The position numbers were made by a program, and so were the translations under genes. This document shows positions 1 to 32,936 of a stretch of DNA of 32,936 nucleotides, one piece after another. The DNA is taken from positions 1 through 32,936 of the forward strand of contig CANBTZ010000006.1 in the NCBI GenBank assembly GCA_947372495.1. Direction: 5' to 3'. Every line of letters starts with the position of its first letter. The stretch's first letter is position 1. The notes below the pieces were generated by a model. That model searched no databases. It was not told where the DNA came from and saw only the letters and a program-made list of their open reading frames with translations. The stretch comes from Comamonadaceae bacterium. Its GTDB lineage: Bacteria > Pseudomonadota > Gammaproteobacteria > Burkholderiales > Burkholderiaceae_C.

Positions 1-1
1 T

Positions 2-985
2 TCACTGCGCATCTCGCTGGTCAGGGTGCAAGCCTGCGCCTCGGCGCTCCTTGAGCAAATACGTGGGGCGGCGCTTGACCTCGTCGTAAATGCGGCCCAC
101 GTACTCGGCCATGATGCCCAAGGACAGCAGCTGGATGCCACTGAAGAACATCACGCTGACCACGATGGTGGCGTAGCCGGGCACCCGCACACCCCAGAAA
201 AAGTGCTCCACCACCACCCATGCGCCGTAACCCATGGCCGTGAGCGCCAGGATCAAACCCGTGAGGGTCAGCAAGCGCAACGGCACGGTGGAAAAAGCCA
301 GCATGCCCGTGAGCGCCAGCGAAAAGGCCCCACGCAGGCCAAAGCTGCTTTGGCCGTCTTGACGGGGCAAAGGTTCGTAATCGATCGCCACACTCGGAAA
401 GCCGACCCAGGCGTAAAGGCCCTTCATGAAGCGGTTGCGCTCGGGCAGCGCGTTGAGCGCCTGCACCACACGGCGGTCCATCAGGCGAAAGTCGCCCGCG
501 TGCGCCGGAATCTGAACCCGGTTGCCCCAGTTGATGAGGCGGTAAAACCAGCCCGTCAGCCAACCGTGCAGGGCCGATTGGTCGTCCCGGCTGCTGCGCA
601 CGGCATAGACCACGTCCAGGCCTTCGCGCCACTTTTGCAGCATCAGCGGCACCAAGTCGGCCGGGTGCTGGCCATCGGCGTCCATCAGCACCACCACATC
701 ACCTTGCGCAGCTTCAAGGCCAGCCGTCAAAGCCGCTTCCTTGCCAAAATTGCGCGACAGGTCGAGGAACACCACCTCGGGCCACTGCGCACACAAGTCG
801 CGTGCCACCTGCGCCGTGTTGTCGCGGCTGCCATCGTTGATGAGGATGAGTTCGACCCGATCGGCCAAGGTTTTGAGGACATTCAGCACGGCCGGCACCA
901 CTTGGGGCAGGTTACTGGCCTCGTTGTAAGCGGGCATGACGCACGAAAGCGTCAGGGTGTCTTTGGTGCGGGCCAAACGGGACAT
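2..985 (-). CDS. Family 2 glycosyltransferase, DPM1/GtrB/ArnC-like, membrane-anchored
   Basis: Product of 327 aa. Near the N-terminus it shows the GT-A signatures PAYNE (about residues 18-22), NDGSRDNT and DADGQ (the DXD-type metal and nucleotide-sugar site), then GDFRLMDR. The last third has two strongly hydrophobic stretches (about 225-250 and 265-295) followed by a basic tail. This is the usual architecture of enzymes that move a sugar from a nucleotide donor to a polyprenyl phosphate at the inner membrane. The same frame stays open far upstream, but the start at 985 is chosen because the homologous region begins there and a GGAGA motif lies about 7 nt upstream. The gene is divergent from argS. 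Donor sugar and acceptor cannot be told from sequence. Confidence 0.88.
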   Translation of the reverse strand: MSRLARTKDTLTLSCVMPAYNEASNLPQVVPAVLNVLKTLADRVELILINDGSRDNTAQVARDLCAQWPEVVFLDLSRNFGKEAALTAGLEAAQGDVVVLMDADGQHPADLVPLMLQKWREGLDVVYAVRSSRDDQSALHGWLTGWFYRLINWGNRVQIPAHAGDFRLMDRRVVQALNALPERNRFMKGLYAWVGFPSVAIDYEPLPRQDGQSSFGLRGAFSLALTGMLAFSTVPLRLLTLTGLILALTAMGYGAWVVVEHFFWGVRVPGYATIVVSVMFFSGIQLLSLGIMAEYVGRIYDEVKRRPTYLLKERRGAGLHPDQRDAQ

Positions 986-1090
986 GCCGCGATCTCCAAT
1001 CAGTGAGGGGGAACAGGACCATGCCCTGGGCGGGATGGTGCTGCTTTTCATTCGGCAAGCATAACCGCAGCCCGGGCCACAATCGCCTGA

Positions 1091-1120
1091 ACGGGGCGGT
1101 CTTCGCCCGCCCCGTAAAAT
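1091..1120 (+). promoter_or_regulatory. GC-rich hairpin and -10-like box just upstream of argS
   Basis: A perfect 9-bp inverted repeat (ACGGGGCGG at 1091-1099, CCGCCCCGT at 1107-1115, 7-nt loop) is followed at once by TAAAAT (1115-1120), only 6 nt before the argS ATG. There is no good -35 box at the right distance and no Shine-Dalgarno motif. It could be a promoter giving a near-leaderless argS transcript, or a hairpin that affects argS expression. There is no T-run, so a terminator is unlikely. Confidence 0.35.
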
Positions 1121-1126
1121 CGGGGC

Positions 1127-2824
1127 ATGCTTTCTGCCAAACAACATTTGCTCGCGGCCTTGGCCGCAGAACTCGACAAACTCCAACCCGGCGCAGGTGC
1201 GCGCGCGGCCTTTGAATCCCCCAAGGTGGCCGCCCATGGCGACCTGGCCTGCACGGCCGCCATGCAGCTGGCCAAAGCCCTGAAACAAAACCCCCGCCAG
1301 CTGGGAGAAGCCCTGCGCGAAGCGCTGCTGGCCACCCCCGCTTTCCAGCAATGGGTCGATGCGATTGAATTGGCGGGCCCAGGCTTCATCAACATCCGCC
1401 TCAAAGACGCGGCCAAGCAGGCCGTGGTGCACGAAGTGCTGCAAGCCGGTGCCGACTTTGGCAGCCAACCCGCCCAAGCCAACAAGGTGCTGGTCGAGTT
1501 CGTCTCGGCCAACCCCACCGGTCCGCTGCATGTGGGCCATGGCCGCCAAGCGGCTTTGGGTGACGCCATCTGCAATCTGCTGGCCACGCAAGGCCAGCAG
1601 GTCTACCGCGAGTTCTATTACAACGACGCGGGTGTGCAGATCGGCACCCTGGCCAAGAGCACACACATGCGGGCCATGGGCGTCAAGCCCGGTGACGCCA
1701 GCTGGCCCACCGACCCCGAGAACCCCGAAAGCAAGGCGTTCTACAACGGCGACTACATCCAAGACATCGCCAACGACTTTCTGGCCCAAAAAACCGTCAA
1801 ATCGGACGACCGCGAGTTCACCGCCAGTGGCGATGTGAACGACCTGGACGGCATGCGCCAGTTTGCTGTGGCTTATTTGCGCCACGAGCAAGACCTGGAC
1901 TTGAAGGCCTTTGACGTCAAATTCGACAACTACTACCTGGAGTCAAGCCTGTACACCAGCGGCAAGGTCGACGCCGCTGTGCAAAAGCTCAAGGACGCAG
2001 GCAAGACCTACGAGCAAGACGGCGCGCTGTGGCTCAAATCGACCGACTACGGCGACGACAAAGACCGCGTCATGCGCAAAGGCGACGGCACCTTCACCTA
2101 CTTTGTGCCCGATGTGGCGTACCACATCGCCAAGTGGGAACGCGGCTTCTCCCGTGTGGTCAACATCCAGGGCACCGACCACCACGGCACCATTGCCCGC
2201 GTGCGTGCGGGCCTGCAGGCGGCCAATGTCGGCATCCCCGAGGGCTACCCCGACTACGTGCTGCACACCATGGTGCGCGTCATGCGCGGCGGCGAAGAGG
2301 TCAAGATCTCCAAGCGCGCTGGCAGTTACGTCACGCTGCGCGACCTGATCGAGTGGACCAGCAAAGACGCGGTGCGTTTCTTTTTGCTCTCGCGCAAGCC
2401 CGACACCGAATACATCTTCGACATCGACCTGGCGCTGGCGCAAAACAACGACAACCCGGTTTACTACGTTCAGTACGCCCACGCACGCATCTGCTCGGTG
2501 CTGGCGGCCTGGGGTGGCGACAAGGCTTCTCTGAATGCAGCCAACTTGAGCGCGCTGCAAAGCCCGCAAGCCCAAGCCCTGATGCTGGCCCTGGCCAAAT
2601 ACCCCGAGATGCTGACGTCAGCCGCCAACGACTTCGCCCCGCACGACGTGACCTTTTATTTGCGCGACCTGGCCTCGCTGTACCACAGCTACTACGACGC
2701 CGAACGCATCTTGGTCGACGACGAGGCGGTCAAGCTGGCCCGTTTGGCGCTGGTCGCCGCCACCGCCCAGGTGCTGCACAATGGCCTGAAGGTGCTGGGC
2801 GTTTCCGCACCGATCAAAATGTGA
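1127..2824 (+). CDS. argS: Arginyl-tRNA synthetase
   Basis: Class I aminoacyl-tRNA synthetase that charges tRNA-Arg with arginine in the cytoplasm. The 565-aa length is normal for the family. Visible landmarks are the N-terminal Add-1 domain (about 1-110), the HIGH-type motif HVGH (135-138) inside the conserved context [14 protein letters not shown], a KMSKS-equivalent KISK (about 393-396), and the C-terminal DALR anticodon-binding region (about 430-565) ending in [12 protein letters not shown]. The start is supported by alignment with the usual MLxxKQHLL-type N-terminus, although no clear Shine-Dalgarno motif precedes it. It is followed after 2 nt by the SPOR gene and then dsbA, so the three genes probably form one transcription unit ending at the terminator at 4133-4158. 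Confidence 0.98.
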
Positions 2825-2826
2825 AC

Positions 2827-3447
2827 ATGCACATGAAAAATACACAACGTGGCGGCACACTGCTGGGCTTCATCATCGGTTTGGTGATTGGCTTGGGCGT
2901 GGCCTTGGGCGTGGCCATTTACGTGACCAAGGTGCCCACGCCCTTCTCGAACAAGAACCAGACCCGCTCGACAGACCAGGACGAAGCCGAGAGCCAGAAA
3001 AACAAAGAGTGGAACCCCAACGGCGTGCTGCAACCCAAGCCCCCGGCAACTTCGCCTGGCACGCCTACTGCACCCGACAGTGCATCCGACAAGGTGCCAA
3101 GTGAGCCCCTCAAAGGCGAAATCAAACCCGCCGTGACAGCCGACCCGTCGGCCGAAGCCAAAAACAAGCCCGGCCTGTCCACACCAGCCGCAGCCGCCAA
3201 TGGCCCCGACCCCTTCCAGTATTTTGTGCAGGCGGGTGCTTTCCGTTACGCCACCGATGCCGACACCCAAAAAGCCAAGCTCGCCATGCTGGGCTTGGAC
3301 GCCAAGGTCTCTGAGCGCGAGCAAGGCGGTCGCAGCGTGTTTCGGGTGCGCCTGGGCCCCTTTGAAGACAAAACCGCTGCCGAGCGCGTTCGCAGCAAGC
3401 TCGAAGCCAGCAGCATGGAAAACACCATCGTGCGCGTGCAGCGCTGA
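2827..3447 (+). CDS. SPOR-domain cell-division/peptidoglycan-binding membrane protein (FtsN-like)
   Basis: Product of 206 aa. A short cytoplasmic head is followed by one transmembrane segment rich in Gly, Val and Leu (about residues 10-32). Next comes a low-complexity Pro/Ala/Lys/Thr-rich periplasmic linker (about 40-120), then a C-terminal SPOR domain (about 127-206) with the typical YFVQAGAF opening and FRVRLGPF core. SPOR domains bind denuded glycan strands at the division septum. The gene starts 2 nt after the argS stop, has a second in-frame ATG two codons later (2833), and lacks a visible ribosome-binding site, which suggests translational coupling to argS. It is called FtsN-like by architecture only; the argS-SPOR-dsbA order is common in Burkholderiales. 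Confidence 0.9.
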   Translation: MHMKNTQRGGTLLGFIIGLVIGLGVALGVAIYVTKVPTPFSNKNQTRSTDQDEAESQKNKEWNPNGVLQPKPPATSPGTPTAPDSASDKVPSEPLKGEIKPAVTADPSAEAKNKPGLSTPAAAANGPDPFQYFVQAGAFRYATDADTQKAKLAMLGLDAKVSEREQGGRSVFRVRLGPFEDKTAAERVRSKLEASSMENTIVRVQR

Positions 3448-3471
3448 ACACGGTCCACTTTTGGAGATCTC

Positions 3472-4113
3472 ATGAAACGCCGATTTTTCTCTTCTGCCCT
3501 GCTGGCCACCACCGCTTGGCTCAGCGCCCTGCCCGCAAAAGCCCAATGGGCCTTCAAAGCGGGCAAGGACTACGCGGTGCTCGAACGCCCGGTGCCCACC
3601 GATGCAGGCCCCGGCAAAGTCGAGCTGCTGGAGTTCTTCTGGTACAGCTGCCCCCACTGCAACAAGTTCGAGCCCACCTTTGCCCAATGGGTCAAAGATG
3701 CGCCCAAAGACGTGACGGTTCGCCGCGTGCCCATCGCCTTCCGTGAAGACTTCGCGCCGCAGCAGCGCCTGTTTTACACGCTCGAAGCCATGGACCTTTT
3801 GGGCAGCCTGCACGGCAAGGTGTTCCATGCCGTGCACGAAGAGCGCCTGCCTCTGAACACCGAAGCCACCATCTTGGCTTGGGTTGAAAAACAAGGCGTG
3901 GACAAAGCCAAGTTCAGCGACATCTTCAAATCGTTCGCAGTGACCAGCAAGATCAAAAAAGCGGTTCAACTGCAAAACGATTTCCGCATCGAAGGCGTGC
4001 CTTCGCTGGGCATTGCTGGGCGTTTTTACACCGACGGCGGCCTGGCCGGCAGCATGGAGCGCGCCCTGAAAGTGGCCGAGTCCTTGATCGCGCAAGCGCG
4101 CACAGGCAAATAA
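3472..4113 (+). CDS. dsbA: Periplasmic thiol:disulfide interchange protein DsbA
   Basis: Product of 213 aa with a Sec signal peptide (basic MKRR, hydrophobic core, cleavage near AKA-Q at residue 24). The mature thioredoxin-fold protein has the DsbA-type redox motif CPHC (residues 60-63) in the context FFWYSCPHC, and a cis-proline loop VPS at about 176-178. It introduces disulfide bonds into exported proteins and is normally reoxidised by DsbB, which is not in this window. A GGAGA ribosome-binding site lies 6 nt before the ATG. It is the last gene of the argS unit and is followed by a strong terminator. Confidence 0.96.
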   Translation: MKRRFFSSALLATTAWLSALPAKAQWAFKAGKDYAVLERPVPTDAGPGKVELLEFFWYSCPHCNKFEPTFAQWVKDAPKDVTVRRVPIAFREDFAPQQRLFYTLEAMDLLGSLHGKVFHAVHEERLPLNTEATILAWVEKQGVDKAKFSDIFKSFAVTSKIKKAVQLQNDFRIEGVPSLGIAGRFYTDGGLAGSMERALKVAESLIAQARTGK

Positions 4114-4132
4114 GCCCGGCACGCGTCAAACC

Positions 4133-4158
4133 AGCCCACCACCCGGTGGGCTTTTTTT
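4133..4158 (+). terminator. Rho-independent terminator after dsbA
   Basis: Perfect 8-bp stem AGCCCACC / GGTGGGCT with a 4-nt loop, followed directly by a T-run of at least six. It lies 19 nt after the dsbA stop and separates the argS unit from lptA. Confidence 0.93.
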
Positions 4159-4202
4159 CGCCTGTACCAGGCGTGGCCTCGGGAAACACCGCCGCTTGCC
4201 CC

Positions 4203-4208
4203 TACAAT
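4203..4208 (+). promoter_or_regulatory. Candidate -10 box for lptA-lptB(-rpoN)
   Basis: TACAAT lies 28 nt before the lptA ATG, in the gap between the dsbA terminator and lptA. The -35 region is weak (TGGCCT a little too far upstream), so this is only a candidate sigma-70 promoter. Confidence 0.35.
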
Positions 4209-4236
4209 CGGCCAACACCAGCAAGATTCGTGCCCC

Positions 4237-4836
4237 ATGAAGTATTTCCAGCCATTGCTCTGCGCCTTGCTTTGGACTCTCCATTGGGCTCCCGTGTGGG
4301 CGGAAAAAGCCGATCGCGACAAGCCCATGCAGATCGAAGCCGACCGCATGCAGCACGACGAAGGCAAAAAACTCACCCAATTTTTCGGCAATGTGCAGGC
4401 AGTCAAAGGCACGATGGTGATGCGCGCTGCGCGCATGGACGTGCAGCAAGACGAACAAGGCAAGCAAAAGGCCTGGCTCTGGGCGGCCAGTGGCGAGCGG
4501 GTCTTTTTCAGGCAAAAGCGCGAAGGCCTGGACGAATACACCGAAGGCGAAGCTGAAACCGCCGAGTACGAGGGCGAGAGCGACGTGCTCACCTTGCTGA
4601 CCCGCGCCGAAATGCGCATGCTGCGCGGCACGCAATTGGCCGACCAGATCCTGGGGCACAAAATCGTTTTCAACAACACCACCGAAGTCATGTCGGTGGA
4701 TGGCCAGCGCAAAGACAAAAACACCGACACCCGCAACCAACGCGTGCGTGCGGTGTTGGTGCCCAAGCCAGCGGCCTCTGCCCCCATGCCGCCGCCACTG
4801 CGCAGCAGCCCGAGCCTCAAGGACAGCAAACCATGA
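4237..4836 (+). CDS. lptA: Lipopolysaccharide transport periplasmic protein LptA
   Basis: Product of 199 aa with a signal peptide (cleavage near residue 22, VWA-EK). The rest is an OstA/LptA beta-jellyroll domain, recognised by the opening [16 protein letters not shown], the [21 protein letters not shown] strand region and the [14 protein letters not shown] repeat-like strand; the C-terminal tail is Pro/Ser-rich. LptA forms the periplasmic bridge that carries LPS from LptBFGC to LptDE. Its stop codon overlaps the lptB start (ATGA), so the two are translationally coupled. lptC, often just upstream in related genomes, is not between dsbA and lptA here. Confidence 0.94.
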
Positions 4837-5591
4837 GCGCCTTGCGACAAGGCGAAGGGCTCGAAGCCCGGCACCTGAAAAAAGCCTACGGCAGCCGCAA
4901 GGTGGTGCACGACGTGTCGGTGCATGTGAGCAAGGGCGAAGTGGTCGGCCTGCTCGGCCCCAACGGTGCAGGCAAGACCACCTCGTTCTACATGATCGTG
5001 GGCCTGGTGCGGGCTGATGGCGGCCAGATCCTGATCGACGGCCAGGACGTGACCCAGTCGCCCATCCACAAGCGCTCGCGCATGGGCCTGTCTTACCTGC
5101 CGCAAGAAGCGTCGATCTTTCGCAAGCTGTCGGTGGCCGACAACGTGCGTGCCATTTTGGAGCTGCAGCTCGATGCGCAAGGCCTGCCCCTGGCGTCCGC
5201 CGTGGTCGAAGGCAAACTCACCGCCTTGCTGAACGACCTGCGGGTCGACCACCTGCGCGACTCCCCGGCCATTGCGCTGTCAGGGGGCGAGCGCCGCCGT
5301 GTGGAGATTGCACGCGCTCTGGCGACCGACCCGCGCTTCATCTTGCTTGACGAGCCTTTTGCCGGCATCGACCCGATCGCGGTGATCGAGATCCAGCGCA
5401 TCATCGCCTTCCTCAAGCAGGGCGGCATCGGCGTGCTCATCACCGACCACAACGTGCGCGAAACGCTGGGCATTTGCGACCACGCCTACATCATCAGCGA
5501 AGGGCGTGTGCTGGCTGAAGGCACGCCCGACGACATCGTCAACAACGCCGATGTGCGCCGGGTGTACCTGGGCGAACACTTCCGAATGTGA
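4833..5591 (+). CDS. lptB: LPS export ABC transporter ATP-binding protein LptB
   Basis: Product of 252 aa, a single ABC ATPase domain of the usual length. It shows Walker A GPNGAGKT (42-49), a Q-loop in [10 protein letters not shown], the signature LSGGERRR (about 149-156), Walker B FILLDEP (about 169-175) and the H-loop LITDHNV. The LptB-specific strings [19 protein letters not shown] and FAGIDPIAV support this assignment over other ABC ATPases. It powers LPS extraction from the inner membrane with LptF and LptG, which are encoded elsewhere. It overlaps lptA by 4 nt and is followed 45 nt later by rpoN, the standard proteobacterial order. Confidence 0.97.
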
Positions 5592-5636
5592 CGAACCAGT
5601 GAACCGCACAATGCATTCCGACATGAAAGCCACGAC

Positions 5637-7175
5637 ATGAAACCGAGTCTGTCGCTGCGCATGTCCCAGCACCTGGCGCTCACGCCCCAGCTGCAACAAT
5701 CGATCCGCCTGCTGCAACTGTCCACTCTGGAGTTGTCGCAAGAAGTCGATCAGATGCTCGACGAAAACCCCTTCCTGGAGCGCGCGAGCGAAGAGGCGCC
5801 GATGGAAGACTACGGTCTCTCGCAAGCCGATGCCAAAGTCAGCTTGGGCGACCGCGTCAGCGAAAGCGCCAGCGACAACCACAGTGACGACAACGCCGAA
5901 CCCCGCGAAGAAGCACTGACCGATGTGGCCGAAAGCTGGGAAGGCGACGGCAGCGTCGAGATGCAGCCCGACGACAGCGAATGGGGTGGCGACGCTGGCT
6001 CGCGCCAAAACAACAGCAACGAAGAAGTGGCCGATGCGGTGGAGCTGGCCCGCAGTGCGGGCTCTTTGACCGACCACCTGCACCGCCAAGCCTTGTCGCT
6101 GCGCCTGTCCGAGATCGACCGGGCCGCCCTGCGTTTTTTGATCGAATCGGTCAACGACGACGGCTACCTCGAAGACAGCCTGGCCGAGCTGGCCGCGACC
6201 TTGGCTCCGGCCGACGACCTGGAGCAGATCGACGAACTGGTGCACCGCTTCACGGTGGCTTTGAGCTTGCTGCAATCGCTCGAGCCCGTGGGAGTGGGCG
6301 CACGCAACCTCAACGAGTGTCTGCAACTGCAACTGCGCGCACAGCTGCGCGACCAACCCACCAACGCCCTGGCGCAAGCAGCCCTCAAGGTGTGCGGGCA
6401 GCCGCTGGAGTTGACCGCCAAACGCGACTTCAAAAAACTTGCCCTGCTTTGCGGCGAAGACGAAACGCAGATCAAAGCCGCGCTGCAACACATCGCCCGG
6501 CTGGAGCCCAAACCGGGCCGCCCCTTTGTGCAGGCCGAGCGCAACATCATCATCCCCGACGTGATCGTCACCTCGGTCGGACGCGGCCCCAACCCCAAGT
6601 TCCGGGTGCAGCTCAACCCCGATGTGATGCCCAAGCTGCGGGTGCACGACATCTATGCCAACGCGCTGCGCGGCGGCAAGGGCGACAACCACGCGGGTCT
6701 GCAGCAGCGCCTGCAAGAGGCCCGCTGGTTCATCAAAAACATCCAGCAGCGCTTTGACACCATCTTGCGCGTATCCACCGCCATCGTCGAGCGGCAAAAG
6801 AACTTCTTGACGCACGGCGAGCTGGCCATGCGCCCGCTGGTGCTGCGCGAGATCGCCGACGAGCTGGGCATGCACGAGTCCACCATCAGCCGCGTGACCA
6901 CGGCCAAGTACATGAACACGCCGCAAGGCACGTTTGAACTGAAGTATTTCTTTGGCTCGGGCCTGGGCACCGACAGCGGCAACGCCGCGTCGAGCACCGC
7001 CGTGCGGGCGCTGATCAAACAATTCGTGGCCGCTGAGAACGCGGTCAAGCCCCTGTCCGACAACCAGATCTCCGAAATGCTCAAAGAGCAAGGCATCGAC
7101 TGCGCACGCCGCACGGTGGCCAAATACCGCGAAGCCCTGCGCATTGCTCCGGCGAACCTGCGCAAAACCATTTGA
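5637..7175 (+). CDS. rpoN: RNA polymerase sigma-54 factor RpoN
   Basis: Product of 512 aa. Region I is at the N-terminus (SLRMSQHLALTPQLQQSIRLL), rich in Gln and Leu, and contacts the AAA+ activator. Region II is an acidic linker (about 50-130). Then follow the core-binding domain, an HTH region near LREIADELGMHESTISRV and the diagnostic C-terminal RpoN box ARRTVAKYRE (490-499), which reads the -24 element. This sigma factor works only with AAA+ enhancer-binding proteins; one such activator is encoded in this window at 20891-22438, together with a matching promoter at 20765-20783. The ribosome-binding site is weak. Confidence 0.97.
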   Translation: MKPSLSLRMSQHLALTPQLQQSIRLLQLSTLELSQEVDQMLDENPFLERASEEAPMEDYGLSQADAKVSLGDRVSESASDNHSDDNAEPREEALTDVAESWEGDGSVEMQPDDSEWGGDAGSRQNNSNEEVADAVELARSAGSLTDHLHRQALSLRLSEIDRAALRFLIESVNDDGYLEDSLAELAATLAPADDLEQIDELVHRFTVALSLLQSLEPVGVGARNLNECLQLQLRAQLRDQPTNALAQAALKVCGQPLELTAKRDFKKLALLCGEDETQIKAALQHIARLEPKPGRPFVQAERNIIIPDVIVTSVGRGPNPKFRVQLNPDVMPKLRVHDIYANALRGGKGDNHAGLQQRLQEARWFIKNIQQRFDTILRVSTAIVERQKNFLTHGELAMRPLVLREIADELGMHESTISRVTTAKYMNTPQGTFELKYFFGSGLGTDSGNAASSTAVRALIKQFVAAENAVKPLSDNQISEMLKEQGIDCARRTVAKYREALRIAPANLRKTI

Positions 7176-7188
7176 GAAAAATCCGCTT

Positions 7189-8475
7189 GTGAATTCACTG
7201 CAACTTTTCATGCCCTGCGCCGCTGGCGTCGAGGGCTTTCTGGCCGATGAGGTCCATGCGATCACGGGCCTGACCGGCCACGACCTGATGACCGGCCGTG
7301 GCGGCGTGATGGCCATCGCCTCCTGGCGCGATGCGCTGCGCATCAACCTGCACAGCCGCCTGACCCAGCGCGTGCTGGTGCAACTGTCGGTCACCGACTA
7401 CCGCAACGAAAACGACCTCTACCACGCGGCGAGCAACGTCGCCTGGGAAATTTGGTTCACCCCTAAGCAAACCTTCAAGATCGACATCACCGCGCAACAC
7501 AGCCCGCTGACCAGCCTGAACTTTGCCGCACTCAAGATCAAAGACGCGGTGGCCGACCGCTTTCGCAACAAGCGCGGCGAGCGCCCCAGCGTCGACACCA
7601 CCTGGCCCGACGTGCGCATCTACGCCCACCTCACGCCCGAAACGCTCACGCTCTACATCGACACCTCGGGCGAGCCGCTGTTCAAGCGCGGCTGGCGCAC
7701 CGACAAGGGCGACGCACCGCTGAAGGAAACGCTGGCCGCTGCCATGATCGCCGCCAGTGGCTGGGACGGCACGACACCGTTGTACGACCCCTGCTGCGGC
7801 AGCGGCACCATCCCGATCGAAGCGGCGCAGATCGCCTGCGGCATCGCGCCCGGCCTGCACCGCCGCTTTGGCTTTGAAAAACTGCTGCCCTTTCAGGACC
7901 ACGTCTGGCAAGGCCTGCTCGAAGAAGCGCGTGCCAACGAACACGCCCCCTCCGCGCCGATCTTTGGCAGCGATGTGGCCTTCCGCATGGTCGACTTTGC
8001 CGAGCGCAACGCCGAGCGCGCAGGCGTGTCGCACGCCATCGAGTTCCGTGGCGGCGACGCCCTGCAGCGCATGCCGCCCAGCGAGACCCCCGGCCTCATG
8101 CTGCTCAACCCGCCCTATGGCGAGCGCATTGCCGCCGCAGGTGTGGCCGGGCGTGGCCGTGACAGCTTTCAACCTGGGGCTTTGGCGGATGCGCGTTCAA
8201 GTGCCCGTGCGGCAGACCAAAGCCACCACCGCGAAACGGCCCAGACCGACGACGGTGGCGACTTCTTTGCCCAACTGGCCAGCCACTGGAAGAAGAACTA
8301 CAGCGGCTGGAGCGGCTGGATGCTCACGCCCGATCTGAAGCTGCCCGGCAAGATGCGCCTGAAAGAGTCGCGCCGCGTGCCCATGTGGAACGGCCCCATC
8401 GAATGCCGCCTGTTCCGCTTCGACATGATCAAAGGCAGCCTCAAGCGAGGCGCCAACGAGACCCCAGCCGCATGA
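7189..8475 (+). CDS. THUMP-domain 23S rRNA (guanine-N2)-methyltransferase, RlmL N-terminal-half type
   Basis: Product of 428 aa from a GTG start; GAGAAA lies about 9 nt upstream, and the start is 13 nt after the rpoN stop. Longer in-frame starts would run into rpoN. Domains are an N-terminal ferredoxin-like/THUMP region (about 1-155) and a Rossmann methyltransferase with the SAM-binding loop DPCCGSGT (200-207) and the catalytic motif NPPYGER (307-313) typical of N2-guanine methyltransferases. It resembles the RlmL half of the E. coli RlmKL fusion (m2G2445) without the RlmK half. A hydrophilic insert of about 44 residues (314-357) follows NPPYGER and is probably a disordered loop. The stop overlaps the next gene (ATGA). 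Confidence 0.85.
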   Translation: MNSLQLFMPCAAGVEGFLADEVHAITGLTGHDLMTGRGGVMAIASWRDALRINLHSRLTQRVLVQLSVTDYRNENDLYHAASNVAWEIWFTPKQTFKIDITAQHSPLTSLNFAALKIKDAVADRFRNKRGERPSVDTTWPDVRIYAHLTPETLTLYIDTSGEPLFKRGWRTDKGDAPLKETLAAAMIAASGWDGTTPLYDPCCGSGTIPIEAAQIACGIAPGLHRRFGFEKLLPFQDHVWQGLLEEARANEHAPSAPIFGSDVAFRMVDFAERNAERAGVSHAIEFRGGDALQRMPPSETPGLMLLNPPYGERIAAAGVAGRGRDSFQPGALADARSSARAADQSHHRETAQTDDGGDFFAQLASHWKKNYSGWSGWMLTPDLKLPGKMRLKESRRVPMWNGPIECRLFRFDMIKGSLKRGANETPAA

Positions 8476-8915
8476 GCCAGGGCGACGCGGTCCTGCGCGT
8501 GCTGGACACCAACATCGTGCTCGACCTCTGGGTGTTTGACGAACCCAAGGCCCTGCCCCTGAAAAGCAGCCTGGAGACGGGCACGACCCGGTGGATCGCC
8601 ACGGCGGCCATGCGCGAAGAGCTGGCCCGCGTGCTGGCCTACCCGCAAATCGCCAAACGGCTCACGGCCCGCGCCCTGCCTGCCGACGCGGTGCTCACGC
8701 ATTTTGATCACCACGCCCAACTGCACCCCGACGCGCCCAAGGCCGAGTACACCTGCAAAGACGCCGATGACCAGATGTTCATCGACCTGGCGGTGCAGCA
8801 CGGCGCGGCCCTGCACAGCAAGGACGCCGAAGTGCTGTGCATGAAGAAGCGCTTGCAGCGCTGCGGCGTGGCGCTTAACCCGGACGTTGAACGCCCACTC
8901 AGCAGGGTGGATTGA
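8472..8915 (+). CDS. PIN-domain protein, putative VapC-like ribonuclease (COG1569-like)
   Basis: Product of 147 aa. The PIN-fold acidic residues are visible: Asp12 in VLDTNIVLD, a Glu in AMREELARVL, the DADDQMFIDLA block, and a late Asp in LHSKDAEVL. Such proteins are Mg-dependent RNases and often toxins. No antitoxin gene is next to it: it overlaps the upstream methyltransferase by 4 nt (ATGA) and is followed by a separate BrnT/BrnA-type pair. The coupling to an rRNA methyltransferase suggests a housekeeping RNA-related role as an alternative to a toxin role. Function beyond the fold is inference. Confidence 0.75.
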   Translation: MSQGDAVLRVLDTNIVLDLWVFDEPKALPLKSSLETGTTRWIATAAMREELARVLAYPQIAKRLTARALPADAVLTHFDHHAQLHPDAPKAEYTCKDADDQMFIDLAVQHGAALHSKDAEVLCMKKRLQRCGVALNPDVERPLSRVD

Positions 8916-8947
8916 CGTAGGCTGATACGTGTGCATAAAATGCACAC
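8912..8947 (+). promoter_or_regulatory. Promoter with overlapping palindromic operator for the brnTA-like pair
   Basis: TTGACG (8912-8917, -35) and TAAAAT (8936-8941, -10) are separated by 18 bp. A perfect 19-bp palindrome, GTGTGCAT-AAA-ATGCACAC (8929-8947), covers the -10 box and ends at the base before the ATG at 8948. This is the expected arrangement for toxin-antitoxin autorepression. The predicted transcription start falls on or next to the ATG and there is no Shine-Dalgarno motif, so the mRNA may be leaderless. Confidence 0.72.
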
Positions 8948-9232
8948 ATGCCAATCCCGAAACTTTACAACTGGAATTTCGAAAAAAACCAGTTACTGCT
9001 CAAAGATCGAGGCATTTCTTTTGAGCGAATTGTTTTTGAAATCAGTCTTGGCAATGAGGTAGACGTGGTGTTGCACCCCAACCAAGACAAATACCCCGGA
9101 CAAATGATTTCCATGGTGGAAGTGGATGGTTATGTCTACGCCGTGCCTTTTGTTGAAACCGAGACCGAGATTTTTCTGAAAACCATCATCCCCAGCCGCA
9201 AGGCCACCAAGCACTACAGGAGCCAGTCATGA
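8948..9232 (+). CDS. BrnT-family toxin-like protein
   Basis: Product of 94 aa. The N-terminal WNFEKNQLLLKDRGISFE matches the BrnT pattern (W-x-x-x-K-N... K-x-x-I/V-S-F-E), followed by beta-strands and a C-terminal IIPSRKATKHY segment resembling the conserved R-x-A-x-x-x-E/H-x-x-x-Y end. BrnT proteins are small RNase toxins with a RelE-like fold. The gene precedes and overlaps its partner by 4 nt (toxin first, as in brnTA operons). The start is fixed by the promoter/operator immediately upstream, and the next ATG is far inside the domain. Base composition is slightly more AT-rich than its neighbours, as is common for acquired toxin-antitoxin modules. Confidence 0.72.
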   Translation: MPIPKLYNWNFEKNQLLLKDRGISFERIVFEISLGNEVDVVLHPNQDKYPGQMISMVEVDGYVYAVPFVETETEIFLKTIIPSRKATKHYRSQS

Positions 9233-9510
9233 CGAAAAAGCCGACTTATGACGATGAAGAATTGGACATCTTGCAGGCATTGGAAGCAGGCACGCTCAAG
9301 TCCGTTGCTGACGCTAAATCACGCCGCAAAGCCCACCAGACGACGGCCGAGGTGACGCTGAAAAAAGACCAACGCCTGAACATCCGCATTTCAAGTCGCG
9401 ACCTGAAAAGCCTTCAAGCGCGTGCGGTGGAAGAAGGCATCCCCTACCAAACGCTGGCGGCCAGCTTGCTGCACAAATACGTCAACGGGCACTTGGTCAA
9501 TCAACGCTAA
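9229..9510 (+). CDS. BrnA/CopG-type antitoxin-like protein
   Basis: Product of 93 aa. A hydrophilic N-terminus (1-40) is followed by a ribbon-helix-helix-like segment: the strand RLNIRISSRDLKSLQARA, then the helix EEGIPYQTLAASLLHKYV. This is the MetJ/Arc/CopG DNA-binding fold used by BrnA-type antitoxins. It overlaps the toxin gene by 4 nt (ATGA). It would neutralise the upstream toxin and repress the operon through the palindrome at 8929-8947. Assignment rests on operon position plus the RHH pattern. Confidence 0.72.
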   Translation: MTKKPTYDDEELDILQALEAGTLKSVADAKSRRKAHQTTAEVTLKKDQRLNIRISSRDLKSLQARAVEEGIPYQTLAASLLHKYVNGHLVNQR

Positions 9511-9548
9511 ACAAGCGCTGCACTCAGACGGTTAAGCCATCTTGCGAC

Positions 9549-9565
9549 CAAGATCACTGATCTTG
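9549..9565. repeat. Perfect 17-bp palindrome between the toxin-antitoxin pair and the yecA-like gene
   Basis: CAAGATC-ACT-GATCTTG, with 7-bp arms, lies 39 nt after the antitoxin stop and 13 nt before a TACAAT box (9578-9583) that may be the -10 of the next gene. There is no T-run, so an operator is more likely than a terminator; it could also be chance. Confidence 0.45.
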
Positions 9566-9609
9566 CTTGCACCCTCCTACAATCCAAGCCTGCAAAACAG
9601 GAACACCCC

Positions 9610-10374
9610 ATGAACACGACCGCTGGCTTGGAAGCCGAAGACTTTGACACCTTGGACAACATCCTCGACGACCTGCGCTCGCGGCACGACGAAACACCCC
9701 AGTGGGAATTTTGCGAAGGCTTTTTGGCCGCGCTGGCCTGCTGCCGCCGCGCCATCGACGCCGACGAATGGCTGCCCGTGCTGGTGGGCACCGACGAAGG
9801 CGGCTCGTTTGCGGACGACGCGCAGCGCGATCAGTTCCTGAGCCTGTGGAACCGCCGCTTTGCCGAAGTCCGCCTGGCGCTTGACACCGAAATCAAGGCG
9901 CTCGACGAAGACAAGGCCTACGCCCCCGAGATCATGGACGTGCGCGGCGCCATCGCCTCGCTGCCCGAAGAAGAACGCGCCGATGTGGCCGACGACGAAA
10001 TCCCGGCCTTCGCGCAGGTCTGGGCACTGGGCTTCATGTACGCGATCGAAAGCTGGCCCGAAGAATGGGAAGCCCCCAAGGACAAGGACGCGGCCAAATG
10101 GCACGACCTGTCGCTGCAGGCCATCGTGGCCGTCACCGAAGACGACACCGACGAGCCGACCCTCTCAGCCCTGTCGGAAGACGGCCCGCCCAGCGTGAGC
10201 GAAAACCGCCTGAACACCTACGGCGAAGCGCTGTGGGCCGTGTACGACCTGCGCGAGATCTGGCGCAACATCGGCCCCCGCGTGCAGCAAGTCATCAAGG
10301 AAGCCACGCCCGGCCGCAACGATGCGTGCTCGTGCGGCAGCGGCAAGAAGTACAAAAAGTGCTGCGGGGCCTGA
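9610..10374 (+). CDS. UPF0149/YecA-family protein with C-terminal SEC-C zinc motif
   Basis: Product of 254 aa, very acidic. The first roughly 190 residues show the YecA/YgfB (UPF0149) helical pattern, including the [14 protein letters not shown] and [20 protein letters not shown] blocks. The extreme C-terminus is a SEC-C motif, [17 protein letters not shown], with the C-x-C-x8-C-C zinc ligands also found at the end of SecA. Family members are common in Proteobacteria and their exact role is not settled; SEC-C ends bind zinc and can contact ribosomes or SecB. An AGGA motif 7 nt before the ATG supports the start. Confidence 0.85.
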
Positions 10375-10382
10375 CCGCTTAA

Positions 10383-10404
10383 GGGGCTGATAGCCCCGCG
10401 TTTT
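10383..10404 (+). terminator. Probable terminator after the yecA-like gene
   Basis: Perfect 6-bp stem GGGGCT-GAT-AGCCCC (10383-10397), followed by GCG and TTTT. It lies 8 nt after the stop codon. The T-tract is short and offset, so strength is uncertain. Confidence 0.6.
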
Positions 10405-10546
10405 GTAGGAGCCCCCCCGGGGGGCGAATGCCAATGGTCCACTTTTCGCGGCGAGGGCGCCGCTCTCACAGAATTTGTGGGAGCCCCGCCCTCGGGGCGA
10501 TGGGTGGTCTGCAAGAGTTTCCGCGACGAGGGCGTCGCTCCTACAA
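10404..10546. repeat. REP-like palindromic elements, four units as two inverted pairs
   Basis: Units share the head GTAGGAGC or GTGGGAGC, a GC-rich palindromic body and a GCGA tail. Direct units lie at about 10405-10430 and 10476-10503; inverted units lie at about 10448-10470 and 10522-10545. This head-to-tail inverted pairing is BIME-like. The block fills the gap between two convergent genes (the yecA-like gene and the dehalogenase gene). The same family recurs at 16202-16279 and 31130-31253. No REP-associated transposase (RAYT) is in the window. Confidence 0.8.
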
Positions 10547-10548
10547 AA

Positions 10549-11472
10549 TCAAACCATCCACTTTGCCAGCGCGTCGCTGGTCGCCTCGGGCAACTCTTCA
10601 GGAATGAAGTGCCCCGCAGGCACGGCCTGACCTGAAACTTGGCCAGCACACTGCGCCTGCCAAAGCTCGAGTGGCTTGAACATGCGGTTGACGACGCCAC
10701 GCTCGCCCCACAGCACCAAAGTGTCGCAAGCGATTGAGTCGCCGCGCTCGCGGCCTTCGCGGTCGTGCTGCAAGTCGATGCCAGCACTGGCACGGTAGTC
10801 TTCGGCCGCGCTGTGGATGGCTGCTGACCAGCCCTTGTCGTTCAAGGCTGGGTTGCAAAAAGCGCGTTCGTATTCGGCCAGTGCCTCAGGCTCGATGTAG
10901 CTCAAGCCTTGACTGCCCCAACCGCCGAGCTTGGCGTGCAAATAGGCTTTGGCGTTGCCGCCAATCATGAATTCGGGCAAGGGCGCGGGCTGGATCAAAT
11001 GGAACCAGTGGTAGTAGGCCTGAGCAAAAGCCATGTCGGTTCGGGCGTACATGTCGAACGTGGGCGCGATGTCGATGACACACAGCTTCTTGACCCGCGA
11101 AGCATGGTCCAGCGCCAAGCGGTGCGCCACGCGCCCGCCCCGGTCGTGACCACACAAAAAGAAGTCCTGCACACCCAGTGCGTCGAGCAGGCTCACCACC
11201 TCTTGTGCCATGGCCCGCTTGCTGTAGTGCGCGTGTTCGGCGTCCCCCACTTCGTGCGACGAATCACCGTAACCCCGCAGGTCGGGCATGACGATGCGGT
11301 ACTGGCCACTCAGCCGCTGCGCGACGCGGTGCCACATCACATGCGTTTGCGGAAAGCCGTGCAGCAAGACCAGCACAGGCTTGGCGCTTTGCCAATTGGC
11401 TGAACGCCGAAACGTGACGGGCAAACCCTGAACGCTCAGGGTCTGCTTTTCAAAGCCTTCGAACCAGGCCAC
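10549..11472 (-). CDS. Alpha/beta hydrolase, fluoroacetate (haloacetate) dehalogenase-like
   Basis: Product of 307 aa. All residues known to matter in fluoroacetate dehalogenases are present in the expected order. These are the nucleophile Asp110 and carboxylate-binding Arg111/Arg114 in GHDRGGR, the acid Asp134 in VIDIAPT, the fluoride-pocket pair His155-Trp156 in YYHWFHLIQPAPLPE, Tyr226 in EDYRA, and the catalytic His288 in AGHFIPEE. HGFPQ and DLRGYGDS are the usual oxyanion-region motifs. The reaction known for the family is hydrolytic removal of fluoride or chloride from haloacetate to give glycolate. The gene is last in a minus-strand catabolic operon, 3 nt after the solute-binding protein gene. 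The true substrate may be another small haloacid. Confidence 0.85.
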   Translation of the reverse strand: MAWFEGFEKQTLSVQGLPVTFRRSANWQSAKPVLVLLHGFPQTHVMWHRVAQRLSGQYRIVMPDLRGYGDSSHEVGDAEHAHYSKRAMAQEVVSLLDALGVQDFFLCGHDRGGRVAHRLALDHASRVKKLCVIDIAPTFDMYARTDMAFAQAYYHWFHLIQPAPLPEFMIGGNAKAYLHAKLGGWGSQGLSYIEPEALAEYERAFCNPALNDKGWSAAIHSAAEDYRASAGIDLQHDREGRERGDSIACDTLVLWGERGVVNRMFKPLELWQAQCAGQVSGQAVPAGHFIPEELPEATSDALAKWMV

Positions 11473-11475
11473 GCT

Positions 11476-12480
11476 TCAGTCCACCTTGGCGCCAGAGGCC
11501 TTGACCACGGCGGCCCATTTCTTGTGCTCGGCTTCGATCATCGTGGCGAATTGCGCCGAGGTGTTGCCGCTCGGAATGGCGCCTTGCAACTGCAGTTTTT
11601 CCTTGATCGCCGGGCTGTTCAAGGACTTGGCCACTTCCTGCTGGATGCGGTTGACGATGTCCATGGGTGTGCCCGCCGGGGCCAGCAAGCCGAACCAGCT
11701 GCTGGCTTCAAAGCCCTTGAGGCCAGCCGCCTCTTCGATGGTCGGCACATCAGGCAAGGCCGAAGAACGCTGGCCACTGGTCACCGCCAAAGCCTTGATC
11801 TTGCCGCCCTTGATGAGCTGCATGGCCGATGGCAGGTTGTCGAACATCACATCCATGTTGCCTGCAGCCAGGTCCATGAGCGCTGGGCTGGAGCCGCGGT
11901 AAGGAATGTGCGCCATGAAAATGCCGGTCTGACTTTTGAACAACTCGCCCGCCAGATGGATCGACGTGCCGTTGCCACTGGACGCCATGTTCAGCTTACC
12001 GGGGTTGGCACGGGCGTACTTGATGAAGTCGTTGACGTTGTTGATCTTGTGGGTGGCGGCCAGGTCGGCGTTGACCACCATCACATTGGGCACCCCCGCC
12101 ACCAAGGTGACGGGCACAAAGTCTTTGAAGGGGTCGTAGGGCAGCTTGGCGTACAGGGCACGGTTGATGCCGTGCGTGCCCACCGTGCCCATGAGCAGGG
12201 TGTAGCCGTCACCTGGCGACTTGGCGACGATTTCGGCGCCCAGATTGCCACCCGCTCCGCCCTTGTTCTCCACCACAAACTGCTGACCAAAGGCCCGGGA
12301 CAGCTCAGGCGCCACAGCGCGGGCCAGGATGTCGGTGGTGCCACCGGGCGCAAAAGGCACGACGATCTTGACCGGTTTGGTGGGCCAGGCGCCCTGGGCC
12401 CAGGCGGCAGACGTTGTGGCCAGCAAGGCGGCGGCAGCCAATCCGCCCAGGGTGCGACGACGGTGGAATGTGGGGGTCAT
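11476..12480 (-). CDS. Bug/TctC-family periplasmic solute-binding protein (tripartite tricarboxylate transport)
   Basis: Product of 334 aa with a signal peptide (HRRRTLGG, hydrophobic core, cleavage near AWA-QG at about residue 28). Next is the typical Bug start [23 protein letters not shown], and later [23 protein letters not shown] and [24 protein letters not shown]-type segments. These proteins bind organic acids such as dicarboxylates and aromatic acids. No TctA or TctB membrane partner is nearby, as is common for the many orphan Bug genes of Burkholderiales. An AGGAGA ribosome-binding site precedes the ATG. Its place in the operon suggests uptake or sensing of the pathway substrate. Confidence 0.92.
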
Positions 12481-12558
12481 GCGGGTCTCCTAACGATGCC
12501 CCCATGATGCCACCGTGCGCGCCAAACGCTGTCACAGCGGGGGCACAAAGCCCGGGAT

Positions 12559-14103
12559 TTAAGGGTTTGTCAGGAGTCGCTGCAGTTGTGGCTTGAGCAC
12601 CTTGCCCAAGGCACTCTTGGGCAGGCTGTCCATGAACACCACGCGGCGCGGCAGCTTGAAGCGGGCGATGCGCGACTGCAGGTGGGCCAGCACGGCTTCG
12701 GCGCTCAGGGCTTGCCCTTCGGCGTCGGCACTGCGCACCAGCACTGCCACAGGCACTTCGCCCCAGCGCGCATCGGGCAGACCGACCACCGCGTTCTCGG
12801 CCACGCCGGGCAAGGTGACGAGTTGGTTTTCAATTTCGGCCGGGTAGATGTTTTCGCCGCCCGAGATGATCATGTCTTTGCTGCGGCCCACGATGGTGAT
12901 GCAGCCGTCTTCGGCGCGCTGGCCCAGGTCACCGGAATGGAACCAGCCGTCGTGCAAGCCGATGCCGGTCATGCCTTGTGCGCTCCAATAGCCGCGCATC
13001 AGGTTGGCGGCGCGGATGCAGACTTCGCCCGTTTCACCGGGGCCGACTTCCCGACCTTGAACGTCGATCAGTTTGACTTGCGCTTCAGGCTGCGGCCAGC
13101 CCGAAGCGCCCACGCGGGCCATGGCCTCGGGCAAGCGCAGCACGATGGACACGGGGCCAGTTTCGGTGGTGCCATAGACCTGACCCACAGGCACCCCGCG
13201 TGCGTGCAGGGTTTCGAGGTAAGCCACAGGCACGGTGGACGAGCCGGTCATGATGCCGTGCAGGCAGGCTAGCGAAGTGTCGGCCCAGCGCGGGTGTTCA
13301 AACAAGGCGCGCATGGTGGCGGGCACCAAGAGCGACAGCGTGGGGCGGCTCGTGTGCATTTCATCCAACCAAGCCGATGGGTCAAAGCGCGGGTGCAGCA
13401 CCACCTCCACCCCCGCCAGCAGCGCAGGCAAAGTCTGGATGCACAGGCCGCCCACATGGAACATCGGCAGCGTGGACAGCACCTTATCGCCCGGAACAAA
13501 GTCGTGCGCCCAAGCACTGGCGCGGGCATTGGCCAGCAGCGCGGCTTGTGTGTGCACCGCCCCCTTGGGCACGCCCGTGGTGCCCGAGGTGTAAACCAGC
13601 AGCAGCGGCAGCTCGCTGTGCACAGTGGGCCGTGGCAGACCGCGTGGTGAAGCGGTGGCGATCAGGGTGTCGTGGTGCGTGTGCTGCAGGTCAGCGCCTT
13701 GCAGCGCACGGGCAGTATCGGCATGGTGGTTGTCGTGCACCAGCAGGCGCGGCTGAGCGTCTTGCATGACCTGCTGCAACTCGGGTACCGCCAAGCGAAA
13801 GTTGAGCGGCAAGAACACCGCACCCAAACGGGCACAGGCCACCAGCGTGACCAACTGCAGCTCGTGGTTAAACCCGAGCCAGGCCACGCGGTCCCCCGGC
13901 TGCACGCCCCAGGTGGACTGCAGGTGCGCGGTGACGCGCTCCACGCGCCGCCAGAACTTGGCGAAGTCGTAGGCGAAAGTGCTGTCACCCGTCTGGGTGG
14001 CTTTGCACTCATCGCCCCGGAAGGTCATGGCGGGCTGCGTGCCGCAGTCCTGCGCCAGCTGCGCAAAGCGGGCCGCGAGGGGGCTGGTCTCGTCGCCCAA
14101 CAT
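12559..14103 (-). CDS. AMP-dependent acyl-CoA synthetase/ligase
   Basis: Product of 514 aa of the ANL superfamily. It shows the P-loop-like A3 motif YTSGTTGVPKGAV, the A5-type YGTTETGP, the A7 core HDGWFHSGDLG, the hinge GRSKDMIISGGENIYPAEIE, and the catalytic-lysine motif PKSALGKVLK near the C-terminus. It activates a carboxylic acid to its CoA thioester via an adenylate. The frame extends 19 codons upstream, but the ATG at 14103 overlaps the stop of the preceding gene (TGATG), so that start is preferred. The overall pattern fits medium/long-chain or aryl-acid CoA ligases; the substrate is unknown, and the operon suggests an acid derived from ring cleavage. Confidence 0.9.
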   Translation of the reverse strand: MLGDETSPLAARFAQLAQDCGTQPAMTFRGDECKATQTGDSTFAYDFAKFWRRVERVTAHLQSTWGVQPGDRVAWLGFNHELQLVTLVACARLGAVFLPLNFRLAVPELQQVMQDAQPRLLVHDNHHADTARALQGADLQHTHHDTLIATASPRGLPRPTVHSELPLLLVYTSGTTGVPKGAVHTQAALLANARASAWAHDFVPGDKVLSTLPMFHVGGLCIQTLPALLAGVEVVLHPRFDPSAWLDEMHTSRPTLSLLVPATMRALFEHPRWADTSLACLHGIMTGSSTVPVAYLETLHARGVPVGQVYGTTETGPVSIVLRLPEAMARVGASGWPQPEAQVKLIDVQGREVGPGETGEVCIRAANLMRGYWSAQGMTGIGLHDGWFHSGDLGQRAEDGCITIVGRSKDMIISGGENIYPAEIENQLVTLPGVAENAVVGLPDARWGEVPVAVLVRSADAEGQALSAEAVLAHLQSRIARFKLPRRVVFMDSLPKSALGKVLKPQLQRLLTNP

Positions 14104-15383
14104 CACTCGTCTTTTTCGCCAGGTTCGTACAGGGCTTCGCGACCGATGCGGTCCATGCACAGCTCAGCCGTCCAGGGCAGCATGAGCGAGCCGCAGCGTG
14201 CATCGCGGTAGAGGCGCTCCAGCGGCAGGCTTTTGAGCATGGACTGGCCGCCGCAGGTGCGGATCGCCAAGCGGGCGATGTCTTGCGCGTTTTCCATGAT
14301 GGTGTATTGCGCGGCATAGGCGCGCAGGCGGGTGGACTTGGCTGGATCGACCTTGGCGTCTTCAATGGCGCGCAAGAACAGGTTGCGGGTTTGTTCGAGC
14401 TTGATGAACATCTCGGCCACGGCGATCTGCTTGGTCGCAAACTGGCGGCGCTTGACGGGGCCTGTGCCTGGAATCTCGCCACGCAGATAAGCCACAGTGA
14501 AGTCGTACGCCGCTTGCGCGATGCCCATGTAGGTGGGCGAGAGCGTCATGAACATGTGCGGCCAGCGGCTGGCCGCCTGGAAGTACAGGCCTTGCGGCAT
14601 GAGCGCCGCGTCGTCGGGCACGAACACGTCTTTGAAGATCAGGTTGCGCGACACGGTGGCGCGCATGCCCAGAGGGTCCCAGTCGCCCTCGACCGTCAGA
14701 CCCGGCGCGGTGCGCGGCACAGCCAAGTACAGCGTGTCGCGGCGCGAGAGGTCGGCATCGGGTTTCTTTTCAGTGCAAAGCACGCCAAAGTAATCGGCAG
14801 CATCTGACAGTGAGGCGAAGATTTTTTTGCCGTTGATCTTCCAACCGCCATCGACCTTGACGGCGAGGGTGCCGAAGGGTTGTGCGCCCGCAGCAGCTGC
14901 ACCACCTTCCGAGAAAGGCTGCGCGTAAATCGCGCCGTCTTTCACCACGCGGGCAAAGTGCGTGGCCTGGTGCGTGCGGTGGATGGCGCGTTGCTCGGGC
15001 GTCATCTCCAGGTCTTCAGACAACAAGCCGCTCCAGAGCATGGTGCAGACGTGCATGTTGAAGGTGAGCGCCGTGGCACCGCAGTAGCGACCGATCTCGG
15101 CCGAGACCATCGCATAGGTGGCGTAGTCGGCGCCGTGGCCGCCGTGCGCCTCGGGCACACAAAGCGCCAGCAGGCCGGAGTCGCGCATGTCGTCGTAGTT
15201 GGCAAACGGGAACTGCGCGTCGCGGTCGAGTTGCGCGGCGCGGGGGGCGAACTTCTCGCGGCCCAGCTGCCGGGCCAGGGCCATCAGCTTTTGCTGTTTT
15301 TCGGTCAGGGGGTAATCGTCGCCACAAATCGGCATGACGGTGGGCATGGTTTTGGGCATAGTCTTTTCTTGCGCGTCGGTCAT
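14103..15383 (-). CDS. Acyl-CoA dehydrogenase-family flavoprotein lacking the canonical C-terminal catalytic Glu
   Basis: Product of 426 aa. The N-terminal helical domain includes GLLALCVPEAHGGHGADYATYAMVSAEIGRYCGATALTF-like blocks (split here for reference). The middle beta-domain contains DPLGMRATVSRNLIFKDVFVP, and a C-terminal helical domain ends in LERLYRDAR. At the position where most family members have a YEG(T/S) loop with the catalytic Glu, this protein reads RCGSLMLPWTAELCMDRIG (396-414), and no obvious Glu substitutes. Such variants can be flavin-dependent monooxygenases (DszC/HpaB-like group) or other non-dehydrogenase enzymes. It overlaps the hydrolase gene upstream (ATGA) and the ligase gene downstream (TGATG). 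A flavin reductase gene sits in the divergent operon. Confidence 0.85.
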   Translation of the reverse strand: MTDAQEKTMPKTMPTVMPICGDDYPLTEKQQKLMALARQLGREKFAPRAAQLDRDAQFPFANYDDMRDSGLLALCVPEAHGGHGADYATYAMVSAEIGRYCGATALTFNMHVCTMLWSGLLSEDLEMTPEQRAIHRTHQATHFARVVKDGAIYAQPFSEGGAAAAGAQPFGTLAVKVDGGWKINGKKIFASLSDAADYFGVLCTEKKPDADLSRRDTLYLAVPRTAPGLTVEGDWDPLGMRATVSRNLIFKDVFVPDDAALMPQGLYFQAASRWPHMFMTLSPTYMGIAQAAYDFTVAYLRGEIPGTGPVKRRQFATKQIAVAEMFIKLEQTRNLFLRAIEDAKVDPAKSTRLRAYAAQYTIMENAQDIARLAIRTCGGQSMLKSLPLERLYRDARCGSLMLPWTAELCMDRIGREALYEPGEKDE

Positions 15384-16162
15384 GGTTTCACGTCCTTCAG
15401 GAATTTTTCGAGTTCGGCGTTGAACGCCTCGGGCTGTTCGTACTGCAGCAAATGGCCCGCGCCCGCCAAGCAGGCGTAGCGCGCACCGGGGATCTTTTGC
15501 GCCATCCGCTCCATCACGGCGGGTGGCGCGGTGCGGTCGTTCTCAGCGGCCAAACACAGCACGGGCACGGTGATGGTGGGCAAGGCGGCGCGTTGCTCGA
15601 ACTGCACCAGCGTATGCAAGGCAGCGCGGTAGGTGTCGGGCGCGATGGCGGCCATGCCCTCGCGGGCCAACGCCAGGCCAGGCGCGGTGCTGCTGGGCGC
15701 GACCATCGAAGGGATCAAACGGTCGGCGATGTCGGCCATGGTCTTGCCCGCTTCCAGCGGGGCCAGGCGTTGCGCCAAAAACTGCTTTTGGAAATCACCG
15801 TCGCTGTTGCCAAAGGCCGGGCTGCTGGCGGCCAGCACCATGGCGCGTATGCGCTTGGGCGCTTGCGTCCAGGCCTGCAGAGCAACCATCGCCCCCATGC
15901 TGTGGCCCACCAGCACCGCTTGCTGGATGTGCGCGGCATCCAGCATCTGCCACAAGGCACGCGCCAGGTGCGCAAAATCGTAAGGGTCAATCATGGGGCT
16001 GTCGCCGTAACCGGGCATGTCCCAGGCCAGGCTGCGCCAACCCAATGCGGCCACATGCGCTTGTTGCGGTGCCCAGCCCTGCCTGCCGCCGCCAATGCCG
16101 TGCAAAAACACCACGGCTGGGTGCTGGGGCGAGCCCACGTCGGTGAATGCAGGCGTGCTCAT
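15380..16162 (-). CDS. Alpha/beta-fold hydrolase
   Basis: Product of 260 aa from the ATG at 16162, which has AGAGG about 8 nt upstream; a GTG three codons earlier (16171) is possible but badly spaced. The catalytic triad is visible: Ser88 in GHSMGAM, Asp209 in ENDRTAPP and His237 in GAGHLLQYEQPE. HGIGGGRQGW forms the oxyanion region. The family covers C-C bond hydrolases, esterases and deformylases. Next to a NicX-like dioxygenase, a hydrolase acting on the ring-cleavage product (as the deformylase NicD does in nicotinate catabolism) is the natural inference but is not proven. The stop overlaps the start of the next gene. Confidence 0.88.
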   Translation of the reverse strand: MSTPAFTDVGSPQHPAVVFLHGIGGGRQGWAPQQAHVAALGWRSLAWDMPGYGDSPMIDPYDFAHLARALWQMLDAAHIQQAVLVGHSMGAMVALQAWTQAPKRIRAMVLAASSPAFGNSDGDFQKQFLAQRLAPLEAGKTMADIADRLIPSMVAPSSTAPGLALAREGMAAIAPDTYRAALHTLVQFEQRAALPTITVPVLCLAAENDRTAPPAVMERMAQKIPGARYACLAGAGHLLQYEQPEAFNAELEKFLKDVKP

Positions 16163-16201
16163 CAACGGCACCTCTCAAATATCCGCTGCATACCCCATCT
16201 C

Positions 16202-16279
16202 CTGTGGGAGGCCGCCCCTGCGGCCGAATGACTGAAGCGGCTCCGATCGAAATTCGCGAGCAGGGGCTCGCTCCCACAG
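16202..16279. repeat. REP-like palindromic elements, one inverted pair
   Basis: A direct unit at 16202-16230 starts CTGTGGGAGGCCGC and an inverted unit at 16253-16279 ends GCTCGCTCCCACAG. They lie between the NicX-like gene and the hydrolase gene, inside the presumed operon, so the pair would form a large hairpin in the mRNA and may change relative expression of the two parts. Confidence 0.78.
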
Positions 16280-16301
16280 GGAGATGCCAGTGCCAGCACG
16301 C

Positions 16302-17387
16302 TCATTGGAGGGAACCCATTTGCACCACACCCGCGTCCACCACCACCGTGTCGTCGAGCCGAATGGTGCAGCCGCGCATGGGCAAATCGAAATGCCCCAG
16401 TGTGTGGCGGCCCGCCACCTCGTTGGCCCCGGTCGAGTACAAAAAGTTGCCCGCAAAGGCCCGTAGCTCGGTGCCGTTGCAGTCGCGCTTGTCATAAAAC
16501 GCCATGGCGTCCCAACGCGCCGCCGGGTTCAGGCCAAAGCCCACATGCGAGACGGCATAGGCGGCGCGGTGGCCTTCAGCGTCTTCCCAGGCTTTCCAGT
16601 AGCCGCGCATCATGTCCACATCCACGCCCTGCCCTTCGATGGCGACCACGCTGTCGTTCTCGATGGTCAAGCGGATCGTGTCGCGCAAATAGCTTTTGAA
16701 GGTCAGGTTCACATCACCCGGGGCCATGACCAGCGTGCCGTTGACACTGCCTGCGGCCGGGAAAGCCAGCGCCAGCCCGGCAGGCCAGTGCGACACCATG
16801 CCCGGCTTGGGGCAAAAGCCCCACACGCCGCCGACCACCGCTTGTTTGTCGCCATGTTTCAGGTTCACGCGCAGGTCGGTGCCTGCGGCAGACGTGACGT
16901 GCATTTGTTGCGCAGCACGGAGCTTCTTCATGGCGGCACGCACCACGCCTTCGAGCGCCGGATCGGGCACGGTGCGCTCCAAAATTTCAGGGTGCTCGTT
17001 GGACACCATCAAGAGACGCGGCATGTGGCCGTCCACGCCCTTCATGATGGTGGGCAACTCGGGCGCGTGCAGCAAGCCTTCGACGGTGCAGTCCACCACC
17101 ATGTCGGCGCGGGCGAGAGCTGCCACCACGGGGCCGAGTTGCCCAATAGCGTCACTCGCGCCTGTGGAGCGCACGGGCGCGGGGGCGGTGAGCGCGGGCG
17201 TTGTCAAAGTCACCTCGAACACGCGGGCACCCATGGCCTCCAGCGCGAGGCGGGCCAAGTCCACGTTGATCCGTCGTGATTGGGTTTCGGCCAAAATAGC
17301 GACCACTTCGCCAGGCTGCACCTTGCACAGCGTGAAGGTGCGGGTAAAGGCCGCGAGCCACCTGTTTTCGATTCGTTCCACCAGCAT
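16302..17387 (-). CDS. NicX-like Fe(II) dioxygenase (2,5-dihydroxypyridine 5,6-dioxygenase family)
   Basis: Product of 361 aa, close to the roughly 350 aa of NicX. The C-terminal half carries NicX-like blocks: HWPAGLALAFP, GTLVMAPGD, FKSYLRDTIRLTIE, SHVGFGLNP, RAFAGNFLYSTG and GHFDLPMRGCTI. The iron ligands of NicX (two His and one Asp) correspond to His281, His332 and Asp334, with the same H-x-D spacing. The family shares its fold with M29 aminopeptidases, which is a possible database label. The start at 17387 has AAGGAGA just upstream; a longer frame exists but lacks this. As first gene of the minus-strand operon it probably performs ring cleavage of a hydroxylated N-heterocycle or related substrate. 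The substrate is not known. Confidence 0.8.
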   Translation of the reverse strand: MLVERIENRWLAAFTRTFTLCKVQPGEVVAILAETQSRRINVDLARLALEAMGARVFEVTLTTPALTAPAPVRSTGASDAIGQLGPVVAALARADMVVDCTVEGLLHAPELPTIMKGVDGHMPRLLMVSNEHPEILERTVPDPALEGVVRAAMKKLRAAQQMHVTSAAGTDLRVNLKHGDKQAVVGGVWGFCPKPGMVSHWPAGLALAFPAAGSVNGTLVMAPGDVNLTFKSYLRDTIRLTIENDSVVAIEGQGVDVDMMRGYWKAWEDAEGHRAAYAVSHVGFGLNPAARWDAMAFYDKRDCNGTELRAFAGNFLYSTGANEVAGRHTLGHFDLPMRGCTIRLDDTVVVDAGVVQMGSLQ

Positions 17388-17450
17388 GCTTGTCTCCTTG
17401 ACGGACAGGTTCTGCGCACGACGCACTCGACCTCATGCCAAACAGTTTAT

Positions 17451-17472
17451 ATGAATATTCATGTAAATTCAT
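17451..17472. promoter_or_regulatory. Candidate MarR operator and promoter region of the divergon
   Basis: Between the divergent starts (17387 and 17486) lies the perfect 12-bp palindrome ATGAATATTCAT (17451-17462), followed by another ATTCAT half-site (17467-17472). On the minus strand TGGATG and TATAAA, 18 bp apart, bracket the palindrome and could be the promoter of the NicX-like operon. On the plus strand CATAAT (17474-17479) lies 6 nt before the flavin reductase ATG. The MarR protein encoded at 18031 is the obvious candidate binder. Confidence 0.55.
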
Positions 17473-17485
17473 CCATAATGACCCT

Positions 17486-18034
17486 ATGCGCCCCAACCCA
17501 CCTCCGACCATTCAGCCGCTGACCCCTGACTTTGAAGCCCCTCATTTCAGGCAGGCCTTGTCGCGCTTTGCCACGGGCGTGACCGTCATCACCACCTTCG
17601 CGCCAGATGCACAAAAAGGCGACTCGGCCAGCAGCAGCTTTGTGGGCATCACGGCCAGCTCGTTCAACTCGGTGTCGCTCACGCCGCCGCTCGTGCTGTG
17701 GAGCTTGGGGCACCGGGCCAGCAGCTTGCCGCTGTTCCATGCGGGCACGCACTATGTGGTCAATGTGCTGGCCGCAGACCAGCTCGACTTGTGCAATCGC
17801 TTTGCCTACGGCAAAGGCGACCGCTTTGCCGACACCGCCTACACCCTGGGGCAAGCCGGGTTACCCATTTTGAAAGGCGCTCTGGCCTGGTTTGAATGCC
17901 ACAACCGCAGCCGTCACGAAGAAGGCGACCATGTGATTTTTGTGGGCGAAGTGGAACGCTGCGGCTTCAGCGATGGCTCTGCCCCACTCGTTTACCAGGG
18001 CGGTCAGTTCAGCACCACCACGCCACTGCCATGA
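17486..18034 (+). CDS. Flavin reductase-like (FMN-binding split barrel) protein
   Basis: Product of 182 aa with the motifs of the HpaC/flavin reductase family: FRQALSRFATGVTVITT, VGITASSFNSVSLTPPLVLWSL, YVVNVLAADQ, GDHVIFVGEVE and LVYQGGQF. These enzymes use NAD(P)H to supply reduced FMN or FAD to a separate oxygenase. No HpaB-type oxygenase is adjacent; the atypical acyl-CoA-dehydrogenase-like flavoprotein at 14103-15383 in the divergent operon is a possible partner (inference). The ATG at 17486 is chosen over an upstream in-frame ATG at 17435, which would start inside the operator region. Its stop overlaps the marR-type gene start. Confidence 0.88.
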   Translation: MRPNPPPTIQPLTPDFEAPHFRQALSRFATGVTVITTFAPDAQKGDSASSSFVGITASSFNSVSLTPPLVLWSLGHRASSLPLFHAGTHYVVNVLAADQLDLCNRFAYGKGDRFADTAYTLGQAGLPILKGALAWFECHNRSRHEEGDHVIFVGEVERCGFSDGSAPLVYQGGQFSTTTPLP

Positions 18035-18480
18035 CCAACTCAGCAGGCTTTGTCGACGACTACCTGGCCTATTTGCTGGCACGCGCCAGCCATTTGATTT
18101 CGAGCGAATTCCATGCCGTGGTCGAGGCCAGTGGCCTGAGCCTGATGGAATGGCGCGTCATGGCCAGCTTGTCGGGCAAAGACAGCTTGAGCATCAACGA
18201 ACTCGCCAGCATCGTGCTGGCCAAACAGCCCACCGTGACCAAGTTGGTGGGCCGCATGCAAGACGCCGGGTGGGTCAAGCGTTGCGACGCCGCACACGAC
18301 AAACGGCAAAGCCTGGTGAGCCTCACGGCCGCAGGTCGGCGCAAAGTGCAACCCCTGCTGAAACAAGCCAAAGCGCACGAAGCGCAGGTAGTGTCAGCTT
18401 TGGGTGCGGACCCGGCGCATCAACTCAAGGTCATGCTGGAGAGCTTGATTGCGGCGCATGGAAGTGCGGGGGACGCCTGA
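18031..18480 (+). CDS. MarR-family transcriptional regulator
   Basis: Product of 149 aa. The winged-helix pattern is clear: LMEWRVMASLSGKDSLSINELASIVLAKQPTVTKLVGRMQ-type helix-turn-helix (about 45-85), then the wing region DAAHDKRQSLVSLTAAGR. MarR dimers usually repress divergent catabolic genes and release DNA when a phenolic or aromatic-type ligand binds. It overlaps the flavin reductase gene by 4 nt (ATGA). The divergent palindrome at 17451-17462 is the likely operator. Confidence 0.92.
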   Translation: MTNSAGFVDDYLAYLLARASHLISSEFHAVVEASGLSLMEWRVMASLSGKDSLSINELASIVLAKQPTVTKLVGRMQDAGWVKRCDAAHDKRQSLVSLTAAGRRKVQPLLKQAKAHEAQVVSALGADPAHQLKVMLESLIAAHGSAGDA

Positions 18481-18503
18481 GTCGCTTTCTGGGTTTTGAG
18501 TTT

Positions 18504-18524
18504 GCAACTTGGAGGTTGCTTTTT
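18504..18524 (+). terminator. Probable terminator after the MarR gene
   Basis: Stem GCAAC / GTTGC (5 bp, 6-nt loop TTGGAG), followed by TTTTT. It lies 23 nt after the stop codon. The stem is short, so efficiency is uncertain. Confidence 0.55.
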
Positions 18525-18777
18525 CCGTAGGCCGCTGTTGTGAGTTGCTTACGCGGCTGAGGCTTGTTGCGATCGGGTGACAGGACTGGTTTGCAGCGAA
18601 AGGCTTCTTTCACAGCAGGCTGCTTTAGGTGAAACTAATTTTTACTGAGCACCCTCTAGGCGATCCATGAGAATGTACTGCCGTACTCTCCTGACCAGTT
18701 TGATCTTACGGTTTACCCGCCTGCGCTTTGAGCGGAACAACGGAAAATTTAAAGCGACAACCAGAAAATTAAATTAT
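18525..18777. other. Gene-poor left edge of the accessory island
   Basis: About 250 nt where GC content falls. I see no convincing gene, tRNA or attachment repeat. A minus-strand open frame ending at 18642 would code a very basic peptide of about 40 residues (…RRVRQYILMDRLEGAQ) without a clear start or ribosome-binding site; it may be a decayed gene end. Confidence 0.4.
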
Positions 18778-19146
18778 TCATTTATTCTCAAGCTTCAAAT
18801 TGCCAACTAGTTGCGCATAGAAATCTGGCATTTCTTGCTCCTCGAACCCCCACGCTCCACACTCATTTCTGATGGAGTCCCACAACGACCAGCCCCCAAA
18901 AGCAACAACCGCTTGACCAATAATGCTCATGACTGCAGATATTGCCTTATCGGCATCAGGCTCTGCGTCCTCTTCATAAGCAAACAATACCGCGATAGGC
19001 AAACCCTCAGCAACAGCCATCACCTTCCCAAGGTAGCCCTCCGGCTCCATTGCACGCATTCTTTCATCGATCGTGTCTGCGATTTTTTTTAGGTTTAGCT
19101 CGAAGGGCAAGCATTCCAAACTTAGGGAAATGGCAATAGTTTTCAT
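18778..19146 (-). CDS. Hypothetical protein, third gene of the sigma-54-driven operon
   Basis: Product of 122 aa from the ATG at 19146, preceded by AAGAG at a workable distance; a second ATG two codons earlier (19152) is possible. The protein is acidic (segment AYEEDAEPDADKA) with one moderately hydrophobic stretch (about 77-92, AVMSIIGQAVVAFGG) and many aromatic residues near the end (WSLWD, WGFEEQEMPDFY). I do not recognise a family. It follows the previous gene by only 5 to 11 nt, so it is almost certainly co-transcribed with it and the predicted glycosylase gene. Its size and acidity would fit an inhibitor or antitoxin-like partner, but that is speculation. Confidence 0.7.
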   Translation of the reverse strand: MKTIAISLSLECLPFELNLKKIADTIDERMRAMEPEGYLGKVMAVAEGLPIAVLFAYEEDAEPDADKAISAVMSIIGQAVVAFGGWSLWDSIRNECGAWGFEEQEMPDFYAQLVGNLKLENK

Positions 19147-19157
19147 TTGCATAGCTC

Positions 19158-19679
19158 TTAAACTTCAAATTTATGGAATTTCCAATTGGCTCCAGATGGA
19201 ATCTCAACCACTTGCGAATCTCCATCAAAAGCGTTTTCAATTGAATAAATGTATCGTTTGATGGCGTCGACATTTGGCTTTGGCCCACCTTGGTAAATAT
19301 CCGGCATGGGCGGGAAGCTCCGATCAACGCCTTGAGCTTGTTTTCTTTTGAAATTGAACATCTCAAAAAATTTGTGCATCTTGTCCTGCTCGCGCTCATT
19401 TGGAAAAACAATTTTCACGTGCGTAGAGCTTTCATGGACGGCCTCAACGCCCTGAAATTCGGAGACTCCGATTTGCGTGCCGTTGTTCAGAATCCACTCA
19501 ATAATTTGCCTGTAGCAGCTCCATGGAAACAAATATTCAAGTTGCCAGTCATTGGACTTTCCGTCTTCTGACTTAAGAATAGCTTGGAGCATAAACAAGT
19601 CTGCAGCAAAGCTGAATTGCGCTGGCTTGCTCATTGAGTTTGGCGTCGTACGTCGGTTAAACATGTGTTTCACGTTCAC
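19158..19679 (-). CDS. Hypothetical protein, second gene of the sigma-54-driven operon
   Basis: Product of 173 aa from a GTG at 19679 that overlaps the upstream stop by 4 nt (GTGA); an ATG at 19664 would give 168 aa. The sequence has a compact alpha/beta look, with FSFAADLFMLQAILKSEDG, a Trp-rich helix (WSCYRQIIEWILNNG), a strand THVKIVFPNE and a Lys/Phe-rich helix KMHKFFEMFNFKRKQ, and ends in WKFHKFEV. No signal peptide or membrane segment is present. I do not recognise the family. Tight coupling to the predicted glycosylase gene suggests it works with that protein. Confidence 0.72.
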   Translation of the reverse strand: MNVKHMFNRRTTPNSMSKPAQFSFAADLFMLQAILKSEDGKSNDWQLEYLFPWSCYRQIIEWILNNGTQIGVSEFQGVEAVHESSTHVKIVFPNEREQDKMHKFFEMFNFKRKQAQGVDRSFPPMPDIYQGGPKPNVDAIKRYIYSIENAFDGDSQVVEIPSGANWKFHKFEV

Positions 19680-20734
19680 TCTGCCGCGTAGATGTTTCGA
19701 AAGTAGCCTTGGCTAGACCATCGACCAGGACTGTCTTTGGGATCCCAGCATGTTGTTCTGATTCTTGAACCCACGAGCGACTTTGCCTTCGCTGTGATTG
19801 ACCCATCAGGATCAAATGTCGAAGTTTTCATGTGGCGCTGGCTTCCGTCACCCATCACCAGTACCGTACAAGACGAGCCTCGTACCATTTCATTTTCTTT
19901 GATGGTCACAAGCGCATCTGGCGCGGACAACGTTGCCAAGCTTCTTTCGCGCTCAGCGGTTTCAGCCTCAGATTTGAAAGCCGCATGATCTTTAGCGGCT
20001 AGCTTTTTCAATGAGACGAGTTGAGCTGCAAGATCTTTGTTTCTTGCCTCGAGTTGTTCAGCTGTTGGCGGCGATTCCGTTTTGGTATCGATGTCATTCT
20101 TGGGCTCTATTGAATAGCGCCAAGCTACACCTCGCAACGACTTTGTTCGCCAAGATGCAGGGTGCATCCGACGAATGGTTTGAATTTCGGGGAAGTGATG
20201 TCGCATGGATGCCTCGACCAAGGACCGCAGCGGTGTGTTCAGTTCAAAGTCATTGCCTTTGGTGCAGCAGTTCATGACAACATCACCCGGCCTAAGCACC
20301 GATCGAAGTCTCGATACAAAATTTTCCTGCCCACCTTGTGCCCACACCGCCCTGAAGATTTTGTCGCGATGTTCAGAAGTACTGATGCCCAAGGAGCATT
20401 GATGTTGAATCGCATTGACCAGCATCAATCCGAAACCATCGACATCTTGAAGATTTATGGTTTCCTGCAGGAAATTGCGGATCATGTCTCCGGTAAACCC
20501 CTTGGCCGGACCTGGGTCGCTGATGAACTCATCAACGTGCGGCGACTCCAGAATCATGACCAAAATCGGTTGCCCGGTTCGCTGTTCTGCTGTTACCCGC
20601 AACGGAAATTTTGGCTTGCCAATAATTTCTGATAGCTGGCCAAGGTACTGGTCTGGGCAGGCACGCACATCAAACGAATACCCAGCCAGCGACACTGTAT
20701 TGCCGACAATTTGCTCAAAATTCAATTCTTTCAT
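19676..20734 (-). CDS. Predicted uracil-DNA-glycosylase-fold protein with coiled coil and C-terminal beta domain
   Basis: Product of 352 aa. Residues about 55-210 show the order of UDG-superfamily motifs. A hydrophobic strand leads into ESPHVDE (63-69; compare GQDPYH/GEAPG-type motif A). It is followed by PAKGFTGDMI (compare P-F-x-G-x-x-G), a strand ending in LVNAIQHQ (104-112), a strand GDVVMNCCTKG, and HPASW (191-195; compare motif B HPSP). Residues about 225-270 form a charged helical coiled-coil linker. Residues about 275-352 look beta-rich, ending in WSSQGYFRNIY. The catalytic assignment is tentative. The gene has a good TAGGAG ribosome-binding site and a sigma-54-type promoter (20765-20783), and is the first of three tightly packed genes. 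DNA repair, or attack on modified phage DNA, are possible roles. Confidence 0.6.
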   Translation of the reverse strand: MKELNFEQIVGNTVSLAGYSFDVRACPDQYLGQLSEIIGKPKFPLRVTAEQRTGQPILVMILESPHVDEFISDPGPAKGFTGDMIRNFLQETINLQDVDGFGLMLVNAIQHQCSLGISTSEHRDKIFRAVWAQGGQENFVSRLRSVLRPGDVVMNCCTKGNDFELNTPLRSLVEASMRHHFPEIQTIRRMHPASWRTKSLRGVAWRYSIEPKNDIDTKTESPPTAEQLEARNKDLAAQLVSLKKLAAKDHAAFKSEAETAERERSLATLSAPDALVTIKENEMVRGSSCTVLVMGDGSQRHMKTSTFDPDGSITAKAKSLVGSRIRTTCWDPKDSPGRWSSQGYFRNIYAAE

Positions 20735-20764
20735 TTGGATCTCCTAAGGATTGTTTCCTTAATA

Positions 20765-20783
20765 TTTGCGAGATCCATGCCAA
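20765..20783 (-). promoter_or_regulatory. Sigma-54 (-24/-12) promoter of the glycosylase-like operon
   Basis: On the minus strand the sequence TTGGCATGGATCTCGCAAA matches the consensus (C/T)TGGCACG-N4-TTGC(A/T) at all but two positions. The GG (20781-20780) and GC (20769-20768) dinucleotides are exactly 12 bp apart. The predicted transcription start is near 20756, 22 nt before the ATG. A short 5-bp hairpin (20746-20760) and the TAGGAG ribosome-binding site follow. The gene just upstream encodes a sigma-54 activator. Confidence 0.8.
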
Positions 20784-20845
20784 CTGCTCTGGATTTAAGA
20801 CGCCCATATAAATCAACCACTTAGATGACTCGAGCATCAGGGGCG

Positions 20846-20886
20846 TGCAAATTAATTTACTTTTAAATAAACCAGTTTACTTTGCA
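20846..20886 (-). promoter_or_regulatory. Candidate upstream activating sequence for the sigma-54 activator
   Basis: An inverted repeat, TGCAAA (20886-20881) and TTTGCA (20851-20846) on the minus strand, is centred about 110 bp upstream of the predicted start site. Between the arms are AT-rich GTAAA direct repeats and the palindrome AAATTAATTT. Position fits an enhancer for an AAA+ activator, but the arms are short and this could be chance. Confidence 0.3.
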
Positions 20887-20890
20887 GCAC

Positions 20891-22438
20891 TCAACTGAGC
20901 GTGAGATCAGAGTTCATGCCCAATCGTTTCATCCAATTGGTGAGGGTCTGATGATTGGCAAAGCCAAGCAGTTTCGCGGCGGCGGATTTACGTTGTCCCG
21001 ACTGCTGCAGAGCCTGTTTGATGAAACTGCGTGCCACTTCATCAAGCCGCTCTTGCAACTCAAAGCCGTCACTCAATACCTGGACATGATTTGGCACAGC
21101 AGTTCGCGCCACGGGAAGCATCGCCGCTTGAATGTCTTGCTCAGTGACATCTGGACCTGCAGACCAAATGACAGCGCGCAACAGCGTGTGATAGAGCTCG
21201 CGGACATTGCCGGGCCATGCGTGGGATTGCAAAAGTTTCAGTGCGGCAGGAGTAATGGTCTTATTCTGTGCTTCGGGCCGGCCTGCCGAATCTGCGTTAA
21301 TGCTTGCCAAAAAATGGAGCGTTAGCATTTCCAAATCACCCGTACGGTCCCGTAGCGGCGGCAACCGCAGAATGCCTACAGCTAGGCGGTGAAAGAGATC
21401 TTCCCTAAAGCGACCTGCAGCCACATCGGCTGCTAAATCACGGTGAGTTGCCGCCAGGATGCGCGTGTTTATTTTGATTGGCTTGGACTGCCCCATTGGG
21501 GTAATTTCATGCGACTGCAGCGCGCGTAGTAATCGGACCTGTGTATCCAGCGGTAAGTCGCCCACCTCGTCCAGAAAAAGCGTTCCACCAGAAGCTTCTA
21601 GAAAGTGTCCCTTTCTATCGGCAGTTGCACCAGTGAAGGCCCCTTTTTTATGGCCGAACAATTCAGAGTTTGCCAACTCTGGCGCAATGGCTCCGCAGTT
21701 CACCGCGACGAACGGCTGATTCGCCCTAGAGCTTGCTGCATGCATAGCCTCTGCAAACAACTCTTTGCCAGTACCAGTCTCCCCCAGAATCAGGACGGGC
21801 ACCTCGTACGCAGCAATTCGGCGAGCAAGGCTAATTTGGTTGGCAACCATTTGGCTTTGATGAATGATCTTGTCAAACTCAGGGGTTGAGAGTTGAACTG
21901 CATCAGTTAGTCGCCGGACCCGCTCACCGCTGCGTTGCAGATATTCGGGAAGGAAGTCGCTGGCCAAATCGAAGAAAAAATCAACAGACTCGACGCCTTT
22001 TTCTCTGGAGCTTTGGATCAACTTGGCTGGGAAACGCGTCTTCGACAGAATGATCCAGATGGCGGCCATTGCTGGTGTGCCGGGGCTCACATGGAAAGTG
22101 AGATCTACGTCATCTCTGGGCAATCCTGCTTGGTGAAGATTTGCACTGACCTCAGCGTAAATATCCGCATAGTTAATCGGACTGCTGAGATCAACCCTGT
22201 ACAGATCTGTAGCGCTAGCACTGTAGTTTGATTTTGACTCCAACCATTCGCAATATTTTTTGCTCCGATCAAAATCGTAGTTGGTTAATAAATAGATGCG
22301 GTCATATCGCGTTTCACCACATAAAGCCGTCGCAATTGGGCCAATATCAGACCCCCGTGTCAATTCCGAAGACTCGTGGTCTGCAGCACCAATCCACGAA
22401 ATAAACCAACGGCTTGTTTTTTGCACAGGTTTGATCAC
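20891..22438 (-). CDS. RtcR-like sigma-54-dependent activator with N-terminal CARF domain
   Basis: Product of 515 aa. Residues about 8-165 match the CARF sensor domain of RtcR: a Rossmann-like start (RWFISWIG), FHVSPGTPAMAAIW (115-128; RtcR has an equivalent H-x-x-x-G-T segment) and PAKLIQSS (137-144). The AAA+ domain (about 185-430) has Walker A GETGTGKE (219-226), the sigma-54-contacting loop GAFTGA (266-271), Walker B GGTLFLDE (284-291) and the arginine-finger region FREDLFHRL. A Fis-type HTH lies at about 482-505 (KSAAAKLLGFANHQTLTNWMKRLG). The GTG start overlaps the stop of the coiled-coil gene by 1 nt (TAGTG), implying coupling. CARF domains bind nucleotide ligands such as cyclic oligoadenylates or 2',3'-cyclic ends; the ligand here is unknown. 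The likely target is the promoter at 20765-20783. Confidence 0.88.
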   Translation of the reverse strand: MIKPVQKTSRWFISWIGAADHESSELTRGSDIGPIATALCGETRYDRIYLLTNYDFDRSKKYCEWLESKSNYSASATDLYRVDLSSPINYADIYAEVSANLHQAGLPRDDVDLTFHVSPGTPAMAAIWIILSKTRFPAKLIQSSREKGVESVDFFFDLASDFLPEYLQRSGERVRRLTDAVQLSTPEFDKIIHQSQMVANQISLARRIAAYEVPVLILGETGTGKELFAEAMHAASSRANQPFVAVNCGAIAPELANSELFGHKKGAFTGATADRKGHFLEASGGTLFLDEVGDLPLDTQVRLLRALQSHEITPMGQSKPIKINTRILAATHRDLAADVAAGRFREDLFHRLAVGILRLPPLRDRTGDLEMLTLHFLASINADSAGRPEAQNKTITPAALKLLQSHAWPGNVRELYHTLLRAVIWSAGPDVTEQDIQAAMLPVARTAVPNHVQVLSDGFELQERLDEVARSFIKQALQQSGQRKSAAAKLLGFANHQTLTNWMKRLGMNSDLTLS

Positions 22439-23622
22439 TATTTTTGCCAGAGATTCACGTAATTCGCCAACATCATCGTGTCAGCGGCCAAACGCATCTT
22501 CATATCCGGCCGATAGGTGAGGATGAAAACAGCTCTACGGCACTCAGCCTTGCAAGACATTAGATAGTCGTAAACCAATTGCACAAAGCCGTGATATCCG
22601 AAATCTGTCACGGTTTGCTTGTTGCCCGATCTGTCTAAGTAGGTCAGCGAAATTTTCGAACCGATTTGGCGTACATCATCAACTGTGGCCTCGATACCAA
22701 TGTTCATGTAATCAGAGCCTGTCCTTGATGGCCAAGGCTTGGTAATTTGCCTTGCCACCTCGAGCGAGAATTTCGGTGCCTCTCCTGAAGCTGAGCCCTC
22801 TCTAATTTTGGCAAGCGCTTGGGCCATTTGATTACGCTCATTGGTGACTTCAGCAAGGCGATTCACCACTTCCTGCTTTTCCTCCTTGGCCACGTCACGC
22901 GCACGTTCTGCCGCCTCTCTTGCTCGGAACTCTTCTTCCCATTGATCCTCGGCTGCATTCTTTTCCTGCTGTGCATTCAAACGATGACGCTCAGCCTCTT
23001 CTTTGGCTTGTGTTGCTTTATCTTTTTCTGCCTTAGCTAAATCTCGTTCGCGCTCAGCTAGAGCCCTAGCCTCGAACTCTTCATGTCTCTGCCGTTCTGC
23101 GGCATCCTTGGCCTCAAGAACGGGCTTCATCATCCATTCATTAATATGACTCGCTAAATCGTTATGGTCACGGATGGTCCCAGCCATCAACAAAGGATGA
23201 AGCGTTTTAGCGATGTACTCAGGGCTCAACCAAGTCCGATCATCCTTCTTTCTTTCCTTTTTCAAGTAGTCCGTCAAATTTGCCTCGGATCTGGCACTAC
23301 TTCGATCAGGAGGTAATAACGTAAATATCGGAGGATCTTGGAAATCTTGATCAGGCTCGACCGTGACTAGCCGCCAACGCCCAGGCAACCTCTCTTCCCC
23401 AAACTCACTTAACCAAACATTCGCGAGGATGTGATAGTTGCCAGCATCGCGCTGGCCTTTGGTCTGCTGAGCGGTACCATCATCATCGATCTCAATTTCA
23501 TCCAAAAATACTTTATTTCCCTTTGGAATAATTCCAGTTCGCAAAGGAATAGTTTCATCTTTCGCGTGCGGAGTCAGGTGATAGCGATGTCTTTTCATTT
23601 TTGGTTGACTCGTCTCAGACAT
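22438..23622 (-). CDS. Coiled-coil protein of unknown function, coupled to the CARF activator
   Basis: Product of 394 aa. Residues about 25-110 form a predicted beta-rich globular domain (FLDEIEIDDDGT, GRWRLVTVEP), and 110-165 is helical. Residues about 167-275 form a long, highly charged Ala/Glu/Lys/Arg coiled coil. It contains an internal duplication: EEFEARALAERERDLAKAEK at 181-200 and EEFRAREAAERARDVAKEEK at 230-249. Residues about 285-394 are a second globular domain (SKISLTYLDRSGNKQTVTDFG, FILTYRPDMKM). No catalytic motif, signal peptide or transmembrane segment is seen. I do not recognise the family. The 1-nt overlap with the activator gene suggests that this protein acts in the same sensing pathway, perhaps as sensor, inhibitor or scaffold. 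Confidence 0.75.
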   Translation of the reverse strand: MSETSQPKMKRHRYHLTPHAKDETIPLRTGIIPKGNKVFLDEIEIDDDGTAQQTKGQRDAGNYHILANVWLSEFGEERLPGRWRLVTVEPDQDFQDPPIFTLLPPDRSSARSEANLTDYLKKERKKDDRTWLSPEYIAKTLHPLLMAGTIRDHNDLASHINEWMMKPVLEAKDAAERQRHEEFEARALAERERDLAKAEKDKATQAKEEAERHRLNAQQEKNAAEDQWEEEFRAREAAERARDVAKEEKQEVVNRLAEVTNERNQMAQALAKIREGSASGEAPKFSLEVARQITKPWPSRTGSDYMNIGIEATVDDVRQIGSKISLTYLDRSGNKQTVTDFGYHGFVQLVYDYLMSCKAECRRAVFILTYRPDMKMRLAADTMMLANYVNLWQK

Positions 23623-23921
23623 TAATTACTCATCGATTTGAGTGTAATTTGGTTGAGGGGAAAAACAGGCAAAACTAGCCCAGTACCCAACGTGATTTTC
23701 GAGTTACCAAGCTCATGCAATCAGTTCCAGAAAAAAAGTGTGCGTCGCGTTTGCAGCGGTTGCAGTCCTTCACTCCTGCTTCACCATGGGCCGCTCTTCG
23801 GTGGACAGGTGTCGCTGAGCGCTCAAGAGGCGCAGATTAAAGTCCGTCGGTGCCGTGTGGTGATCAGGACCGCCTCAGCGCCAGCGTGTCAAGATAACCC
23901 TACGCAGGCGGCAGGCGGACC
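23623..23921. other. Intergenic stretch between the coiled-coil gene and the DUF262 gene
   Basis: About 300 nt without a convincing gene. Composition changes from AT-rich next to the coiled-coil gene start to GC-rich near the DUF262 gene end, so it may be a junction between two separately acquired segments. A minus-strand TACACT box about 30 nt before the coiled-coil gene could be a -10 element, but no -35 at proper spacing is clear. Short open frames here have no start-site support. Confidence 0.4.
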
Positions 23922-25493
23922 TCAGATCGCTGCGGTCTTGATGAGCTTTCGCGCAGCCTCCACCAACAGCTCTGCGCGCATCTTGATGAAGTCAGCGTAG
24001 TTCATGGAGCCGTCCATCGCAGCAACAGGAAGCAGCGACGAAGCAGCAATCGAGGCGCGAAGCGCGGCGTCGATTTTGGGCATGTAGTCTGCGGGTGAGG
24101 AGTCACTGATCGAGCGGTTGTCGGCCTGACTGAGGAAGCAGACGTTGGCGATGATGTTGGACTCGCTGAACTTGATACCCTGAGAGTTCAGGAATGCCTT
24201 GGGGTAGACGTGGTGGAACTCGCGCGCGTTGTATGCGGACATGGCCGTGCTCAGGTCCACCAGACTGTTCGACAGGAAACTGCGTGGGGCGCACTGCGCG
24301 AGGAGACAAATGGTGGCCTTAGCTGCGGTCGAATTGATACGCCAAGTCTTCATGAAAAGGCTGGGCGGAACTTCAGCATTGAATGAGTCGAACACCGGCT
24401 TCCCATTCGCCAGAGCATGCATCGATTCAATGTCTTCCATGACAGCGACATTGGTACCCGCCTTATAGCGCTGAGTGAAAGAAACAAACCAGAACCATCG
24501 CTTGAGCCCAGTCATCTGCGCTGCGTTCGGCTTCAGCGTCAGTGAGAAGAACTTCACAAGCGGTACGAACATGATTGGGAATGGGATGAAGACGACGTTC
24601 TTGATGTGCAGTTCCTTCTCCAGGAAATCAACGGTGGCGTAGATCGCCTGCTTCAAGCGCAGCATTCCGTCGATCAAATTCTCTGGCGGCGTGTCCACTA
24701 ACGCATCGGCGTCGATCCTGTTCAGCACCACAGCCGCGAGGCTGCGCATGAGCAGCCCCTCATCAAGTTGGTCGTACCCCTTGTCCGACAGCTTGTCGAG
24801 AACCCCCTCGATTTCCTTCCTAAGATCAAACTGATCCGACCACGTCCAGGCCGCGAGCAGTTCGAGAGTGCTGAGGCTCGTCCCTGACGAGTTAATGCGC
24901 TGAAATACCCGACAGACCTCTTGGTTGGTGCGATCCCTGATTGTGACGACAGGGAATTCGTAGTCCTTGAAGCGCTCGGTAAGATTTGCGATCACCGTTT
25001 TCTTCTCGTCGTCGAAGCGCGTCATCTCGGGAAGTAGCTTCGTCGTATCGAGGATGACACGAAGGTTGATCGAGGTTTTCGGATCAGCCTCAGCGTAATG
25101 GATGAACTCCTCGGTGGAAGGTACGAAGCACACGTTGAACCGGTCGGCAAGCTCCGGATCAGAAGTCTTGGCGTCCGAGTTGAAGACGCCGTATAGGGTT
25201 GTCAGGCGCTGCTGGCCGTCGAGGACATAGTTGACCGGATAGTCCTCCGGCGTCTTCGGCAGTTCGAAGCCACCTACGTTGCGTTCATGCGTGAGCGCCT
25301 CCTTGGTGGACCAAAGTAGCAACGAACCGACCGGAAAACCGCGGTAGATCGAGTCGAGCAAACTCATGATCTGCTCGTCATCCCAAACATACTCACGCTG
25401 GAAGACGGGAATCTTGATGTTCCCCTTCGCTACGTCCGTGAGCAGCGACGAGAGTCGCGGGTTTGATGGTGTGATCTTGTGAGCTCCCGCCAT
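23922..25493 (-). CDS. DUF262/DUF1524 (GmrSD-like) protein, putative type IV restriction or defence nuclease
   Basis: Product of 523 aa. The N-terminal DUF262 (ParB/Srx-like) domain has IKIPVFQREYVWDDEQIMSLLDSI and the NTPase signature DGQQRLTT (92-99), then RVFQRINSSGTSLS. The C-terminal half has a degenerate HNH-type (DUF1524) core with FHHVYPKAF (426-434), NIIANVCFLS and DNRSISDSSPADY. In GmrSD, SspE and related proteins these domains couple nucleotide hydrolysis to DNA nicking of modified or phage DNA. Here both domains are in one chain, and no Ssp or BREX partner gene is adjacent. AAAGG lies 7 nt before the ATG. It is separated from the coiled-coil gene by about 300 nt. Confidence 0.85.
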   Translation of the reverse strand: MAGAHKITPSNPRLSSLLTDVAKGNIKIPVFQREYVWDDEQIMSLLDSIYRGFPVGSLLLWSTKEALTHERNVGGFELPKTPEDYPVNYVLDGQQRLTTLYGVFNSDAKTSDPELADRFNVCFVPSTEEFIHYAEADPKTSINLRVILDTTKLLPEMTRFDDEKKTVIANLTERFKDYEFPVVTIRDRTNQEVCRVFQRINSSGTSLSTLELLAAWTWSDQFDLRKEIEGVLDKLSDKGYDQLDEGLLMRSLAAVVLNRIDADALVDTPPENLIDGMLRLKQAIYATVDFLEKELHIKNVVFIPFPIMFVPLVKFFSLTLKPNAAQMTGLKRWFWFVSFTQRYKAGTNVAVMEDIESMHALANGKPVFDSFNAEVPPSLFMKTWRINSTAAKATICLLAQCAPRSFLSNSLVDLSTAMSAYNAREFHHVYPKAFLNSQGIKFSESNIIANVCFLSQADNRSISDSSPADYMPKIDAALRASIAASSLLPVAAMDGSMNYADFIKMRAELLVEAARKLIKTAAI

Positions 25494-25694
25494 AGATGTA
25501 CCTTTATGTGATATTTATTCGCTCATATTAAACCAAAAGAATCCGTACAAAAGAAGAAGTAAGCTGCCCAACCTTGAAGTGGCGACCGTTCTACGTGGAA
25601 GTGGCCATTTACCCGTTGAGCACGAACGTCCGCTATCAGCCTAAATGCCGATCGATCTAGGCCTTCTACAGCTTCTAACCAAGTCCTTTTTCGT
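25494..25694. other. Right edge of the accessory island
   Basis: About 200 nt without a gene. The part next to the DUF262 start is AT-rich; on the minus strand TTGTAC and TAATAT lie 15 bp apart and could be a weak promoter for that gene. The rest is GC-richer and looks non-coding. No attachment-site repeat matching the left edge was found by eye. Confidence 0.4.
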
Positions 25695-26090
25695 TCACTC
25701 CGGCACCACCGCCGTCACCTCAATCTCCACCAAAGCCCGGTCCTCCACCAGATCAGCCACCTGCACCAGCGTCATGGCCGGATAGTTCTTGCCAATGACT
25801 TCCTGGTAGACCTTGCCCAGCTCCCTGCCACGGGCTAGGTATTCCTTCTTGTCTTTGACGTACCAGGTCATGCGGGCCATGTGCTGCGGGCCTGCGCCTG
25901 CGCAGGCCAGCGTGTCGACGATGTTTTGCAGGGCCTGGCGGCACTGGGCGACAAAGTCGTCGGTCTCGAACTGGGCTTGGCCGTTCCAGCCGATCATGCC
26001 CGCGACGAACACCATGCGGCCACGCGCTTCGATGCCGTTGGCATAGCCTTTGGCGGGTGCCCAGCCTTCGGGTTGCAAGACGTTGAACAT
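25695..26090 (-). CDS. Rid-family (YjgF/YER057c/UK114) protein without the catalytic Arg
   Basis: Product of 131 aa; the start at 26090 has AGGAG 7 nt upstream. The family pattern is clear (VFVAGMIGWNG, QALQNIVDTLACAGAG, ARMTWYVKD, VEIEVTAVV). The Arg of RidA that binds the substrate carboxylate (E. coli position 105, in FPARSCVEV) is replaced by Met106 in YPAMTLVQV, so classical 2-imino-acid deaminase activity is unlikely. It is the last gene of the 2-aminobenzoyl-CoA-type operon, 10 nt after the ligase gene, where it may handle an enamine or imine CoA intermediate or have another role (inference). Confidence 0.87.
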   Translation of the reverse strand: MFNVLQPEGWAPAKGYANGIEARGRMVFVAGMIGWNGQAQFETDDFVAQCRQALQNIVDTLACAGAGPQHMARMTWYVKDKKEYLARGRELGKVYQEVIGKNYPAMTLVQVADLVEDRALVEIEVTAVVPE

Positions 26091-26100
26091 ATGGGGCTCC

Positions 26101-27774
26101 TCAGGAAGAAATTTGACGCAGCTTGAAGCGCTGCAGTTTGCCGGTTTCGGTGCGGGGCAAGGCGTCCAAAAAGACCACCTTGCGCGGGTACTTGAACGGG
26201 GCGATGGTTTGTTTGACGTGCTCTTGCAGGGCTTTTTCCATGGCGGCATCGCCCGTGTGGCCGGGTTTGAGCACCACATAGGCCTGCACGATGTGGCCAC
26301 GGTCTTCGTCGGGCATGCCGACCACACCGCACTCGGCCACGGCCGGGTGTTGCAGCAAAGCGCCTTCCACCTCAGGGCCTGCGATGTTGTAGCCCGCCGA
26401 GATGATCATGTCGTCGTTGCGCGCCTGGTAGCTGAAGTAGCCGTCGGCATCCATGACAAAGGTGTCGCCGGGCAGGTTCCAGCCGTCTTTCACATAGTCT
26501 TGCTGGCGCGGGTCGGCCAGGTATTTGCAGCCTGTGGGGCCGCGCACCGCGAGCCGCCCCACGGTGCCGGGGGGCACGGGTTGCATGTCGTCGCCCACGA
26601 TCTGCGCCACATAGCCGGGCACCACTTGGCCAATGCTACCGGGGCGCACTTGCGCGCCCGCACTGGAGATGTAGATGTGGATCACTTCGGTGCCGCCAAT
26701 GCCATCGGTCATCTCGATGCCTGTGGCCTGCTTCCACAGCTGGCGGGTGGCGTCGGGCAAGGCCTCGCCTGCCGAGACGGGGTGCTTGAGGCTCGACAGG
26801 TCAACGCCTTTGGCCAGAGTCGCCATTTGGCGGTACATGGTGGGCGCGGTGTAGCACTGCGTGGCTCGGTACTTGGCAATGGTCTGCATCAAGGTTTCGG
26901 GCGTGTGCTTTTCGAGCAGCACGGTGCTCGCGCCATAGCGCAGCGGAAAGGCCAACAAACCACCCAAGCCGAAAGTGAAGGCAATCGGCGGCGTGCCGCA
27001 GACCACATCGTTCTCGTTCATCTTCAAGATGTGGCGCGGGAACAAATCGCACATGGCCAGCACATCGCGGTGGAAGTGCATGGTGCCCTTGGGCTTGCCT
27101 GTGGTGCCGCTGGTGAAAGCAATCAGACACACGTCGTCGCGACTGGTGGCGTGAGGCGTGTACGCGCCACTTTGCTGCGCCATGCGCTGCTCCAAGCCAT
27201 CATGGGCATCGCTGCGAAACTGCACCAGCTGCTGCAAGCTGGCCATGTGGCTGGCGTGACCGCGTGTCATGCAGTGCTGCAATTCATCGGCCAGCAGGCT
27301 GTCGCAAAGTGCAGCGCTGACCTGCGCTTTGTCGATGATCTGTGCCAGCTCGCCTGCACGCAGCAGCGGCATGGTGGGCACCGCCACCAGGCCCGCCTTG
27401 AGCGCGCCCAGCAAGCAAGCGGCCATCATGGGGCTGTTGCCGCCGCGCAGCAAAATGCGGTTTCCGGGCACGAGGCCCATGTCGAGGGTCAGCACCTGGG
27501 CGATGCGGTTGCTCTTGTCTTGCAACTGCGCATACGTCCAACTGAAGTCGCCACCGCCCTTGTTGAAGTCGCTCACGCCATGCAGCGCGATGCGATCGCC
27601 TCGGCCTTCGCTCACATGCCGGTCCACCAATTCCACCGCGCAGTTAATCAGGTCCGGGTAGTCCAGTTCAGGTCGGTCCGCCATGAACACGGGCAGCTGG
27701 TCTTTGGGCGGCAGCCGGTCGCGGGCAAAGGTGTCGGTGTGGCTGCTGGGCAGCAGTTGGTTCCAGTCGCTCAT
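26101..27774 (-). CDS. Benzoate-CoA-ligase-family ligase, probably 2-aminobenzoate-CoA ligase
   Basis: Product of 557 aa. ANL-superfamily motifs are A3 IAFTSGTTGKPKGTMHFH, SAGEALPD, TDGIGGTEVIHIYIS (A5 region), DGWNLPGDTFVMDADGYFSYQARNDDMIISAGYNI-type hinge (in parts), and the catalytic lysine in PRTETGKLQRFKL. The FHRDV, GTPPIAFTFGLGG and GGTEVIHIYIS segments are typical of aryl-CoA ligases that activate benzoate or 2-aminobenzoate. Context with a monooxygenase/OYE fusion at 31302 points to 2-aminobenzoate, with salicylate as the alternative. It follows the acyl-CoA dehydrogenase gene after 1 nt. Confidence 0.85.
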   Translation of the reverse strand: MSDWNQLLPSSHTDTFARDRLPPKDQLPVFMADRPELDYPDLINCAVELVDRHVSEGRGDRIALHGVSDFNKGGGDFSWTYAQLQDKSNRIAQVLTLDMGLVPGNRILLRGGNSPMMAACLLGALKAGLVAVPTMPLLRAGELAQIIDKAQVSAALCDSLLADELQHCMTRGHASHMASLQQLVQFRSDAHDGLEQRMAQQSGAYTPHATSRDDVCLIAFTSGTTGKPKGTMHFHRDVLAMCDLFPRHILKMNENDVVCGTPPIAFTFGLGGLLAFPLRYGASTVLLEKHTPETLMQTIAKYRATQCYTAPTMYRQMATLAKGVDLSSLKHPVSAGEALPDATRQLWKQATGIEMTDGIGGTEVIHIYISSAGAQVRPGSIGQVVPGYVAQIVGDDMQPVPPGTVGRLAVRGPTGCKYLADPRQQDYVKDGWNLPGDTFVMDADGYFSYQARNDDMIISAGYNIAGPEVEGALLQHPAVAECGVVGMPDEDRGHIVQAYVVLKPGHTGDAAMEKALQEHVKQTIAPFKYPRKVVFLDALPRTETGKLQRFKLRQISS

Positions 27775-27775
27775 G

Positions 27776-28960
27776 TCAAGCTTTCAACATGTCTTTGCCG
27801 ATGATGAGCTGCTGCACTTCGGTGGCGCCTTCGTAAATGCGCAGTGCCCGGATCTCGCGGTACAGCGACTCCACCATCACGCCTTTTTTGACGCCCATAC
27901 CGCCGTGCATCTGCACCGCCATGTCGATGATCTGCTGGGCGTTTTCGGTCGCGGTCATCTTGGCCATGGCCGCCTCACGGGTGATGCGACCGCCTTGGTC
28001 GCGCAACCAAGCAGCGCGGTACGTCAAAAGCGTGGCCGCGTCCAGCATGGTGGCCATCTGCGCGATCTTGGTTTGGGTGATCTGGAAGTCGCCCAAGGTT
28101 TGGCCAAACATCTTGCGTGAACGCGCCCAGCTGATGGACTCGTGCAGCGCACGCCGCCCAAAACCCAAAGCGGCTGCCGCGACCGAGGTGCGGAACACAT
28201 CGAGCGTGGCCATGGCGACCTTGAAGCCTTGGCCCGCTTCGCCAATGCGTTGCTTGGCAGCGACCTTGCAGTTGTCAAACTTGAGCGTGGCCAGTGGGTG
28301 AGGGGCCACCACGTCGATGCGCTCTTCAATCGACAGGCCAGGCGTGTCGGCATCGACAATGAAAGCCGTGATGCCGCGTGCGCCGGGTGCTTCGCCCGTG
28401 CGGGCGAACACCACATAAAAGTCGGCGATGCCGCCGTTGCTGATCCAGGTCTTGCGGCCGTTGAGCACATAGCCGTCTGCCGTTGCGGTGGCGCTGCACT
28501 GCATGGCGGCTACGTCGGAACCCGCATCGGGCTCGCTCAAGGCAAAGGCGCTCAAGGCCTGGCCCGACGCCACACGCGCCAGGTAGCGCTGTTTTTGATC
28601 GGCTGAGCCCATGAGGCTGATGGCGCCTGTGCCCAAGCCCTGCATGGCAAACGCGAAGTCAGACAAGCCGTTATGGAAAGCCAGCGTCTCGCGCAGCAGG
28701 CAGAGCTGGCGGGTGTCGATCACATCTGACGCTGCGCCATAGGCCGTGCCCGACACTGCATGCTTGAGCCAGCCGCCGCTGCCCAGCAGGCGCACCAGAC
28801 GGATGCATTCGGCATCCACCGCGTCGCGGCTTTCGTCGTGGTGCGCGTGGGCCAGGTGCGCGTTGCACCAAGCGTCCAAGCGCACTTTGAAGTCGCGGTG
28901 GCTGTTGTCAAAGAAAGGCCAGTCGAGTTCTGGCGGGTGAGTCGCTGTGTGATTTGACAT
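27776..28960 (-). CDS. Acyl-CoA dehydrogenase
   Basis: Product of 394 aa with full-length family architecture: [13 protein letters not shown] and [22 protein letters not shown] in the flavin/substrate region, [18 protein letters not shown], and the C-terminal [11 protein letters not shown] with the canonical catalytic Glu377. This is a normal FAD-dependent dehydrogenase, in contrast to the atypical member at 14103-15383. In this operon it probably oxidises the ring-derived CoA ester during beta-oxidation-like steps. It starts 3 nt after the crotonase gene. Confidence 0.92.
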
Positions 28961-28963
28961 GGC

Positions 28964-29824
28964 TCAGTCCCCTTCAAAAACGGGCGTTTGCTTGGCCACA
29001 AAGGCGTGGTACGCCCGGTGGAAGTCGTTGGTGGCCATGCAGATGGCTTGGGCCTGGGCTTCGGCTTCGATGGCTTCGTCCACGCCCATGTTCCATTCTT
29101 GTTGCAGCATTTTTTTGGTGATGCCGTTGGCAAATGTGGGGCCTGCCACCAGCTGGGCGGCGATGGCTTGTGCATCGGACAGCACGGTGCCTGCCTCGCA
29201 CACGCGGTTGTAAAAACCCCAGCGCTCAGCTTCCAGCGCGCCCAGTCCACGCCCGGTGAAGAGCAACTCGCTCGCACGCCCTTGGCCGATGATGCGCGGC
29301 AAGAGCGCGCACGCGCCCATGTCGCAACCGGCCAGACCGACCTTGTTGAACAGGAAATAAGTCTTGCTGCGCTCGGTGCCGTAGCGCAGGTCAGACGCCA
29401 TGGCCAGGATCGCGCCTGCGCCCGCGCACACGCCATCGATCGCCGCGATGATGGGTTGTGGGCAGGCGCGCATGGCCTTGACCAAGTCGCCCGTCATGCG
29501 GGTGAAGGCCAAGAGGCCGGGCATGTCGAGTTGGGTGAGCGGGCCGATGATTTCGTGCACATCGCCACCCGAGCAAAAATCGCCACCCTCGCCCGTGATG
29601 ACCACGGCGTGGATGTCAGGTGCATAGGGCAGGGCGCGGAAAAAGTCACGCAGCTCGGCATACGAATCGAACGACAGCGGGTTCTTGCGCTCGGGGCGGT
29701 TCAGGCTCACGGTGGCTACACCGTCTTTGACGGACAGCAAAAAATGCTCGGGCTGGTAGCCCGCCATGGGCTGGTTGTGGCGGGGCAGCTGGTGCGGCTG
29801 GCCGGGCAGGTAGCGTTGCGTCAT
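28964..29824 (-). CDS. Crotonase-superfamily protein (enoyl-CoA hydratase/isomerase-like)
   Basis: Product of 286 aa; an internal ATG at residue 20 (MAGYQPEHF) is an alternative start. The oxyanion-hole segments are present: [10 protein letters not shown] and [18 protein letters not shown]. The two Glu residues of classical enoyl-CoA hydratase are not seen: the first position is Ile139 and the second is Lys161. An Asp (168, in GCDMGA) sits where PaaG-type isomerases have their acidic residue. So a hydratase label is uncertain; an isomerase or ring hydrolase is equally possible. The start overlaps the MarR stop by 4 nt. Confidence 0.88.
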
Positions 29825-30330
29825 TTTGTCTCCTTCGATTGTGTTGGGGTGCCGGACTTCAAGGTGCCCAGCAATTGATGCAGTTGTGTTTGTTCTCGCT
29901 CAGCCAGCGGCGACAGCAGCTCGACGACCCAGCCCTCGTGCGCCAGGGCCATGGCCGCGAAAGCGCTGCGCCCAGCATCGGTCAGGCTGACGGTGTAGGA
30001 GCGCCTGTCGCTGGCCTGCATTTGCCGCTGCACCAGTTGTTCTTTTTCAAGCTGGTCAACTATTGATGTGACGTTGCCACCCGTGACCATCATGCGGCGC
30101 GACAGCTCGCTCATCGACAGGCCTTGCGGTTCGCGCTCCAGTTGCGCCATCAGGTCAAAGCGCGGCAGCGTGATGTCAAACTGCTCGCGCAAGCGTTGGC
30201 GGATCGTGTCTTCGATGCGGGTGGTGGCCGACAACAAACGCAACCACAGTCGCAGCGAGGCGTGGTGGTCGGCGTGCGCGCACTTTTCCATGTCCACAGA
30301 GGCCATGTCAGTGTCTTGTCGTGCGCTCAT
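29821..30330 (-). CDS. MarR-family transcriptional regulator
   Basis: Product of 169 aa. The start at 30330 overlaps the SDR stop by 4 nt (ATGA); the longer open frame runs through the SDR gene. The winged helix is visible: [47 protein letters not shown], in parts, then the wing [15 protein letters not shown]. It lies inside the operon between the SDR and crotonase genes, so it is likely an autoregulated repressor responding to an aryl-CoA intermediate, as is known for several CoA-dependent aromatic pathways. Confidence 0.92.
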
Positions 30331-31118
30331 GACACCAGCTCCCCACCATCGATGGCAATCGATTGACCGTTGATCGCATCGCTGCCTGCTGCGCACAGCC
30401 ACAGCACGCTTTGCGCCACTTCGTGCGGCTGCACCATGCGCTGCTGCGGGTTGCTGGCGGCCAAGGCCTGGCGCGCTTCGGCTTCGCTCTTGCCGGTTTT
30501 GCTCACGATGTTTTGCACCGCTTCGCGCACGATGTCGGTCTCGGTGTAGCCGGGGCAAACCGCGTTCACGGTCACGCCTTTGCGGGCCAACTCAAGGGCC
30601 AGCGCTTTGGTCAGGCCCACCACGCCGTGCTTGGCGGCCACATAGGCACTCACATAGGCATAGCCTTTGAGGCCTGCTGTGCTCGCGATGTTGATGATTC
30701 GCCCAGGCGTGCCTGCTTTGGCCGCTTCGAGCATGCCCGGCAGCACGGCCTGGATGCAGTGGTAAGTGCCTGTGAGGTTGACGTTCAGCATCTGCTGCCA
30801 CAGCGCGGCATCGGTCTTGGCAAAGGGCGCGCTGTGCGCCTGGCCCGCGTTGTTGACTAGGATGTTCACCGAACCAAAGCGGGCATTCGCTTGCTGCACC
30901 GCCGCTTGCACGGCGTGTTCATCGGCCACGTCCATGGGCGCGATCAGCACCGCCACGTCGGGCACCTGCGCACGCAGCGCCTCGGCTTGCGCCTGCAGCT
31001 TGTCGTGCGAGCGGCCACACAGGGTCAGGCGGCAACCCGCTTGCGCGAGCTGCAACGCGATGGCAGCGCCAATGCCTGCGCCCGCGCCTGTGATGAGGGC
31101 GTGGCGGTTGCTCAACAT
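30327..31118 (-). CDS. Short-chain dehydrogenase/reductase, 3-hydroxyacyl-CoA dehydrogenase type
   Basis: Product of 263 aa of the classical SDR length. It has the cofactor motif TGAGAGIG (10-17), NNAG, the catalytic Ser in INIASTAG, YVAAK (Tyr/Lys of the active site), CPGYTETD, and the typical end NGQSIAIDGGELV. GRSHDK after the second strand suggests NADP or NAD binding without deciding which. In this operon it would oxidise the 3-hydroxyacyl-CoA formed by the crotonase. GGGGG lies about 6 nt before the ATG, right after REP units. Confidence 0.92.
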   Translation of the reverse strand: MLSNRHALITGAGAGIGAAIALQLAQAGCRLTLCGRSHDKLQAQAEALRAQVPDVAVLIAPMDVADEHAVQAAVQQANARFGSVNILVNNAGQAHSAPFAKTDAALWQQMLNVNLTGTYHCIQAVLPGMLEAAKAGTPGRIINIASTAGLKGYAYVSAYVAAKHGVVGLTKALALELARKGVTVNAVCPGYTETDIVREAVQNIVSKTGKSEAEARQALAASNPQQRMVQPHEVAQSVLWLCAAGSDAINGQSIAIDGGELVS

Positions 31119-31129
31119 GCTTTGCCCCC

Positions 31130-31253
31130 TGTAGGAGCGGCGCCCTCGCCGCGATGGGAAATTATTGGAGCCACCTCGCCTTGATTGGTTTCTGTGGGAG
31201 CGGCGCCCTCGCCGCGATGGACGCCCATTCGCGACGAGGGCGTCGCTCCCACA
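31130..31253. repeat. REP-like palindromic elements, three good units plus one degenerate
   Basis: Two nearly identical direct units, TGTAGGAGCGGCGCCCTCG… (31130-31157) and TGTGGGAGCGGCGCCCTCG… (31193-31220), are followed by an inverted unit (31229-31253, ending GCGTCGCTCCCACA). A degenerate GGAGC unit lies near 31167-31180. The block sits between the OYE-fusion gene and the SDR gene, inside the presumed operon. Each body is itself palindromic. Confidence 0.82.
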
Positions 31254-31301
31254 AATTCAAATTGCAAGGAAGTTGAAGCCCCCCCATGTGAATGCAACAT
31301 C

Positions 31302-32936
31302 TCAATCCCCCTTTGTCGCAGCCTGCTGGGCACGCTCGCGGGCGAAGCCTGCTTCAAGCTGCGGCTTGCCCGACACGTAAGCACGCGGCCAAGCGATGTC
31401 TTTGAAGCCGATGCGTGCTGCTTCTGTCAAGGTCCAAGCCGGGTTGGCCAGGTGCGGGCGGGCCACAGCACAAAGGTCGGCGCGGCCTGCGGCCAGGATG
31501 CTGTTGACGTGGTCGGCCTCAGAGATGGCACCCACCGCGATGGTGGCGATGCCCGCTTCTTGGCGGATGCGGTCTGCAAACGGGGTTTGGTACATGCGGC
31601 CGTAAGTGGGCTTTTGCTGCGCACTGACCTGACCGGACGAGCAGTCGATCATGTCGGCCCCGGCGGCCTTGAAGGCCCGGGCGATCTCTACCGCGTCGGT
31701 CGGTGTGATGCCGCCTTCGACCCAGTCGTGTGCCGAGATGCGCACCGACATGGGCAGGTCTTTGGGCCAAGCGGCGCGCACGGCGGCAAAAACTTCGAGC
31801 GGGTAACGCAGGCGGTTGGCGAGCGATCCGCCGTACTCGTCGGTGCGCTCATTTGTAAGAGGGCTGATGAAGCTAGACAACAGATAGCCGTGGGCGCAGT
31901 GCAACTCGAGCCAGTCAAAACCAGCTTTGGCAGCGCGCTGGGTGCTGGCCACGAAGTCGGCCGTGACGCGGTCCATGTCGGCGCGGGTCATTGCACGGGG
32001 CACATCGCCGTGCGGCAAATAGGGCTGCGCCGATGCCGCCAGCAATGGCCAGTTGCCTTCTGCGTCGTCAGCGGGCACAGGCTGGTCCATGCCCGCGCCT
32101 TGCCAAGGTCGGCAGGTCGAGCCTTTGGGCCCTGCATGGCCGATCTGCAGGCCGATCTTCGCGTCAGACTTGGCATGCACCCAGTCCACTATTCTTGCAA
32201 AGTCGGTGGTCTGCTGCTCATTCCACAAACCCGGGCAGCCGTGCGTGATGCGACCATCCATGCTGGGTGCGGTCATCTCGACCATCACCAGCCCGGCGCC
32301 GCCCACGGCGCGTGCGCCCAAGTGCACCAGGTGGTCTTCGCCTACACGGCCGTCCACGGCCATGTATTGCGCCATGGGCGAGACCACCACGCGGTTCTTG
32401 AGCGTGACCGAGCGTTGGGTGTAGGGCGTGAACATGGGCGGGCGAATGCCCGGCGTGGCCGTGCGCCCTGCAAACCAGGCCTCGTAGCCTTCCAGCCAGG
32501 CTTTGTCACGAAGGCGCAAATTCTCGTGGCTGATGCGCTGACTGCGGGTGAGCATGGAGTACATGAACTGCTCGGGCTCGAGCTGGTCGCAGTAGCGCTC
32601 ACCACAGACCTCGAACCATTCCATCGCGTTCCAGGCGGCGTTTTGCAGGCGGATGACGTCGATCTCGCGCACGGCTTGGTAATGTTTCAGCACTTCAGGG
32701 ATGCGGTCAGCGGTGTCACCCAGCGCCTTGAACTGGCGCACCAACTCAATGGCGTCTTCGAGCGCGAGCTTGGTGCCCGAGCCAATCGCAAAGTGCGCGG
32801 TGTGCACCGCGTCGCCCATCAGCACCACATGGCTGTTGCCGTTGAAGGTGGACCAGTTGGCGCACTTGACGCGCTGGAAGTTGAGCCACGCCGAGCCACG
32901 CAGGTGGCGGGCGTTGGTCATCAGCTTCTCGCCTTG
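31302..32936 (-). CDS. Bifunctional FAD monooxygenase / Old Yellow Enzyme fusion (2-aminobenzoyl-CoA monooxygenase/reductase or salicylyl-CoA 5-hydroxylase type), N-terminus beyond the window
   Basis: The frame stays open to the window edge; 544 aa are visible. The first roughly 155 residues are the C-terminal part of a class A flavin monooxygenase ([29 protein letters not shown], the GD motif that binds FAD). From about residue 170 an Old Yellow Enzyme domain follows: [64 protein letters not shown] (in parts), and [21 protein letters not shown]. This fusion is characteristic of the 2-aminobenzoyl-CoA enzyme, which hydroxylates and then reduces the ring; databases often label it salicylyl-CoA 5-hydroxylase. 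It is upstream of the SDR gene in the operon. Confidence 0.9.

What the first reader, a model, noticed from the sequence alone, without database searches (positions are those of the whole stretch)
18778..23622. CARF-gated sigma-54 module driving a predicted DNA-glycosylase operon: candidate undescribed defence or repair system
Seen: five minus-strand genes in an AT-richer island. A coiled-coil protein overlaps (TAGTG) an RtcR-like AAA+ activator with a CARF domain and GAFTGA loop. Next comes a -24/-12 promoter, then three tightly packed genes led by a protein with UDG-superfamily motifs. Known: RtcR uses its CARF domain to control the rtcBA RNA-repair operon through sigma-54; CARF domains bind nucleotide second messengers or RNA-derived ends. 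No rtcA or rtcB gene is here. Inference: a damage or infection signal is sensed and a DNA-acting enzyme is induced. This pairing is not one I can name.
Basis: partly seen in the sequence, partly recalled or inferred. Interest (0 to 1): 0.85.

Follow-up and report, generated by a model that had tools for sequence, protein, structure and literature searches.

The report
RNA-sensor-controlled DNA-glycosylase defence cassette
A bacterium carries a switch protein of a kind known to respond to broken RNA, next to a matching promoter and a gene that looks like a divergent DNA glycosylase; related switches sit in front of known anti-virus genes in other bacteria, so this is probably an inducible antiviral cassette not described before.

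Summary
Five co-directional, foreign-looking genes lie at 18778-23622: a coiled-coil protein, an RtcR_PspF2-type CARF/AAA+/HTH activator (R), then C-B-A. The R-C gap holds two palindromic activator-site candidates, an IHF consensus and TTGGCATGGATCTCGCA (20767-20783), 32 nt before the C start codon. R is directly upstream of C in 8 of 8 testable loci. In 15 other loci a related R (40-69% identical) precedes type I restriction-modification (11) or TerY-P-like genes (4). A -24/-12-like element follows R in 23 of 23 of these loci, 5 of them found after the pattern was set; a 24th R locus without a same-strand gene was left out. C matches no sequence family. Its AlphaFold2 model best matches uracil-DNA glycosylases, with UDG motifs in order (LESPHxxEF, N107, HP191), but profile-profile support is weak. 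All five genes show purifying selection. Best reading: an infection-inducible, Brig-like glycosylase cassette under a known kind of CARF/sigma-54 regulator. Regulator kind and glycosylase immunity are each published; my searches found no report of the combination. Enzyme activity, ligand and phage protection are untested.

The parts
22438..23622 (-). CC: 394-aa coiled-coil protein, likely partner; its stop codon shares one base with the GTG start of the activator
   Evidence: 83% identical relative in the same place in L007. Weak similarity (25-27%, E 1e-4 to 2e-3) to X-coiled coil-Y proteins beside R or C in other loci. dN/dS 0.07
20891..22438 (-). R: CARF-AAA+-HTH sigma-54 activator of the RtcR_PspF2 class
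   Evidence: PADLOC PDLC01995 E 6.3e-186; Sigma54_activat E 3e-66; dN/dS 0.11-0.12
20867..20880 (.). candidate activator site 1 (3 mismatches to GTAAATNNATTTAC)
   Evidence: starts 20 bp from site 2
20847..20860 (.). candidate activator site 2 (1 mismatch to GTAAATNNATTTAC), the only site with up to 2 mismatches in the window
   Evidence: a site with at most 2 mismatches lies in the R-C gap of 8 of 8 C loci
20811..20823 (+). IHF consensus AATCAACCACTTA (WATCAANNNNTTR; consensus recalled)
   Evidence: exact match in this position in 7 of 8 C loci and in L050; the consensus also occurs elsewhere near R in some loci
20767..20783 (-). -24/-12 sigma-54 promoter-like element TTGGCATGGATCTCGCA (GG-N10-GC), 32 nt before the C start codon
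19676..20734 (-). C: UDG-superfamily-like domain (about residues 20-205), coiled coil, C-terminal Y domain
   Evidence: dN/dS 0.15
19158..19679 (-). B: 173-aa protein of unknown fold, 92-97% identical in three relatives and 70% in a fourth; as listed it overlaps the C stop by 4 nt
   Evidence: in 5 of 9 C loci; dN/dS 0.07-0.08
18778..19152 (-). A: 124-aa protein of unknown function, 86-87% identical in three relatives
   Evidence: in 4 of 9 C loci; dN/dS 0.19-0.26

Best explanation
An inducible anti-phage cassette. Without infection the CARF domain of R holds its AAA+ motor off. During infection or nucleic-acid damage a ligand (by analogy with RtcR, an RNA fragment ending in 2',3'-cyclic phosphate, such as a cleaved tRNA) binds CARF. 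R then assembles on the palindromic sites about 65-100 bp upstream of the -24 element, IHF bends the DNA between them, and R drives RpoN polymerase to transcribe C-B-A. C is a divergent UDG-superfamily glycosylase that excises a base, most plausibly a modified or uracil base of phage DNA, leaving abasic sites that block phage replication. The coiled coil and Y domain of C, and the X-coiled coil-Y/Z partner (CC here), probably target or oligomerise the enzyme; B and A are accessories. Shown by computation: gene order, conserved promoter layout, related regulators in front of defence genes, UDG-like fold and motif order, purifying selection, mobile contexts. Inferred: ligand, RpoN dependence, glycosylase activity, substrate, phage protection, and the roles of CC, B and A.
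For: R directly upstream of C in 8 of 8 testable loci. A -24/-12-like element after R in 18 of 18 loci with a same-strand cassette and in 5 of 5 loci found later. Activator sites within 2 mismatches in 8 of 8 C loci and an exact IHF consensus between them and the promoter in 7 of 8. Related R (40-69% identical) precede type I R-M (11 loci) or VWA/PP2C/kinase-type genes (4 loci). Tree: the R linked to C form one clade, 100/99, beside and among R-M- and TerY-P-linked R (midpoint root). Foldseek top matches to C: UdgX (prob 0.98), family-4 UDG 4zby (0.97), Tth UDG (0.80), SMUG1 (0.35). UDG motifs colinear and invariant in 12 rows. Purifying selection on all five genes. Prophage genes or an integrase beside some copies, and a variable insertion site here. 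Brig1 and Brig3 set the precedent for UDG-superfamily immunity (PMC11078745, passages; PMC13160076, abstract, one section and passages). RtcR precedent: tRNA fragments with cyclic phosphate (PMC7790460, abstract); UAS, IHF site and -24/-12 promoter at rtcBA (PMC9650030, passages).
Against: No usable Pfam, NCBIfam, PADLOC or PHROGs match for C, B, A or CC and no solved-structure sequence relative of C. Foldseek E is only 1.9e-3 at best and TM is low; about 40% of the model is under pLDDT 50. hhalign against family-4 UDG: E 0.033, probability 1.5%, and 1 of 59 column shuffles scored at least as high. The Phe of the family-4 PFVG motif aligns with Ala77. RtcR itself also needs RtcA/RtcB (PMC9650030); no rtcB was found here. 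Distant C relatives (30-41%) show no R nearby where this could be judged. The promoter score is not exceptional in L050 (46 of 254 same-length stretches as good), L019 (11 of 238) or L008 (7 of 206). IHF consensus matches also occur upstream of or inside R in seven loci. There are no activity data.
Confidence: 0.6

Rival explanations
1. A stress-induced DNA-repair operon of the host or prophage: R senses damage-linked RNA fragments and C starts base-excision repair.
For: RtcR is induced by genotoxic stress through an SOS/prophage route (PMC9879122, abstract), and UDGs are classical repair enzymes.
Against: The genome already has 3 UDG-family (PF03167) matches over the cut-off. C is rare (5 of 399 family genomes with any match) and sits beside prophage or integrase genes in several loci, unlike core repair. 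Related R genes precede restriction and kinase-type cassettes.
Confidence: 0.15
2. C has a UDG-like fold but acts otherwise: an abortive effector on host DNA or RNA, or a nucleic-acid sensor that works with the coiled-coil partner, B and A.
For: Motif 1 is LESPH rather than GEAPG, and the PFVG Phe position holds Ala. UDG-only C genes sit next to X-coiled coil-Y genes, while elsewhere C carries the coiled coil-Y part itself, so the enzyme seems tied to a scaffold. Tight inducible control suits a toxic effector.
Against: The Glu of motif 1, the base-binding Asn and the HP motif are kept in the 12 rows of A1, as expected of an active glycosylase.
Confidence: 0.2
3. R does not control C-B-A; the adjacency is chance co-insertion and R acts elsewhere.
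For: No expression data. In L058 an R of the same PADLOC class has no same-strand cassette downstream.
Against: R-C adjacency in 8 of 8 loci, promoter-to-ATG spacing of 31-32 nt in 8 of 8, conserved activator sites, and 5 of 5 later loci with the element.
Confidence: 0.05

Closest known systems
RtcR and the rtcBA / rsr-yrlBA-rtcBA RNA-repair operon
   Same: CARF-AAA+-HTH activator; rtcBA also has a UAS, an IHF site and a -24/-12 promoter (PMC9650030, passages)
   Different: R scores 341.7 against the 650-bit RtcR equivalog cut-off, belongs to RtcR_PspF2 and precedes C-B-A; no rtcB found in the 83%-complete genome
RtcR-like CARF activators of R-M and CoCoNuT/TerY-P superoperons (PMC4012209; PMC11090510)
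   Same: Same regulator architecture directly upstream of a co-directional defence cassette; R of the R-M and TerY-P-like loci is 40-69% identical to the window's
   Different: The cassette here is a UDG-like protein plus B and A; none of the six window proteins scanned is an McrB GTPase, Hsd protein or kinase; the words glycosylase, UDG and Brig1 do not occur in the main text of PMC11090510
Brig1 and Brig3 anti-phage DNA glycosylases (PMC11078745, PMC13160076)
   Same: UDG-superfamily proteins in defence-type surroundings; a S. tokodaii UDG is the best structural match of Brig1 and the second here (4zby)
   Different: Brig sequences were not compared here; C has a coiled coil and Y domain and sits under a CARF/sigma-54 regulator, which the passages I read on Brig do not mention
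Family-4 UDG / UdgX
   Same: Fold and motif order
   Different: No PF03167 match; LESPHxxEF instead of GEAPGxxE; Ala at the PFVG Phe position

Membership tests
RtcR_PspF2 CARF_AAA_HTH activators (PADLOC) | whole-protein match to the class model | tested here: met
   E 6.3e-186, residues 10-508; 8 of 8 R relatives scanned match the same class, L058 included; L119-L123 were not scanned
RtcR proper (NCBIfam NF038308) | score over the equivalog cut-off | tested here: not met
   341.7 bits against 650
RtcR proper | control of rtcB/rtcA | tested here: not met
   No rtcB in the 83%-complete genome and no RtcA/RtcB among the six proteins scanned; rtcA not searched genome-wide
sigma-54-dependent unit | GAFTGA loop, -24/-12 promoter, RpoN in the genome | tested here: met
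sigma-54-dependent unit | transcription needs RpoN and R | not testable with these tools
   needs a reporter assay
UDG superfamily | fold | tested here: met
   UDGs at Foldseek ranks 1-5, 7, 8 and 10 (599 matches with E <= 10, 50 listed), prob up to 0.98, E 1.9e-3 to 6.2e-2; none under E 0.001
UDG superfamily | motif 1 with Glu, base-binding Asn, HP motif, in order | tested here: met
   E63, N107, H191-P192 colinear; invariant in the 12 rows of A1; H191 is lost in L064
UDG superfamily (Pfam PF03167) | profile match | tested here: not met
   no match for any of the 12 A1 members; hhalign E 0.033 only
Brig-type anti-phage glycosylase | excises a modified base of phage DNA and protects | not testable with these tools
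   no assay
Brig-type anti-phage glycosylase | sequence relation to Brig1/2/3 | not tested
CoCoNuT | McrB-type GTPase and coiled-coil nuclease genes | tested here: not met
   none among the six window proteins scanned

The most novel reading that the evidence does not exclude
An undescribed family of UDG-fold enzymes (LESPHxxEF signature) forms an RNA-damage-triggered, sometimes prophage-carried glycosylase immunity: tRNA or RNA cleavage during infection is read by a CARF sensor that switches on base excision of phage DNA through sigma-54, as one exchangeable output of a regulator that elsewhere stands in front of restriction or kinase systems.
Probability: 0.35. Interest if true: 0.82.

Novelty: new variant of a known kind. 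Interest (0 to 1): 0.64.

Why it matters
Glycosylase immunity is recent (Brig1 2024, Brig3 2026), and I saw no transcriptional trigger described for it in the passages read. If this reading is right, base excision joins restriction and CoCoNuT systems as an output of one CARF/sigma-54 alarm, with a compact promoter that can be tested in the laboratory. Comparing sister regulators with different outputs could also help identify the CARF ligand, which PMC9650030 (passages) treats as unresolved.

Tried and rejected
Pfam, NCBIfam, PADLOC and PHROGs scans of C, B, A and CC gave nothing usable. Solved-structure sequence search with the C profile: one meaningless hit, E 2.1. Fold search with B: no match with E <= 0.001, best E 0.44. 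The Y domain of C is below pLDDT 50 and was not interpreted. Viral-structure search with C: rank 1 is a phage DNA polymerase (E 6.1e-3), a UDG-like and a DUF1643 protein follow at E 2.1e-2, none under 0.001; not used further. Rfam at gathering thresholds: nothing in the window. Flanking repeats of the island: none convincing. One X-CC-Y protein (L022) and CC in plasmids: no match. C or the CARF domain in phage records: no match. C profile in the class: only the own genome of 369. The first hhalign run used a UDG set with four wrong ORFs (prob 0.35%, E 0.17); these were removed and the run repeated.

Rows dropped: L017 (near-copy of L019) and L058 (no same-strand cassette after R) from the promoter counts. 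L021 is L004 again, and L046, L047, L048 and L059-L062 are repeat fetches of viral-contig loci. Of the 18 non-own CARF matches I followed the 5 with E <= 1e-8; of the 8, the 5 with E <= 1e-12; of the 6 plasmids (the unannotated Vibrio record was not fetched). Of six distant C relatives (30-41%), one search finds no R in L023-L026 and the ORF list shows none in L063, but L025 and L064 are cut just upstream of C and cannot be judged, and the C-like gene of L024 is in two pieces.
Full report
What is there. On the minus strand of 18778-25493 lie a GmrSD_N protein (23922-25493), a 394-aa coiled-coil protein (CC), a 515-aa activator (R), then, after a 156-nt gap, C (352 aa), B (173 aa) and A (124 aa). 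The block from CC to A is AT-rich with GC3 near 0.5, unlike its neighbours. R is a sigma-54 activator with a CARF domain, PADLOC class RtcR_PspF2, E 6.3e-186. It scores far below the cut-off for RtcR of the RNA-repair operon. C, B, A and CC have no usable match in four family libraries.

Synteny. Counting near-copies once, there are nine C loci, the window and eight with 57-79% identity to its C: L004 (MOLA814), L005 (Limnohabitans sp. 15K), L006, L007, L008, L017/L019 and L020 (viral contigs), and L018. L018 is cut off at C. In the other 8 of 8, R lies directly upstream of C on the same strand. B is present in 5 of 9 and A in 4 of 9, so they look like accessories; L006 ends soon after C. An X-coiled coil-Y or CC-type protein sits next to R or C in seven of the nine, in three arrangements: upstream of R on the same strand (window, L007, L008), divergent (L005, L017/L019, L020), or just after C (L004, L020). 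Where C is UDG-only (L004, L020), the next gene is X-coiled coil-Y; where C is long, it carries a coiled coil-Y part itself, 51-61% identical to theirs. Such a fusion/fission pattern argues that enzyme and scaffold act together (inference). Six distant C relatives (30-41%; L023-L026, L063, L064) show no R where this can be judged. C is rare: 5 of 399 genomes of the family have a match, counting Y-domain-only and distant ones, and only the own genome of 369 drawn from the class.

The regulator's other outputs. I followed the activator by its CARF domain into plasmids (5 of 6 records), the order (5 of 18 non-own matches) and the class (5 of 8 non-own matches), choosing the strongest; L009 came. 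Downstream of R lie type I R-M genes in 11 loci (L009, L049, L052-L057, L119, L120, L122) and TerY-P-like genes in 4 (L050, L051, L121, L123). HsdR or HsdM was confirmed by Pfam for 8 of the 11, a VWA domain for L121 and a kinase domain for L123; L049, L052, L053, L050 and L051 rest on record annotation. In L053 the hsd genes look broken. One further R (L058) has no same-strand cassette after it. Eight R relatives scanned, L058 among them, all match RtcR_PspF2. In a tree of 19 R, those linked to C form one side of a branch (100/99); their nearest neighbours are R-M-linked (L009, L049) and then TerY-P-linked (L050) R (root at the midpoint, L058 a long branch). The CARF and AAA+ parts are more conserved than the HTH: in L009, 69% and 75% against 50%. 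I read this as a shared sensor and motor with exchanged operators and outputs.

The promoter. Read 5' to 3' on the minus strand, the R-C gap holds two palindromic sites starting 20 bp apart (GTAAATNNATTTAC with 3 and 1 mismatches), an exact IHF consensus (recalled), TTGGCATGGATCTCGCA, and the ATG 32 nt later. A palindrome with at most 2 mismatches occurs in 8 of 8 C gaps and once in the whole window; the IHF consensus is exact in 7 of 8 C gaps (not L007) and in L050. The IHF consensus also matches about 100 bp upstream of R in L004 and L006 and inside R in L009, L049, L052, L053 and L054, so by itself it is weak evidence. The -24/-12 element is the only strict match in the window. In C loci it ends 31-32 nt before the start codon in 8 of 8 (for L008 with the start codon placed by homology). 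With a softer score an element was found after R in 18 of 18 loci, but its distinctiveness varies. In the eight R-M loci and L051, 0-3 of 564-936 same-length stretches elsewhere score as high; in the window 5 of 664, L004 0 of 350, L005 0 of 350, L006 1 of 72, L007 4 of 348, L020 2 of 346, L008 7 of 206, L019 11 of 238, and L050 46 of 254. Five loci found afterwards served as a test: 5 of 5 have such an element, starting from 1 nt before to 83 nt after the end of R; on the same strand of those loci 1, 1, 1, 2 and 3 sites reach the score. The rtcBA promoter has the same UAS-IHF-(-24/-12) layout (PMC9650030, passages). RpoN is encoded in this very window.

What C is. The alignment of 12 sequences keeps LESPHxxEF, PAxGxxG, N107, R123-D124, W131, D151, NxCT and HP191-192. 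The AlphaFold2 model has block means of pLDDT 68-93 over residues 21-200 apart from one block at 52, and is below 50 in the C-terminal domain. Foldseek against PDB puts UdgX, family-4 UDG of S. tokodaii, T. thermophilus UDG and SMUG1 in eight of the top ten ranks, probabilities 0.98 to 0.35, E-values 1.9e-3 to 6.2e-2; ranks 6 and 9 are unrelated proteins. An hhalign comparison with family-4-type UDGs of related genomes aligns GEAPGxxE with LESPHxxEF, the Asn of the NxxKC motif with N107, and HP with HP191. It is weak: E 0.033, probability 1.5%, 1 of 59 column shuffles at least as high. That this Asn is N82 of S. tokodaii UDG, and that the Phe of PFVG is its stacking F55 (both residues named in PMC11078745, passages), is my equation. 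The Phe corresponds to Ala77 in C, so the pocket may differ or be larger (inference). B has a confident model (pLDDT 82) but no fold match. Pairwise dN/dS is 0.07-0.26 for all five genes against L007 and, except CC, L005.

Context. In L005 and the related viral contigs L017/L046 and L019/L047 the cassette lies just past a phage endolysin gene (PHROGs phrog_7), with a tail-fibre or virion-type gene further upstream in L005; in L048 it lies near a serine-integrase-type gene and two excisionase-like genes. In the window it sits between a MarR-type gene and a Rid/CoA-ligase pair (labels recalled from the sequences). Eleven filled sites and one empty one were fetched. Genes of four filled sites were scanned with PADLOC (7 proteins): three sites hold defence-like genes (L103 AriA/GajA-like ATPase and WYL; L105 AAA plus PD-Lambda-5_B methylase; L106 DEDDh/PDC-S48), and the one protein of L107 had no match. 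The other seven were not scanned; by their first residues several look metabolic. So it is a variable site, not shown to be a defence hotspot.

Mechanism. RtcR is held off by its CARF domain (PMC9650030, passages) and is reported to be activated by tRNA fragments with cyclic phosphate (PMC7790460, abstract). In E. coli RtcA and RtcB are needed too, cyclic oligoadenylates did not activate it, and the ligand is not settled (PMC9650030, passages). In Salmonella the signal depends on a prophage (PMC9879122, abstract). The simplest transfer is that R responds to RNA cleaved in infection or damage and turns on C-B-A. The output is most like Brig1 and Brig3, UDG-superfamily enzymes that remove modified phage bases. 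This part is inference. In the absence of RtcB, the translationally coupled CC protein could be a co-regulator (speculation).

Novelty. The regulator architecture next to R-M (PMC4012209, passages) and next to CoCoNuT/TerY-P/R-M genes (PMC11090510, passages) is published, and so is glycosylase immunity. Searches listed no paper that, from listings, abstracts and the passages read, describes a CARF/RtcR-type activator with a glycosylase cassette; the library holds open-licence papers only. A UDG is named in a figure legend of DefensePredictor (PMC13092281, passage), which I could not match to this family or exclude. I call it a new variant of a known kind.

Noticed in passing
window 23922-25493: GmrSD_N protein, PADLOC PDC-M55C E 6.8e-71, directly upstream of the cassette with a different GC3 (0.74); no relative found in the other C loci searched.
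   Followed up: partly
window 6699-7166: A sigma-54 (RpoN) DNA-binding domain in a 527-aa open frame lies in this window, about 14 kb from the activator.
   Followed up: no
window 18480-25695: Variable insertion site between a MarR-type gene and a Rid/CoA-ligase pair: about 15 bp to 9.2 kb between the flanks across the genus, with partial repeats of the MarR 3' end in several genomes.
   Followed up: partly
L063 5911-6741, L064 232-843, L023, L025, L026: Distant LESPHxxEF proteins on plasmids, in another genome of the family and on viral contigs: a wider UDG-like family without a Pfam model; L063 is followed by a protein with a PADLOC BnzB match.
   Followed up: partly
L004 10342-11352, L005 6828-7856, L020, L022 7115-8074: X-coiled coil-Y family whose Y domain is shared with the C terminus of C; L022 has a copy without R or C nearby in a genome of the same genus.
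   Followed up: partly
L050 9751-10086; also L121 and L123 after R: A small DUF4258-annotated gene (L050), and by eye similar ones in L121 and L123, stands between R and the TerY-P-like genes; PMC11090510 reports BrnT-like genes in such loci.
   Followed up: no
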